Source: Chelativorans petroleitrophicus (GTDB lineage: Bacteria > Pseudomonadota > Alphaproteobacteria > Rhizobiales > Rhizobiaceae). Taken from it: 64,000 nt of DNA. A program made the position numbers and the translations under genes. The notes under the pieces were generated by a model, which was not told the origin of the DNA, did no database searches, and saw only the letters and a list, made by a program, of their open reading frames with translations. Within the stretch, counting starts at the first letter, position 1; every line of letters starts with the position of its first letter. Where the stretch lies: positions 124,001-188,000 of the forward strand of contig NZ_JAODNV010000005.1 of NCBI RefSeq assembly GCF_025398195.1. Direction: 5' to 3'. Of the stretch, positions 1-64,000 are shown in pieces.

Positions 1-1129
1 CGACCTGCTCGGGGCCGATCTTGTCGCTGCCTTGAAGCGCCTGAGCGGACGGCCGGTCGAGCTCGTGGGAATCGGCGGCCGCCACCTTGCCGCCCATGGC
101 CTCAAGTCCCTGTTTTCCGCCGATGAGATTGCCATCATGGGGTTCTCGGCCGTGTTGCGGGATCTTCCGCGGCTCATACGCCGTATCGGCCAGACCGCAC
201 GGGCGATCGTCGTCTCGAAGCCCGATTGCGTGATCACCATCGACAGCCCCGATTTTTCGCTGCGGGTTGCGAGGAAAATAAGGGCGGCCGATCCATCCAT
301 TCCCATCGTGCATTATGTCTGCCCCAGCGTGTGGGCCTGGCGCCCGGGACGTGCGGCGGCCATGCGGCCCCATGTGGATCACGTGCTGTGCCTTCTGCCT
401 TTCGAGCCGGAGGAACTGCGCCGCCTGGGTGGCCCCGAGGGCACGTTCGTCGGACACCGGCTCATGAGCGACCCCAACATCCGAGAGGCCGCACTTGCAC
501 AGCTTACCGGCCAGGAACGGGGGGAGCGGAAGAAACTTCTCCTCCTGCCTGGCTCCCGCCGAGGCGAGGTGCGGCGTCTGATCGGTCCCTTCGGGGCGAC
601 GGTCGCCGCGCTCAAGGCGGCGCAACATGACTTCGATCTACTGCTTCCCACCGTGCCTCATCTGGTGCCGTTGATCGAGGCTGCGGTCGGGGATTGGCCG
701 GTGAAGCCGGAGATCATCCTCGATCCCGAACGCAAGTGGAGCGCCTTTGCCGAAGCGGATGCCGCGCTTGCTTGTTCGGGCACGGTCGCGCTGGAGCTCG
801 CGCTTGCGCGCGTGCCCTTTGTTAGTTGCTACAAGACGGATGCGATCGGCGCCGTTCTCGGCCCGCTTCTGATCAAGGTTTGGTCCGGGTCACTGCCGAA
901 CCTGATCGCTGGCTGGCCGGTCGTGCCCGAATTTTTCAACGAGTTCGTCCGTCCTGCCTATTTGGCTCGGCTCTTGCCGCGGCTTTGGGACGACACGCCC
1001 ACGCGGCTCGCCCAGCGGGAAGGTTTCGCAGAGGTGGCCGCGGCCCTGGCAGTGCCAAAGCCTTCGGGCGAGATGGCGGCGGAGGTGGTGCTTGGCATGT
1101 GCGAGCGACGCCGCGCGCGGTCTGCCTAA
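1..1129 (+). CDS. lpxB: lipid-A-disaccharide synthase (5' end outside window)
   Basis: LpxB (glycosyltransferase family 19) joins UDP-2,3-diacylglucosamine to lipid X to make the lipid A disaccharide at the inner face of the cytoplasmic membrane. The reading frame is open from base 2 (DLLGADLVAALKR), and the usual family start with its SGD motif lies just outside, so only about 10-15 residues are missing. About 375 residues are visible. Recognisable family motifs are YVCPSVWAWRPGR in the N-terminal half, LLLLPGSRRGEV in the middle and the CSGTVALELAL donor-site motif near the C-terminus. The stop (TAA, 1127-1129) overlaps the stop of the convergent DUF72 gene. In relatives lpxB follows lpxA and lpxI, which would lie upstream of this window (family knowledge). 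Confidence 0.95.
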   Translation, partial: DLLGADLVAALKRLSGRPVELVGIGGRHLAAHGLKSLFSADEIAIMGFSAVLRDLPRLIRRIGQTARAIVVSKPDCVITIDSPDFSLRVARKIRAADPSIPIVHYVCPSVWAWRPGRAAAMRPHVDHVLCLLPFEPEELRRLGGPEGTFVGHRLMSDPNIREAALAQLTGQERGERKKLLLLPGSRRGEVRRLIGPFGATVAALKAAQHDFDLLLPTVPHLVPLIEAAVGDWPVKPEIILDPERKWSAFAEADAALACSGTVALELALARVPFVSCYKTDAIGAVLGPLLIKVWSGSLPNLIAGWPVVPEFFNEFVRPAYLARLLPRLWDDTPTRLAQREGFAEVAAALAVPKPSGEMAAEVVLGMCERRRARSA

Positions 1130-1929
1130 CCTACGCGCTCCATCAGTGCCTGTGCAGCCTGGGGCGCACGCACCTTTCCCTCGTGGATGAAGTAGACAAA
1201 GACATCGCGCGGCTTTGCCTCAATCTTCACCGTCTCGTCCGCAAGCGGCAGATCGCCCGGCATGCCTCCGGCAGCCCAGACCTTCGCCCGTTCGGCCCAG
1301 GCATCGAGATCGGCAAGCGCGTAGGCCGTCGGAATGGAATCCTGGCCACGCTGAAGCCGCGCATATACGAAATCGGCCGTGACATCCGCGATTTCCGGAT
1401 AAGTAAAATGGTGCGCGTAGCAGATGGCCACCCGATACTTTCGCGCAAGGGCCGGGAATTCCGGAGTAACGAAGGAAGGGTGGCGCACTTCCAGCACATG
1501 CCGCAGCGGCACACCATCCTGCTTTTCAGGCAATAGTTTCAGAAAGGCTTCGAAGTCCTCGGGATCGAACTTCTTTGTCGGTGCGAACTGCCAGAGAATG
1601 GGGCCAAGCCGATCACCCAGTTCGGTGATCCCCGATCCGAGAAAACGCGAAAGCGACTCGCCCGCCTCGGCAAGCACCTTGCGGTTCGTCACGAAGCGGT
1701 TTCCCTTGAGCGAGAAGGTGAATCCATCCGGCACCTCGACCGCCCATTTGGCAAAGGTGGCCGGCTTCTGCGTGCCATAATAGGTTCCGTTCACCTCGAT
1801 CGTGGGAAGCTTTCGGCTCGCATATTCGAGCTGCCGCTTCTTGGGCAGATCATCAGGATAAAACGTGCCTTCCCATGGCTCGAATGTCCAGCCGCCTATA
1901 CCGGCGCGAATGGTGCCCGCATTGCTCAT
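1126..1929 (-). CDS. DUF72 domain protein
   Basis: A 267-residue soluble protein of the DUF72 family, which folds as a TIM barrel related to sugar-phosphate isomerase/endonuclease IV-like proteins; the function is not established. The N-terminal RAGIGGWTFEPWEGTFYP block and the central RLGPILWQFAPTKKFD and LEVRHPSF blocks are typical. The ATG at 1927-1929 begins MSNAGTIRAG. Convergent with lpxB, with stop codons sharing bases 1126-1129. No signal peptide or membrane segment was seen. No operon partner is evident, since the next gene on this strand begins beyond a 390-base gap. Confidence 0.85.
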   Translation of the reverse strand: MSNAGTIRAGIGGWTFEPWEGTFYPDDLPKKRQLEYASRKLPTIEVNGTYYGTQKPATFAKWAVEVPDGFTFSLKGNRFVTNRKVLAEAGESLSRFLGSGITELGDRLGPILWQFAPTKKFDPEDFEAFLKLLPEKQDGVPLRHVLEVRHPSFVTPEFPALARKYRVAICYAHHFTYPEIADVTADFVYARLQRGQDSIPTAYALADLDAWAERAKVWAAGGMPGDLPLADETVKIEAKPRDVFVYFIHEGKVRAPQAAQALMERVG

Positions 1930-2319
1930 TCCGGCACATCCTCTATTTGCGAGCCGCTACCCGCCAATTATATCGCGCGGCTAACTCTGCACTTCCAGCG
2001 GGCTTTTCCAGCCGCTCCGGGGTCAGAAACTCCGACTGGACCCATTCGGGCGAACTCGCCTTGCAGAATTCCGTTTTCTTTCGAACAGTCATCAGGTCCC
2101 GTTTCGACAAACATCGTTTCCCGTCGAAGCAGGCCGGGGATTTGTCTGTCCGCAACGGACTGCTTTTTCAATCTTTCGTCGCAACCGCGATGCTGGGCAA
2201 CCGGACGCCTGCTTCCGCAAAACCGGTTCGCGGGGCGTGTTCCTGCCTCGTCCTGTTTCGAGTTTATACCGCCTGCGGCATCAAATTGCGAACTGCGCCG
2301 CCGGATACACTTCAAGCCC
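1930..2319. other. 390-base intergenic stretch without a clear gene
   Basis: Lies between the DUF72 start and the end of the universal stress gene. The only notable open frame is a 49-codon minus-strand ORF at 1943-2092 (starts MTVRKKTEFC, ends RVAARK). It has no obvious ribosome binding site and no family I recognise, so I do not call it a gene. A GTTC-N9-GTTC pair at 2226-2242 has the wrong spacing for an alphaproteobacterial LexA box. No hairpin with a T tract was found. Confidence 0.5.
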
Positions 2320-3165
2320 CTAGCGAGCCATCAGCGTGGGCACCGTCATGCTCCGTAGCATCGCCCGGGTGACGCCGCCGAAGACGAATTCGGACAGGCG
2401 CGAGCGGCCATAGGCTCCCATAACCAGAAGATCGGCACCGGAGTCCGCAAGGCGGTTGGCGATGATGTCCGCATGCGTGAGGTCGCCGGCGGAGCGCTCG
2501 GCGCGCATGGTAACCTCTATGCCGTGCCTTGCCAGCGTGGCCGCGATTGCCGCGCCTGCGAAATTGGCATCCTGCTCCGGTGTGTCGGGCGCATCCACCG
2601 TAAGCACCTCGACCTTGCCTGCCTCCTTCATCATCGGAAGGGCATCGAAGGCCGCGCGCGCCGCCTGCTGGCTGCCGTTCCAGGCAAGCAGAACCCGTTT
2701 GAATGGCTGGCTCCGGCCGGAAAACGTGTAGGGGACCAGTAGAACGGGCCGTCCGCTCTCAAACACCAGTGCCTCGACATTCGCCGTGCTGCGCGCGTCG
2801 GCATCCGGATCGTTCTGCTGAGCGATCACCAGATCCACCGTGCGGGCGCTTTCGATGCCGGAGATGGCCGAATCGCCCGAGACGCTTTCATAGCCGCGCC
2901 ATTCGCCCGTGACCCCTTCCGCGCTGAGGCGCTTGTTGAAGATCTCGCGCATTCGGGAATGCCGCGCCTCGGTTTCAGCCTCCAGGCCAGCATTGAACGC
3001 GACCACCGGGCCGCCCAGCGGGGCGGAGACGATGATGGGCAGCGCCTCGGCATGAAGGCCGATGACATGGCCTCCATGGCGAGCGGCAAAGGGCACGGTG
3101 AAATCCAGCACGCGCGCCGCATCCGCCTCGCTCTGAAGAATGGCAAGGATCGTTTTGCACGTCAT
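2320..3165 (-). CDS. universal stress protein, tandem UspA domains
   Basis: A 281-residue cytoplasmic protein with two UspA folds in tandem (about residues 1-145 and 150-281). The second carries the nucleotide-binding signature G-x2-G-x9-G near the C-terminus (GAYGRSRLSEFVFGGVTRAM), so it probably binds ATP; the first lacks a clear copy. Family knowledge links Usp proteins to starvation, oxidative and respiratory stress, but no specific partner is known here. The ATG at 3165 is preceded by GGAGG at good spacing. It stands alone between intergenic gaps; the CinA-like gene upstream reads the same way, 65 bases away, and might share its transcript. Confidence 0.9.
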   Translation of the reverse strand: MTCKTILAILQSEADAARVLDFTVPFAARHGGHVIGLHAEALPIIVSAPLGGPVVAFNAGLEAETEARHSRMREIFNKRLSAEGVTGEWRGYESVSGDSAISGIESARTVDLVIAQQNDPDADARSTANVEALVFESGRPVLLVPYTFSGRSQPFKRVLLAWNGSQQAARAAFDALPMMKEAGKVEVLTVDAPDTPEQDANFAGAAIAATLARHGIEVTMRAERSAGDLTHADIIANRLADSGADLLVMGAYGRSRLSEFVFGGVTRAMLRSMTVPTLMAR

Positions 3166-3230
3166 TTGATGCCTCCATGCTGCAAGGCAGGCGTTCTGCT
3201 CCAGCCCGCCCGCAGATCAACGCTCGAGCA

Positions 3231-3971
3231 TCACCTCCGGTTCAGCAGATTCTCGAGCATTGCCTCGACGGCGGCCTTGGCTGCCTTCAAAGCTTCTTCC
3301 GAACGTGAGCGTATCACAATCTCGGTCCAGAACGAGCCATCCTGATACTTGGGATAGGAGCCGATGATCGTTTCCGGATGGGTTCTCTGGATTTCGGCGA
3401 GCGGGCCGCCGATCGTGCCTTCCGGGAACGGGGAGGGGACGGCGACGGACAGAAGCTTGGCCCCCTTCTTCAGAGTTGGGGCTACCTCGTCCAACATGGC
3501 CTGAAAGATCGCCGGCACGCCCGCCATGACATAGACGTTAGCGATCCGGAATCCTGGCGCCACGGAAATCGGATTGCGGATATGCTCGGCACCCTTCGGC
3601 ATGCGTGCCATGCGCTTCCGCGCATCGGTGAACGGGATGCCGCGCGCCGCGTAGTGCTCGTCCAGCAGGCGATAGGCTTCCTCGTCATAGTCGCAGGGAA
3701 CGCCGAAGGCGGCTGCGATTGCATCGGCGGTGATGTCGTCATGGGTCGGGCCGATGCCGCCCGTGGTAAAGACGTAGGTGTTCCGCGCCCTCAGCGCATT
3801 CACCGCCTCGACGATCGCCGCCTGATCGTCAGGTACGATGCGCACCTCCTTCAGGTCGATGCCTAGCGCAGTCATCATGTCGGCCAGGTGGCCGATATTG
3901 CGGTCCTTGGTGCGGCCGGACAGGATCTCGTCGCCGATAACCACCATGGCCGCTGTAACGATTTTGCTCAT
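3231..3971 (-). CDS. CinA-type molybdopterin-binding (MoCF) domain protein
   Basis: A 246-residue protein consisting of the MoCF (MoaB/Mog-like) domain that forms the N-terminal half of CinA. Visible motifs are GDEILSGRTKDRN near residue 14 and TTGGIGPTHDD near residue 70, which bind molybdopterin or the ADP-ribose/FAD-like substrate in relatives. The C-terminal nicotinamide-nucleotide amidohydrolase half of full CinA is absent, so deamidase activity is not expected. 'Competence/damage-inducible protein A' is the usual database name but says little about function. The ATG at 3971 has an AGGAGA ribosome binding site. Confidence 0.88.
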   Translation of the reverse strand: MSKIVTAAMVVIGDEILSGRTKDRNIGHLADMMTALGIDLKEVRIVPDDQAAIVEAVNALRARNTYVFTTGGIGPTHDDITADAIAAAFGVPCDYDEEAYRLLDEHYAARGIPFTDARKRMARMPKGAEHIRNPISVAPGFRIANVYVMAGVPAIFQAMLDEVAPTLKKGAKLLSVAVPSPFPEGTIGGPLAEIQRTHPETIIGSYPKYQDGSFWTEIVIRSRSEEALKAAKAAVEAMLENLLNRR

Positions 3972-4139
3972 CGCGTATTTCTCCTGACGCTCCGTCAGAT
4001 AGCCGCATCAGCTTCATCCGGCAACGGACGGCGAATGGTGAACACTGTGTTGGCCAGGCAGGCAGTTTCATTGTCCGTTCCGTTCACTACATCGATGACG
4101 GCGGCGCACCAGCCGCATCATCAACGGAGCAGATGAGAC

Positions 4140-4781
4140 ATGGCCAAAATCTTGGTTCTTTACTATTCGAGCTGGGGACACATGGAAGCGATGGCCAAAG
4201 CGGCCGCTGAGGGCGCGCGCGAGGCTGGGGCGGACGTGACCGTCAAGCGCGTGCCGGAACTGGTGCCCGACGACGTGGCGAAGAACGCGGGTTACAAGCT
4301 CGACCAGGAGGCGCCCATCGCTGACCCGATGGAATTGGCCGAGTATGACGGCTTCGTGTTCGGCATTTCGACGCGCTACGGCATGATGGCCGCACAGATG
4401 AAGAATTTCCTCGACCAGACCGGGCCACTTTGGGCCAAGGGAGCGCTGCTCGACAAGCCGGCCACCGTCATGTCTTCAACCGCCACGCAGCATGGCGGGG
4501 CGGAACTGGCGCTCGTCTCCGCGCAGCTTGCTCTTCAGCATCACGGCATGCTGATCGTCCCGCTCTCCTATGCCTATCAGGGCCAGTCTGGCAACGACAC
4601 GGTTCGCGGCGGCTCGCCCTACGGTATGACCACGACCACCGAATCCGACGGCTCACGCTTCCCCTCCGATCAGGAACTGGAGGGCGCCCGCTTCCAGGGT
4701 AAGCGGCTGGCCGAGATCGCCATGAAGCTCAAGATCGGCGCGCGGGCGCTGCAGGAAAGCGATTCCCGCAAAACGGCTTGA
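4140..4781 (+). CDS. wrbA: NAD(P)H:quinone oxidoreductase, WrbA type
   Basis: WrbA is a tetrameric FMN flavoprotein that reduces quinones by two electrons and so limits redox cycling. The 213-residue product has the flavodoxin-like fold: the FMN phosphate loop [12 protein letters not shown] at residues 7-18, the [20 protein letters not shown] block, and the [11 protein letters not shown] loop typical of WrbA. The length is slightly above the usual ~200 because of a short basic C-terminal tail. The ATG at 4140 follows GGAG. It is divergent from the CinA-like gene, with 168 bases between them, and is followed by a hairpin that probably terminates it. Confidence 0.95.
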
Positions 4782-4807
4782 GCGCCGCGCCGCTACCTCC
4801 GCTTTCC

Positions 4808-4858
4808 ACGGGCCGGGTCTGCGAACAGAAATCTGCCTCCGGCCCGTTGACCTTTTCC
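4808..4858 (+). terminator. probable terminator after wrbA
   Basis: A perfect 9-bp stem (ACGGGCCGG at 4808-4816 with CCGGCCCGT at 4839-4847) closes a 22-base loop and is followed a few bases later by CCTTTTCCCC. The T tract is short and offset, so termination efficiency is uncertain. Confidence 0.5.
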
Positions 4859-4884
4859 CCGGGAGCTTGGAAAAGCGGATGGAC

Positions 4885-4969
4885 GCGGACGTGGCGGAAC
4901 CGGTAGACGCAAGGGACTTAAAATCCCTCGGAGAAATCCGTGCGGGTTCGACTCCCGCCGTCCGCACCA
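4885..4969 (+). tRNA. tRNA-Leu, anticodon TAA
   Basis: An 85-nt class II tRNA including an encoded CCA end. The acceptor stem GCGGACG pairs with CGTCCGC, the anticodon stem AGGGA/TCCCT encloses the loop CTTAAAA with anticodon TAA (reads UUA), and the T arm GCGGGTTCGACTCCCGC is canonical. A long variable arm fits leucine. UUA is a rare codon in GC-rich genomes. Confidence 0.96.
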
Positions 4970-5143
4970 CTATTTCGCGTGCCGCGGCCGGCCGCCCGAC
5001 CCCTGGCACGTAAGCCGCATCGATCACATTTTCGCGAGCCACCAGACGCGCGCAGCGATTAACACTTTTGTGGATGAACTGTGCCATCCTCGATGCCGCA
5101 CAATGGGCGGAGAAAGTAGCCGCCCGGGCAGGGGGGTAGTTCC

Positions 5144-5410
5144 ATGCGTAGCCAAGAGCGCGTCCAGCAGACGGCGGGCTGGCGGTTGGGCAGCCAAGTC
5201 GAACAATTGGAATACATACGGGCCATTGTCCGCGAACTGCGTGACATGACGGCGGCGGAACGTTTCGAGATGCTGACTTTTCAGCTCGAGATGGCCTATC
5301 TGGAGGCCAGCGACCAGCTGCGGGAGCTGCATGCGCAATCCGCTTCGGGCTCCCTGGCTGAGGATCCTGATACCAAGAAAGCACCACCACGCCACGGCGG
5401 TAAATCGTAG
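5144..5410 (+). CDS. small hypothetical protein
   Basis: An 88-residue charged protein with no signal peptide or membrane segment. The middle (residues about 15-65) is predicted to be mostly helical, with heptad-like leucine and isoleucine spacing in VEQLEYIRAIVRELRDM and FQLEMAYLEASDQLREL. I do not recognise the family. The ATG is preceded by a G-rich GGGGGTAG stretch that could act as ribosome binding site. It sits between a tRNA-Leu and tadE on the same strand, with 100 bases to tadE. The codon use looks like that of its neighbours, which favours a real gene, but no homologue can be cited. Confidence 0.55.
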   Translation: MRSQERVQQTAGWRLGSQVEQLEYIRAIVRELRDMTAAERFEMLTFQLEMAYLEASDQLRELHAQSASGSLAEDPDTKKAPPRHGGKS

Positions 5411-5488
5411 GAGCACACCCGGCCTGCCGCGCAAGGCGCAACCTGATACAACCTCTACCTGGCAACTCCCGTTGAGCAAGTCCTAAAG

Positions 5489-5505
5489 CGTTTCTGTCAG
5501 AAACG
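5489..5505. repeat. perfect inverted repeat just upstream of tadE
   Basis: CGTTTCTG, a single central T, then CAGAAACG: 8-bp arms with a one-base centre, ending five bases before the tadE ATG. It covers the position where the ribosome binding site would be, so it could be an operator or a site affecting translation. No regulator is assigned. Confidence 0.5.
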
Positions 5506-5510
5506 TCTGC

Positions 5511-5945
5511 ATGCTTACGGTCGCCAGAACGTCTCACGGGTTTCTGCGCAGCCGCAACGGCGCGGCTGCGGTCGAATTCGCGCTTGTCGCGCCGATCTTC
5601 ATTCTCCTGTTCATGGGGATGATCGCCTACGGCATCTATTTCGGCGCGATGCACTCCCTCCAGCAGCTCGCCGCCGATGCGGCACGCATCTCCATAGCTG
5701 GGCTTGACGTAGGCGAGCGGGAGAGGCTGGTGACCCGGTTTCTGGATACCCACACCAACGGTTACGTTTTCCTCGATCGCGACAAGCTGCAGATTGAAAT
5801 CGGCGACAGCGCGGACGGGACGCAGTTTACCGTCACGCTGAGCTATGACGCCGGGGACTTGCCAATCTGGGGCCTCCTCGACCGGCTCCCTCTACCCGGA
5901 GAAATCATAAGCCGGTCATCGACCATCCGGATCGGAGGGATTTGA
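5511..5945 (+). CDS. TadE-family pilus assembly / pseudopilin protein
   Basis: A 144-residue protein with the TadE signature. A short basic leader (residues 1-18) is followed by NGAAAVEFALVAPIFILLF, the prepilin-like cleavage region with the conserved Glu and a single membrane helix (about residues 20-42). The rest is a soluble domain expected outside the cytoplasmic membrane. TadE-type minor pseudopilins act with TadG and the Tad/Flp secretion machinery in surface attachment. None of the other tad or cpa genes are in this window, so this looks like an orphan pair with the next gene. The stop overlaps the tadG start. The start is not certain, as an inverted repeat occupies the ribosome-binding region. 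Confidence 0.85.
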   Translation: MLTVARTSHGFLRSRNGAAAVEFALVAPIFILLFMGMIAYGIYFGAMHSLQQLAADAARISIAGLDVGERERLVTRFLDTHTNGYVFLDRDKLQIEIGDSADGTQFTVTLSYDAGDLPIWGLLDRLPLPGEIISRSSTIRIGGI

Positions 5946-7708
5946 TGGCGGCACGATGCGTGATTTGCGCGCAAGCGCGGCGGTTCGCGAGTGATCGTTC
6001 CGGCGCTGTAGCCATCATGGCCGCCACGCTACTCTCCGTTGTCATGGTGGCAGCGGCATTCGCAGTTGATCAGGGTTCGCTCTATTTCGAACGCCGGGAG
6101 GCGCAGGCCCTGACCGACCTTGCCGCCATCACGGCCGCCGCCCACCTGCAGCGCGCGCCCGACGCCGCGCTCATCACCTTTACCGACAACCATAAACGCA
6201 ATGTCCGGCTGATCCGCGATAAAGAACCCTCCAGGGCCCCGCTCGAAACCACCGACGCCCATTCGGAGCTTTATGTCGAAACCGGCCGGTACAAGGCCGA
6301 TCCGGACGTGAGCCCGGAGATGCGTTTTACGGTTGGTGGAACGCCCCCGAACGCCGTCCGGGTGACCTACCGCAGGAAGGGCACCCTCTATTTCGGCAGT
6401 GCCATTATGGAACCGCCGACCATGACCACTGCAGCTGTGGCTGCGACGGTGGAGGAAGCGGCCATCTCGGTGGGTTCCCGGCTGGCGAGTGTGGAGGATG
6501 GCGTCCTGAATGCTCTTCTCGGCGCGCTGCTTGATGCCGATCTTTCGCTTCGCGCCGCGGATTACCGGGCATTGATCAATACCGATGTCGATGGGCTCGC
6601 CTTCCTCGATGCTCTTGCCGCTGAGCTCAATCTGACGGCGGGAACCTATGAAGAGGTGCTCGCCTCTAAGGCATCGATCGGCCAGATACTGCGTGCGCTC
6701 ACCGCAAGCGTCGGACAGTCGGGAGGCGCCCGCGTCGCCCTTCAGGGGCTATTGGGCTCGAAGGGTGGCGGAACGTTGCGCGTCCCGCTCTCCGCGCTTT
6801 TAGATCTGGGCCGGCTCGGGCGGCTTTCAGTCGGGCAGGGACAGGCTGCCGGCCTCAAGACGGCCGTAAGCGTGATGGAGCTGATCGGCGCGAGCGTGAC
6901 GGTTGCAAACCGGTCGCGGCAGGTGGAGGTGGGGACCGATCTGGGCATTGACGGCTTGCTGGGCGTTGACGTGCACCTAGCCGTCGGAGAGCCGCCGCTA
7001 AACCTGCCGTGGTTGGCTGCAGGCGAAGCGGGAACAATCGTTCGCACCTCGCAAATCCGGCTGCGCCTCACCGTCAAGGTGGAAGGGCCAGGTGGTGTGC
7101 TTGGCAACATCATCCAGCTGCCGATCTATGTGGAAGTGGGGCATGCGGAGGCAAAGCTTCGGCAGCTCGCATGCGTATCCGGACAGGTCTCGCGCGTTTT
7201 TGTTGAGGCGCTACCCGGTGTCTTCGACATATGGATCACGGAAGTCGATCCGGCTGAGTTCCGGCGCTTCGGGAGCAAGCCGACGCTTCACCCGGGAAAA
7301 TTGGTGGATTTGCCGCTGCGCTTCCCGTTGCCGGGTCTCTCCATTACCGGGTTTGCTCATGTCGGATCTGGCAATCTCTGGCCGTCCAGCCTGACCTTTA
7401 CACCGAAGGATATCGCAGATGGCGTCGTGAAATCCGTTTCCACGCAGCAGTTGGTGCAGCCGCTGGTGCATTCGCTGCTCTCCGATCTCGAATTGAACAT
7501 TGCATTGAAGCTGGGAGGGCTCGGCCTTGGCCTCGACCTTCCATCGCTCCCTCTGCTGAAAGATCAGGTGCAGAAAATCCTCAATGGTGTGGCCGAGCCG
7601 CTCGACACCCTGATCTACGGGCTGCTGTCGGCGCTTGGCGTTCGGGTGGGCGAGGCCGATATCCGTGTCAACGCCGCCCATTGCGGGCGAGCGGTCCTCG
7701 TTTATTGA
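5945..7708 (+). CDS. TadG-family membrane-anchored pilus-associated protein
   Basis: A 587-residue protein beginning with a TadG-N (Flp pilus assembly) domain: DRSGAVAIMAATLLSVVMVA forms the N-terminal membrane helix (about residues 18-42), followed by the conserved FERREAQALTDLAAITAA segment. The large remainder is probably periplasmic and is rich in Gly, Leu and Val, with repeated-looking leucine/aspartate stretches (residues about 180-330). No von Willebrand MIDAS motif (DxSxS) was seen, unlike many TadG proteins. The ATG at 5945 shares its A with the tadE TGA and follows GGAGGG, so the two genes are translationally coupled. A TTG three bases upstream is an alternative start. Confidence 0.82.
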   Translation: MAARCVICAQARRFASDRSGAVAIMAATLLSVVMVAAAFAVDQGSLYFERREAQALTDLAAITAAAHLQRAPDAALITFTDNHKRNVRLIRDKEPSRAPLETTDAHSELYVETGRYKADPDVSPEMRFTVGGTPPNAVRVTYRRKGTLYFGSAIMEPPTMTTAAVAATVEEAAISVGSRLASVEDGVLNALLGALLDADLSLRAADYRALINTDVDGLAFLDALAAELNLTAGTYEEVLASKASIGQILRALTASVGQSGGARVALQGLLGSKGGGTLRVPLSALLDLGRLGRLSVGQGQAAGLKTAVSVMELIGASVTVANRSRQVEVGTDLGIDGLLGVDVHLAVGEPPLNLPWLAAGEAGTIVRTSQIRLRLTVKVEGPGGVLGNIIQLPIYVEVGHAEAKLRQLACVSGQVSRVFVEALPGVFDIWITEVDPAEFRRFGSKPTLHPGKLVDLPLRFPLPGLSITGFAHVGSGNLWPSSLTFTPKDIADGVVKSVSTQQLVQPLVHSLLSDLELNIALKLGGLGLGLDLPSLPLLKDQVQKILNGVAEPLDTLIYGLLSALGVRVGEADIRVNAAHCGRAVLVY

Positions 7709-7737
7709 GTTCGTGAAGCCTCGTTTGCGAGCTCAAT
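7704..7737. terminator. possible bidirectional hairpin between tadG and parE
   Basis: ATTGAGTTCG (7704-7713) can pair with CGAGCTCAAT (7728-7737), 10 bp with one G-U pair, between two convergent genes. It overlaps the tadG stop codon and has no T tract on either side, so intrinsic termination is only possible, not shown. Confidence 0.3.
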
Positions 7738-7757
7738 CACTCCAAGACTGAGCCTGC

Positions 7758-9803
7758 TCAGATATCCAGCTCTTCCACGAACTCGGCATTTTCCTGGATG
7801 AAGCGGAAGCGAGCCTCGGGCTTCGTGCCCATCAGCGCCTCGACCGTATCGCGCGTGGTCTCAGGATCGTCGAGCACCTCCACGCGCAGCAGCGTGCGGC
7901 GCTTCGGGTCCATCGTCGTTTCCTTAAGCTGGGCCGGCATCATTTCGCCAAGACCCTTGAAACGCCCAATCTCGACCTTGCCGCGCCCGTTGAACTCGGT
8001 CGCCAGCAGCTCGTCCTTGTGAGCGTCATCGCGTGCATACATGGTCTTGCCGCCCTGGCTGATCCGGTAGAGCGGCGGTACGGCCAGGAAAAGGTGGCCG
8101 TTTTTGATGAGCTGCGGCATCTCCTGATAGAAGAAGGTGATGAGCAGCGAGGCGATGTGCGCGCCGTCCACATCGGCGTCCGTCATGATGATGACGCGCT
8201 CGTAGCGCAGGTCGTCTTCGCGGTATTTGGAGCGCGTGCCGCAGCCCAGCGCCTGGATGAGATCGGCGATCTGCTGGTTGGAGGCCAGCTTGCCGGAACC
8301 GGCGCTCGCCACGTTGAGGATCTTGCCTCGCAATGGCAGGACAGCCTGGGTGGCACGATCGCGCGCCTGCTTGGCTGAGCCTCCGGCCGAGTCGCCTTCC
8401 ACGATGAAGATTTCAGCACCCGCCGCGGCCGTCGCCGTGCAATCGGCAAGCTTGCCGGGCAGGCGCAACTTGCGGACCGCAGTCTTGCGACTCACCTCCC
8501 GTTCCTGCCGGCGCTTCAGGCGCTCGTCGGCACGGGCAATCACCCAGTCGAGCAGCTTGGACGCTTCTGCGGGATTGTCCGCCAGCCAGTGGTCGAACGG
8601 ATCACGCACGGCGTTTTCCACGATCCGCATGGCGGCCGCGGTTGCAAGCTTGTCCTTCGTTTGGCCAACGAATTCCGGCTCGCGCACGAAGACAGACAGC
8701 ATGCCGGCGGCCGAGATCATCACATCTTCGCTGGTGATGATCGACGCGCGCTTGTTGCCCGTCAGTTCCGCATAGCCGCGCAGGCCTTTCAGGAGTGCCG
8801 CGCGGAAACCGAGTTCGTGGGTGCCGCCTTCAGGCGTGGGAATGGTGTTGCAGTAGGAATTGAGGAAGGGGTCGCCGCCATACCAGGTGATCGCCCATTC
8901 CACGGCGCCGTGGCCACTGGCTTTCTCCGTACGGCCTGAAAAAATCTCCCGGGTGACCTGGAATTCATCTTTGATCGTGGCGGCAAGAAAATCCTTGAGC
9001 CCGCCCGGGAAGTGAAAGGTGGCCTTTTCCGGCGTCTCGTCCTTTTCTTTCAGCAGCGACGGCGCACAGCTCCAACGGATTTCCACGCCGCCGAAGAGAT
9101 AGGCCTTCGACCGGGCCATGCGGTAGATGCGGGCGGGATCGAACCTCGCATTCGCGCCGAAGATTTCCGGATCGGGCTTGAAGCGCGTGCGTGTGCCACG
9201 CCGGTTGTGCACCTCGCCGAGATTTTCGAGTGGCCCGAGCGGCTTTCCGCGCGAGTAACGCTGGCGATAGAGCTTGCGGCCGCGCGCCACCTCGACTTCA
9301 AGCATCTCCGACAGGGCGTTGACGACTGACACGCCGACGCCATGCAGACCGCCGCTGGTCTCATAGACCTTCGAGTCGAACTTTCCGCCCGCATGCAGCG
9401 TCGTCATGATGACTTCGAGCGCGGACTTGTTCTTGAATTTCGGGTGCGGATCGACGGGAATGCCGCGGCCATTGTCCGTGACGGTCAGGAAACCATCGAC
9501 GTCAAGCTCGACCTCGATGAAGGTGGCATGCCCCGCCACCGCTTCATCCATCGAGTTGTCGATGACCTCGGCGAAGAGGTGGTGGAGTGCCTTGTCGTCC
9601 GTGCCGCCGATATACATGCCGGGGCGCCGGCGCACCGGTTCGAGCCCTTCCAGCACCTCGATGTCGGCCGCGCTGTAACTTTCGCCCGTATCCCGCGATA
9701 GGGATGCGCGCTGCGCCTTGCGCGTGGTGACAATCGGGTCAGCCTGGCCGACGCGCTCAACGCCCGAGCCGAGCCCTGCAAAAAGGTCGTTGGTGTCTTC
9801 CAT
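7758..9803 (-). CDS. parE: DNA topoisomerase IV subunit B
   Basis: ParE is the ATPase subunit of topoisomerase IV, which with ParC decatenates daughter chromosomes. The 681-residue product has, in order, the GHKL ATPase (RRPGMYIGGTDDKALHHL, then DNGRGIPVDPHP and GLHGVGVSVVNAL), the transducer domain, the TOPRIM domain (IVEGDSAGGSAKQARDR, then PLRGKILNV and the metal site MTDADVDGAHI) and the C-terminal gyrase B motif (RFKGLGEM). It is ParE rather than GyrB because it is short and has an N-terminal extension typical of alphaproteobacterial ParE. The ATG at 9803 is preferred over the TTG directly before it. A GAAC-N7-GAAC LexA-type box lies 74 bases upstream, which suggests DNA-damage control. 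Confidence 0.94.
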   Translation of the reverse strand: MEDTNDLFAGLGSGVERVGQADPIVTTRKAQRASLSRDTGESYSAADIEVLEGLEPVRRRPGMYIGGTDDKALHHLFAEVIDNSMDEAVAGHATFIEVELDVDGFLTVTDNGRGIPVDPHPKFKNKSALEVIMTTLHAGGKFDSKVYETSGGLHGVGVSVVNALSEMLEVEVARGRKLYRQRYSRGKPLGPLENLGEVHNRRGTRTRFKPDPEIFGANARFDPARIYRMARSKAYLFGGVEIRWSCAPSLLKEKDETPEKATFHFPGGLKDFLAATIKDEFQVTREIFSGRTEKASGHGAVEWAITWYGGDPFLNSYCNTIPTPEGGTHELGFRAALLKGLRGYAELTGNKRASIITSEDVMISAAGMLSVFVREPEFVGQTKDKLATAAAMRIVENAVRDPFDHWLADNPAEASKLLDWVIARADERLKRRQEREVSRKTAVRKLRLPGKLADCTATAAAGAEIFIVEGDSAGGSAKQARDRATQAVLPLRGKILNVASAGSGKLASNQQIADLIQALGCGTRSKYREDDLRYERVIIMTDADVDGAHIASLLITFFYQEMPQLIKNGHLFLAVPPLYRISQGGKTMYARDDAHKDELLATEFNGRGKVEIGRFKGLGEMMPAQLKETTMDPKRRTLLRVEVLDDPETTRDTVEALMGTKPEARFRFIQENAEFVEELDI

Positions 9804-9876
9804 CAAATTCCGTTCTTCCCCGCACCCCGCGAATCACTCGCGAGTTTGCCACGGTTTCCATGGCAAAGCTAAGGCC

Positions 9877-9891
9877 GTTCCGGTTCCGTTC
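9877..9891 (-). promoter_or_regulatory. LexA (SOS) box upstream of parE
   Basis: On the coding strand of parE the sequence is GAAC-GGAACCG-GAAC, a perfect match to the GAAC-N7-GAAC (GTTC-N7-GTTC) direct repeat bound by alphaproteobacterial LexA. It ends 74 bases before the parE ATG. The rest of the ~310-base gap to gcvP holds the gcv terminator and nothing else I recognise. Confidence 0.65.
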
Positions 9892-10050
9892 ATGAGTGGG
9901 CAGCCCTCGGCGGAGGCGCTCACCCGTTGCTGCCCGGCATCCTGCTACACGTTCCTTCGCAGGAGGCAACCCCGTAAGGGGGTGGAACGGCGCTCATCCA
10001 CCGAACGCTTCCGGGCTTTATCGATATGCACCCAATGCCACGAAGCCAGG

Positions 10051-10084
10051 AAAAACCGGAGACGCACGCTTCGTGCGCCTCCGG
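10051..10084 (-). terminator. terminator of the gcvTHP operon
   Basis: Read on the minus strand, a 13-bp stem (GGAGGCGCACG core, one A-C mismatch, triloop) starts about 30 bases after the gcvP stop and is followed directly by a five-T tract. This is a textbook intrinsic terminator. Confidence 0.85.
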
Positions 10085-10113
10085 TCGCGGGAGGGTTCGA
10101 TCGGGAATGGCCG

Positions 10114-12906
<2,793 letters not shown>

Positions 12907-12916
12907 ACAGAATCTC

Positions 12917-13285
12917 CTAGGCGATGGACGCTTTGTAGGCGTCCTCGTCCATGAGGTTCCCGAGCTGGCTTTCATCGGAAAGCTTCATTTTCCAGAGCCA
13001 GCCGTCGCCCATGGGCGCGCTGTTGACGAGAGAGGGGTCGCTCACCAGCGCCTCGTTGACCTCCGTCACCTCGCCATCCACAGGCGCATAGACGTCGGAT
13101 GCCGCCTTGACGGATTCGACCACCACGGCCGTATCGCCCTTCGACAGAGACTTGCCCACCTCCGGCAGTTCGACGAAGACGAGATCGCCAAGCTGATCCT
13201 GCGCGTAATCGGTGATGCCGACCGTGGCCGTTTCGCCCTCGACGCGAATCCACTCATGGTCTTCGGTGAAATAAGTTTTGCTCAT
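12917..13285 (-). CDS. gcvH: glycine cleavage system H protein
   Basis: The 122-residue lipoyl carrier that shuttles the aminomethyl and hydrogen intermediates between P, T and L proteins. The lipoylated lysine is K60 in [15 protein letters not shown], within the barrel-sandwich fold. The N-terminal [13 protein letters not shown] is typical. The length matches the family. It sits 8 bases after gcvT and 10 bases before gcvP on the same strand, so the three are one operon. The L-protein (lipoamide dehydrogenase) gene is not in the window. Confidence 0.97.
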
Positions 13286-13293
13286 GCCCGTTC

Positions 13294-14388
13294 TTATCCT
13301 TTGCGGTAGCGATGTGGCGTAAAGGGTAGGGGATGTACGCTAATGGGCACGTGGCTGCCGCGCACTTCCGCGACAAGCCGTGTGCCCGTTTCGGAGGCGT
13401 TCGTGGCGACATAGCCCATGGCCACGGGATAGCCGACGGATGGCCCGAAGCCGCCGGATGTGACGCGGCCAACGGCCTCTCCGGCATCATTCATAAGCAG
13501 CGCGCCGGCGCGCACGGGCTGGCGGCCATCGGGCTTAAGCCCGACCCGAACCTCCTTGATGCCGTCCTGCATGATGCGCTTCAGCGCCTCGGCCCCGACA
13601 AACCCGCCATCTTCCCGCCGCTTCTTGGGGATGGCCCAGAGGAGGCCCGCGCCTGCCGGATTCGTCGCCTCGTCAATATCCTGTCCGTGGAGGCACAGCC
13701 CGGCTTCGAGACGAAGGCTGTCGCGTGCGGCTAGGCCAATCCACATGGCGCGCTCATCGGTAAGGATCGCCCGCACAAGGCCTTCCGCCTCGGTGAGCGG
13801 AAGGGCGATCTCAAAACCGTCTTCGCCCGTATAGCCGGAGCGAGTGGTGAACCATTTCTCGCGCGGCTCGGCAGCCGTCATGAAAGTGAGGCCGGAAAGA
13901 TCCAGCCCGGCGCCCAGTAGCACGCTTTCGGCCTCCGGCCCCTGAAGGGCAAGAAGGACGCGGTCGAGTACCTCCAGATCCACATTGAAATCGCGCGCTA
14001 GTTCATTGAGATGATTGCGGTCTTTCTCGGCATTTCCGGCGTTCGCCACGACAATGAAGCGCTCCGCGCCCGCGCGCGTGACAATGAGGTCGTCGATAAT
14101 GCCCGCCTCATCGTTGAGGAGCATGGTGTATTTCGACCGGCCCTCTCCGAGAGCAGCGGCATCGAGCGGGCAGGCGCACGACAGGAAGGCGGCGGCATCC
14201 GGGCCGCGAACCTCGAAAAGCCGCATATGGGAGATATCGAACAGCCCCGCTTTTTCTCGTGTATGAAGGTGCTCCTTCATCACGCCGGCTCGGTAGCTGA
14301 GCGGCATACGCCAGCCGGCGAAAGCGCCAAAGCGCGCGCCGGCCTCCTCGTGCATCGCCGCAAGGGGAAGGTTTCTGAGGTCGCTCAT
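13294..14388 (-). CDS. gcvT: glycine cleavage system aminomethyltransferase (T-protein)
   Basis: GcvT moves the methylene carbon from the aminomethyl-lipoyl GcvH to tetrahydrofolate and releases ammonia. The 364-residue product shows the folate-binding GCV_T domain ([13 protein letters not shown], then [17 protein letters not shown]) and the C-terminal beta-barrel ([15 protein letters not shown]). The ATG at 14388 has GGAGG at ideal spacing and gives the family N-terminus; the frame stays open upstream into the riboswitch, but that part is not coding. First gene of gcvTHP and directly behind the tandem glycine riboswitch. Confidence 0.96.
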
Positions 14389-14431
14389 CGGTCCTCCAAA
14401 GCTGCACGCACGCCGCTTATGCGGCATGTTC

Positions 14432-14610
14432 GTGCCCCTCTGTCGGAAGCCTGAGAGACTCGGCATCCCGGAACCCTGTCAGGATGCCTTACACCTTCGG
14501 CGCGGGGTAACCCCGACTTTCCAGAGTGTCTAACGCATCCGCGGTTCTTTTGCCTGAGAGATTTCGGGCGATTTCCCCTTCGGCGGCAGCTCCTGCTGCT
14601 CTCTCCCACG
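14432..14610 (-). promoter_or_regulatory. tandem glycine riboswitch upstream of gcvTHP
   Basis: Two consecutive glycine aptamers read on the minus strand. The first (about 14523-14610) has GGGAGAG, GCCGAAGGGG, TCTCTCAGGCAAAAG and the closing ACTCTGG. The second (about 14432-14522) has GCGCCGAAGGTG, a GGCATCC/GGATGCC arm, then TCTCTCAGGC and GACAGAGGGG. Between the second aptamer and the gcvT ATG is a hairpin with arms CATGCCGC/GCGGCGTG and no T tract. Glycine riboswitches ahead of gcvT normally switch the operon on when glycine is abundant (established knowledge); here the switch may act on translation. Confidence 0.93.
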
Positions 14611-14714
14611 GACGCGCAGGGCTTTCGCCCTCGACGTGGCCAAGGTAGCGCAGGAAGGAGCCGTTGTCACGCGCCTGCTGTGTCATCGACAGGTTTTTGG
14701 CAGGCGCAGCACTC

Positions 14715-15095
14715 TTATTCGCGGGTAGCGCGCGCCAGTTCCCGCTCCAACTGTGCAATAAGCCGCCCGGACTCCTCATGCGCGCGGCGCAGACGCAGCA
14801 GATTGGTAGTCAGGGCGTCGATAAGCGCCGCGCCGCTCTCATCAGATGGCGATTGACCCACCCCGTAAAGGAGCCACGACGGGCTGACATTCAATATTCC
14901 AGCTAGCATCGCCAGCCGGTTGGCGCGCGGTTGGGAACGATCGCTTTCCCAAGCCTGCAAGGTCGAGTTCTTCACGCCCAGACGCCGGGCGAGTTCAGTG
15001 ATGCTCAGTCCGGCCGCGTCGCGCGCTCGCGACAGGCGGCCTCCCATGGTGTCAAAATCGGGTTTCTGCGAATAGATGTTCACGGTGTCGTGCAC
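14715..15095 (-). CDS. XRE-family helix-turn-helix regulator
   Basis: A 126-residue DNA-binding protein. The Cro/C1-type helix-turn-helix spans about residues 19-75 (RLSRARDAAGLSITELARRL, then WESDRSQPRANRLAMLAGIL), and the C-terminal 40 residues form a coiled coil (LLRLRRAHEESGRLIAQLER) likely used for dimerisation. The GTG start at 15095 has a clear AGGAGG site. It lies 100 bases upstream of the glycine riboswitch on the same strand, so read-through into gcv is possible, but the riboswitch transcript more likely has its own promoter. No target can be named. Confidence 0.88.
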   Translation of the reverse strand: MHDTVNIYSQKPDFDTMGGRLSRARDAAGLSITELARRLGVKNSTLQAWESDRSQPRANRLAMLAGILNVSPSWLLYGVGQSPSDESGAALIDALTTNLLRLRRAHEESGRLIAQLERELARATRE

Positions 15096-15229
15096 CGGTC
15101 CTTGCCTCCTGTTTGGCGTTTCCCTTTGTGAAGCGAAGTCTCAAGAATGCAGGAGATGGCCCGATAGAACAACCGCCAGGGGCATATTCTTCCCCCGCAA
15201 GGCAGAATGAATAGGAAAAACGAGCCGGT

Positions 15230-15694
15230 TCACTGTGGCTGCAGCGCCCGTCTTACCGCTATTTCCAGCGCCTGGAGAAAGGCTGAGCGGTCCCTTGCCG
15301 TAAAGCCTGCATTGTAGCCCTTGATCTGCCCGCTTTCGCGCAAATCCTGTTTGAGGTTTCGCATGGCCACATCCATGCCGATCGTCTCCGGTGTGAAGGT
15401 GCGGCCGGTCGGTCCGAGCACGTGAAGGCCCTTGGTCACCAGACGTGCGACAAGGAGCACATCCGCTGTCACGGCTATGTCTCCGGCTTCGCCGTTCTCG
15501 ACGATCCAGTCGTCCGCGGCATCCGCCTTGCCCGGCACGACGACGTGGCGGATCAAAGGATCGCGCGCGGGGCGCAGGCCTCCGTTGGAGACGAAGACGA
15601 CGGGAAGCCCATGACGTTCGGCGACGCGCACCACCTCGCCCTTCACCGGGCAGGCGTCTGCATCGACATAGATGGTCGGCCTGCCTGCTGGCAC
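15230..15694 (-). CDS. DUF188 (YaiI/YqxD family) protein
   Basis: A protein of about 154 residues with the family signature IYVDADACPVKGEVVRVAER at its N-terminus, VFVSNGG and a central GDIAVTADVLLVARLV block. DUF188 proteins are PIN-like in fold and of unknown function. The open frame runs upstream to 15889, but that part is inside the preceding gene and has no family similarity. The likely start is the GTG at 15694, five bases after the end of the methionine-synthase-like gene; a TTG at 15706 overlapping that gene is an alternative. No strong ribosome binding site is seen at either. Confidence 0.85.
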   Translation of the reverse strand: MPAGRPTIYVDADACPVKGEVVRVAERHGLPVVFVSNGGLRPARDPLIRHVVVPGKADAADDWIVENGEAGDIAVTADVLLVARLVTKGLHVLGPTGRTFTPETIGMDVAMRNLKQDLRESGQIKGYNAGFTARDRSAFLQALEIAVRRALQPQ

Positions 15695-15698
15695 CGGA

Positions 15699-16720
15699 TC
15701 AGGCAAATTTCTGCCGCGCAAGCTCCGCGCCTGCGCCGAGAGCCCGCAGCTTGCCGGAGGCAACCACCCGGGGCAGGGGAGCCATGCCGCAATTGGTGCA
15801 GGGCTGGATGCGTTCCGCATCGGCGTGTTTGAGCGCCGCCTCCATGGTAGCAAGGACCTTCTCCGGCGTCTCGACTTCCCTGGTGGCAACGTCGATCACG
15901 CCGACCAGCAGTACCTTGTCGGGCAGGAGCTCGATCAGCGAGACGGGCACGCGCGAATTGGCGCATTCGAGCGAGACCTGCTGGATCGAGGAGGCGTTGA
16001 TGGCGGGGAAGATCTCCTCATACTGCCGCCATTCCGAGCCCAGCGTCTTCTTCCATTCGATATTGGCCTCGATCCCGTAGCCGTAGCAGATATGCACGCC
16101 GGTGGTGCATTTCAGCCCGCGGGCGGCGCGTTCCAGCGCGGCGATCCCCCATTCCTTCACGTCGTCCATGAAGACGTTGAATGCTGGTTCGTCGAACTGA
16201 ATAACGTCCACGCCGGCGGCCTCCAGTTCCAGCGCCTCTTCGTTCAGCACCTCCGCAAACGCCATCGCCATGTCGGCGCGGCGGCCGAAATGGCCGTCGG
16301 CCAGCGTGTCGCAGATCGTCATCGGGCCGGGCAGCGTCCATTTGAGCTTGCGGCTGGTATGCGCGCGGCAGAAGGCGGCTTCGTCGCGGTGGACGGGGCG
16401 GCTGCGCTTCGGCTTTCCCGTCACGGTGGGCACGTCCACGACGTAGCGGTTGTTTCGGATGCCCATCTTCGTCTTGAGGTTCCAGTCGATGCCCTCTACG
16501 ACTCCAGGAAGCCGTGCACGAAATGGGTGCGGAACTGCTCTCCGTCGCTGACGGTTGCGATGCCGGCGTCCTCCTGCTCCTTGATCCAGATGAGGGCGGC
16601 GTCGCGCTTCGCCTGCTCGAGTTCCTCGCCCTCCAGCTTCCATTTCGGCCAGAGCTTTTCGGTCTCGGCCAGCCAGCCAGGTTTCGGCAGGCTGCCGGCT
16701 ATCGTCGGTTGAAAGAGCAT
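15699..16720 (-). pseudogene. cobalamin-independent methionine synthase-like protein (MetE C-terminal type), frameshifted
   Basis: Encodes a ~340-residue stand-alone MetE C-terminal-type methyltransferase in two frames. The N-terminal 74 codons (from the ATG at 16720, with a GGAGG site: MLFQPTIAGSLPKPGWLAE) run into a stop after HGFLES, and the rest continues in another frame from VVEGIDW to the stop at 15699. Homologues read HGFLEFVEGID here, so restoring one base (a TTC codon at about 16500-16502, plus-strand GAA) mends the gene. Zinc-site motifs are present in the second part (HICYGYG, SLECANSR, CTNCGM). The short single-domain form probably uses a methyl donor other than the polyglutamyl folate of long MetE. 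Recent mutation or sequencing error. Confidence 0.85.
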
Positions 16721-16759
16721 CAATCCTCCCGCGTCGCTTCTTATTGCCACGATGCCACT

Positions 16760-17361
16760 CTACGGAAGGTTGCGCAGAAAGGCCAGAAGTGCGGCTTCGT
16801 AGCGTGCCGGGTCCTCCTTCCAAGACTGGATGTGGTCGGTGCCCGTTCGCAAGTAGTCGGTCGGCCCCCAGCGCTCGTTTCGACCGGAACGATGCTGTGG
16901 GCGCGTCCGTGCGAGAGGAAGAGCGGGCCGGCAAAGGCGGCGAAGTCTTCGGTAACATCGGCGTTCGCGAAATCGAGACCGTCCGCCATGCCGTGACCAA
17001 CAGGCCGCTGCGCGCCAGCGGCGCCGCCAGAGGAATGCCCATGCGCCGCATGTCGGCACCATGATGGCGGAAAAGCCCACCGCCGGAGCCACCCAAGCTT
17101 GGTAGGGACCTGAATCTCCTCGAAATCAGAGCCATAGGCGGTGTGCGGGTCGCCCGTAAAGCCCATGTCTTCCGGCTACTGCTGCGCCGGCCAGCCGCTG
17201 CCCTGCGCCGTCGGCGCGCCGACCGCGAGCGTGGCCATGAGCTTGTCCGCCGTCAGCCAGCTTCCGGCGGCAAGGACAACGATCGCGGTGCCGGGGACGG
17301 CGACAATTATGCCGTGAATCCGTATGCCGCGAACCCGGCGGCATGTGTTCGCCCCGCTCAC
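16760..17361 (-). pseudogene. remnant of a membrane-anchored alpha/beta hydrolase
   Basis: Pieces of one alpha/beta hydrolase are spread over three minus-strand frames. From the GTG at 17361 there is an N-terminal membrane anchor (GIIVAVPGTAIVVLAAGSW), then an in-frame TAG at 17176-17178, then PEDMGFTGDPHTAYGSDFEE to about 17095. The oxyanion-hole and nucleophile-Ser part of the fold is missing, about 100 residues, which indicates a deletion near 17050-17090. MGIPLAAPLARSGLLVTAWR follows in a second frame, GLDFANADVTEDFAAFAGPL returns to the first frame (catalytic Asp region, SHGRAHSIVPVETS), and GPTDYLRTGTDHIQSWKEDP in the third frame carries the catalytic His and the true C-terminus. Nonsense, deletion and frameshifts together show a real pseudogene. 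Confidence 0.75.
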
Positions 17362-17369
17362 CGCTGCGA

Positions 17370-18497
17370 TCAGTAGACGACGACGCTGCGGATCGATTCG
17401 CCCGCATGCATCAGCTCGAAGCCCTTGTTGATCTCCTCGAGCTTCAGCGTGTGCGTGATCATCGGGTCGATCTCGATCTTGCCTTCCATGTACCAGTCCA
17501 CGATTTTCGGCACGTCGGTGCGCCCCCGCGCCCCGCCGAAGGCCGTGCCCTTCCAGACGCGGCCGGTGACAAGCTGGAAGGGGCGGGTGGAGATTTCCTG
17601 GCCCGCGCCGGCCACGCCGATGATGATCGACTGGCCCCAGCCGCGATGGGCCGATTCCAGCGCCTGGCGCATCACCGTCACATTGCCCGTGCAGTCAAAG
17701 GTGTAATCGGCCCCGCCGATCGTGTCGGCGCCGCGCTTGGTCATGTCGATGAGATAGGGCACGAGGTCGCCTTCCACCTCCTTCGGATTGACGAAATGCG
17801 TCATGCCGAAGCGCTCGCCCCATTCCTTCTTGGCCGGGTTGATATCGACGCCGATGATCATATCGGCGCCGGCGAGCCTCAGACCCTGAATGACGTTGAG
17901 GCCGATGCCGCCAAGTCCAAAGACGATGGCCGTGGAGCCCACCTCCACCTTGGCCGTGTTGATGACGGCGCCGATTCCGGTCGTCACGCCGCAGCCGATG
18001 TAGCAGATCTTGTCGAAAGGCGCGTCCGGGTTGACCTTAGCCACCGCGATCTCGGGCAGCACGGTGAAGTTGGAGAAGGTCGAGCAGCCCATGTAGTGGT
18101 AGAGCGTCTCCCCGCCGACGGAGAAGCGGGACGTGCCGTCGGGCATGAGGCCTTGGCCCTGCGTCGCGCGGATGGCGGTGCACAGATTCGTCTTGCGCGA
18201 CAGGCAGGAGGGGCACTGCCGGCATTCGGGCGTGTAAAGTGGGATGACGTGGTCGCCCTTCTTCACGCTGGTGACGCCGGGGCCGACATCGACCACCACG
18301 CCCGCGCCCTCATGGCCGAGGATCGACGGGAAAATGCCTTCCGGATCGGCGCCGGAAAGGGTGAAGTCGTCCGTATGGCAGATACCGGTAGCCTTTACCT
18401 CTACAAGCACTTCGCCCTCGCGCGGCCCCTCCAGATCGACCTCCATGATTTCAAGCGGCTTTCCAGCGGCGGTTGCGACGGCGGCACGGGTCTTCAT
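17370..18497 (-). CDS. S-(hydroxymethyl)glutathione dehydrogenase / class III alcohol dehydrogenase
   Basis: Oxidises S-hydroxymethylglutathione, the adduct of formaldehyde and glutathione, with NAD, and also serves as S-nitrosoglutathione reductase in relatives. The 375-residue zinc dehydrogenase shows catalytic-zinc ligands C40 (GICHTD) and H62 (GHEGAG) and the later GCGVTTG cysteine, the four structural-zinc cysteines C92, C95, C98 and C106, and the Rossmann motif GLGGIGLNV. The ATG at 18497 has a strong AGGAGG site. It is divergent from dnaE with about 200 bases between. No frmR-type repressor or FghA esterase is adjacent. Gene names in use are frmA, adhC or flhA. Confidence 0.95.
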
Positions 18498-18696
18498 CGG
18501 TTTTCCTCCTGATCCGTTTTATGGGAAAGTTTCAGGAAACGGGGCGCGCTGCAAGCCTGTCCGGGCGTCTGTGGCTATGTCCATCTCGTCGATTGTGCAA
18601 AATCACTTCTGTGGCCAACAGGACTGCCCACTCGACCTCAGGCGCGCGATCCGAGACAATCGCATGAGCTATATGAGTCCACGGTATGGAGCCGGC

Positions 18697-21600
18697 ATGG
18701 CGGGCGAACGGCAAGCGCATGATCCTCTGGTAACGGAAGTGGAGCGCATGAAGGGGCGGCCAAAGCGCAATTTCATCCATCTCAGGGTTCATTCGGCCTA
18801 TTCCTTGCTGGAAGGCGCGCTGCCCCTCGGCAAGATTATCAACCATGCGCTGAACGATGAGGCGCCGGCCATCGCCATCGCCGACACGAACAATCTCTTC
18901 GGCGCGCTGGAGTTTGCGCAAAAGGCGTCCAAGGAGGGCGTACAGCCCATCATCGGCTGCCAGCTCGCTGTCGCGTTCAACGATGTTTTTTCGGAGGCGC
19001 GACGCTCGGGCGGGCGCAAGCATACCGAAGAGTACGACCCTCTGGTACTGATCGCCGCAACGGAAACCGGATATAGGAACCTCGTGCGGCTCGTAAGCCG
19101 CGCCTATCTCGACAATGAGGCGGGTGCCGCCCCTCATGCGGCCACGGCCTGGCTTGCCGAGCATGCCGACGGAATCATCTGCCTCACCGGCGGTCCGCGC
19201 GGGCCGGTTGGAACCGCGCTCAAGGCCGACCGGGCGGAGATCGCCGAGGCTAGATTGCTTTTCCTCAAGGAGACGTTCGGCGACAGGCTTTATGTCGAGC
19301 TAGAACGGCTGGCGGATTACGACCGCGCCTTGGAGGCGGTCACCGTGGAGCTTGCCTATCAGCACGACCTGCCGCTGGTGGCCACCAATGAGGCCTTCTT
19401 CCCCGCGCGCGAGGATTTCGACGCGCATGACGCGCTGATCGCTATCGCCGAGGGCACGGTGATCGCCGCCGATGACCGGCGGCGCCTGACACCGGACAAC
19501 TATCTCAAGACGCAGGCCGAGATGGCGGCGCTCTTTGCCGATCTGCCCGAGGCGCTCGACAATACGGTCGAGATCGCGCTGCGCTGCTCCTATTATCCCA
19601 AGACCCGCGCGCCGATCCTGCCGCGGTTCACTGGGGGCGGCGTGGCCGACGCGGATGCCGTTGTCAAGGCGGAGGCCGAGGAACTGCGCCGCCAGGCACG
19701 CGAAGGCCTGGAAAAGCGCCTTCAAGCGAAGGGCGTGGCGGAAGGCCACTCTCGCGAGGAATATGTCGAACGTCTGGAATACGAGCTCGGTATCATCGAG
19801 CGGATGAAGTTTCCGGGCTACTTCCTCATCGTTTCGGACTTCATCAAATGGGCGAAGGCGCACGACATTCCCGTTGGACCCGGCCGCGGGTCGGGCGCTG
19901 GATCGCTGGTGGCCTATGCGCTTACCATCACCGACATTGACCCGTTACGCTTCTCGCTACTGTTCGAGCGCTTCCTCAACCCCGACCGCGTGTCGATGCC
20001 CGACTTCGACATCGACTTCTGCCAGGACCGGCGCGACGAGGTGATCCGCTACGTCCAGGAGAAATACGGCCACGAGCAGGTGGCCCAGATCATCACCTTC
20101 GGTACGCTCCAGGCACGCGCCGTGCTGCGCGATGTGGGCCGCGTCCTGCAGATGCCTTACGGGCAGGTGGATCGGCTGTGCAAAATGGTGCCGTCCAACC
20201 CGGCCAACCCGACGCCTCTCAAGAAGGCCATCGAAGACGAACCGCGCTTCGCCGAGGAGGTAGAGAAGGAGCCGATCGTCGGCACGCTGCTGGAGATCGC
20301 GCAGAAGCTCGAAGGGCTCTATCGCCACGCCTCGACCCACGCGGCGGGCATAGTGATCGGCGACCGGCCGCTTTACGAACTCGTGCCGATGTACCGTGAC
20401 CCGCGCTCCGACATGCCGGTGACGCAGTTCAACATGAAGTGGGTGGAGCCGGCCGGGCTCGTCAAGTTCGACTTCCTGGGCCTCAAGACGTTGACGGTGC
20501 TAGACAAGGCGGTGAAGCTCATCCGCCGGCGCGGCATCGAAATCGACCTCTCCAACATCCCTTACGACGACCCGGAAACCTACGCGATGCTTTCGCGTGG
20601 CGAGACGGTCGGCGTCTTCCAGGTTGAAAGTGCCGGCATGCGCAAGGCGCTGATCGGCATGAAGCCGGACCGCATAGAGGACATCATCGCGCTGGTCGCG
20701 CTTTACCGTCCCGGCCCGATGGAGAACATCCCGACCTACAACGCTCGTAAGCACGGTGAGGAGGAGATCGCCTCCATCCATCCCAAGATCGATCACCTGG
20801 TGAAGGAGACGCAAGGCGTCATCGTCTACCAGGAACAGGTGATGCAGATCGCGCAGGAGCTTTCCGGCTACACGCTCGGCGAAGCCGATCTCCTGCGCCG
20901 CGCCATGGGCAAGAAAATCCGCGCGGAGATGGACAAGCAGCGCGTCCGCTTCGTGGAAGGGGCGGTCGAGCGCGGGATCGACAGGGGGCAGGCCGATTTC
21001 ATCTTCGACCTGCTCGCGAAGTTCGCCGACTACGGCTTCAACAAGTCGCACGCGGCGGCCTATGCCGTCGTCTCCTATCAGACGGCGTATCTAAAGGCGC
21101 ATTATCCGGTGGAGTTCCTGGCCGCGTCCATGACCTACGACATGGCCAACACCGAAAAGCTCAACGATTTCCGCCGCGAGGCCCTCAGGCTCGGCATCGA
21201 GGTAGTCTCGCCATCGGTCGCAACGAGCCATCGCGACTTCGAAGTGGGTGAGAACCGCATCTATTATTCGCTCGCGGCCATCAAGGGCGTGGGCGAGGCG
21301 GCGGTGGAGCACATCGTCCAGAAGCGCAACGAGAAGCCCTTCGAAAGCCTGGAGGATTTCTGCGCGCGCATCGATCCCCGGATCGTCGGCAAGCGCGTGC
21401 TGGAAAGCCTGATCCAGGCTGGCGCACTCGATTGCTTCGGCCACGATCGGGCCGCGCTCTTTGCCGGTGTGGACCGGCTGCTCGGCATGGCCGCGCGCGC
21501 GGCAGAGGACGCGGCGATGGGGCAGGGCGACATCTTCGGCGCGGCGGCGCTCGAGCCGCAGAAGATTCATCTGCCTGCGACCAAACCATGGCTGGCCGCA

Positions 21601-22215
21601 GAGAAATTGCACCGCGAGTTCCAGGCGGTCGGATGCTATCTCTCCGCCCACCCGCTCGACGATTATCGGGCTACACTCGAAAAACTCAGGGTGCAAAGCT
21701 GGGTCGAGTTCCAGGCCGCGGTGAAGCGCGGAAGCACGGCCGGCCGCCTGGCGGGAACGGTAACGGGCAAGCAGGAGCGGCGCACGCGCACGGGCAACAA
21801 GATGGGCATCGTGCAGCTTTCCGATGCCTCCGGCCAATACGAGGCCGTGCTTTTTTCGGAAACGCTGCAGCAGTACCGCGATCTTCTGGAGCCGGGCAAC
21901 TCAGTGGTCATCGTCGTTTCGGCGGAGGACAGGCCCGAGGGCATCAATTTGCGCATACAGTCGGTCCAGTCGCTCGAAGAGGAGGCCGGGCGCGTGCAGA
22001 AGGCGCTGCGCGTCTATCTGCGCGACGCCGCTCCTCTGCCGGCGATCTCATCCCAGCTTGTCAAACAGGGCGACGGAGAGGTGAGCCTGATCGTCATCAA
22101 GGAAGACGGGCAGGGCGAAATCGAGATCGGGCTGCCCGACCGCTACCGTATCTCCCCGCAGATCGCCGCGGCCATGCGCTCGGTGCCTGGCGTCGTCGAG
22201 GTGGAACTGGTCTGA
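18697..22215 (+). CDS. dnaE: DNA polymerase III subunit alpha
   Basis: The replicative polymerase catalytic subunit, 1172 residues from the ATG at 18697 (GGAG five bases upstream). Upstream in-frame ATGs at 18664 and 18673 and an open frame back to 18244, antisense to the dehydrogenase, are unlikely starts. Domains in order: PHP (FIHLRVHSAYSLLEGALPL near residue 28), the polymerase core with catalytic aspartates D436, D438 and D440 in MPDFDIDF, the fingers and beta-binding region, helix-hairpin-helix, OB fold (LAGTVTGKQERRTRTGNKMG) and a C-terminal tau-binding tail. This is the essential DnaE1 type; the damage-inducible DnaE2 normally sits with imuAB, which are absent here. No LexA box precedes it. 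Confidence 0.96.
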   Translation: MAGERQAHDPLVTEVERMKGRPKRNFIHLRVHSAYSLLEGALPLGKIINHALNDEAPAIAIADTNNLFGALEFAQKASKEGVQPIIGCQLAVAFNDVFSEARRSGGRKHTEEYDPLVLIAATETGYRNLVRLVSRAYLDNEAGAAPHAATAWLAEHADGIICLTGGPRGPVGTALKADRAEIAEARLLFLKETFGDRLYVELERLADYDRALEAVTVELAYQHDLPLVATNEAFFPAREDFDAHDALIAIAEGTVIAADDRRRLTPDNYLKTQAEMAALFADLPEALDNTVEIALRCSYYPKTRAPILPRFTGGGVADADAVVKAEAEELRRQAREGLEKRLQAKGVAEGHSREEYVERLEYELGIIERMKFPGYFLIVSDFIKWAKAHDIPVGPGRGSGAGSLVAYALTITDIDPLRFSLLFERFLNPDRVSMPDFDIDFCQDRRDEVIRYVQEKYGHEQVAQIITFGTLQARAVLRDVGRVLQMPYGQVDRLCKMVPSNPANPTPLKKAIEDEPRFAEEVEKEPIVGTLLEIAQKLEGLYRHASTHAAGIVIGDRPLYELVPMYRDPRSDMPVTQFNMKWVEPAGLVKFDFLGLKTLTVLDKAVKLIRRRGIEIDLSNIPYDDPETYAMLSRGETVGVFQVESAGMRKALIGMKPDRIEDIIALVALYRPGPMENIPTYNARKHGEEEIASIHPKIDHLVKETQGVIVYQEQVMQIAQELSGYTLGEADLLRRAMGKKIRAEMDKQRVRFVEGAVERGIDRGQADFIFDLLAKFADYGFNKSHAAAYAVVSYQTAYLKAHYPVEFLAASMTYDMANTEKLNDFRREALRLGIEVVSPSVATSHRDFEVGENRIYYSLAAIKGVGEAAVEHIVQKRNEKPFESLEDFCARIDPRIVGKRVLESLIQAGALDCFGHDRAALFAGVDRLLGMAARAAEDAAMGQGDIFGAAALEPQKIHLPATKPWLAAEKLHREFQAVGCYLSAHPLDDYRATLEKLRVQSWVEFQAAVKRGSTAGRLAGTVTGKQERRTRTGNKMGIVQLSDASGQYEAVLFSETLQQYRDLLEPGNSVVIVVSAEDRPEGINLRIQSVQSLEEEAGRVQKALRVYLRDAAPLPAISSQLVKQGDGEVSLIVIKEDGQGEIEIGLPDRYRISPQIAAAMRSVPGVVEVELV

Positions 22216-22297
22216 TCGCCGTCTCCGGAACGGGACAGGCGGAACATAGCGGAAAAGCGAAGTAAAGCCGGTGCGGCGACGTGGCCGGCCTGCGGCA

Positions 22298-22326
22298 TTG
22301 CAGCGCCACACTTATGGGCGTATAAG
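22298..22326 (+). promoter_or_regulatory. sigma-70-type promoter of the radical SAM/UdgX pair
   Basis: TTGCAG at 22298-22303, a 17-base spacer, and TATAAG at 22321-22326. The predicted start of transcription falls at about 22333, inside the LexA box that begins one base after the -10 element. The leader to the ATG at 22355 would be only about 22 nt. Confidence 0.6.
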
Positions 22327-22327
22327 A

Positions 22328-22342
22328 GAACAAAATAAGAAC
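22328..22342 (+). promoter_or_regulatory. LexA (SOS) box overlapping the transcription start of the radical SAM/UdgX pair
   Basis: GAAC-AAAATAA-GAAC, a perfect GAAC-N7-GAAC direct repeat. It has the same orientation to its gene as the recA and parE boxes in this window, and sits just downstream of a good -10 element, where bound LexA would block RNA polymerase. Confidence 0.8.
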
Positions 22343-22354
22343 AAAGGTGCCGCC

Positions 22355-23590
22355 ATGCCACTCAACCTGCTCCAGAAGCTGGAGATTTTGGCTGACGCCG
22401 CCAAGTACGACGCTTCCTGTGCGTCTTCCGGTGGCGAAAAGCGCAACGCCGGAAAGGGTATCGGCTCCGTGACGGGGCAGGGCATATGCCATGCCTTCAC
22501 GCCCGACGGGCGCTGCGTCTCCCTCCTGAAGATCCTGCTTACCAATTTCTGCATTTACGATTGTACCTATTGTCCCAGCCGCCGTTCGAGCAATGTGGCG
22601 CGTGCGCGCTTCCAGGTGGAGGAGGTGGTGCGGCTTACGCTAGATCTCTACCGGCGCAACTGCATCGAGGGTCTGTTCCTCTCCTCCGGCATCGCGCGAT
22701 CGGCGGACGACACGATGAGCGATATCGTGCGCGTTGCAAAGGCGCTGCGCCTGGAGCACGGATTCAGGGGCTATATCCACCTGAAGACCATCCCCGGCGC
22801 GAGCGCGGAGCTTCTGGACGAGGCGGGGCTTTATGCCGACCGCCTGTCGATGAATGTCGAGATGCCCACCGAGGCCGCACTGCAAAGGCTGGCTCCGGAA
22901 AAGTCAGCTCTCGATATCAAGCGCGGCTTGGCACGCACGCGCGCCAGTATTGAGGCTGCCGCTGAGCCATCGCGGATGGGAACATCACGGCCCGCGCGTT
23001 TCGCACCCGCCGGGCAGAGCACACAGATGGTGGTTGGCGCCGATTCCTCCACCGACCGCGATATCCTTGCCGCAACCACCCGGCTTTACGCCTCTTACAG
23101 GCTTGAGCGCGTGTATTTTTCCGCCTTCACCCCGACCGGCCATCCGGCGTCTGGGCTTCCCGACAGGCCAGCGCCACTCCTGCGCGAGCACCGACTTTAC
23201 CAGGCCGATTGGCTGCTGCGCTTCTATGGCTTCTCGCTGGTGGAACTGGACGATGCGCTTCCCGACGGAATGCTGGACCTTTCGATCGATCCGAAGCTCG
23301 CTTGGGCGCTCGTTCACCGTGATGCCTTTCCGGTCGACATCAATCACGCCAGCCGTGAAATGCTTCTGCGCGTCCCGGGGATTGGAACGCGCGCCGCCGA
23401 CCGCATCATTGCCGCGCGCCGGCACGGCACACTGCGCCTTGCGGAACTCAAGCGGCTAACTGGCTCTCTCAAGCGGGTACAGCCCTTCATTCTGACGCCC
23501 GATTGGAAGCCGGGCGCCCTCATCGAAGATGCCCGGCTCAAGGAGCGTCTTGTGCCTGCGCCGCGGCAGCTTTCTTTAGCGTTTTCCTGA
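22355..23590 (+). CDS. putative DNA modification/repair radical SAM protein
   Basis: A 411-residue radical S-adenosylmethionine enzyme of the family that is habitually encoded beside a UdgX/DUF4130 gene. The cluster-binding motif CxxxCxxC is C66, C70 and C73 (CIYDCTYC), followed by the SAM barrel. The C-terminus has a helix-hairpin-helix DNA-binding region (LRVPGIGTRAADRIIAARR), which supports action on DNA. The true substrate is unknown. The ATG at 22355 has AAGG upstream; an in-frame extension to 22271 is unlikely because it would run over the promoter and LexA box. The stop lies one base before the start of the next gene, so the two are coupled. Expression is expected to be SOS-induced. 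Confidence 0.9.
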   Translation: MPLNLLQKLEILADAAKYDASCASSGGEKRNAGKGIGSVTGQGICHAFTPDGRCVSLLKILLTNFCIYDCTYCPSRRSSNVARARFQVEEVVRLTLDLYRRNCIEGLFLSSGIARSADDTMSDIVRVAKALRLEHGFRGYIHLKTIPGASAELLDEAGLYADRLSMNVEMPTEAALQRLAPEKSALDIKRGLARTRASIEAAAEPSRMGTSRPARFAPAGQSTQMVVGADSSTDRDILAATTRLYASYRLERVYFSAFTPTGHPASGLPDRPAPLLREHRLYQADWLLRFYGFSLVELDDALPDGMLDLSIDPKLAWALVHRDAFPVDINHASREMLLRVPGIGTRAADRIIAARRHGTLRLAELKRLTGSLKRVQPFILTPDWKPGALIEDARLKERLVPAPRQLSLAFS

Positions 23591-23591
23591 C

Positions 23592-25009
23592 ATGCGGACC
23601 GTCAGGCTCCCGCAGGATTGCAGCGAGGACGACTTTCGCAAGGCGGCGCGGCGCTGCCTCGCGCGCGGCCTTCCGCCGGAGGAAGTCATCTTCGCATGCG
23701 GAGAATCCGAAGAGCTCTTCGATGAAATGGCCGCAGATGATGGGGAGCCAGCCGGTACCGCGCCTTTGCCGCGCTTGTCCCGAAGGTGGTTTGCCATCGC
23801 GCGTCTGATCGTTTCGCTCTGCTTTACCGCCTGCTGTGGCGTATCAGCCGCGGCGAGCGGCATCTGCTCGAAAATCCCGCCGATTCCGATGCCATGCGCG
23901 CGGTGCGGTATGCCAAGGCCGTCGATAGAGATGTCTATCGCATGCACGCCTATGTGCGTTTCGCCCGGTGCGAAATGGAGGGAGCCGAGCTCTTCGCCAC
24001 CTGGCATGAACCGCAGCATCGAATACTCCGGCTGGCGACGCCGTTCTTCGTGAACAGGTTCAACAATATGGACTGGCTGATCGCCACGCCTGACGGTACC
24101 GCCGCATGGCGAGAGAAAAGGTTGACCTTTGGTCCGCCGGCGGCGCGTCCGCCGAAGGTGGATGACAATGTGCTCGATGGGCTGTGGACGGCCTATTACC
24201 GCACCACCTTCAACCCGGCGCGCCTGCGTGTCAGCGCGATGATGGCGCAGATGCCCAAGCGCCACTGGGCGACAATGCCCGAGACGGCCTCGATCCGCGG
24301 TCTCGTCAGGAATGCGGGCAAGCGCGTGACCGACATGAACGCCTGCTCGCCCGAGCCGCCGCCTGCTTATGCCGAAAGGCTGGCGAAGCGCATGGCGGCG
24401 GTTGAAGAGCCGGCAGGAAAGGTGGAACCGCTCGACGCTTTGCGCAGGGAAGTGGAGGCATGCCGTCTGTGTCCCTTACACGCGCCTGCAACCCAGGCGG
24501 TTTTTGGCGAGGGACCGCGCGAATCCGACCTCATGTTTGTAGGCGAGCAACCTGGTGACCATGAGGACCTGGAGGGGAGGCCATTTGTCGGGCCGGCCGG
24601 ACAGGTCTTTGATCGCGCGCTAGCCGACGCAGGAATCGATCGGAGTAAAGTCTATGTCACCAACGCCGTGAAGCACTTCAAGTTTGAGATGCGCGGTAAG
24701 CGGCGCGTGCACAGCAAGCCGAGCGAAGGTGAGGTCGCCAAATGCCGCTTCTGGCTTCAGCGCGAAATTGCCCTGGTGAAACCGAAGCTAATCGTCGCCC
24801 TCGGCGCTACGGCCGCGCTCGGGCTTACGGGCCGCCGCCTCGCGGTGACGCGCGACCGTGGACTCGTTGTGCCTTTCAACAGCATATCGCTTCTCGTTAC
24901 GGTGCACCCCTCCTATCTGCTGCGATTACCTGACCAGAACGCGGCGGAGGCAGAATACGGCCGGTTTGTCGAGGATCTTAAGGCGGCACAATCATGGTGC
25001 GGAGCTTGA
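23592..25009 (+). pseudogene. UdgX-family uracil-DNA-binding protein with N-terminal DUF4130 domain, one-base frameshift
   Basis: The intact product would be about 472 residues: DUF4130 domain first, UdgX last. The first ~50 codons (MRTVRLPQDCSEDDF to MAADDG) are in one frame; the rest, from RYRAFAALVPKVV onward, is in another and runs unbroken to 25009. One extra G in the GGGG run at 23742-23745 restores the frame. The UdgX half is complete: the GEGPRESDLMFVGEQPGDHE and PFVGPAGQVFD uracil-pocket motifs, iron-sulfur cysteines (CRLCPLHA), and the KRRVHS loop whose His (24710-24712) forms the covalent link to the abasic sugar in UdgX. A GTG at 23786 could still give a 407-residue product. It may be a sequencing error in a homopolymer. 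Coupled to the radical SAM gene. Confidence 0.85.
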
Positions 25010-25150
25010 ATTTACGAGGGCAACATATTGATATCATAATGATAGGCCGTGTGTTTGTTTTTCGTAGTGCGGCATCAGGCGGTTCGCAAAATTGACTTTT
25101 ACGTAGTTCAGACGAGAGTTGCGCTTGGAGACAGATGGGGCGGTATCAGA

Positions 25151-25537
25151 ATGCGGGATTACTACACGATCTCGGAATTGACGCGCGAATTCGGGGTATC
25201 GACGCGAACCTTGCGCTTCTATGAGGATGAGGGCCTGATTCAGCCGGTGCGCCGCGGCCGCACGCGCCTTTACCGGCCGTCCGACCGGCATCTTGTGCGC
25301 CAGATCTTGCGCGGCAGGCGCCTCGGCTTCTCCATCAGCGAAATCCGGGAGATCATCCAGATCTACCACACGCCGCCCGGCGAGGTCGCACAGCTCAACC
25401 TGCTGATCGAAAAGATCGAGGAGAAGCGGCAGCACCTGCGCCAGAAGCGCCGCGATCTGGAGGACGCGCTGGCCGAACTCGACCGTGCCGAGGAATCCTG
25501 CGTCGAACGGCTTGCGGAACTCGGCGTGAAGACCTGA
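25151..25537 (+). CDS. MerR-family transcriptional regulator
   Basis: A 128-residue activator-type regulator. The winged helix-turn-helix spans residues about 3-70 (YYTISELTREFGVSTRTLRF, YEDEGLIQPVRRG), followed by a long dimerisation coiled coil (residues about 80-120: LLIEKIEEKRQHLRQKRRDL). The C-terminal metal-binding cysteines of metal-sensing MerR proteins are absent; only one Cys is present. It resembles the LiuR-like group that controls branched-chain amino acid and acyl-CoA catabolism (inference from family likeness). Those catabolic genes are not adjacent, so the target is unassigned. The ATG at 25151 gives the family N-terminus. Confidence 0.88.
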   Translation: MRDYYTISELTREFGVSTRTLRFYEDEGLIQPVRRGRTRLYRPSDRHLVRQILRGRRLGFSISEIREIIQIYHTPPGEVAQLNLLIEKIEEKRQHLRQKRRDLEDALAELDRAEESCVERLAELGVKT

Positions 25538-25546
25538 GGTATCGGT

Positions 25547-26026
25547 TCAGACCCAGCGGCGCACCTTCTTCTGGTAGTCGCGGTACTTCTTGCCGAAACG
25601 CAGCGCCAGATGCTGTTCCTCGGCTTCGATGGCAAGCTTCTGCGTCGCGAAGGCGGCGAGAAACGCAAGGATCAGGAACCAGATGATTCCCGTGATGAAG
25701 CCGACGCCGATCATGATGGCGGTGTTTCCGAGATAGATCGGATTGCGGCTGAAGGCGTAGGGCCCGCTGGTGACGAGATGCTCGGCGCGTCTGTCCAGGC
25801 GTATGGTCGTGCCGCTGCGGTGTAGAGTGCGGATCGCAGCGACCTCCAGAAATACAGCGGCAAGTACCAGGAGCCAGCCCGCGGCAAACAGCAGATCGGC
25901 AAGCGGCGAGCCGAACCAGGGCAGTGGAACCAAGAGGTGAAGCACGATGCTGGCGGCGATGGCCGCCAGATAGAGAATCGGTGGCCAGGCGATGCGGCTC
26001 GGCGCCTGTTCAGACGATCCGCTCAT
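25547..26026 (-). CDS. isoprenylcysteine carboxyl methyltransferase (ICMT)-family membrane protein
   Basis: A 159-residue integral membrane protein with about four hydrophobic helices and the ICMT/PEMT signature near the middle: HLVTSGPYAFSRNPIYLGNT, then a hydrophobic hairpin and the C-terminal EEQHLALRFGKKYRDYQKKV. Family members bind S-adenosylmethionine and methylate lipids or small substrates; the bacterial substrate is unknown. The ATG at 26026 has GGAGGAG at good spacing, so the longer open frame to 26239 is not used. It converges on the MerR gene with only 9 bases between stops, and lies 43 bases downstream of the DUF1624 gene on the same strand. Confidence 0.87.
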   Translation of the reverse strand: MSGSSEQAPSRIAWPPILYLAAIAASIVLHLLVPLPWFGSPLADLLFAAGWLLVLAAVFLEVAAIRTLHRSGTTIRLDRRAEHLVTSGPYAFSRNPIYLGNTAIMIGVGFITGIIWFLILAFLAAFATQKLAIEAEEQHLALRFGKKYRDYQKKVRRWV

Positions 26027-26069
26027 GTGACTCCTCCGAAATGACAGCCGGGCAGCCGCTCCGACAGCC

Positions 26070-27011
26070 CTATTCATAGTTCTCCATGCTGCAGCGAAAG
26101 ACAACATCCTCCAGCCAGGCCTGCGTCTCGTCATCAGCCTGTCTGGAATAAAGCGCGCCAAGCCGCCCGGCCGCAGACGCTTCCTCGAGCACGCACGCGC
26201 AGTAGGCGCGGCAGAATGGTTCTTCGTTGCGCGTCGCACACTCGCCGGTGCATGCCTGCAGGAACTGTGCGGGATCGGGCGTTGGCGGCATCATCAGCGC
26301 AAACAGCCAGACGAGAGAGAAAAGCACCGGCTGGTGAAGCAGGTAAAAGACGAGGCTATGCCGTCCGGCCGCGGCCAGAAGCGGGACCTTGCGGGTGGGC
26401 CTCAAGTTTCCGAGCCGCTCGATCAGCCCGGCTCTTGCCGAGGCCTTGGCTGCCGCAAGTCCCAGCAGAACGGCGCCAAACCATGGAAACAGCGGTATGT
26501 AGTCGTTGCTCGGCCGCACATTCGACGACAGGCCCATCCACCAGAAAACAGGCTGATCAAGAAACGGCGCCTGGACGATGTGCGGGGCGGCGATCGCGAA
26601 AACCGCCAGCGCCAGAATGATGGGGATCGGCAGACGCAAGGCGAGCGCGCCCAGTACGCTTGCGAGCGTAATATGGTGCAAAATGCCGAAGAAGATGAAG
26701 CCTTCGGGCGTGACGAAATAAGTCACGACCGTAATGGTGGCCGCCGCCGCCGCGATCACCGCCAGCCGCTTCAGAAAGGGCCGGAGGCGGAACCGCTCCC
26801 TATGGGCCAGAAACAGGCTGACGCCAACCAGAAACAGGAATGAACTGGCGATCAGCCGGGCGAAAATTTTCCAGCCGCCGGTGACGGATGTGTTCGGCGC
26901 GATATAGCCGAAGAAGTCCAGGTCCCATGTAAAATGATAGATGGCCATGGCGACGAGCGCCACCCCGCGTGCCACGTCCACGAGTTCGATGCGGGTTCGT
27001 TTCGGTTGCAC
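26070..27011 (-). CDS. DUF1624 / heparan-alpha-glucosaminide N-acetyltransferase-like membrane protein
   Basis: A 313-residue multi-pass membrane protein (about seven hydrophobic segments) starting with the family motif ELVDVARGVALVAMAIYHFT, whose His is the likely catalytic residue. It belongs to the bacterial acyltransferase-like DUF1624 family related to lysosomal HGSNAT; in bacteria the acceptor is unknown, probably a cell-surface glycan. The C-terminal ~50 residues are soluble and cysteine-rich (CTGECATRNEEPFCRAYCAC), unusual for the family core and suggesting disulfides or metal binding. The GTG start at 27011 has a weakly spaced GGGAG. Divergent from the aldo/keto reductase. Confidence 0.83.
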   Translation of the reverse strand: MQPKRTRIELVDVARGVALVAMAIYHFTWDLDFFGYIAPNTSVTGGWKIFARLIASSFLFLVGVSLFLAHRERFRLRPFLKRLAVIAAAAATITVVTYFVTPEGFIFFGILHHITLASVLGALALRLPIPIILALAVFAIAAPHIVQAPFLDQPVFWWMGLSSNVRPSNDYIPLFPWFGAVLLGLAAAKASARAGLIERLGNLRPTRKVPLLAAAGRHSLVFYLLHQPVLFSLVWLFALMMPPTPDPAQFLQACTGECATRNEEPFCRAYCACVLEEASAAGRLGALYSRQADDETQAWLEDVVFRCSMENYE

Positions 27012-27158
27012 TCTGTGCCATCTCCCATTGTCAGCCGATATGCGCGTGTGCCCGACCGCGATTTGATAACGGGACGAAAACGCCTATTGTTCGCCGCCGT
27101 CAATTGGCGACCGGCAGAAGAACGGGGAAAGCTTGCCGCTGAAGATGAGGATGAGGCT

Positions 27159-27989
27159 ATGAAGATACTGCATGCAAACGGCGCCGCAATGCCCGCAATC
27201 GGACTTGGAACATGGACCCTCCGTGGGGACGCCTGCACGGAACTGGTCAGCCATGCCCTCGAAATCGGCTATCGTCATGTCGACACGGCGGCCTCTTACG
27301 AGAACGAGGCCGACGTGGGAAAGGCGATCCGCGATGCGGCCATCCCGCGCGACCAGCTCTTTCTCACCACCAAGATATGGTGGACGGAACTGGCGCCTGC
27401 CGACCTGGAACGCTCCACTGAAAGAAGCCTCAAGCTGCTCGGCCTCGACTATGTGGACCTCCTGCTCATCCACTGGCCGAATCCCGACATTCCGCTGGCC
27501 CAGACCATTCCGGCCCTCAACCGTATGCGCGAGCGTGGGCTGACACGCCACATCGGCGTTTCCAATTTCCCGACGCGGCTGATCGAGGAGGCCGTTCGCC
27601 TGTCGGAGGCTCCGCTCGTTGCCAATCAGGTCGAATATCATCCATATCTGGATCAGGACAAGGTGCTCGCGGCCTGCCGCGCCAACGGCATGGCGATGGT
27701 CTCCTACTGTCCGCTCCATCGCGGCGGCGGGCTGCTTGAGGAGCCTGCCGTCACCGCGGCCGCCGCCCGCCACGGGAAGACTCCTGCCCAGATCGTATTG
27801 CGCTGGCATGTCCAGCAGGAAGGCGTAGCCGTCATCCCGCGCACCAGCCGTAAGGAACGGCTGGCGGAGAACGCTGCGATCTTCGACTTCTCGCTCGATG
27901 CGGCGGAGATGGAAGCGATCGGCGCGCTGCGCAAAGCCGGCAAACGTATCTGCGACTACGCGTTTTCACCGGTTTGGGACACCCCGTAG
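27159..27989 (+). CDS. aldo/keto reductase
   Basis: A 276-residue NADPH-dependent carbonyl reductase of the 2,5-diketo-D-gluconate reductase-like (AKR5) type. The catalytic tetrad is visible as D42, Y47, K72 and H105 (VDTAASYENE, LTTKIWW, LLIHWPN). The cofactor motif near the C-terminus is VAVIPRTSRKERLAEN. The ATG at 27159 gives the usual N-terminus (MKILHANGAAMPAIGLGTW); the open frame continues upstream to 26934 without homology. The natural substrate cannot be told from sequence. It stands alone, with a lipoprotein gene 119 bases downstream. Confidence 0.92.
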   Translation: MKILHANGAAMPAIGLGTWTLRGDACTELVSHALEIGYRHVDTAASYENEADVGKAIRDAAIPRDQLFLTTKIWWTELAPADLERSTERSLKLLGLDYVDLLLIHWPNPDIPLAQTIPALNRMRERGLTRHIGVSNFPTRLIEEAVRLSEAPLVANQVEYHPYLDQDKVLAACRANGMAMVSYCPLHRGGGLLEEPAVTAAAARHGKTPAQIVLRWHVQQEGVAVIPRTSRKERLAENAAIFDFSLDAAEMEAIGALRKAGKRICDYAFSPVWDTP

Positions 27990-28108
27990 GCCCGTCAGGC
28001 CTTCGGATACCGGTTTTCACCTCATTTGTGCTAGAAGGAGACCGCGAGGGACAGCCTGATTCCAGCGGCGCGCCCGCGGAGGGGGCAACGACAGGAGAGG
28101 ATGATTTG

Positions 28109-28762
28109 ATGCTGAAGAAGACGATTGCAGCCGGTCTTATTGCGGCTATGACGGCCGGTTGCACCACCGATCCATATACGGGGCAGCAGAAGATTTCGAA
28201 CACGGCGGCGGGAGCCGGCCTGGGCGCGCTGGCAGGCGCTGGCCTCGGGCTTCTGGCAGGCGGCGACGACCGTCGCAACGCGCTTCTCGGCGCGGGTATC
28301 GGCGCGCTCGCCGGCGGCGCGATCGGCGGCTATATGGATCAGCAGGAGGCGCAGCTTCGCGCGCAGCTTCAGGGCACAGGCGTCAGCGTGACCCGGGTGG
28401 GTGACCAGATCATCCTGAACATGCCCTCCAACATCACCTTCGCCTTCGATTCGGACTCGATCCAGCCGTCCTTCTACGAGACGCTGAACTCCGTGGCGCT
28501 GGTGCTCAGACGCTACAACCAGACCCTCGTGGACGTCATCGGCCACACGGATTCCACCGGCAGCACGGACTACAACATGCGGCTTTCGCAGCGCCGGGCC
28601 GCGGCCGTGGCCGATTACCTGATCGCGCAGGGCAACAACAGCCAGCGCTTCGCCGTCATCGGCATGGGGCCGACGCAGCCAATCGCCTCGAACGCGACGG
28701 AGGAGGGCAGGGCGCAGAACCGCCGCGTGGAAATCAAGTTAGTGCCGCTGACCGCCGGCTGA
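28109..28762 (+). CDS. OmpA-family outer-membrane lipoprotein with glycine-zipper domain
   Basis: A 217-residue lipoprotein. The signal peptide ends in a lipobox with acylated C18 (AAMTAGC). A glycine-zipper segment follows (AAGAGLGALAGAGLGLLAGG, residues about 33-80), and the C-terminal OmpA-like domain (about residues 95-215) has the peptidoglycan-binding motif DVIGHTDSTGSTDYNMRLSQ with the Asp and Arg residues that hold diaminopimelate. It probably tethers the outer membrane to the peptidoglycan. The ATG at 28109 follows GGAGAGG; the frame is open back to 27974 but has no signal peptide there. Its terminator lies inside the convergent psuG gene. Confidence 0.92.
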   Translation: MLKKTIAAGLIAAMTAGCTTDPYTGQQKISNTAAGAGLGALAGAGLGLLAGGDDRRNALLGAGIGALAGGAIGGYMDQQEAQLRAQLQGTGVSVTRVGDQIILNMPSNITFAFDSDSIQPSFYETLNSVALVLRRYNQTLVDVIGHTDSTGSTDYNMRLSQRRAAAVADYLIAQGNNSQRFAVIGMGPTQPIASNATEEGRAQNRRVEIKLVPLTAG

Positions 28763-28783
28763 ACCGCCGCAGCGGCAACAGGT

Positions 28784-29701
28784 TCAGGAAGCAAGAGCAA
28801 CCGCAATGCGCGCCGCAAGGCGCGCATTGTTTTTGACCAGTTCGATATTGGTCTTGAGGCTGCGGCCGCCGGTGAGCTCGAGGATGCGCCCCAGCAAGAA
28901 GGGGGTCACGGCCTTGCCACCAATGCCGGCTGCCGCAGCATCCGCCTCGGCCCTGGCGATATAAGCCTCCATTTCGGCGCTCGGGATTTCCATCTGGCGC
29001 GGCACAGGATTGGCGATCAGCATGCCGCCCGGAATGCCGAGAGCTGCACGCGTCTTCTGGAATTCGGCGATCGCTTCGGGGCTGTCGAGGCGCAGCGGTG
29101 CCGGGCAGGGCGATTCGCGTGACCAGAAGGCCGGCATGGTGGCGGTTCCGTAGGCCACAACCGGCACGCCGCGCGTCTCCAGCACCTCCAGCGTTTTGGG
29201 AATATCCAGAATGGCCTTGGGCCCCGCCGAGACGACGATGACGGGCGTGCGGGCGAGCTCTTCAAGGTCGGAGGAGATGTCAAAACTCTTTTCGGCGCCG
29301 CGATGCACGCCGCCAATGCCGCCAGTCGCGAAGACGGGGATGCCGGCGAGATGGGCGCCTATCATGGTAGCGGCGACTGTGGTGCCGCCGGTGCGACCCT
29401 GGCTGATGGCGAAGGCGAGATCGGCGCGCGAGAGCTTCATCGCATCCTTCCGCTGCGCGAGCTCTTCGCGCTCCGATGCCGAAAGGCCTATCTTCAGCCG
29501 GCCGTCGATAACGGCGATGGTGGCGGGAACCGCGCCTTCCTGGGTGATGAGTGACTCCACCTCCATCGCCATTTCGTTATTCTGCGGCCAGGGCATGCCA
29601 TGGGTGATGATGGTGCTTTCAAGCGCCACCACCGCGCGCCCGGCTGCGAGAGCCTCGGCCACGCGGGGATGAATGTCGATATGCTGCAGGGCGGCGGCCA
29701 T
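28784..29701 (-). CDS. psuG: pseudouridine-5'-phosphate glycosidase
   Basis: PsuG cleaves pseudouridine 5'-phosphate to uracil and ribose 5-phosphate (the reverse reaction is also catalysed in vitro), allowing reuse of pseudouridine from RNA turnover. The 305-residue protein shows VALESTIITHGMPWPQN near residue 25, GRTGGTTVAATMIGAHLAGI with the conserved metal/substrate region, and VFATGGIGGVHRGAE. The ATG at 29701 has a GGAG site. The kinase gene psuK is 18 bases upstream on the same strand, so the pair forms the complete pseudouridine catabolic operon. The 3' end of the coding sequence overlaps a terminator for the opposite strand. Confidence 0.95.
   Translation of the reverse strand: MAAALQHIDIHPRVAEALAAGRAVVALESTIITHGMPWPQNNEMAMEVESLITQEGAVPATIAVIDGRLKIGLSASEREELAQRKDAMKLSRADLAFAISQGRTGGTTVAATMIGAHLAGIPVFATGGIGGVHRGAEKSFDISSDLEELARTPVIVVSAGPKAILDIPKTLEVLETRGVPVVAYGTATMPAFWSRESPCPAPLRLDSPEAIAEFQKTRAALGIPGGMLIANPVPRQMEIPSAEMEAYIARAEADAAAAGIGGKAVTPFLLGRILELTGGRSLKTNIELVKNNARLAARIAVALAS
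28805..28834 (+). terminator. intrinsic terminator for the OmpA lipoprotein gene, inside psuG
   Basis: A perfect 10-bp stem AATGCGCGCC/GGCGCGCATT with a GCAA tetraloop (28805-28828), then G and five Ts. It begins 42 bases after the lipoprotein stop and lies within the last codons of convergent psuG, where it encodes part of KNNARLAARIA. Confidence 0.85.
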
Positions 29702-29719
29702 GGAATCTCCTGTTCCTGA

Positions 29720-30661
29720 TCAGGTCAGCATGCGGGGTTGGGGTACTTGCGCAAGGGCTGCCCGGAAAGCGGCCTCATCGGTCTCGGGAGATGCCTCTTC
29801 GCTTTCCACGGTCAGCATGGCGGCCGCCAAGCCTTCACGCACGGCCTCGGCGAGCGAAAGCCCGCGCATGAGGGCCGCCACGGTCGCGCCGGCGAGCGCG
29901 TCGCCCGCGCCCGTCACGTCTGCGATACGGCTCACGGGCGGTGGCGCGATCTCGAACAGCATGCCTTGATCAAAGCATACGGTCGGCTTGCCACCCCGGG
30001 TGATGATCCCCGCGCTAAGACCCAGAGAGGCAAGCGCCTCCGCTGCCGCACGCGGTTCGGCATCCGGAGAAAGGCCGGCAAGACGGCAGGCCTCCCGGCG
30101 GTTCATGTAGAGACACGAGATGCGGCCGAAGGAAGGCAGTAGGCGAGGAGCCTTCGCCGGGGAAACCGCAATGGCAAAGAGCGGCTTTTCGGGCGCGAGT
30201 CCCGCAAAAAGCGCGAGTGCTTCCTCCGGCATGTTGGTATCGGCAAGAAGCGCGTCCGCCTCCCGCGCCGCCTCACGGACCTTGCGGCGCCTCAACTGTT
30301 TCGGAAATCCGATCTCGTAAAGCTCCATGTCGGCAAGGCCCGTGACGAGCTCTCCCTCCCGCGTGAGGATGGCCGTGTAGCTTGGCGTTGCCCGGTCGAG
30401 ATAGGTTGCCGAAAGATCCTCAATGCCAGCCTCTTCGATCGCAAGAGCGACCCGTTCGCCCGACGCATCGCCGCCCCGCAGCGAAACCAACGAGACCGCA
30501 ATGTCGCGGCGAACCGCCCAGCGGGCGGCATTGAAGGCGCCGCCGCCCACATCCTCGCGCATCTGGCCTGGATTGGAGGCCTCCGCTACATATTCAACGG
30601 TAAGTCGGCCCCTGCGGTCGATATGCGCACCCCCGGCGGCAAGAAGGCGCGGCCTGCTCAC
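29720..30661 (-). CDS. psuK: PfkB-family pseudouridine kinase
   Basis: A 313-residue ribokinase-family enzyme that phosphorylates pseudouridine ahead of PsuG. The C-terminal PfkB signature [18 protein letters not shown] contains the catalytic base (GAGD). The N-terminal [15 protein letters not shown] and [15 protein letters not shown] match the sugar-kinase fold. Assignment to pseudouridine rather than another nucleoside rests on tight linkage to psuG. The GTG at 30661 with GGAGGG eight bases upstream gives the family N-terminus; the frame continues to 30760 without support. It is divergent from recA, sharing a 232-base promoter region that contains the recA LexA box. Confidence 0.9.
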
Positions 30662-30754
30662 GGCACCCTCCGGCGAATCTTCCCGCCTCCGAACAGGCGA
30701 AAGCCGGTCGGCACCGCGCCGAACCGCCCCGCGCATGCGGGTAGCCTCATATTT

Positions 30755-30769
30755 GAACAAATTCGGAAC
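30755..30769 (+). promoter_or_regulatory. LexA (SOS) box of recA
   Basis: GAAC-AAATTCG-GAAC, a perfect direct repeat of the alphaproteobacterial type, 124 bases before the recA ATG and 93 bases before the psuK GTG. Confidence 0.85.
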
Positions 30770-30819
30770 AAAATTGGGTTTCCCTTGGTTTTCAATGGCT
30801 TGTGGCTATTGCCAAATCG

Positions 30820-30834
30820 GAACAAAAGAGGTAC
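30820..30834 (+). promoter_or_regulatory. possible second, imperfect LexA half-site pair before recA
   Basis: GAAC-AAAAGAG-GTAC: same spacing and orientation as the box 65 bases upstream, with one mismatch in the second half. It could be a weak second operator or chance. Confidence 0.35.
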
Positions 30835-30893
30835 AAAAAACATTGGGAGATTGGCAGCGCTGGCCTCCATTGACGAGCAAAGGGTGTTGTATC

Positions 30894-31976
30894 ATGGCTC
30901 AGAATACGTTGCGGCTGGTAGAGGACAACTCGGTGGATAAAACCAAGGCATTGGACGCGGCGCTTTCGCAGATCGAACGCGCTTTTGGCAAGGGCTCGAT
31001 CATGCGGCTCGGCGCCAACGACCAGGTCGTCGAGATCGAAACTGTTTCGACGGGCTCGCTCGGCCTCGACATCGCGCTGGGGGTCGGCGGCCTGCCGCGC
31101 GGCCGCATCATCGAGATTTACGGGCCGGAAAGCTCGGGTAAGACCACCCTTGCGCTCCACACCATTGCCGAGGCGCAGAAGAAGGGCGGCATCTGCGGCT
31201 TCATTGACGCCGAGCATGCGCTCGATCCGGTCTATGCACGAAAGCTCGGGGTTGACCTTGAGAATCTTCTGATTTCGCAGCCCGACACGGGCGAGCAGGC
31301 GCTTGAGATTTGCGACACGCTCGTGCGGTCGGGCGCCATCGATGTGATCGTCGTGGATTCGGTCGCGGCCCTCACGCCACGAGCCGAAATCGAGGGCGAG
31401 ATGGGCGAATCCCTTCCCGGCATGCAGGCGCGGCTGATGAGCCAGGCCCTGCGCAAGCTCACCGCCTCCATCTCCCGCTCCAACACCATGGTGATCTTCA
31501 TCAACCAGATCCGCATGAAGATCGGTGTCATGTTCGGCTCTCCGGAGACGACGACGGGCGGCAACGCGCTCAAGTTCTATGCCTCCGTGCGCCTCGACAT
31601 CCGCCGCATCGGTTCGGTGAAGGATCGCGAGGAGACCGTCGGCAACCAGACGCGGGTTAAGGTGGTCAAGAACAAGCTGGCGCCGCCTTTCAAGCAGGTC
31701 GAGTTCGACATCATGTATGGCGAAGGCGTGTCGAAGACGGGCGAGCTCATCGACCTGGGTGTGAAGGCCGGTGTGGTGGAGAAGTCCGGCGCCTGGTTCT
31801 CCTATAACTCCCAGCGCCTCGGGCAGGGCCGAGAGAACGCCAAGCAGTTTCTGCGCGACAATCCGGAAATCGCGCGCGAGATCGAACTAGCGCTGAGGCA
31901 GAATGCGGGTCTCATCGCCGAGCGGTTCCTCGATGATACGCGCGGCGAGGAGATGGACGACGCGGCCGAAGGGTAA
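30894..31976 (+). CDS. recA: recombinase RecA
   Basis: RecA forms filaments on single-stranded DNA, drives strand exchange and triggers LexA self-cleavage. The 360-residue protein shows Walker A GPESSGKT at residues 77-84, the Walker B region ([18 protein letters not shown]), loop L1 ([10 protein letters not shown]-like [12 protein letters not shown]), loop L2 ([17 protein letters not shown]) and an acidic C-terminus ([10 protein letters not shown]). The ATG at 30894 begins [15 protein letters not shown], typical of rhizobia; the open frame upstream to 30423 is antisense to psuK. It is controlled by the LexA box at 30755 and followed by alaS, as in many relatives. Confidence 0.98.
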
Positions 31977-31998
31977 GAGGCGGCAGATCCCGCCTCTT
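31975..31998 (+). terminator. hairpin overlapping the recA stop codon
   Basis: AAGAGGCGG (31975-31983) pairs perfectly with CCGCCTCTT (31990-31998) around a six-base loop, starting within the TAA. There is no T tract, so it may stabilise the transcript end or act as a weak terminator. The remaining bases to alaS show nothing else recognisable. Confidence 0.4.
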
Positions 31999-32221
31999 GC
32001 CATTGCCCCAGACCGGGTAGCCTGCCTGATTTCTTCGAGAGAGAGCCTTTGCAGCGGGGGTAGGTCTTGACGGACCTCCCCCGCCGCCGTGGCCAGTATT
32101 TCTCGGGCAGCCATTCGCTCGAATTCCCGGCAGCGGATTTCTGGACAGCCGAGGGCACCGGCGCTAAAAGGCTGCGATCTCTTGTCCCCGTTGCAGGCGG
32201 GTTTCTCGCAAAAGGCAAAAC

Positions 32222-34882
<2,661 letters not shown>

Positions 34883-35027
34883 AGCGTCCCGCCGCGGCCG
34901 GTTGCTGCTTCGGACTATCCAAGCTGCTTCGCGCAACCCCGGGAGAAGTGGATGCCGGTTTTCGCGGGGAACTGCGGCCGACAAACTTGGATCATTCCAG
35001 CGTCCCGTTAACGTTGGAATGGTCCGA

Positions 35028-35669
35028 TCAACTTAACAGTTCGGTGTCCTTGAAGCTCTGTCGGCCGGAGACCCTTCTCCACCAGTCCATCAGTTGGGGA
35101 TTCTGCTCAAGAAGCGCCAGCCCCTGAGGAGCCTTTACGAAATAGGCCAAAATCGGGGCTGCATGCAGGTCGGCAAGCGTGAGCTGTTCGCCGCACAGCC
35201 ATGGGCCCTCCGTCTTGAGGCGTGTCAATGCGGCAAGGCAGGTGGCGGCCCGGGGAAGCGCGGCGGCGACCTTCGCTTCGTCTACAGCCGCGCCCCGTTT
35301 CGGCTTCGAGACCGTCTCGACATAGATGTCCCAGACCAGCGTGCGGTAGGCATAGGCGTCGAGAACAGCAACGATCTGGTTCATCCGCGCCCTGAGCTTC
35401 ACCTCCTTCGGCTGCAGCGTCGGGCCGGCAAAGGCCTCGTCCACATAGCGCGTGATCGCGGTCGTCTCGAACAGGCGGAAATCGCCGTGCGCGAAGGCCG
35501 GTATGCGGCCGAAGGGCTGGAGATCGAGATACCAGCCGGGCAGCCCCTCCGGCGCAAAGACATCAACCGGAACGAGCTCGTGGTCGACGCCCTTCTCGAT
35601 GAGGGCAAGCCGCACGATGCGCACATAGACGCTGTAGTCTGCCCCGAAGAGGCGCGGCTTGCCCGTCAT
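35028..35669 (-). CDS. glutathione S-transferase family protein
   Basis: A 213-residue soluble protein with an N-terminal thioredoxin-like glutathione-binding domain (YSVYVRIVRLALIEKG, then FGRIPAFAHGDFRLFETTAI with the cis-Pro and the ESxAI-like ETTAI motif) and an all-helical C-terminal domain. The motif around residue 12 has Ser/Tyr instead of a CxxC redox pair, so it is a GST rather than a glutaredoxin. The substrate is unknown. The ATG at 35669 is only 3 bases after the icd stop, so it is co-transcribed and probably coupled to icd. No separate promoter is visible. Confidence 0.88.
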   Translation of the reverse strand: MTGKPRLFGADYSVYVRIVRLALIEKGVDHELVPVDVFAPEGLPGWYLDLQPFGRIPAFAHGDFRLFETTAITRYVDEAFAGPTLQPKEVKLRARMNQIVAVLDAYAYRTLVWDIYVETVSKPKRGAAVDEAKVAAALPRAATCLAALTRLKTEGPWLCGEQLTLADLHAAPILAYFVKAPQGLALLEQNPQLMDWWRRVSGRQSFKDTELLS

Positions 35670-35672
35670 GCC

Positions 35673-36884
35673 TCAGGCCATCGCCTTCTGCAGGTTCTCG
35701 TCCACCTTGTCGAGGAAGCCGGTGGTGGAAAGCCAGGGCTGGTCGGGGCCGATGAGCAGCGCCAGGTCCTTCGTCATGTGGCCCGCCTCCACCGTCTCCA
35801 CGCACACGCGCTCCAGTGTGGCGGCGAATTTCGCCAGCGCATCGTTGCCATCGAGCTTGGCGCGATGGGCAAGGCCCCGCGTCCAGGCGAAGATGGAGGC
35901 AATCGAGTTGGTGGAAGTCTCCTCGCCGCGCTGGTGCTGGCGGTAGTGGCGGGTCACCGTGCCGTGCGCGGCCTCGGCCTCCACTGTCCTGCCGTCAGGC
36001 GTCATCAGCACCGACGTCATGAGGCCGAGCGAGCCGAAGCCTTGCGCCACCGTATCGGACTGCACGTCGCCATCATAGTTCTTGCAGGCCCAGACATAGC
36101 CGCCCGACCATTTCAGACTTGCGGCCACCATGTCGTCGATCAGCCGGTGTTCGTAGGTGAGCTTCTTTTCCTTGAACTGGTCGGCAAATTCGGCATCGAA
36201 CACCTCCTGAAAGATGTCCTTGAAGCGGCCGTCATAGGCCTTGAGGATGGTGTTCTTCGTCGAAAGGTAGACCGGATAGCCACGCTGCAGGCCGTAGTTG
36301 AAGGAAGCGCGGGCGAAATCGCGGATGGACTCGTCGAGATTGTACATGGCCATGGCCACGCCGGAGCCGGGTGCATCGAAAACCTCGTGCTCTATGACCT
36401 CGCCATCCTCGCCGACGAACTTGATGGTGAGCTTGCCTTTCCCGGGAAACTTGAAGTCGGTCGCGCGGTACTGATCGCCATAGGCGTGGCGGCCGACGAT
36501 GATCGGCTTGGTCCAGCCGGGCACGAGCCGCGGCACGTTCTTGCAGATGATCGGCTCGCGGAAGATCACCCCGCCCAGGATGTTGCGGATCGTGCCGTTA
36601 GGCGACTTCCACATCTTCTTGAGGCCGAACTCCTTCACGCGCGCCTCATCGGGCGTGATCGTGGCGCATTTCACGCCCACACCGTATTGCTTGATGGCGT
36701 TTGCCGCGTCGATGGTGATTTGGTCGTCCGTCTCGTCGCGCTTCTGAATGCTGAGGTCGAAATATTTGAGCTCGATATCGAGATAGGGGTGGATCAGCTT
36801 TTCCTTGATGAGCTGCCAGATGATGCGCGTCATCTCGTCGCCGTCGAGTTCAACGACGGGATTGTCCACCTTGATTTTCGCCAT
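35673..36884 (-). CDS. icd: NADP-dependent isocitrate dehydrogenase
   Basis: TCA-cycle enzyme making 2-oxoglutarate, CO2 and NADPH. The 403-residue length and sequence ([40 protein letters not shown]) mark it as the eukaryote-like homodimeric type II enzyme common in alphaproteobacteria, not the E. coli type. The metal/substrate-binding [19 protein letters not shown] segment and the NADP-phosphate-binding [16 protein letters not shown] are intact. The ATG at 36884 has GGAG upstream. It is followed at 3 bases by a GST-family gene and is divergent from the RNA methyltransferase gene, with 148 bases between. Confidence 0.97.
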
Positions 36885-37032
36885 GCTTACGCCTTTCTCC
36901 GGAGGGGCGGTCCAGCCGCCGACAGACCTTCGTCTTCAGGAAACCGCGCCCCTATAGCATTGCGCGGCCGCTTGGCAAAGGCGCTGAACGGCCCGCTTTA
37001 CCTGCTTTCAGGAAGAGGCTAACAGCACGCCC

Positions 37033-37821
37033 ATGGCAGGTACGGACAGTCAGCGCGAACTCATCGCCAATGGCCCGGCGATCGTCCTTGTCGAGCCGCA
37101 GCTCGGCGAGAATATAGGCATGGTCGCGCGCGCCATGGCCAATTTCGGTCTGGCGGAACTCAGGCTCGTCAATCCGCGCGATGGCTGGCCCAATGAAAAG
37201 GCGCGGGCGGCAGCGAGCCGCGCCGACCACGTCATCGACGGCGCGCGTGTCTTCAGCGATGTGGCCTCGGCCATTGCCGATCTGCATTTCCTTTTCGCCA
37301 CCACGGCCCGTCCCCGCGACAATTTCAAGCCGGTGCGCGGGCCCGTGGAAGCGGCCAGAGAACTGCGCGCGCGCCATGGCGGTGGGCAGAAGACGGGCAT
37401 TCTCTTTGGCCGCGAGCGCTGGGGCCTCACCAATGAGGAGGTGGCGGCCGCCGACGGAATCGTCACATTCCCCGTCAATCCGGCCTTTGCCTCCCTCAAT
37501 GTCGCGCAGGCCGTGCTTCTGATGTCCTATGAATGGATGAAAGCAGGCGGGGAGGGCGTAAAGCCCGTCTCGCCCGAGCAGACCCCCGCGACGCGGGCGC
37601 ATCTCGACAGCCTCTTCGCCTATCTGGACCGGGTCCTCTCCGAGCGCGGCTATTTCCGCACAGAGGACAAGAAGCCGAAGATGATGGACAATCTGAAGGC
37701 GCTCTTCACGCGACCGGGCTTCACCGTTGAGGAGCTTGCGGTTCTGCGCGGCGTGCTGACGTCACTCGAGAAGTTTTCGCCGAAACAGCCGAAGGGCAAG
37801 GCCGGCGAGGGGGAAGGATAG
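37033..37821 (+). CDS. SpoU/TrmH-family RNA methyltransferase (TrmJ-like)
   Basis: A 262-residue SPOUT-class enzyme that methylates a ribose 2'-OH in tRNA or rRNA. The three SPOUT motifs are visible: [20 protein letters not shown] (motif 1), [14 protein letters not shown] (motif 2) and [20 protein letters not shown] (motif 3), forming the trefoil knot that binds S-adenosylmethionine. The arrangement and C-terminal extension match TrmJ, which makes 2'-O-methyl at position 32 of tRNA. The target is inferred, so no symbol is given. The stop is 8 bases before murI, a likely two-gene operon. Confidence 0.88.
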
Positions 37822-37829
37822 GCTTTGCC

Positions 37830-38660
37830 ATGTCTGCGCCTGCCGCGAGTTCCGGCCCCATCCTGTTCTTCGACTCGGGCATCGGCGGCCTTTCCGTCGT
37901 CAAGGAGGCGCGCATCCTTCTGCCCGAGCATGCCTATGTCTATGTGGCCGACGATGCCGCGTTCCCATACGGGGCCTGGGAAGAGGAGGCGCTTAGGGCG
38001 CGGTTGATCGAACTGTTCGGCCGTCTGATATCCCGCTTTTCGCCCGCGCTCATTGTCATTGCCTGCAACACCGCCTCCACTCTCGCAATTTCCGATCTGC
38101 GCGCGGCCTATCCCGGCCAGCATTTCGTAGGCACGGTGCCGGCCATCAAGCCGGCGGCCGAGCGCACCCGCTCCGGCCTCGTCTCGGTGCTTGCGACACC
38201 CGGTACGGTGAGACGGCAATACACGCGCGATCTGATCGCCCAATACGCCGCAAAGTGCCACGTAAGGCTTGTGGGCAGTGAGAATCTTGCCCGGCTTGCC
38301 GAGCAATATATGCGTGAGGGCTTCGTGGACGAGGAAGCCGTGCGCGCGGAAATCGCTCCCTGCTTCCTGGAACATGGCGAGCGACGCACGGATATCGTGG
38401 TGCTCGCCTGCACCCACTATCCGTTCCTGGTCAACCGGATGCGCAAGACAGCGCCCTGGCCGGTCGACTGGATCGATACCTCCGAAGCGATAGCAAGACG
38501 CGCATTGACGCTCGCGCAGGAACTGTCCAGGCCCCGCCCAGCGGAGGGCCCGGATATTGCCCTTTTCACCTCCCGCCGCCCGGCCGCAAATCTCCTGAGG
38601 CTGTTTGCGGGCTTCGGTTTCCGCGTCGCGGAGGAGAATATAGGCCAATCGTACACGTAG
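37830..38660 (+). CDS. murI: glutamate racemase
   Basis: Makes D-glutamate for peptidoglycan precursors. The 276-residue protein has the two catalytic cysteines, C79 in VIACNTAST and C194 in [10 protein letters not shown], and the N-terminal [18 protein letters not shown] motif. The length is normal for the family. The ATG at 37830 is 8 bases after the RNA methyltransferase stop, a common neighbour in rhizobia. The gene ends 21 bases before the convergent secreted-protein gene with no hairpin visible between. Confidence 0.95.
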
Positions 38661-38681
38661 GCAGGTGATGGGCGCCTTATG

Positions 38682-39692
38682 TTACGGCGCGATCTCGTAG
38701 TCGATGACCGTTTCGGGATTGATCTCGCCGTCACGGCTGGCATCCACGTCATATCGCACCAGCGTGAAGTCGTGTTCCCTGTAAAGCCATTTGCCGGTCG
38801 AAGAGATGTCTCCGACGCCCCGCCATTTGGCGTGGGATGTGATGCTCAGCTCCTGCGGATCGAAGAATGAATCGGCCAGCATGAAGGACGCCCTGTAGCC
38901 GATCACCCGAATCTCCTCGACGGCGGCCTCCGGGTCGTCGTTCTCGTAGCGGATTTCGAGCTCGGGTAGGGCAAAGTGCAAGGGCGTAAGCGTGCCGCTC
39001 CCATCATAGAGCAGATAGACGTGACCTTCCGTATAGGCGCCCTGAACGCAACGGAAGCGGATGAGAGTCGCCTCGTTCCCGTCGTCAGCGCTACCGCGTA
39101 TCGCATGTTTTTCCGGCTGTCTTTCGAGGCCCTCGTCGCAAATATCTCCATAGGCGGCTTCGAAGATCCGTTCGGCCTTCTGAAGCAGGGGATCGACGGA
39201 GACAGGCTCGCCGTCTCCGCAGCTTGGAGGCAGAAGGTCTTCCAGGTTGCCTTCCGCCGGCTCTCCCTCCTGCATCTCCCCGCGGACGATGGAAAGCGGC
39301 CTGTAGGGTGTCGTCTGTGCTGCGGGCTGGATGAAGCGGAATGTATAGCAGCCGGAATACATCCGGTGTTCGCCATCGGTGCCGCGCGCCTCGAGAGCGA
39401 CGGGCAGCGAATAGAAGATGCTGCCGGCGGCTCCTTCGGAGGTCGCCGTGCCGGTCACCACCTCGACATGCTCTGTATCGGCATAGCCCGCAGCGTATTC
39501 CGTCAGCGTTGGGGCAGGCGGTTCCTCGAAATAGGCGTAGGCGCGGGCATATTCCTTCCGGTTGATCGCGTTGTAGAGCGAACGGATCAGCATCACCGGG
39601 TTGGACCGGTCATCGAGATAGGCCGGCTGCGCACCGGCCGAGGAAAGAGCGAGCGCGACAATGGCGCCTGTAAGGAAAAGGCGTGACAGCAT
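38682..39692 (-). CDS. secreted protein of unknown function
   Basis: A 336-residue protein with a clear signal peptide (MLSRLFLTGAIVALALSSAG, cleavage probably after AGA or AQP near residue 22), so it is likely periplasmic. The mature part is acidic, with scattered cysteines (GCYTFRF, LLPPSCGDG, YGDICDEG, RFRCVQG) that may form two disulfides. I do not recognise a characterised family, though its style resembles DUF1176-like conserved periplasmic proteins of rhizobia. The ATG at 39692 has GGAG six bases upstream; the open frame continues to 39959 without a signal sequence. No operon partner. Confidence 0.75.
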   Translation of the reverse strand: MLSRLFLTGAIVALALSSAGAQPAYLDDRSNPVMLIRSLYNAINRKEYARAYAYFEEPPAPTLTEYAAGYADTEHVEVVTGTATSEGAAGSIFYSLPVALEARGTDGEHRMYSGCYTFRFIQPAAQTTPYRPLSIVRGEMQEGEPAEGNLEDLLPPSCGDGEPVSVDPLLQKAERIFEAAYGDICDEGLERQPEKHAIRGSADDGNEATLIRFRCVQGAYTEGHVYLLYDGSGTLTPLHFALPELEIRYENDDPEAAVEEIRVIGYRASFMLADSFFDPQELSITSHAKWRGVGDISSTGKWLYREHDFTLVRYDVDASRDGEINPETVIDYEIAP

Positions 39693-39783
39693 GAGCGGCT
39701 CCGTTCCGCCGTGCGGCGGGTTGCGGTCTTCGTATTCTCCATAACATGCTTCGCGCCGGTACAGGAGACGCAGAGGCTGGCGT

Positions 39784-41190
39784 TTACGCCGCGAAAGGCA
39801 GCAGCCGCTCACGCCCGAGCCAGCGCGAGACCAGGAGCACGGCGACGATGGAGAGCCCCGCGCAAAGGCCGATCCAGATGCCGATCCCTTTAAAACCCAG
39901 CGGAAAGGCCAGGACGACGCCCAAGGGCAGGCCAACGCCCCAATAGCCGATGGCACCATAGATCATGGGCACCGTGGTGTCATGCAGGCCGCGCAGCATG
40001 CCGCTTCCCACGGCCTGTGCCCCGTCGAAGATCTGGAACAAGGCGGCAAAGGCCAGGAACGTCGCCGCCATGGCGATAACGGGCTGATTCTCCGGTGCCG
40101 AAAGGTCGAGAAAGCCCGCGATCAGCAGCCGTGGCGCGAAAAGCATCAGGAGCGCCATGCAGCCCATGAAGCTGACGCCCATTGCGAAGGCGGTCCAGCC
40201 CGCGCGCGTGATGGCGAGTGCATCCTGCGCACCATAGGCGCGGCCCACCCGGACGGTGACCGCCTGGCCAAGGCCCATTGGCACCATGAAGCTCACCGAC
40301 GCGATCTGGATGGCTATGGCGTGTGCGGCCAGCGAGACTGTGTCGATCAGTCCCATCAACAGGGCGGCCGCGTTGAAGATCGACACCTCGAAGGTGAGGA
40401 TGGCCGCGATCGGCAAGCCGAGACGCAACATCGACCGGAAGCGCGGCCAATCTGGCCGCCACAGCCGGCCGAATATGCTGAAGCGCCGGAATTGCCGGTC
40501 GAGTGAGACCACTGCGGTCAAACCGAGAAACAGGAAGACGCTGGAAAGCGTGGTGGCCATTCCGGCCCCAACCACGCCGTAGGCGGGGAAGCCGAGATTC
40601 CCGAAGATGAGCACCCAGTTGGCCAGCACATTGAAGCCGACGCACAGGAAGGCGACGACCAGCGCCCAGCGGGGCCGCTCCAGCGCTGAAATGAAGGAGC
40701 GAAGCACGACATAGCTGAAGAAGGGCAGGGCGGCCCATTGCAGCGCACGCATATAGCCGGCTGCTTCGGCGCTCAGCTCCTGGTCCTGCCCCATCGCAAG
40801 GAGAATGTCCTCGGTGTGCCAGAGGACCGCCCAAATGGGCAGGGAAACGATCACCGCGAGCCACAGGCCCTGACGCACCGTGCGCCGCACCTCGCGCACC
40901 GAATGCAGCTTACGGCCGAGCGCGCTCGCCATCATGGGAGAGGCGGCTGTCAGGAGGCCGAGGCCAAAGATGATTGGCATGAAGTAGAGATTGTGACCCA
41001 GCGTTCCGGCGGCGAGCGCTTCCGGTGAAAGCCGCCCCAGCATCATCACGTCCGTCACGGTCATGGCGGTCTGTGCCAGATTGGTCAGAATCATCGGCCA
41101 GGCGAGCGCCAGCGTGGCGCGCGCTTCGGAAAGCCAGAGATTGACCGGGGGCGCGCCCGCGCCCATAGCCAGGGCCGACATAACCAGCAT
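39784..41190 (-). CDS. MATE-family efflux transporter
   Basis: A ~468-residue inner-membrane protein with about twelve hydrophobic helices in two homologous halves. It has the MATE N-terminal pattern (LALAWPMILTNLAQTAMTVT DVMMLGRL, helix 1 and the conserved loop) and the mid-protein LRLGLPIAAILTFEVSIFNA that begins the second half. MATE proteins export cationic drugs or metabolites in exchange for Na+ or H+; the substrate is not predictable. Likely start is the ATG at 41190 (or 41181); an open frame reaches 41292. It resembles the NorM branch. No regulator is adjacent. Confidence 0.92.
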   Translation of the reverse strand: MLVMSALAMGAGAPPVNLWLSEARATLALAWPMILTNLAQTAMTVTDVMMLGRLSPEALAAGTLGHNLYFMPIIFGLGLLTAASPMMASALGRKLHSVREVRRTVRQGLWLAVIVSLPIWAVLWHTEDILLAMGQDQELSAEAAGYMRALQWAALPFFSYVVLRSFISALERPRWALVVAFLCVGFNVLANWVLIFGNLGFPAYGVVGAGMATTLSSVFLFLGLTAVVSLDRQFRRFSIFGRLWRPDWPRFRSMLRLGLPIAAILTFEVSIFNAAALLMGLIDTVSLAAHAIAIQIASVSFMVPMGLGQAVTVRVGRAYGAQDALAITRAGWTAFAMGVSFMGCMALLMLFAPRLLIAGFLDLSAPENQPVIAMAATFLAFAALFQIFDGAQAVGSGMLRGLHDTTVPMIYGAIGYWGVGLPLGVVLAFPLGFKGIGIWIGLCAGLSIVAVLLVSRWLGRERLLPFAA

Positions 41191-41401
41191 TTCCCGTGGA
41201 TCGTAGCGGCTCACAGGCCGCAGCCAGTATTCGGCGATGCGTGGATGCAATTCGCCTGCCGGTTGCTTAATCGTCCACCGCGCGCCAGACAAGTCAATTT
41301 GTCTTTTCGGTCAGTTTAGCGGCGTTGATGGATCGGCAGCTCCCAAAGCGGTTCCCGCTGGCAAGAACTCCCGCTCGCAAAGTGCGGGCGGGGCTCGCTC
41401 T

Positions 41402-42277
41402 TCAATCTTTCAATTGTCGGCCTAGGCGTCCGGCCAGATCCTGGATGAACTGCCATGCCACGCGGCCGGAACGGCTGCCGCGGGTGGTCGCCCACTCCAG
41501 GGCCTCGGCGCGCAGCACCTGCGGGTCCACGGGCAGGTCGTGATAGGTGACATAGCCCTCGACCATGGCCAGATACTCGTCCTGCGAGCACTTGTGGAAG
41601 CCGAGCCAGAGGCCGAAGCGGTCCGACAGCGACACCTTCTCCTCCACCGCTTCCGACGGATTAATGGCCGTCGAGCGCTCGTTCTCGATCATGTCGCGCG
41701 GCAGGAGATGGCGGCGATTCGACGTGGCGTAGAAGATCACGTTTTCCGGCCGGCCCTCTACGCCGCCTTCCAGCGCCGCCTTCAGAGACTTGTAGGAGGT
41801 GTCCTCCTGGTCGAAGGAAAGATCGTCGCAGAATAGGATGAAGCGGTGCACTGACTGCTTGAGAAGCGTCATCAGCCGGGGCAGGCTCTCGATGTCCTCG
41901 CGGTGGATTTCGACAAGCTTCAGCGGGCCCGAGGCTTCCTTGTTGCGGTTGATATGCGCATGCACAGCCTTCACCAGTGAGGACTTGCCCATGCCGCGCG
42001 CGCCCCACAGAAGCGCATTGTTTGCCGGCAGCCCCAGAGCGAAGCGGCGGGTGTTGTCGAGAAGTATGTCGCGCACCCGGTCGACGCCCTTGATGAGCTC
42101 AAGCTCAACGCGGTTGACGCGGGGAACGGGCACAAGCACGCCGTCTTCAGCCTGCCAGACAAAGCAGTCGGCACTCTCGAAATCGGGCGGCAGCACGGGC
42201 GCAGGAGCCATGCGGGAGACCACTTCGATCAAACGATCGAGCTTTTCGGTCAGCGCCTGGAGGGCTTTTTCCGCCAT
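41402..42277 (-). CDS. DUF815 P-loop ATPase
   Basis: A 291-residue AAA+-like ATP-binding protein of the DUF815 family. Walker A is GARGMGKS at residues 92-99, Walker B is RFILFCDDLSF, and a sensor-1 Asn/Thr occurs in VIFYATSNRRHLLPRDM, followed by the arginine-containing STAINPSEAVEEKVSLSDRF. The role is unknown; relatives are predicted helicase-loader-like ATPases. The ATG at 42277 gives the usual N-terminus. It is divergent from yajC, and a perfect 14-bp palindrome lies in the shared region 28 bases ahead of this start. Confidence 0.88.
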   Translation of the reverse strand: MAEKALQALTEKLDRLIEVVSRMAPAPVLPPDFESADCFVWQAEDGVLVPVPRVNRVELELIKGVDRVRDILLDNTRRFALGLPANNALLWGARGMGKSSLVKAVHAHINRNKEASGPLKLVEIHREDIESLPRLMTLLKQSVHRFILFCDDLSFDQEDTSYKSLKAALEGGVEGRPENVIFYATSNRRHLLPRDMIENERSTAINPSEAVEEKVSLSDRFGLWLGFHKCSQDEYLAMVEGYVTYHDLPVDPQVLRAEALEWATTRGSRSGRVAWQFIQDLAGRLGRQLKD

Positions 42278-42304
42278 TGCGTCGTTCCATTTCCGCAAAA
42301 AACA

Positions 42305-42318
42305 GTACCGTACGGTAC
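42305..42318. repeat. perfect 14-bp palindrome between the DUF815 gene and yajC
   Basis: GTACCGTACGGTAC is identical to its reverse complement. It sits 28 bases upstream of the DUF815 ATG and 166 bases upstream of yajC, a place suited to an operator. The pattern resembles TetR-type operators, but no TetR gene is nearby. Confidence 0.5.
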
Positions 42319-42483
42319 GGTTCTGTCACACCGACAGGTGATTTTCAAGCGGTTCAATTTTCGTTGCGCAGATGGCTCTCACAACACGCCAAACTGTTGC
42401 AAAGAGGGGCTGAACCTCTATATTCCGCCCGACTTTGGCGGGCTGGCGGCGCTCCAGTCCTTTCCGCATTTGGGGAGTTCTTC

Positions 42484-42819
42484 ATGTTTGTGACACCGGC
42501 ATATGCCCAGGCGGGTGCGGGAGCACCGGATGTTTTCGTCAGCATCCTGCCTTTCGTGCTTATTTTCGTCATTATGTATTTCCTTATCATCAGGCCGCAG
42601 CGCCAACAGATGAAGAAGCGGCAAGAGATGCTCGCGGCCGTCCGCCGGGGCGATACGGTCGTGACGGGCGGCGGGCTGGTCGGCAAGGTGACCAAGGTTA
42701 TCAACGATGCTGAGTTGGAGGTGGATCTCGGCGGCGGCATGAAGGTCACGGCCCTGCGCGCGATGCTCGCCGAAGTCCGGACCAAGGGGGAGCCGGTCTC
42801 GGACAAGAACGGCAAGTAG
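42484..42819 (+). CDS. yajC: preprotein translocase subunit YajC
   Basis: A 111-residue single-span membrane protein that associates with SecDF. Residues 1-16 are exported, a hydrophobic helix follows (VSILPFVLIFVIMYFLIIRP, about residues 19-38), then a conserved basic RPQRQQMKKRQEM and a cytoplasmic domain (TVVTGGGLVGKVTKV). The ATG at 42484 follows GGGGAG; the frame is open upstream without homology. Located 48 bases before secDF, forming the standard yajC-secDF operon. A small C-terminal tail ends in lysines. Confidence 0.96.
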   Translation: MFVTPAYAQAGAGAPDVFVSILPFVLIFVIMYFLIIRPQRQQMKKRQEMLAAVRRGDTVVTGGGLVGKVTKVINDAELEVDLGGGMKVTALRAMLAEVRTKGEPVSDKNGK

Positions 42820-42867
42820 GCGGCACCGGGACATAGCGCCGGAAACGGCCGAAAAACACGAGGCAAC

Positions 42868-45447
42868 ATGCTCTATTTCTCGCGCTGGCAGACGTTCTCC
42901 ATCTGGCTCGTTGTCATATTGGGCATCCTGTACGCCGCGCCCAATGTTATCCCGCAATCCTATCTGGCCTCGCTGCCGAGCTGGGCGCCGTCGCGGCCGA
43001 TGACGCTGGGCCTCGATCTGCAGGGCGGTTCGCATATCCTGCTGCAGGTCGAGCGCAATTCGCTGGTTTCGGAACGTCTGGCAAGCGTGAGAGACGATGT
43101 GCGCAGTGTGCTGCGCGAGAAGCGCATCGGCTACACCGGGCTTTCCACCGCCGGCCAATCGGTTCAGGTGCGCATCCGGGGTACCGGAGAGGTGGAGGCT
43201 GCCCGCAAGGCGCTCGAGGAGCTGACGCAACCCATCACCTCCAGCCTTTTCGGCGGCGGCGTGATAAGGGAGCTTGAGCTCAGCGAGCCCGAGCCAGGCC
43301 TCTTCCGTCTCACTCTCACGGATGAGGGGATGAATTACCGCATCTCCTCGGCCGTGGAGCAATCCATCGAGGTTGTAAGCCGCCGCGTTAACGAGCTCGG
43401 CACGACTGAGCCGGTCATTCAGCGGCAGGGCAACGATCGCATTCTCGTCCAGGTGCCAGGCCTTCAGGACCCCGACCGCCTGAAGGACATCCTCGGCCAG
43501 ACCGCGCGGCTTACCTTCCAGATGGTGGACCAGTCCATGCCGGTGGAGGAGGCGATCCAGGGCCGGCCGCCTGTTGGCACCTCGGTCATGTATTCGACCG
43601 ACAATCCGCCCATACCCTATATTATCGAGGATCGGGTGATCGTCTCCGGCGAGAACCTCGTCGATGCTCAGGCCGGCTTCGATCAGCTGACCAATCAGCC
43701 GATCGTCACCTTCCGGTTCGACACAAGGGGAGCCACTCGTTTCGGACAGGCGACCCAGCAGAATGTCGGCCGACTTTTCGCCATCGTACTTGACGGCAAG
43801 GTTATCTCCGCTCCGCAGATCCGCGAGCCAATCCTAGGCGGCACGGGACAGATCTCCGGCAATTTCACCGTTCAGAGCGCCAATGATCTGGCGGTGCTGC
43901 TACGGGCGGGCGCTCTGCCGGCCACACTGACGGTGGTGGAAGAGCGCACCGTGGGCCCCGGCCTCGGCCAGGACTCGATCGACGCGGGTATTGCAGCCTC
44001 CATTATCGGTTCGGTGCTCGTGATCATCTTCATGATCATGGCCTACGGCTTCCTGGGCATCATCGCCGACCTGGCGCTGGTTCTGAACGTGGTGATGATC
44101 ATCGCCATCCTGTCGGTGCTAGGGGCTACGCTGACACTGCCCGGCATCGCGGGCATCGTGCTTACCATTGGCATGGCCGTGGACTCGAACGTGCTGATCT
44201 ACGAACGCATCCGCGAGGAGCGGCGGCTCGGACGGTCGGTGCTCAAGTCGTTCGACGCTGGCTTTGAGCGCGCGCTGGCGACGATCGTCGACTCCAACCT
44301 GACGACCCTCATCGCGGCGCTCGTGCTGTTCGTGGTCGGCACCGGCCCGGTGAAGGGCTTCGCCGTAACGCTCGCCATCGGTATCTGCACGACGCTGTTC
44401 ACCGCCTTCACCTTCACACGCTGGGTGGTGGCATTCTGGCTGCGCCGCAGCAGGCCGACCGAGGTTCCGAAGGGCTACATCCACCTCGTGCCTGAGGTGA
44501 CGCGCATTCCGTTCATGAAGATGCGCCTGCAGGTCTTTGCCCTGTCGATCCTGCTCAGCATCGCCTCCATTGTGCTGGTGTTCACGGTCAAGCCGAACTT
44601 CGGCATTGACTTCACCGGCGGCACGCTGATCGAGGTGCGGGCGAAGAACGGCCAGACCGACATCGGCGAGATCCGCCAGAAGCTCTCCGAGGCTGGCATC
44701 CACGAGGTGCAGGTTCAGGGCTTCGGCGAAGCGTCTGACGCCCTGATCCGCCTCGGCGCCGCCGAGGATGAGGCCACTGGCAATGCAACCGTGCAGAAGG
44801 CGCAGCAGATCCTGTCGGCTGACTACGACATCCGCCGCACGGAGGTCGTGGGGCCGACGGTGTCCAATGAACTCATGTGGTCGGCCATTGTCGGCATCCT
44901 CGTCGCCATGGCGGGCATCATGATCTACGTGTGGGTGCGGTTTGAATGGCAGTTCGCCATCGGCGCGATCATGTCCACCATCAACGATATCTGCCTTACT
45001 CTCGGCTTCCTCGTGGTGACGCAGATCCAGGTGGACCTCACGACCGTGGCTGCGATGCTGACGATCGTGGGCTACTCGCTCAACGACACAGTGGTGATCT
45101 ACGACCGCATCCGCGAGAACCTGCGCCGCTTCAAGAAGATGCCTCTCGGCCAGCTGCTCGACCTCTCGGACAACGAGATGCTCGCCCGTACGGTGATGAC
45201 GTCGGTCACGACGTTGCTGGCCCTCGTTGCGCTGTACTTCTTCGGCGGCGAGGTGATCCGCTCGTTCGTGGCGTCGATGATCTTCGGCGTGGTAATCGGC
45301 ACCCTGTCGTCGATCTTCATCTCTGCCCCGGCGCTCATCTTCTTCAACCTGCGGCCGGCCAAAGGGCCGCTCATTTCCGAAGAGGAGATTCGGGCTGGCG
45401 AAGCTAGAGATCTAAAGGCTGAGGGCAAGCAGGTTTCGGCAACCTGA
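42868..45447 (+). CDS. secDF: protein translocase SecDF (fused SecD and SecF)
   Basis: An 859-residue fusion of SecD and SecF, the proton-driven accessory subunits that pull secreted proteins out of SecYEG. The SecD half has the first helix, a large periplasmic domain with LGLDLQGGSHILLQVE (D1 motif) and the export helices VLTIGMAVDSNVLIYERIRE. The SecF half follows a linker at about residue 540 with FGIDFTGGTLIEVRAKNG and VGYSLNDTVVIYDRIRENLR. About 12 membrane helices in total, as expected for the fusion, which is common in alphaproteobacteria. The last A of its TGA is the first base of the next gene's ATG. Confidence 0.96.
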   Translation: MLYFSRWQTFSIWLVVILGILYAAPNVIPQSYLASLPSWAPSRPMTLGLDLQGGSHILLQVERNSLVSERLASVRDDVRSVLREKRIGYTGLSTAGQSVQVRIRGTGEVEAARKALEELTQPITSSLFGGGVIRELELSEPEPGLFRLTLTDEGMNYRISSAVEQSIEVVSRRVNELGTTEPVIQRQGNDRILVQVPGLQDPDRLKDILGQTARLTFQMVDQSMPVEEAIQGRPPVGTSVMYSTDNPPIPYIIEDRVIVSGENLVDAQAGFDQLTNQPIVTFRFDTRGATRFGQATQQNVGRLFAIVLDGKVISAPQIREPILGGTGQISGNFTVQSANDLAVLLRAGALPATLTVVEERTVGPGLGQDSIDAGIAASIIGSVLVIIFMIMAYGFLGIIADLALVLNVVMIIAILSVLGATLTLPGIAGIVLTIGMAVDSNVLIYERIREERRLGRSVLKSFDAGFERALATIVDSNLTTLIAALVLFVVGTGPVKGFAVTLAIGICTTLFTAFTFTRWVVAFWLRRSRPTEVPKGYIHLVPEVTRIPFMKMRLQVFALSILLSIASIVLVFTVKPNFGIDFTGGTLIEVRAKNGQTDIGEIRQKLSEAGIHEVQVQGFGEASDALIRLGAAEDEATGNATVQKAQQILSADYDIRRTEVVGPTVSNELMWSAIVGILVAMAGIMIYVWVRFEWQFAIGAIMSTINDICLTLGFLVVTQIQVDLTTVAAMLTIVGYSLNDTVVIYDRIRENLRRFKKMPLGQLLDLSDNEMLARTVMTSVTTLLALVALYFFGGEVIRSFVASMIFGVVIGTLSSIFISAPALIFFNLRPAKGPLISEEEIRAGEARDLKAEGKQVSAT

Positions 45448-45836
45448 TGGCAGAAGGCATGCAGATACGCAGGGCGCATTTTCCCAGCCGCGCGCCGATC
45501 GACGCCTATGGCAATGGCGGTTTCCGCTTCGCCGACATGTCGCATCGCGGCTCGCTTCTCTTCCTGCCATCCGGAATCCATGGATGGCAGCCGCAGAGTC
45601 CTCCAACGCTGACCGAGGCCGATTTCGCCCCCGTAGTTGCGGAGTCCGAAAAGATAGAGATCCTGCTTGTAGGGACAGGCGAACGGCTCGAGCCGCTTGC
45701 ACCGGACCTGCGCCAGGTCCTAAAGGCTGCCGGAATGGCGGTGGAGATCATGTCTACGGGCGCGGCGGTGCGCACATTCAACGTGCTTCTGGCGGAAGAG
45801 CGGGCGGTCGCTGCGGCGCTAATCGCGGTCGACTGA
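45447..45836 (+). CDS. Mth938-like (DUF498) protein, homologue of complex I assembly factor NDUFAF3
   Basis: A 129-residue soluble protein of the Mth938/DUF498 family: IDAYGNGGFRFADMSHRGSL near the N-terminus, LLVGTGERLEPL in the middle and the C-terminal TGAAVRTFNVLLAEERAVAA. The human family member NDUFAF3 is a respiratory complex I assembly factor; bacterial function is not established. It overlaps the secDF stop by one base and is followed by a squalene-synthase-like gene 9 bases on. The linkage of this family to secDF is, to my recollection, conserved in alphaproteobacteria and was part of the argument about NDUFAF3. Confidence 0.88.
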   Translation: MAEGMQIRRAHFPSRAPIDAYGNGGFRFADMSHRGSLLFLPSGIHGWQPQSPPTLTEADFAPVVAESEKIEILLVGTGERLEPLAPDLRQVLKAAGMAVEIMSTGAAVRTFNVLLAEERAVAAALIAVD

Positions 45837-45845
45837 GGCGCCGGC

Positions 45846-46691
45846 GTGACCCCCGCCGAAAGCGAAGCTCTGGCGGTGGTTCGGCGGGCGGATCCCGACC
45901 GCTTCATCTCGGCCCTCTATGCGCCTGCCGAAAAGCGCGGCGCGCTCTTCGCGCTCTATGCCTTCAATGCCGAGCTTGCGGCTGTGCGCGACCGTATCCG
46001 GGAGCCGATGTCGGGCGAGATTCGCCTGCAGTGGTGGCGCGACGTGCTTGCCGATCCCGACGATCCGGCGCCCGCGGGCGGCTATCCCGTAGCCGTCGCG
46101 CTTCTTGAGGCGGTCCGGCAGCACCGCCTGCCCATCGAGACGTTTCGCAACATGATCGAGGCGCGCCTCTTCGATCTCTACGACGATCCGATGCCGACGC
46201 GCACCGATCTCGAAGGCTATTGCGGCGAGACGGCCTCAGCCCTCATCCAGCTTTCGGCCCTGGTGCTCGACGCCGACGCGGCTGGGCGCACCGCAGGCCT
46301 TGCCGGCCACGCCGGCTGCGCGCAGGCCATGACGGGGCTTCTGCTCCTGCTGTCTATCCACCGCCGGCGCGGGCAATGCTACATCCCGCGCGACGTTCTT
46401 GCAGCCGCAGGCACCACACGCGACGATCTTGTTTCGGGGAACGACCGCCAGGGCGCGGAGCGGGCCATTGCGGCCATGGCCGCGCTTGCGCGCGAGCATC
46501 TGGCCGCCTTCCGGCAGGGAGCAGGGGCGCTTCCTGCCAGCCTGCGCCCGGCCTATCTGCCCGTTGCATTGTCGGAAGCCTATCTTAGGCGGATCGAGTC
46601 CGGTGCCTTCGACCCGATGGAGGAAAGCGCTGCCATTTCCCCGCTGCGCCGCCACTGGGCGGTGCTGCGCCGCGCGCTTTCGGGCTGGTGA
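45846..46691 (+). CDS. squalene/phytoene synthase-family protein, NDUFAF6-like
   Basis: A 281-residue all-helical protein of the squalene/phytoene synthase fold, from a GTG start at 45846. The first Asp-rich catalytic motif (DxxxD) of true synthases is replaced by AFNAELAAVRDRI in the sequence LYAFNAELAAVRDRIREP; the segment IRLQWWRDVL and the second region (GQCYIPRDVLAAAG) are kept. This pattern matches NDUFAF6 (C8orf38), a complex I assembly factor, rather than a terpene enzyme. No carotenoid or hopanoid genes are nearby. It follows the NDUFAF3-like gene by 9 bases. A T-rich hairpin terminator follows. Confidence 0.8.
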   Translation: MTPAESEALAVVRRADPDRFISALYAPAEKRGALFALYAFNAELAAVRDRIREPMSGEIRLQWWRDVLADPDDPAPAGGYPVAVALLEAVRQHRLPIETFRNMIEARLFDLYDDPMPTRTDLEGYCGETASALIQLSALVLDADAAGRTAGLAGHAGCAQAMTGLLLLLSIHRRRGQCYIPRDVLAAAGTTRDDLVSGNDRQGAERAIAAMAALAREHLAAFRQGAGALPASLRPAYLPVALSEAYLRRIESGAFDPMEESAAISPLRRHWAVLRRALSGW

Positions 46692-46704
46692 GCCAGTAGC
46701 AGTT

Positions 46705-46756
46705 GGGCCGATCTGTTCCCGTCGTTACGGAAGCCCAAATTCGGCCCTGCTTTTTT
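46705..46756 (+). terminator. terminator ending the yajC-secDF operon
   Basis: GGGCCGA (46705-46711) pairs with TCGGCCC (46741-46747), followed by TGC and six Ts. The enclosed 29 bases can form a smaller inner stem. Located just after the squalene-synthase-like gene. Confidence 0.7.
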
Positions 46757-46803
46757 GCTCAACAGCCCCCATTTTATTAGAGCATTGTAGGAGGGAGTTT
46801 CAA

Positions 46804-48576
46804 ATGACGGCTTCGGCCGAGGGCAGGCGGCCCGATACGGGTTGGCGGACCGTGTTCATGGAAATGCTGACAGGTGCGCGCGAAGCTGCCCAGCGCCTTC
46901 CGGTGACGACGCTCTTCCTGCTTGCCGCCGCTCTGCAGGCGAACCTCGTCGCCGCGGACATCCACCTTTTCGGCGAGGATTCGCAAGGCCTGCCCTCCGA
47001 CACGAATTTCGACGTGGGGCTTGGTCTCGTCGCGGGAGCCACGGCAAGTCTGGCCGTGACGCTGAGGGGAGAAGCGCGCAAGGTGTCGTCTGCGAAAACA
47101 CTGCCGCTAGCGCTTCTGGCCGGTATCGTGGCCTGCCTCGTTCTGGCGCTGCCTGACCATTTTCTCACGCTTGAATGGGCCGTGATGCTTGGCCTCGTTG
47201 CGCTGGTGCCCATTGCCCCGTTCATCGGGCGCGGCGACAGCTCCGCCTTCTGGATATTCGCGGCGCGCTCGGCCTTTGCGGTGCTGCTCGGCGTCCTTGC
47301 GCTGCTTCTGTTTGCCGGAGGCATCTCGGCGATCCTAGCGAGTCTGACCTATCTGTTCGGCATTCCCGTGCCCGACGATCTCTACGGCCATGTCTGGCTT
47401 TCCACCGGTCTCTTCGCCGCGCCGCTGTTCGGGCTGGGACAGTTGCCGGACCGCTTCGACGAGACGCCGGGCGAGGCGCTGCAGGGCTTCATGGATCGCG
47501 GCATGCGCGCGCTCGGAGACTTCGTGGCGGCGCCGCTCCTGATCCTCTATGCGATCATCCTGCATCTTTATGCCATGAAGATCGCGGTGACCGGCGAGGT
47601 GCCGCAAGGCCAGATCGGCTGGCTGGTGCTCACTTACGGCTTCTGCATCTTCGCGGCGCTCATCATCATCAATCCGTTCTTCGACCGGGCGCGGGCGCCC
47701 ACGCGCGCCTTCCTCCGGCTCTGGCCTTTCTTTCTGCCGATTCCCTTGGTTCTCCTGGCCTACGCGCTCATGCTGCGCGTGGGCGAATTCGGTATCACGC
47801 CCGAGCGCTACCTGCTCGGCCTCTTCGGCCTGGTGACGGCGCTTTTGCTGGCACTGCAACTCCTCGCGCGTGTGCGCGGCGATATTCGGGCGATAGCCGC
47901 GCTTCCGGCCGCAGCACTCATTTTGGGCGGCTTCGGTCCGCAGGGTGCGCTCGGCGTCTCGATCGCGAGTCAGGCTTCCCGGTTCCTGGAGATCGTGAAC
48001 AATTCGCCGGTGGAAGGGGAGCGCCATAAGGAGGCGCTCGGCGCACTGAGCTTTCTTGCCGCACGGGATGCGCTTGCTCGCGTTCTGCCCGAAGGACTTC
48101 CGGCATCGGCGTTGGAGAGCGACAGCCATCCGTATCGCACCGTTGCCAAAGCATGGGGGCTCGACCCCGATCGGCTGGGGCCGAACCGACGCGCCTTGCC
48201 GCTCAACGATCGCAGCCGGCCAACGGCCTTTACCGCGGCAGGCTTCGATACCGTCATTCAGCCTGTCCGTCTTGCGGTCGACATGAAGGAGCCTGTCACT
48301 GTCCGTTTGCCGGAAGGAAAGGAGATCGTCTTCGCGCTCGAAGCGGATGCGCTGGTCGTAATCGCGGATGGGCAGAGCACTCTTTTTCCGGTCGCTGCCA
48401 GCCGGATCGAGGCACTTGCGCAACTCGACGTCGATGCGCCGGCACAGTTGCGCCTGGAGGCAGACGGGCGTGCGCTGCAACTGATCCCGACCTACCTCTA
48501 CATCGATCCCGGCCCGCCCTTGCGGCTCGAAAATCTTGAGGCCACCGTTCTGCTCAGGACTGAGGATTGGCGATAG
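46804..48576 (+). CDS. DUF4153 multi-pass membrane protein
   Basis: A 590-residue protein. The N-terminal ~370 residues carry about ten hydrophobic helices (for example LPLALLAGIVACLVLALPDH, AFAVLLGVLALLLFAGGISA), and the C-terminal ~200 residues are soluble (HKEALGALSFLAARDALARV, then a beta-rich tail), matching the DUF4153 family. Function unknown. The ATG at 46804 has GGAGGGAG upstream, a strong site. It lies after a terminator, so it probably has its own promoter, and it converges on trmFO with 9 bases between stops. Confidence 0.86.
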   Translation: MTASAEGRRPDTGWRTVFMEMLTGAREAAQRLPVTTLFLLAAALQANLVAADIHLFGEDSQGLPSDTNFDVGLGLVAGATASLAVTLRGEARKVSSAKTLPLALLAGIVACLVLALPDHFLTLEWAVMLGLVALVPIAPFIGRGDSSAFWIFAARSAFAVLLGVLALLLFAGGISAILASLTYLFGIPVPDDLYGHVWLSTGLFAAPLFGLGQLPDRFDETPGEALQGFMDRGMRALGDFVAAPLLILYAIILHLYAMKIAVTGEVPQGQIGWLVLTYGFCIFAALIIINPFFDRARAPTRAFLRLWPFFLPIPLVLLAYALMLRVGEFGITPERYLLGLFGLVTALLLALQLLARVRGDIRAIAALPAAALILGGFGPQGALGVSIASQASRFLEIVNNSPVEGERHKEALGALSFLAARDALARVLPEGLPASALESDSHPYRTVAKAWGLDPDRLGPNRRALPLNDRSRPTAFTAAGFDTVIQPVRLAVDMKEPVTVRLPEGKEIVFALEADALVVIADGQSTLFPVAASRIEALAQLDVDAPAQLRLEADGRALQLIPTYLYIDPGPPLRLENLEATVLLRTEDWR

Positions 48577-48585
48577 CCGCTGTGC

Positions 48586-49992
48586 CTACTCGGCGGCGGC
48601 CCGCGTCTCCAGTCCCAGCCAGCGCCGGCAATCGGCCAGCGCGCGAGCCGTGATCGCGCGCTTCTTGGCAAGCGATTTCTCCTTGCCGCGCAGGCGCTTG
48701 CCCTCCGCCTTCGGCGTCTCGACAGGCGGGAAGAGGCCGAAATTGATGTTCATCGGCTGGAAGGAGCGCTTGCCGGGCTCGTCGTCGGCAAGGATGTGCC
48801 CGCCGGTGATGTGATTGAGCAGGGCGCCGAAGGCGGTGGTCGGCGGCGGCGGCGAAACGGGGCGGCCCAGGCGCTCGGCAGCGGCGAACCGCCCGGCGAT
48901 CAGCCCCATGGCCGCACTCTCCACATAGCCCTCGCAGCCGGTGATCTGGCCTGCAAAGCGCAGGCCCGGGCGGGATTTCAGCTGCAGCGTTCCGTCAAGC
49001 AGCGCCGGCGAGTTGATGTAGGTGTTGCGGTGCAGGCCGCCGAGACGGGCAAATTCCGCATTTTCAAGCCCGGGGATCATCCGGAAGATGCGCACCTGCT
49101 CGCCATATTTCAGCTTCGTCTGGAAGCCCACCATGTTGTAGAGCGTGCCCAGTGCATTATCCTGGCGCAACTGCACGACGGCGTAGGGCTTCTCATCGGG
49201 CTTGTGGGCGTTGGTGAGCCCCATCGGCTTCATCGGCCCGTGCCGCAGCGTCTCCGGTCCGCGTTCGGCCATCACCTCGATCGGCAGGCAGCCATCGAAA
49301 TAGGGTGTGCCCTCCCATTCCTTGAAGGCAGTCTTTTCGCCCTCAAGCAGCGCCTGCACAAAGCTCTCGTACTGCTCCTTGTTCATGGGGCAGTTGATGT
49401 AGTCCTTGCCCGTCCCGCCCGGACCCGTCTTGTCGTAGCGGGACTGGAACCAGGCCACATCCATATTGATCGTATCGAAATGCACGATCGGCGCTATCGC
49501 ATCGAAGAAGGCAAGCGCTTCAGACCCGGTCTCCGCGCGGATGGCCTCCGCAAGAGCAGGCGAGGTGAGCGGTCCCGTGGCGATGATCACCTGATCCCAC
49601 TCCGCCGGCGGCAGCCCGGTGATTTCTTCGCGAACGACCGTAATCAGCGGGTGCGATTCGATGGCTTGCGTCACGGCGCGGGAAAAGCCCTCACGATCCA
49701 CAGCCAGCGCGCCGCCCGCAGGTACCTGATGGGCATCGCCGGCACGCATGACAAGCGAGCCTGCCAGTCGCATCTCGGCGTGAAGCAGGCCCACCGCATT
49801 GGTCTCCGCATCGTCGGAGCGGAAGGAGTTCGAGCAGACAAGCTCGGCAAGGCTGTCGGTTTTGTGCGCGTCAGTGCCGCGCAAGGGGCGCATCTCATGC
49901 AGGATTACGGGCACACCGGCCTCGGCTGCCGCCCAGGCCGCCTCCGAGCCCGCCAATCCTCCGCCTATCACGTGGATGGGTGTCTTCGTCAT
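48586..49992 (-). CDS. trmFO: methylenetetrahydrofolate--tRNA-(uracil-54-C5)-methyltransferase, FADH2-oxidising
   Basis: TrmFO makes ribothymidine at position 54 of tRNA using methylene-tetrahydrofolate and FADH2. The 468-residue protein begins with the FAD-binding motif [20 protein letters not shown] (residues 6-25), then the catalytic-cysteine block [11 protein letters not shown], and ends with the GINFGLFPP-like [19 protein letters not shown]. The presence of TrmFO implies that the SAM-dependent TrmA is not used for U54. The ATG at 49992 gives the usual start. The sRNA cluster and DUF1127 gene lie upstream on the same strand, ended by a strong terminator before trmFO. Confidence 0.95.
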
Positions 49993-50030
49993 GTGCCGGA
50001 CATAGGGTGAACGGGGCAAGGATGCAAAGC

Positions 50031-50074
50031 AAAAAAAAAACAACACCCGCCGGGGGAGGAGGACCGGCGGGTGT
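50031..50074 (-). terminator. intrinsic terminator of the DUF1127-sRNA transcript
   Basis: The 11-bp stem ACACCCGCCGG/CCGGCGGGTGT (50043-50053 with 50064-50074) is followed on the minus strand by TG and ten Ts (50031-50040). It is also the third hairpin of the sRNA cluster. Confidence 0.92.
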
Positions 50075-50152
50075 CGTTTTGGTCGACCGGCGATCGGGAG
50101 GAGGAGGAGAAAGCCGGTCGCATTCACCAAGGTGGGAGGAGGAGACCTTGGC
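50031..50152 (-). ncRNA. cluster of three CCUCCUCCC hairpin RNAs (CcsR/cuckoo-like)
   Basis: Downstream of the DUF1127 gene, the minus-strand transcript folds into three stem-loops, each displaying CCUCCUCCC in its loop. Stem 1 spans 50127-50151 (CCAAGGT/ACCTTGG, motif at 50134-50142). Stem 2 spans 50084-50120 (8 bp, motif at 50096-50104). Stem 3 spans 50043-50074 (11 bp, motif at 50054-50062) and is followed by ten Us. This matches the CcsR (conserved CCUCCUCCC-motif) sRNAs of Rhodobacter sphaeroides and the related 'cuckoo' family of Rhizobiales, also next to DUF1127 genes. The motif resembles the anti-Shine-Dalgarno end of 16S rRNA, so pairing with ribosome binding sites or proteins such as CcaF1 is expected. 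Confidence 0.88.
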
Positions 50153-50169
50153 GAAATCCTGTCGTTTTG

Positions 50170-50310
50170 TTAGATCGCCTTACGGGCGACGTACGGAATG
50201 TCGCTGCGGGAAATCCCGAGGTCGTTGAGCTCGCGGTTGGTGAGGCGGCTCAGCTCGTTAACCGTCTGCCGGTAGCGGCGCCAGTTGCGGTAATTGCGGA
50301 TCAGGTTCAT
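50170..50310 (-). CDS. DUF1127 micro-protein (CcaF1-like)
   Basis: A 46-residue arginine-rich protein: MNLIRNYRNWRRYRQTVNEL, then SRLTNRELNDLGISRSDIPY ending VARKAI. The LSRLTNRELNDLGISRSDI part is the DUF1127 signature. In Rhodobacter the DUF1127 protein CcaF1, encoded just upstream of CcsR sRNAs, binds RNA and affects their maturation; by analogy this one may do the same. It ends 18 bases before the first sRNA hairpin, on the same transcript. A possible -10 element (TTATCT on the minus strand, 50355-50360) and a nested inverted repeat lie upstream. No strong ribosome binding site is seen. Confidence 0.9.
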   Translation of the reverse strand: MNLIRNYRNWRRYRQTVNELSRLTNRELNDLGISRSDIPYVARKAI

Positions 50311-50394
50311 CGTCGTACTCACTGTCGGCTGGTTCGTTTGATCTTGTGCCCGTTAGATAATCCCGGGCCGGTGCGAGCGGAAGTGCCAATGTTG

Positions 50395-50428
50395 CATGGC
50401 AGCATTGCATATTGTGCAATGCACCATG
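50395..50428. repeat. nested inverted repeat upstream of the DUF1127-sRNA unit
   Basis: CATGG, two bases, then GCATTGCA-TATTG-TGCAATGC, one base, then CCATG. The inner arms pair 8 of 8 and the outer arms 5 of 5. It lies 85-118 bases before the DUF1127 ATG and 144 bases before the likely tRNA promoter, so it could be an operator or a cruciform. The rest of this 319-base gap shows only the tRNA promoter. Confidence 0.5.
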
Positions 50429-50571
50429 ATCTTGCCGCAAGAGTGAACGAGTGGCTTCATCGGATGGCCAAATTTGCGTGTAGGAACCTGCCGAATCGGG
50501 TTCCTTCGCAAGTGCAGCACGGCAAAGAACCAGTATGCGGGCCGAAAACGGCTCCTCGTGCCAATTTTCCT

Positions 50572-50599
50572 TTGATAGACAAGGGGCAGGTGATATAGA
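50572..50599 (+). promoter_or_regulatory. promoter of tRNA-Leu(TAG)
   Basis: TTGATA at 50572-50577, a 16-base spacer and TATAGA at 50594-50599, about 30 bases before the mature tRNA. Strong match to a sigma-70 promoter in the expected place. Confidence 0.6.
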
Positions 50600-50629
50600 A
50601 CCCGCGCTTTCGGAGGCGGCGTCCTTCGA

Positions 50630-50714
50630 GCGGGTGTGGTGGAACTGGTAGACACGCAGGATTTAGGTTCCTGTGGCGCAAGCCGTGGGGGTTCAAGTCC
50701 CTCCACCCGCACCA
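50630..50714 (+). tRNA. tRNA-Leu, anticodon TAG
   Basis: An 85-nt class II tRNA with encoded CCA. Acceptor GCGGGTG pairs with CACCCGC, the anticodon stem CAGGA/TCCTG holds the loop TTTAGGT with anticodon TAG (reads CUA), and the T arm GGGGTTCAAGTCCC is canonical. The long variable arm fits leucine. Confidence 0.96.
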
Positions 50715-50850
50715 CCCGCTTCACGGGAAGGGTGGCAGGTCGTGCGGTCGAGGTATTGACCTGTAACCCGGGCCGCACACCGGCAGGAACCTCCGCAGGG
50801 CCGAATGATGGCTGCGATGCGCGGCGCGAGTGAACACAAAGGTTTGATGA

Positions 50851-52272
50851 ATGCAGGTTAGCGAGACTCTCAATTCCGGTCTGAAGCGCGAGATCAAGGT
50901 CATTGTTCCGGCCAAGGACATGGAAGCCCGCCTGATGGAGCGGCTTCAGGATGCCAGCAAGAAGGTGCGGCTGAAAGGCTTCCGGCCGGGCAAGGTACCC
51001 GTGCAGCACCTGCGGCGTATTTACGGCAAGTCCTTCATGGCCGAGGTGGTGAACGAAATCCTCACCGATTCCTCGAGGACCATCCTCGAAGAGCGCGGCG
51101 AAAAGCCCGCCATGCAGCCCGAGATCACGATGACTGAGGACGAGCAGGAGGCCGAGAAGGTCCTTCAGGGCGGGGCCGATTTCGAGTTCTCGCTGTCCTA
51201 CGAAGTCATCCCGACGATCGAGATCAAGGATTTCTCCGGCATCAAGATCACTCGGCCCGTCTATGACGTGCCGGAGGAGGAGGTGGAGGAGCAGGTCAAG
51301 CGTGTGGCCGACTCCGCCCGCACCTATGAGCCGAAGGACGGCAAGGCCGAAGAGGGCGACAAGGTCACCATCGACTATGTCGGCAAGATCGATGGTGAAC
51401 CGTTTGATGGCGGCTCCGCCCAGGATTCGGAAGTGGTGATCGGCCACGGTCAGTTCATCCCCGGGTTCGAGGAACAGCTGAGGGGCCTCAAGGCTGGGGA
51501 CACTAAGACCTTCAAGATCACATTCCCTGAGGAGTACCCGGCGCAGCATCTGGCCGGCAAGGAAGCCGAATTCGACGTCACCGTGAAGCAGGTGGCCGCG
51601 GCCGAGGAACTGACGATCGACGACGAGCTGGCGCAGAAGCTGGGGCTCGAATCGGCGGAAAAGCTGCGCGAGATCGTGCGCAGCCAGATCGAGAGCCAGT
51701 TCGGCCAGATGACGCGTCAGAAGGCTAAGCGCCAGCTTCTCGACGCGCTGGACGAAGACTACAAGTTTGAGGCTCCGTCCAAGCTCGTCGAAGCCGAATT
51801 TAACAACATCTGGTCGCAGGTCGTGCGGGATCTGCAGAGTGCGGGCCGCACCTTCGAGGATGAGGACACGACCGAGGAGGAGGCGCGCGAGGAATACAAG
51901 CGGCTGGCCGAGCGCCGGGTGCGCCTTGGCCTCGTCCTGGCCCAGATTGGCGAGCAGGCCGGCATCCAGGTTTCCGACGATGAAATGCAGCGCGCCCTGA
52001 TCGACACGGTGCGCCGCTATCCGCCGCACCAGCAGCGGGAAATCTACGAGTTCTACCGCCAGAACCCGCAGGCGCTGGCCACCATCCGCGCGCCGCTGTT
52101 CGAGGAGAAGGTGGTGGACCATCTGCTCGCCCAGGTCGATGTGACGGACAAGAAGGTCAGCCGCGAAGAGCTCCTGGCTGACGACGAAGACGAGGCGGAG
52201 AAGTCCAAGCCGGCCGAGAAAAAGAAGGCCGCGCCCAGGAAGAGGGCCGCCAAGAAGGTCGAAGCCGAGTAG
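50851..52272 (+). CDS. tig: trigger factor
   Basis: Ribosome-bound chaperone and prolyl isomerase that meets nascent chains at the exit tunnel. The 473-residue protein has the N-terminal ribosome-binding domain with the signature [18 protein letters not shown] (tail GFRxGKxP), the FKBP-type PPIase domain ([20 protein letters not shown]) and the helical C-terminal cradle. The C-terminus is a lysine/alanine-rich low-complexity tail ([17 protein letters not shown]), typical of rhizobial Tig. The ATG at 50851 follows AAAGG. A stable hairpin with a T tract follows the stop. Confidence 0.96.
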
Positions 52273-52298
52273 GCTGATCCATAGATCGAATAAGAAAC

Positions 52299-52366
52299 CC
52301 TCGGTCAAATGAACTGATCCCGGACGCAGCCTTCGGGAGTCAGATCACAAATTGGCCGAGGTTTTT
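52299..52366 (+). terminator. terminator of tig
   Basis: CCTCGGTCAA (52299-52308) pairs with TTGGCCGAGG (52352-52361) with one G-U pair, followed by five Ts. The enclosed region forms an inner stem (CTGATCCCG with CGGGAGTCAG), so the structure is branched. Confidence 0.75.
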
Positions 52367-52465
52367 GTTGATTGGGGAGCCGCGTTTTAAGCGAGTCGGT
52401 TTTCACGCGGGATCAGTAACCGCCGCGGGTATTGCTTGCAGAGGCGCCGCATGTGTCCATCGCCT

Positions 52466-52504
52466 AAAAAACGAAGCCGCCGCGGTGATTTACCTGCGGC
52501 GGCT
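52466..52504 (-). terminator. terminator of rne
   Basis: On the minus strand AGCCGCCGC pairs perfectly with GCGGCGGCT around a 12-base loop (52475-52504), followed after TCG by six Ts (52466-52471 region). It begins 26 bases after the rne stop. Confidence 0.85.
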
Positions 52505-52529
52505 CAGCTATCGCTTATAGGGTTGGCCC

Positions 52530-55124
52530 TCAGAAAAAGCTCCGGCGCTGCCACCAGCCGGTCTTTCGCGGGGGCGCCTCCTCGCCTTCGGGCGAGGTGA
52601 CTACAGGCTCCGGAGAAAGGGGCGCCTGCTCCTCTGAAGGTTTGCGCCGGCTGCGCGGCTTCTTTTTCGCTTGCTCGGCTTCCTCTGCTACTGCCGTCTC
52701 GGCAACGTCCGGAGAAGGCTCAGGTGCCGCTGTCGCCGTATCGGCTTCGGCCGCTTCCTGCGCTTGGGCGCTCTTGGTGCGCCGGCGTGGCTTCCTCGCC
52801 GGCTTCTCCTGGATTGCCGGCTCAGGCTCCGGCTCGGGGGAGGCCACCTCGACCTCAACTTCAACCACCGCCGCAGATTCGGCCTCTTCAGGTGAGGGCT
52901 CCGCTGTTTCCTCCTCAGCAGGTGCGCCAACCGGAACTTCTCCGCCTGAAGCGGTTTCCTGTTCGTCCCGCTTTAAGCGGTTGCGGCGGCCACCGCGCTT
53001 GCCCCGGTGCCGCTTCTTCTTCTCGCCTTCGCCAGCCTCGGCCGCCTCCACGCTTTCTTCGTCCGCATCGCTTGCGGCGACAGCGCTCTCTTCCTCGCTG
53101 GGTTCAGCGGGGCTGGCGACTGTATCTTCGCTCACCTGCTCCTGTACGGCAGCTCCGGCGGCCTGCTCGCCGCCCCGGTCACGGCCGCCCCGCCGGCGGC
53201 GCTTGCGGCGGCGCTTGCGGCCATGGCTGCCATCCTCCTCTTCGGCGGAGGGTGCGGCCTGGTGTGTTTCCTCTTCGGAAGCGGCGGTCTCGCCCTCATC
53301 CGCCTCCGCGGAGATCACCGGCGCCGCCTGAGGCGCGGCGGGCAGTTTCGTGGAAGGCTGGCCCTTCACGATCGCGTAATGCTGGCCGCCCAGCTCGTCG
53401 TCGACTTCGATCGTGATCGAGACGCCAAAGCGCGACTCGAGCTCCATCAGGTTCGAGCGCTTTTGGTTGAGCAGATAGAGCGCGGTAGAGGAGGGCGTGC
53501 GCACGACGATGTCGTTGCGCGGGTCCTTGAGAAGATACTCCTCGATCGCGCGGACCACGAGCAGCGCCAGCGAGGAGTCGGAGCGCACATATCCCGTGCC
53601 GCCGCAATGGGGGCAGGGCTTCATGGTGCTTTCCAGCACGCTCGTGCGGATGCGCTGACGCGACATTTCCAGCAGGCCGAAATGGGAGATCCGGCCAACC
53701 TGGATGCGCGCGCGGTCGTTCTTCAGGCATTCCTTGAGGCGCTTTTCCACCGCACGGTTGTTGCGGCTCTCCTCCATGTCGATGAAGTCGATGACGATCA
53801 GGCCCGCAAGGTCGCGCAGGCGCAGCTGGCGGGCGATCTCCTCCGCCGCTTCCAGATTGGTCTGGAGCGCCGTATCCTCGATGGAGTGCTCCTTTGTGGA
53901 GCGGCCCGAGTTGACGTCGATGGCAACCAGCGCCTCGGTCTGGTTGATGATGATGTATCCGCCCGATTTCAGCGTCACCTGCGGCTGCAGCATCTTGTCG
54001 AGCTGCGCCTCGATGCCATTGCGGGCGAAGATGGGGACGGAGTCCCGATAGGGTTGCACCACCTTCGCATGGCTCGGCATCAGCATGCGCATGAAATCCT
54101 TGGCCTCGCGATACCCTTCCTCGCCGGCCACTAGGATCTGGTCGATGTCCTTATTGTAGAGGTCGCGCACGGCCCGTTTGATCAGGCTGCCTTCCTCGTA
54201 GACGAGGGCGGGAGCGATGGATTGAAGCGTGAGGTTGCGCACGCGCTCCCAAAGCCGAAGCAGGTACTCGTAGTCGCGCTTGATCTCCGCTTTTGTCCGG
54301 TTGGCGCCGGCGGTGCGCAGAATGACGCCCATTCCCTCCGGCACGTCCAGGCTCTTGACGATCTCCTTGAGCCGCTTGCGGTCCTGCGGGTTGGTGATTT
54401 TGCGCGAGATGCCGCCGCCGCGCGCCGTGTTCGGCATCAGCACGGAATAGCGGCCGGCGAGCGACAGATAGGTGGTCAACGCCGCGCCCTTGTTGCCACG
54501 TTCCTCTTTCACCACCTGTACGAGCAGGATCTGCCGCCGCTTGATCACCTCCTGGATTTTGTAGTTGCGGCGTATCGGCCGGCGGCGGTTCTGCGCCTCA
54601 TCGAGCGCATCTTCAGCGCCGACAGTGTCAACCTCGCCTTCTTCCTCGGCTCCGTTGCCGTTCTCGGCTTCGGTGTCCGAAACGCCCTCCGCGATCACGT
54701 CCCCGTGGGCCTGTTCGGCCTGGGCGGGCGTGTTTTCCTCCGCCCCCGAGCCTCGGCGGGAACGGGAACGCCGCCGCTTCTTGCCGTTGCCCGCATGGGC
54801 GTCCTGCTCTTCGGCGTCCTCGTCCGCGGCTTTCGCCTCCTCGGCCTCCGCCCGAAGGAGCGCCTGCCGGTCGGCTACTGGGATTTGGTAATAGTCAGGA
54901 TGGATTTCGCTGAAGGCGAGAAAACCATGACGGTTGCCGCCATATTCGACAAAAGCCGCCTGCAGTGAAGGTTCAACGCGCGTGACCCGGGCTAGGTATA
55001 TGTTTCCGCGGAGTTGCTTCTTGTCCTGGGATTCAAAATCGAACTCTTCGACACGGTTACCGCGTAGAACGACTACGCGTGTCTCCTCCGGGTGGGAGGC
55101 GTCTATCAGCATCTTGTTGGGCAT
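52530..55124 (-). CDS. rne: ribonuclease E/G
   Basis: RNase E is the main endonuclease of mRNA decay and rRNA/tRNA processing and the scaffold of the degradosome. The ~864-residue protein has an S1 domain interrupted by a long acidic insertion (residues about 80-185, rich in E, G, A, D), the RNase H-like and DNase I-like catalytic core with the metal-binding aspartates in VAIDVNSGRSTKEHS and GLIVIDFIDME, the zinc-link CPHCGGTG, and a disordered C-terminus alternating acidic and basic stretches (GRKRRRKRRRRGGRDRGGEQ) that would bind RNA and partners. The ATG at 55124 has GGGGAG. An unusually long 5' region of over 500 bases lies upstream. Confidence 0.95.
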   Translation of the reverse strand: MPNKMLIDASHPEETRVVVLRGNRVEEFDFESQDKKQLRGNIYLARVTRVEPSLQAAFVEYGGNRHGFLAFSEIHPDYYQIPVADRQALLRAEAEEAKAADEDAEEQDAHAGNGKKRRRSRSRRGSGAEENTPAQAEQAHGDVIAEGVSDTEAENGNGAEEEGEVDTVGAEDALDEAQNRRRPIRRNYKIQEVIKRRQILLVQVVKEERGNKGAALTTYLSLAGRYSVLMPNTARGGGISRKITNPQDRKRLKEIVKSLDVPEGMGVILRTAGANRTKAEIKRDYEYLLRLWERVRNLTLQSIAPALVYEEGSLIKRAVRDLYNKDIDQILVAGEEGYREAKDFMRMLMPSHAKVVQPYRDSVPIFARNGIEAQLDKMLQPQVTLKSGGYIIINQTEALVAIDVNSGRSTKEHSIEDTALQTNLEAAEEIARQLRLRDLAGLIVIDFIDMEESRNNRAVEKRLKECLKNDRARIQVGRISHFGLLEMSRQRIRTSVLESTMKPCPHCGGTGYVRSDSSLALLVVRAIEEYLLKDPRNDIVVRTPSSTALYLLNQKRSNLMELESRFGVSITIEVDDELGGQHYAIVKGQPSTKLPAAPQAAPVISAEADEGETAASEEETHQAAPSAEEEDGSHGRKRRRKRRRRGGRDRGGEQAAGAAVQEQVSEDTVASPAEPSEEESAVAASDADEESVEAAEAGEGEKKKRHRGKRGGRRNRLKRDEQETASGGEVPVGAPAEEETAEPSPEEAESAAVVEVEVEVASPEPEPEPAIQEKPARKPRRRTKSAQAQEAAEADTATAAPEPSPDVAETAVAEEAEQAKKKPRSRRKPSEEQAPLSPEPVVTSPEGEEAPPRKTGWWQRRSFF

Positions 55125-55658
55125 AAAGTCGTGTCTCCCCGGCACGCATCGCACGGGCGGTGAAGGTTGTGCGCCTTCCCGTCGCGTGACTTGTGGTGCC
55201 GGACAATCTGGGGTCTGCCGGCGACGAGGCCAAATCCGCAGAACGCACCGCCGCGAATGGATCGCGGGGGTTTCGATGTAACGTCCTGAGTGCGCTCACA
55301 GCCATCGCACCGCCCGACCGTACTGTTTCAACCAAGGTCCAATGGATCGGACCCGCTACTTCGCTCTACTAGAGCCGGCACGGAGTTCCCGGCCGCTTTC
55401 CTCAAGTTCAGGGTTTCGGCAAGGCCGCAAACACCTTGAAGAGAATCCTTTGAGCCATCGTCCTCGCCCGCGCAGCGTCGGCTCGGAAACGTCTCGCCCC
55501 CTTCGCCGCATCTCGGAAGCGGATGGCCCCAGAGAAGGGCATTACGATGGTTCACCACCGCTTTTATGATTTGACACAATCAATGGCAACCCTGATTTCA
55601 CTGCCGCCGAAATGTGCCATCGCCGCCTTGAAGCAGCCAGAGACTTCCGCTAACCGCC
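55125..55658. other. long leader region between rne and the divergent amidase gene
   Basis: A 534-base stretch with no gene I can support. rne in proteobacteria is usually transcribed with a long 5' untranslated region through which RNase E controls its own mRNA, and this space would fit that. No promoter or stable terminator-like hairpin stood out by eye. Confidence 0.5.
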
Positions 55659-56942
55659 TTGGCGAGGGGCCTTAATCGGGGACTGCTGCTGGTGTCGCAA
55701 CGTTGGAATTTGCAGCCTGCCGTGCGATGGATTCACGGGGCTGCGCCCTTGCTGACCCTTACTTGGCTCATCCATGGTTTTCTTGTCTGTTTCGCGGCGG
55801 CAGCATTTGCCGCCTCCAGCGACGAAACGAGGCTGCTTGCCTACGACTACCGCATGGCGGGCGACCAAACCCATACCCGAATCATCATTCATTTCGACCG
55901 TGAGCCGGAGATCGGCTGGTTCCTCCTGCGTGCGCCACATCGCCTGGTGCTCGACCTTCCCGAAAGCGAATTCTCCTTCGAGGAGGAGGCCATTGCCCCG
56001 CGCGGGCTGGTGGCGCGGGTGCGCTACGGCCGCATGAGCCCTGGCCATTCGCGCATGATCTTCACCGTGTCAGGGCCGTTTACGGTCGATGATCTGAACG
56101 TGCTCAAGAACGAGAATGCGCCGGGCTACAGGATCATCATCGACATTGCCGCGGCCTCGCAGGAAGCTTTTGAAGCAGCCATGCGCAAACGCATTCCCGC
56201 CCTGCCGGAGGATGCGGGCATCGCTAAGGCGCCGACGCAAAGGGGCTCCAAGGATGGACGCTTCACCGTGGTCATCGACCCGGGCCATGGCGGCATCGAC
56301 GGCGGGGCGCGCGGGGTCAGCGGCATCGAGGAGAAGATGATCACGCTGGCCTTCGCGCTGGAGCTGCGGAAAAAGCTGGAGGCGATGGGCAAGTACAATG
56401 TCGCCCTTACGCGTGAAACCGACGTTTTCCTGCGCCTTGACGAGCGCGTGCGCATCGCCCGGGAGAATGAGGCGGACCTGTTCATTTCCATTCATGCCGA
56501 TTCGATCCGACTGCCTAATTTCCGCGGCGCGACCGTTTACACCCTGTCGGAACGCGCGTCCGATGCGGAGGCGGCCGCCACGGCGGCACGTGAAAATCTG
56601 TCTGACGAGATTGCGGGATTCGTGGCGGCGGAATCGGATGACGAAGTCACTGACATCCTGATCGATCTTATTCGCCGCGAGACCCACGCCTTCTCCATCC
56701 GCTTTGCCCGAACGCTCCTCGGTGAACTCAGCGGCAGCGTAGAACTCGTCGGCAACCCCTTGCGCTCGGCGGGTTTCATCGTTCTTCGCGCGCCGGATGT
56801 GCCGTCCGTGCTTCTGGAACTGGGCTACCTGTCCAATGCCGAAGACGAGAAGCTCATGCGTGATGCCGCCTGGCGCTCCGAGGCCGTGGATCGGATCATT
56901 GAGGCGATCAACATCTTCGCGGAGGCGGGCGCGCGCGGATGA
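55659..56942 (+). CDS. N-acetylmuramoyl-L-alanine amidase (AmiC-type)
   Basis: A periplasmic zinc amidase that splits septal peptidoglycan during cell separation. The 427-residue product has a signal/anchor (LLTLTWLIHGFLVCFAAAAF, residues about 31-50), an AMIN domain (about 55-165: RIIIHFDREPEIGWFLLRAP) and the Amidase_3 domain with VVIDPGHGGIDGGARG (zinc His), ISIHADS (zinc His) and LLELGYLSN (catalytic Glu). The start is uncertain: TTG at 55659 or GTG at 55692; neither has a strong site. It is first in the amidase - PBP1A - prfB row that follows divergent rne, an order kept in many alphaproteobacteria. Confidence 0.92.
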   Translation: MARGLNRGLLLVSQRWNLQPAVRWIHGAAPLLTLTWLIHGFLVCFAAAAFAASSDETRLLAYDYRMAGDQTHTRIIIHFDREPEIGWFLLRAPHRLVLDLPESEFSFEEEAIAPRGLVARVRYGRMSPGHSRMIFTVSGPFTVDDLNVLKNENAPGYRIIIDIAAASQEAFEAAMRKRIPALPEDAGIAKAPTQRGSKDGRFTVVIDPGHGGIDGGARGVSGIEEKMITLAFALELRKKLEAMGKYNVALTRETDVFLRLDERVRIARENEADLFISIHADSIRLPNFRGATVYTLSERASDAEAAATAARENLSDEIAGFVAAESDDEVTDILIDLIRRETHAFSIRFARTLLGELSGSVELVGNPLRSAGFIVLRAPDVPSVLLELGYLSNAEDEKLMRDAAWRSEAVDRIIEAINIFAEAGARG

Positions 56943-57145
56943 GAACCGTTGCAGCCGCACAACACCACCGGTCTTTTCGCGTATCAATTTGCGATTCGGC
57001 CCCGGGTGCAGCCCCATTTTGTCCACATGGACAAGGCAGTAGGGCCGATCAGGGCGGTTTTCCCTCTTCGCGGTGATGATGTTATCATGGCCGGGCGGAG
57101 GCGGGATGATGGGACGCCGCCGGACCTTGGCGCTTTGGAGCACGC

Positions 57146-59599
57146 ATGTTACGTCTGCTAGGTTATTTCTTCGGCATCGGAGTGGTCTTCGCCCTGGTCG
57201 CGGCGGCGGGGGTCGCCATCTATATCGGTGGCCTCACGAAGGACCTGCCCGACTATGAGGTGCTGGCCAGATACGAGCCGCCGGTAACCACGCGCGTTCA
57301 TGCCTCCGACGGCTCGCTGATGGCGGAATTCGCGCGCGAGCGGCGGCTCTATTTGCCGATTCAGGCCATTCCCGATCGCGTCAAGGCCGCGTTCCTCTCC
57401 GCCGAGGACAAGAATTTCTACAGCCATCCCGGCATCGACGCTCTGGGGCTGGTGCGTGCGGTGGTCACCAACCTGCAGAATCTTGGTTCGGGCCGCCGCC
57501 TTGTGGGTGCGTCGACCATCACCCAGCAGGTTGCAAAGAACTTCCTGCTTACCTCGGACCAGACCATCCAGCGCAAGATCAAGGAGATGATCCTGGCCTT
57601 CCGCATTGAGCAGGCCTATTCGAAAGACCGGATCCTTGAGCTCTACCTCAACGAGATTTTCTTCGGGCTTGGCTCTTACGGCGTGGCGAGCGCCGCGCTC
57701 TCCTATTTCAACAAGCCTGTCCAGGATTTGACGATCGCGGAGGCGGCCTATCTCGCAGCACTGCCCAAGGGGCCGTCCAACTACCATCCCTTCCGCCATA
57801 CCGACCGTGCGATCGAGCGGCGCAACTGGGTCATCGACCAGATGCACGCCAATGGCTACATTACCGCCGAGGAGGCGGAAAAGGCCAAGGCCACGGATCT
57901 GAACGTCAATCCGCGGCCGCGCGGCAGTTATCTCTTCGCCGCCGACTATTTCACCGAGGAGGTGCGGCGCGAGATCATCGCGCGCTATGGCGAGGATGCC
58001 CTCTATGAGGGCGGCCTCTATGTGCGCACCACGCTCGACCCGAAACTGCAGCTTTACGCGCGCAGTGCGCTCCAGGACGGGCTTATTCGCTACGACACGC
58101 TGCGCGGCTTCCGCGGCCCGGTCGACAGGATCGACGTTTCGGGCGACTGGGGCGCTCCGCTCGGCGATATCGAGGCTTTGAGCGACGTCCCCGAATGGCG
58201 TCTGGCGGTCGTGCTCGAAGCCGACAGCAAGTCCGTCCGCATCGGCCTGCAGCCTAAGCGGGAGGTGTCCGGCGCGCTCTCGGAAGAGCGTGAGACCGGC
58301 ACGATCGCGCTTGAGGATATGAAATGGGCCCTGCGCCACGTGGTGGACGGCCATACGGTCAAGGCTAATTCCCCCGCCGAAGTGCTCAAACCCGGCGACG
58401 TTGTCTATGTACAGCGCAAGGAAGAGGGCGGAGGTGAGTGGATTCTGCGCCAGGTGCCTGAAATCGGAGGCGCGCTTGTGGCCATGGACCCCCATACCGG
58501 CCGCGTCCTTGCGATGGTCGGCGGCTTCTCCTATGCCGCATCGCAGTTTAACCGCGCCACCCAAGCCTATCGCCAGCCGGGCTCCTCCTTCAAGCCGATC
58601 GTCTACGCGGCGGCGCTGGACAATGGCTACACGCCCGCTTCCGTGGTGCTGGACGCTCCTATCACTATCCAGATCGGCAATCAGGTCTGGGAGCCCAAGA
58701 ACTATGGTGGTGGTTTCGCCGGCCCGTCCACGCTTAGGATGGGCATCGAGCGTTCGCGCAATCTGATGACGGTACGGCTCGCCAAGGATATGGGCATGGA
58801 TCTGGTGGCCGAATATGCCGAGCGATTCGGCGTCTATGACGACATGCCCGAGCATCTGGCCATGTCGCTCGGCTCCGGCGAGACTACCGTGATGCGCATG
58901 GTTACCGCCTATGCGATCATGGCCAATGGCGGCAAGGCGTTCACTCCGACGCTGATCGACCGCATACAGGACCGCTACGGCAAGACCGTCTACAAGCACG
59001 ACACGCGCGAGTGCATCGGCTGCACGGCGGAGGTATGGAACGGCCAGAGCGAGCCCGAGATCGTGGATGACCGCGAGCAGGTGCTCGACCCCATGACGGC
59101 TTACCAGATCACCTCCATGATGCAGGGTGTCGTCACCCGCGGCACGGCGACGATGATTTCCGAGCTCGGCCGGCCGATCGCCGGCAAGACCGGTACCACC
59201 AATGACGAGAAGGATGCCTGGTTCATCGGCTATACGCCTGATCTCGTGGTCGGTGTCTTCATGGGTTACGATCAGCCGCGCCCGATGGGTAAGGGTTCGA
59301 CGGGCGGCGGGCTCGCGGCGCCGATCTTCAAGGACTTCATGGAGGACGCGCTGAAGGACATGCGCCCGGTAGAGTTCCAGATGCCGGAAGGCATGCGTCT
59401 TGTCGCTATCGATCGGCAGACGGGCATGCACGCCGAGCCCGGCCAGCCCGGCGTCATCATGGAGGCATTCAAGCCTGGCACCGGGCCTGCGGACAGCTAT
59501 TGGGTGATCGGCATGGAGGAACTGGACAGCGAGCGGGCGAACACCATCTCGCCCCAGGCCAATCGCGCGATCACCTCAGGCGCAGGCGGCCTGTTCTAG
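57146..59599 (+). CDS. mrcA: penicillin-binding protein 1A
   Basis: A bifunctional peptidoglycan synthase, 817 residues, anchored by an N-terminal helix (residues about 5-29). The glycosyltransferase domain carries the catalytic Glu E87 in SAEDKNFYSHPG and the GASTITQQVAKN motif. The transpeptidase has S480-S-F-K483 (SxxK), SRN in SRNLMTVRLAK and KTGTT at 681-685. An OB/PCB domain lies between. The ATG at 57146 follows GGAG. Located between the amidase and prfB, as in many relatives. Confidence 0.96.
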   Translation: MLRLLGYFFGIGVVFALVAAAGVAIYIGGLTKDLPDYEVLARYEPPVTTRVHASDGSLMAEFARERRLYLPIQAIPDRVKAAFLSAEDKNFYSHPGIDALGLVRAVVTNLQNLGSGRRLVGASTITQQVAKNFLLTSDQTIQRKIKEMILAFRIEQAYSKDRILELYLNEIFFGLGSYGVASAALSYFNKPVQDLTIAEAAYLAALPKGPSNYHPFRHTDRAIERRNWVIDQMHANGYITAEEAEKAKATDLNVNPRPRGSYLFAADYFTEEVRREIIARYGEDALYEGGLYVRTTLDPKLQLYARSALQDGLIRYDTLRGFRGPVDRIDVSGDWGAPLGDIEALSDVPEWRLAVVLEADSKSVRIGLQPKREVSGALSEERETGTIALEDMKWALRHVVDGHTVKANSPAEVLKPGDVVYVQRKEEGGGEWILRQVPEIGGALVAMDPHTGRVLAMVGGFSYAASQFNRATQAYRQPGSSFKPIVYAAALDNGYTPASVVLDAPITIQIGNQVWEPKNYGGGFAGPSTLRMGIERSRNLMTVRLAKDMGMDLVAEYAERFGVYDDMPEHLAMSLGSGETTVMRMVTAYAIMANGGKAFTPTLIDRIQDRYGKTVYKHDTRECIGCTAEVWNGQSEPEIVDDREQVLDPMTAYQITSMMQGVVTRGTATMISELGRPIAGKTGTTNDEKDAWFIGYTPDLVVGVFMGYDQPRPMGKGSTGGGLAAPIFKDFMEDALKDMRPVEFQMPEGMRLVAIDRQTGMHAEPGQPGVIMEAFKPGTGPADSYWVIGMEELDSERANTISPQANRAITSGAGGLF

Positions 59600-59725
59600 G
59601 CAAATTGCCGTTACAGAGTCCTTCGCAGCCTATTGCTTTTGCAAAGCGGTCGCCTGTCCTTTACAGGCGGCCGTTCCGTTCATAAGTTCCGCCCGACTTT
59701 GATCCCTATCCGAAAGAAGGATGCC

Positions 59726-60857
59726 ATGCGCACTGAAACGGCAACGCTGGTCGACGAAATCAGGCAGGCCATAAGCCTGCTGAGGAGGTATCTTTGACTG
59801 GGACGAGGCAGTAAAACGGCTCGAGTACCTCAACGCGCGCGCCGAGGACGGCAAACTGTGGGACAACCCGCAGGAAGCGCAGAAGCTGATGCGGGAGCGC
59901 CAGACGCTCGAGGAAAATATCAATACGGTCAACGGGTTCTCTCAGGCTCTTGATGATAACATTGAGCTGATCGCGCTCGGCGAGGAGGAAGGGGACGAAC
60001 AGATCGTAGAGGAGGCGGAGGCGGCAATCCGTTCCTTGCGCGGTGAGATCGCCTCGCGCCAAGTGGAACTGCTGCTGTCGGGAGAGGCGGACGCCAACGA
60101 TACCTATCTCGAAATCCACGCCGGCGCGGGCGGCACCGAGAGCCAGGATTGGGCGCAGATGCTACTGCGCATGTACACGCGCTGGGCGGAACGGCGGAAG
60201 ATGAAGGTCGAGGTGCTGGAGATACACGACGGTGATGAGGCCGGCATCAAATCGGCCACCATCCTGATCAAGGGCCACAATGCCTATGGATGGCTCAAGA
60301 CCGAATCGGGCGTGCATCGCCTCGTGCGCATCTCGCCCTTCGACAGCAATGCGCGCCGCCACACCTCTTTCGCCAGCGTGTGGGTCTATCCGGTGATCGA
60401 CGATTCGATCGAAATCGAGATTCCCGAATCGGACGTTCGCATCGACACCTACCGCTCTTCCGGGGCGGGCGGGCAGCACGTCAACACCACCGATTCGGCC
60501 GTGCGCATCACCCATCTGCCGACCGGGATCGCGGTTTCCTGCCAGCAGGAGCGGTCGCAGCACAAGAACCGGGCCAAGGCCTGGGAGATGCTGCGCGCGC
60601 GCCTTTACGAACTGGAGTTGAAGCGGCGCGAAGAAGAGGCGAACGCAACCGAAGCCGCCAAGAGCGACATCGGCTGGGGCCACCAGATCCGCTCCTACGT
60701 GCTACAGCCCTATCAGATGGTGAAGGATCTGCGCACGGGCGTTGAAAGCCCCAGCCCTCAGGACGTACTCGATGGCGATCTGGACGAGTTTATGAAGGCT
60801 TCGCTGTCGCAGAGGATCAGCGGCGGTGCCGCCGCGCCGGTCGAGGATATCGAATGA
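59726..60857 (+). CDS. prfB: peptide chain release factor 2, with programmed +1 frameshift
   Basis: RF2 recognises UGA and UAA stops. The 376-residue product is read in two frames: 23 codons from the ATG at 59726 (AAGAAGG upstream) to CTT, then an in-frame TGA at 59795-59797, then the rest in the +1 frame from GAC (59796) to 60857. This is the classic autoregulatory frameshift, and it explains the apparent break. The +1 frame contains SPF ([11 protein letters not shown]), the RF2 codon-recognition motif, and GGQ ([10 protein letters not shown]), which triggers peptide release. Confidence 0.96.
59783..59798 (+). other. prfB programmed frameshift site
   Basis: AGGAGG (59783-59788) as internal Shine-Dalgarno-like element, TAT, slippery CTT, TGA and C. 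The spacing equals that of other bacterial prfB sites. Confidence 0.95.
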
Positions 60858-61007
60858 GCGCGGCGTCGTGACATGGCCCGAAACCATAATTGTATTTTGG
60901 CCGCTGCCGGTATGGCGCTAGGGCACTATTATAGGTTCGCTGCCCTGCGCCTCTGAAGGCGGCGGGCATCTGGTTGTGGGATCACTGCAAGACGGGAGTG
61001 GGGACGG

Positions 61008-62831
61008 ATGTGCGGTATTGTCGGCATTGTCGGGCACTCGCCGGTGGCGCCGCTCATCGTGGATGCGCTCAAGCGGCTCGAATATCGCGGTTATGACTCG
61101 GCGGGCGTGGCCACGATCGAGCACGGCAAGCTCGCCCGCCGGCGGGCGGAAGGCAAGCTTGTCAACCTGGAACGGCGGCTTGCCGAAGAGCCGCTCGGCG
61201 GCTTCATCGGCATTGGCCACACGCGCTGGGCAACGCACGGCGTTCCCAATGAGGTGAATGCGCATCCGCATTTTTCCGAGGATGTCGCGATCGTCCACAA
61301 CGGCATCATTGAGAATTTCTCCGAGCTGCGCTCGGAACTTGTGGCGGAAGGATTCGTCTTCGCATCGCAAACGGACACGGAGGTGGTCGCTCACCTCGTC
61401 TCGCGCGCCTTGCGCGGCGGAGCCTCTCCTCAGGAAGCGGCCTTTTCGGCGCTGAAGCGTCTCAAGGGTGCATTCGCGCTCGCTATCCTGTTCCGCGGCG
61501 ACGAAGACCTCATCATTGGCGCACGCAGCGGCCCGCCGCTTGCCGTCGGCCATGGCGAAGGCGAAATGTTCCTCGGCTCCGATGCGATAGCGCTCGCCCC
61601 TTTTACCGATGCGATCACCTATCTGGAGGACGGCGACTGGGTGGTCGTGCGGCGCAGCGGCATGCAGATCTTCGACATGGAAGGCCGGCCAGTGGAGCGC
61701 CCCCGCCAGCAGTCCGTCGGAACGAGCTTCCTTGTCGACAAGGGCAATCATCGGCACTTCATGGAAAAGGAGATCCATGAGCAGCCGGAGGTGATTTCGC
61801 ACACGCTCGCCAATTATCTCGACTTTGCTGAAGGTGGCGTGAGAGCCTTCGAAATGCCGTTCGATTTCGGAAAGATCGACCGGCTTGCTGTCTCGGCGTG
61901 TGGAACCGCCTATCTTGCGGGTCTCATCGGAAAATACTGGCTGGAGCGTTATGCGCGGCTGCCGGTGGACATAGACATCGCTTCGGAGTTCCGCTACCGC
62001 GAGATGCCGCTTTCGAAATCGAGCGCGGCACTCTTTGTCTCTCAGTCCGGCGAGACGGCGGACACGCTCGCTTCGCTACGTTATTGCCGAGCCCAGGGAG
62101 TGCCGATCGCTTCCATCGTGAATGTGCGGGATTCGACCATCGCGCGCGAGAGCGACGGCATCTTCCCCACGCTTGCGGGACCGGAGATCGGTGTGGCCTC
62201 CACCAAGGCCTTCACCTGCCAGCTTGCGATCTTCGCCGCCCTTGCGGCGCGCGCCGGCCTCCAGCGCGGCACGCTTTCCGACGAGGAGGCGCGCAGGATG
62301 GTCCGTGCGCTTTCGGAAGCGCCGCGCTATGCCGCCCAGGCCTTGCGGCTGGAAGGGCACATCGAGAAGATCGCGCGCGAGCTGTCCCAGGTCCGCCACG
62401 TGCTCTATCTCGGGCGCGACACTAGCTATCCGCTCGCCATGGAAGGGGCGCTGAAGCTCAAGGAGATCTCCTACATCCACGCCGAAGGCTATGCGGCCGG
62501 CGAACTCAAGCACGGGCCGATCGCGCTGATCGATGAGAGCATGCCGGTCATCGTGATCGCACCGACCGACCGCATTTTTGAAAAGACCGTCTCCAACATG
62601 CAGGAAGTGGCGGCGAGGGGAGGGCGCATCATCCTGATTACAGACGAAGCGGGTGCCGCGCGTGCGTCGCTCGACAAGTTTGAGACGATCGTCATGCCCA
62701 CCATGCCGGAATTCATCGCCCCGATCGTCTATGCGCTTCCGGTACAGATGCTGGCCTATCACACGGCCGTCGCGATGGGCACGGATGTCGACCAGCCGCG
62801 CAATCTCGCGAAGTCCGTGACCGTCGAATAG
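61008..62831 (+). CDS. glmS: glutamine--fructose-6-phosphate aminotransferase (isomerising)
   Basis: Makes glucosamine-6-phosphate, the first step towards UDP-GlcNAc for peptidoglycan and lipid A. The 607-residue protein starts MCGIVGIVGH, with Cys2 exposed by Met removal as the glutaminase nucleophile, followed by the GlnAT class II domain (YRGYDSAGVA, HTRWATHG) and two SIS domains (SACGTAYLAGLIGKYW, SQSGETADTLA). The C-terminus AKSVTVE closes the active site. The ATG at 61008 has GGGGA upstream. In many relatives it follows glmU; here it follows prfB by 150 bases. Confidence 0.97.
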   Translation: MCGIVGIVGHSPVAPLIVDALKRLEYRGYDSAGVATIEHGKLARRRAEGKLVNLERRLAEEPLGGFIGIGHTRWATHGVPNEVNAHPHFSEDVAIVHNGIIENFSELRSELVAEGFVFASQTDTEVVAHLVSRALRGGASPQEAAFSALKRLKGAFALAILFRGDEDLIIGARSGPPLAVGHGEGEMFLGSDAIALAPFTDAITYLEDGDWVVVRRSGMQIFDMEGRPVERPRQQSVGTSFLVDKGNHRHFMEKEIHEQPEVISHTLANYLDFAEGGVRAFEMPFDFGKIDRLAVSACGTAYLAGLIGKYWLERYARLPVDIDIASEFRYREMPLSKSSAALFVSQSGETADTLASLRYCRAQGVPIASIVNVRDSTIARESDGIFPTLAGPEIGVASTKAFTCQLAIFAALAARAGLQRGTLSDEEARRMVRALSEAPRYAAQALRLEGHIEKIARELSQVRHVLYLGRDTSYPLAMEGALKLKEISYIHAEGYAAGELKHGPIALIDESMPVIVIAPTDRIFEKTVSNMQEVAARGGRIILITDEAGAARASLDKFETIVMPTMPEFIAPIVYALPVQMLAYHTAVAMGTDVDQPRNLAKSVTVE

Positions 62832-62973
62832 ACCCACTGGAGCATGGTGGCCTCGGCGGGCTTGCACCTGCCGCGGGCATCAACGCATGGCTGGACGGCC
62901 GGAACTGTCTTGGCTAAAGTCCCGGGCGTGCCGCAGCCGTGTTTTCCCGCATTGTCCGAGGTGCCTTCCGTTG

Positions 62974-63675
62974 ATGACCCGTCTGCGCAATTATTTTTTG
63001 ACGGGCTTCATCGTGACCGCGCCGCTGGCGATCACGATCTACATCGTCTGGTCCTTCATCGGCTGGGTCGATTCTTGGGTGAAGCCCTACATTCCGGCCC
63101 GCTACAACCCGGACAATTATCTGCCTTTCGCGGTGCCGGGATTCGGCCTCATCGTCGCCTGCGTTCTCATCACGCTGGTAGGGTTCCTGACAGCAAGCTT
63201 CGTCGGCCGGACGATCATCCACTACGGCGAGTATCTGCTCGACCGCATGCCGCTCATCAGAACCGTCTACAAGACGCTGAAACAGATCCTGGAGATGATC
63301 TTTTCGGAGCGGTCGGAGACCTTCAAGAAGGTGGGTCTGGTCGAGTTTCCGCACCGGGGTGTGTGGGCCATCGTCTTCATCGCGGCTGAGGCGCGCGGCG
63401 AAATTCAGCAGTCGATTGGCAGCGAGGAAGACCCGATGATCGCGGTCTTCATGCCGACTACGCCCAATCCGACCACCGGCTTTCTCATGTATGTGCGCAA
63501 GAGCGAGGTGATCGAGCTTTCGATGTCGATTGAGGACGGGGCCAAACTCCTCATCTCCGCCGGCCTCATATCGCCTGAATACCAGCAGACCACCCAGGCG
63601 CTTGCCGAGGAATTTCTTGGAAAGAGGCACAAGCCGAACGGGCCGCACGAGGCGGGCGATAAGCCGCAAGCTTAG
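62974..63675 (+). CDS. DUF502 membrane protein
   Basis: A 233-residue protein with two N-terminal membrane helices (about residues 9-30: FIVTAPLAITIYIVWSFIGW, and 55-78: FGLIVACVLITLVGFLTASF) and a soluble C-terminal domain (LMYVRKSEVIELSMSIEDGA). This matches the DUF502 family, found in many bacteria and plants (COV1/LCV) without a known function in bacteria. The ATG at 62974 is preferred over the upstream open frame to 62887. It converges on recG with 33 bases between stops. Confidence 0.9.
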   Translation: MTRLRNYFLTGFIVTAPLAITIYIVWSFIGWVDSWVKPYIPARYNPDNYLPFAVPGFGLIVACVLITLVGFLTASFVGRTIIHYGEYLLDRMPLIRTVYKTLKQILEMIFSERSETFKKVGLVEFPHRGVWAIVFIAAEARGEIQQSIGSEEDPMIAVFMPTTPNPTTGFLMYVRKSEVIELSMSIEDGAKLLISAGLISPEYQQTTQALAEEFLGKRHKPNGPHEAGDKPQA

Positions 63676-63708
63676 TCGCGTCTCAGTGACAGCTATGGGT
63701 TGCGGTCG

Positions 63709-64000
63709 TCAGCCCGCGCGCAGGAGGCGAACCGCCTCGTCCTTGCCGAAGAGATAAAGCAGTATCCTGAGCGCCTGTCCGCGCTCCGAGGTAAGCTCGG
63801 GATCGCGCGCGAGTACCAGGCGCGCATCGTCGCGCGCGGCGGCCAGCAGATCGCCGTGGAACTCCAGCCGCGCCACCTGGAAGCCCGGCGTGCCGGACTG
63901 TCGTGTACCAAGCAGATCGCCCTCTCCGCGCAGCTTCAGATCCTCCTCGGCAATCAGGAAGCCATCCTCCGTCTCGCGCAGGATGGAGAGCCGTCGCTTG
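63709..64000 (-). CDS. recG: ATP-dependent DNA helicase RecG, C-terminal end (start outside window)
   Basis: About 96 residues of the C-terminus are visible, read from the right edge: RLSILRETEDGFLIAEEDLK, then LRGEGDLLGTRQSGTPGFQV and a final LLYLFGKDEAVRLLRAG before the TGA at 63709-63711. The LRGxGDLLGTRQSG block is the RecG signature near the end of its helicase domain. RecG reverses stalled forks and unwinds Holliday junctions. The beginning of the gene lies beyond base 64000. Confidence 0.92.
   Translation of the reverse strand, partial: KRRLSILRETEDGFLIAEEDLKLRGEGDLLGTRQSGTPGFQVARLEFHGDLLAAARDDARLVLARDPELTSERGQALRILLYLFGKDEAVRLLRAG

Follow-up and report, generated by a model that had tools for sequence, protein, structure and literature searches.

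A DUF1127-ar14 locus of Chelativorans petroleitrophicus and its probable control by an LsrB/VtlR-type regulator

This study of a 64,000-nucleotide stretch of the C. petroleitrophicus genome, referred to below as the window, places three consecutive RNA hairpins behind a DUF1127 gene in a known small RNA family, ar14, and thereby assigns the copy of an unstudied genome to that family. The reading that we favour, with a probability of roughly 0.7, is that the locus is a DUF1127-ar14 operon of the CIN1/cuckoo type, which would be activated by LsrB and would yield one triple-hairpin anti-Shine-Dalgarno sRNA. What we observe directly is the anatomy of the locus, its family match, the conservation of its loops, the covariation of stems 2 and 3, a promoter box and the position of a LysR-type gene elsewhere in the genome; activation by LsrB, processing and base-pairing we infer from relatives.

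Anatomy of the locus

On the minus strand of the window a 46-codon DUF1127 gene (50170..50310) is followed by three stem-loops, and the stems of 7, 8 and 11 bp that the initial annotation had described 3' of this gene are all present. The open reading frame of the gene matches PF06568 (DUF1127) with E = 6.8e-19. As listed, this frame begins with GTG at 50322 and is thus open beyond the ATG at 50310, which we consider the likely start of the 46-aa protein because the aligned proteins of relatives mostly begin with MNLIR. The gene is flanked by trmFO and by a tRNA gene, which is followed by tig (gene names checked), and the ar14 stretch starts nine bases past its stop codon.

Folding places hairpin 1 at 50155-50123, with seven Watson-Crick pairs adjoining the loop, or 11 pairs when the outer pairs and a G-U are included. 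Hairpin 2 (50120-50084) has eight pairs and a wide loop of 21 nt, or of 13 nt if two weak inner pairs form. Hairpin 3 (50079-50038) has 11 pairs, can be extended to 16 and runs into ten T at 50040-50031, so that the last hairpin is indeed an intrinsic terminator with a tail of ten Us, as had been claimed; a generic terminator scan found none, since it allowed loops of only 3-8 nt and was blind to hairpin 3. Every one of the three loops exposes the motif CCUCCUCCC, a motif that Rhodobacter CcsR RNAs carry as well. At the DNA level the 9-mer CCTCCTCCC was found at 50142-50134, 50104-50096 and 50062-50054, and nowhere else in the window.

Shuffles of the window contain 0.81 copies of CCTCCTCCC on average and reached three in 1 of 100 cases. 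We dropped this word count as an argument, because the genome as a whole holds 82 such sites and 89 of the pattern read in reverse, and so shows no enrichment. What counts is the arrangement of the 9-mers and not the 9-mer itself. A folding energy of -61.9 kcal/mol is predicted for the 142-nt stretch, compared with -36.4 +/- 3.6 kcal/mol for its shuffles (z = -7.15), and none of 200 shuffles folded as well.

Identity of the RNA and its copies in the genome

The Rfam covariance model ar14 (RF02344) spans all three hairpins and matches the minus strand at 50038..50160 over its full length (model positions 1-123 of 123) with 85.1 bits, well above the gathering score of 58.8, which supports the resemblance to the CcsR/cuckoo families that had been noted from the letters alone. 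The copy, which the initial annotation had thought to be probably unannotated, is picked up by Rfam directly. With three hairpins that each expose the motif, the last of them a terminator, the locus holds one copy of a catalogued sRNA that is common in rhizobia and their relatives. This family is that of the Sinorhizobium meliloti sRNA NfeR1, or Smr14C2 (PMC10746234, PMC7143759), and a description of its three-hairpin CCUCCUCCC design dates from 2011 (PMC3927594). Like our locus, NfeR1 has three hairpins with CCUCCUCCC in each and an LsrB-type box upstream (PMC10746234, PMC7143759). It differs in that a promoter of its own has been described for it, whereas here the DUF1127 gene separates the box from the RNA.

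An Rfam search of the C. petroleitrophicus genome, which answers the earlier call for a count of copies elsewhere, returned two ar14 copies above the cut-off, that is one more than the copy in the window, and a third piece at 31.4 bits. The second good copy scores 80.8 bits and lies on the minus strand of contig C11 (75553-75670; positions 1501-1618 of fetched locus L002), and no adjacent DUF1127 gene was found. The third piece, below the cut-off, is shortened (contig C65, 38132-38218, minus strand; L003, 1501-1587), has two apparent hairpins and a tRNA gene nearby, and seems to have lost one hairpin. On contig C68 (L011, about 1336-1300, minus strand) a further DUF1127 gene is followed by a single terminator-like hairpin of 19 bits with the sequence CTCCTCCC in its 5' arm and loop; this may be a worn-down array, and chance is also conceivable.

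Conservation of loops and stems

Of 121 genomes sampled from the family, 116 have an ar14 match with E <= 1e-3, 108 of them above the cut-off, and the remaining 5 have none. For comparison we assembled 92 ar14 modules, made up of 30 from the family survey, 60 fetched in addition (the 59 best-scoring in listing order and one from the genus of the window) and the 2 good copies of C. petroleitrophicus; some genomes contributed several, and 91 of the modules are distinct. Three exact motifs are found in 81 modules, two in 10 and one in 1. A simple stem scan finds three hairpins in 83 modules and two in 9, although it misses hairpin 2 of the window itself on account of the wide loop.

For the alignment 52 of the 92 modules were chosen by hand so as to thin out near-duplicates. 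In this alignment 24 of 27 motif columns are invariant, and RNAalifold predicts 23 pairs, 21 of them with at least one compensatory change. All of these pairs belong to hairpins 2 and 3; hairpin 1 is unpaired in the consensus fold, so that the evidence from covariation covers hairpins 2 and 3. The loops thus hardly vary, and stems 2 and 3 covary. The invariance of the loops is partly a selection effect, since it was the Rfam model, with a score that favours the loops, that selected the modules; the compensatory changes in the stems are less so. The initial annotation had named, as an outcome that would speak against it, relatives in which the loop motif is lost while the flanking sequence is kept. 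The 92 modules and the 52-module alignment reveal the opposite, and they support the proposed anti-Shine-Dalgarno-like motif as one that stays fixed on changing stems.

Link to DUF1127 and the repeating unit

The relatives of the DUF1127 gene were compared in the best 80 of at least 366 confirmed named loci, mostly from Mesorhizobium. At least two same-strand copies of the motif, counted and not folded, lie within about 650 nt of the gene in 80 of these best 80, and the DUF1127 neighbour that had been remarked on initially is therefore a recurring arrangement. trmFO is likewise near the gene in 73 of the best 80, some of the fetched stretches ending at contig ends. The neighbourhood is also an already published one: same-strand CcsR-like hairpins with a short DUF1127 gene define the Cuckoo/CIN1 loci of alphaproteobacteria (definition via PMC10253847), the link to short DUF1127 genes having been named CIN1 in later work (PMC10253847). 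Our locus shows this very combination, and we see no difference from the cuckoo family as it is presented in the papers that cite it.

The array lies 3' of the DUF1127 gene in 67 of the best 80 loci and 5' of it in 13, the latter all within L046-L074 and from Shinella, Sinorhizobium, Rhizobium and Pararhizobium. From these 13 loci it appears that gene and array stay linked even though their order changes. Within the searched stretches, 31 of the 92 modules have a DUF1127 gene upstream, 28 have one downstream and 55 have one on at least one side, which leaves 61 with none found just upstream. These numbers bear on the possibility that the hairpins merely end and protect the DUF1127 mRNA, in which case they would be a 3' UTR that has a strong terminator but does not act in trans. 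Hairpin 3 is after all a terminator directly behind a gene, as such a reading would have it, but the near-invariant loops on stems 2 and 3 that change by compensation, the 61 of 92 modules without a DUF1127 gene just upstream, the arrays that precede the gene in 13 of the best 80 loci and the action in trans of the standalone relative NfeR1 (PMC7143759) all speak against it, and we regard it as highly improbable.

The number of motifs per locus is exactly 3, 6 or 9 in 62 of the best 80 loci, and some of the other array sizes are artefacts, since the counting may score a single long loop as two and passes over imperfect motifs. Two DUF1127 genes followed by six motifs is the layout of 36 loci, two genes followed by nine that of 13, and one gene followed by three that of 6, with other layouts rarer among the best 80; in L057, L086 and other Mesorhizobium loci, for example, two or three triple-motif modules come after a tandem DUF1127 pair. 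What repeats is therefore the triple hairpin, which behaves as a single module, and with the DUF1127 link kept in the best 80 of at least 366 relatives, array dosage and this link together form an accessible comparative question.

The initial annotation had expected several separate sRNAs from the transcript. Such an outcome, in which the transcript would be cut, perhaps by RNase E together with the DUF1127 protein, into three single-hairpin sRNAs similar to CcsR1-4 under stress sigma factors for heat or oxidative stress, has its precedent in the CcsR1-4/CcaF1 system of Rhodobacter sphaeroides. There too a DUF1127 gene, ccaF1, is followed by related RNAs of similar design on one terminator-ended transcript, which is reported to be cut into single-hairpin RNAs, and this counts against one triple-hairpin RNA at our locus (PMC10253847). 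The Rhodobacter system, however, has four RNAs and an RpoHI/RpoHII promoter (PMC10253847), in contrast to the three hairpins and the VtlR/LsrB-type box found here, where a simple scan finds no CTTG-type RpoH site. Moreover, the triple hairpin is duplicated as a unit and also stands alone in relatives; this speaks against three separate RNAs at our locus, and the Rfam model runs at full length across all three hairpins. We therefore consider the production of separate sRNAs improbable and the earlier claim unsupported as it was worded, and one RNA of about 125 nt appears likelier than three because the motif count is exactly 3, 6 or 9 in 62 of the best 80 of at least 366 loci.

The promoter box

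Upstream of the DUF1127 gene, at 50393..50407 on the minus strand, lies a VtlR/LsrB-type box, CAATGCTGCCATGCA, which agrees in 14 of 15 bases with the reported Brucella VtlR motif, quoted as CAATGCAGCCATGCA (PMC12595884). The pattern CAATGCNGCCATGCA at 50407-50393 is the only exact site in the genome of 3,959,353 bases; with up to two mismatches the pattern has 74 sites and its reverse has 4, so that inexact single matches mean little. The box differs in a single base from the Agrobacterium form GCAT-N3-TG-N3-T (form from PMC7486931), as does an overlapping site at 50418-50405 from the S. meliloti form TGCA-N6-GCAT (form from PMC10746234). A TGCA-rich further half occupies the 18 bases ahead of the box (50425-50408) and is common to many relatives.

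The box occurs with up to two mismatches upstream of DUF1127 in 59 of the best 80 of at least 366 loci, exactly in 2, and in 0 of 80 letter shuffles. With up to three mismatches it precedes 37 of the 92 ar14 modules, and 5 of the 92 control stretches taken downstream contain it (Fisher p 1.3e-8, a value that treats the rows as independent, which they are not). Where a DUF1127 gene ends no more than 45 nt upstream of the module (21 modules), the box is present in 15, always between -244 and -288, and in 0 of 21 controls. Among the 20 box-bearing modules that lack an upstream DUF1127 gene, 10 have the box at -55 or -56, and these have no DUF1127 gene found on either side; in the other 10 its position is scattered. 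Counting against our reading, the box is absent within 350 nt from 6 of the 21 DUF1127-led modules and is absent from 55 of the 92 overall; the one-base misses to two published forms and the scatter of half of the boxes that lack an upstream DUF1127 gene also lower our confidence slightly. In the window itself the box stands at -247 from the ar14 module with the DUF1127 gene between them and not at about -55 as in standalone NfeR1-type RNAs, and for this reason we do not file the locus under the standalone ar14 subtype.

A probable -10 element, TATCTA (50354..50359, minus strand), lies 33 nt past the box, and a TATCT-like -10 recurs at similar spacing in many relatives when promoters are aligned on the box, an illustrative view since these promoters were picked by hand. 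A generic sigma-70 scan gave no match at the locus. The initial annotation had suggested that the RNAs act under stress, to be sought under heat and oxidative stress. RpoH control was rejected as a candidate, as a simple CTTG-N-TAT pattern, which is not a full model, found no site in the 170 promoter bases scanned. Since the VtlR/LsrB-type box recurs in relatives and no RpoH-like site appears in this simple scan, control by LsrB/VtlR seems likelier than heat-shock control. The heat part of the suggestion accordingly gives way to a testable regulator, while the oxidative part may still hold, since LsrB is described as redox-responsive (PMC11975290).

A looser core, GCANNGCTNNNWTGCA, was discarded as a test, because the pattern was built after three of its own sites had been seen and is circular. 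It has 5 sites in the genome, and its reversed pattern has 2. Of the 5, three precede abcR, the second ar14 copy and the DUF1127-ar14 operon, and the remaining two fall within open frames of 1005 and 376 codons. For abcR and the second ar14 copy this looser core, which was derived from these same sites, is the only match.

The candidate regulator

The C. petroleitrophicus genome carries one copy of ar15/abcR, and directly before it, after a thioredoxin-reductase-like frame, stands a LysR-type gene with the Pfam domains HTH_1 and LysR_substrate; none of the 25 best NCBIfam models listed for this gene reached its cut-off. In S. meliloti AbcR1 and AbcR2 sit between SMc01226 and lsrB (PMC7143759), and on this ground we tentatively take the LysR gene for lsrB/vtlR by its position and its LysR domains.

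It has been reported that LsrB binds and activates the NfeR1 promoter (PMC10746234), and that VtlR in Agrobacterium directly activates abcR1 and atu1667, the latter an orthologue of Brucella BAB1_0914 and BAB2_0512 (PMC7486931). Three DUF1127 genes and AbcR2 are described as VtlR-dependent, next to a fourth DUF1127 gene without a box (PMC12595884). Our locus resembles this VtlR/LsrB regulon of abcR, DUF1127 genes and NfeR1 in that a Brucella-type box, one base off, lies in the DUF1127 promoter and a LysR gene adjoins abcR in the same genome; it differs in its single mismatch to the Agrobacterium form and, at the overlapping site, to the S. meliloti form. The AbcR1/AbcR2 RNAs likewise have anti-Shine-Dalgarno motifs (PMC7143759) and a link to LsrB in S. 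meliloti (PMC10746234), but they form a separate Rfam family, ar15, whose single copy in C. petroleitrophicus lies elsewhere in the genome. A search of the open-access literature, subscription papers being outside its scope, found no report that joins a VtlR/LsrB box to a DUF1127-ar14 operon.

Proposed mechanism and candidate targets

By analogy with these relatives, we propose that the LysR-type regulator LsrB (VtlR in Brucella) would bind at 50407-50393 and activate the promoter, with transcription starting most likely about 35-40 nt ahead of the DUF1127 ATG. The transcript would cover the DUF1127 gene and terminate at hairpin 3, and its 3' part would be kept or cut out as a single triple-hairpin sRNA of roughly 125 nt. 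The CCUCCUCCC of each loop would then pair with GGGAGGAGG-like Shine-Dalgarno sequences and block translation, and many of the silenced mRNAs would probably be those for solute uptake and catabolism. In NfeR1 the three motifs act redundantly in silencing mRNAs, mostly for transport proteins (PMC7143759). In Rhodobacter, CcaF1 helps to mature CcsR (PMC10253847), and a similar role of the DUF1127 protein in the maturation of our RNA is a possibility only. The small DUF1127 proteins of Agrobacterium are reported to act via protein contacts, and CcaF1 can substitute for them (PMC12501420).

An RNA that titrates a protein would also look like this, with threefold repeats of the same loop on stems that vary, and CcaF1 is reported to bind RNA (PMC12501420). 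The array might instead be a sponge, its exposed CCUCCUCCC loops being recognised by the DUF1127 protein itself or by some other protein that binds RNA. We judge this improbable, since the motif is complementary to the Shine-Dalgarno sequence and silencing by NfeR1 through the motif has been reported (PMC7143759), while the Agrobacterium DUF1127 proteins use protein contacts and no RNA-binding evidence is reported for YjiS (PMC12501420).

Candidate targets of the proposed antisense RNA were sought with the pattern GGGAGGAG-N4-11-ATG, which has 33 sites in the genome; 30 of these were taken up as loci, of which 29 gave a frame and 22 a frame of at least 50 codons. The 21 of these 22 frames that were scanned (L153 was left out) include five uptake families, DctP, ABC_tran, TctC, SBP_bac_1 and TctB, and one DUF4212. 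A control Shine-Dalgarno pattern gave 9 sites, of which 6 were scanned, with uptake families in 0 of 6; the reversed pattern of GGGAGGAG is an unfair null for a Shine-Dalgarno sequence. The list of candidate targets agrees weakly with a silencing of uptake, but it is short and its control is very small, so that we give it no weight.

We speculate further, at somewhat less than even odds, that one LsrB/VtlR circuit in this group drives the DUF1127 protein together with two classes of anti-Shine-Dalgarno RNA, in that abcR, the free-standing ar14 and the DUF1127-ar14 operon would share a promoter element. The triple hairpin might then be a mobile dosage unit, present as 3, 6 or 9 hairpins and keeping its DUF1127 link on either side, and the redox state might set the amount of a general silencer of mRNAs with strong Shine-Dalgarno sequences.

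Elsewhere in the window, a glycine riboswitch (RF00504) lies at 14532-14618 on the minus strand, directly upstream of gcvT (14466-13294), and a frame farther on past gcvT is presumably glycine-dehydrogenase-like; this is an ordinary arrangement.
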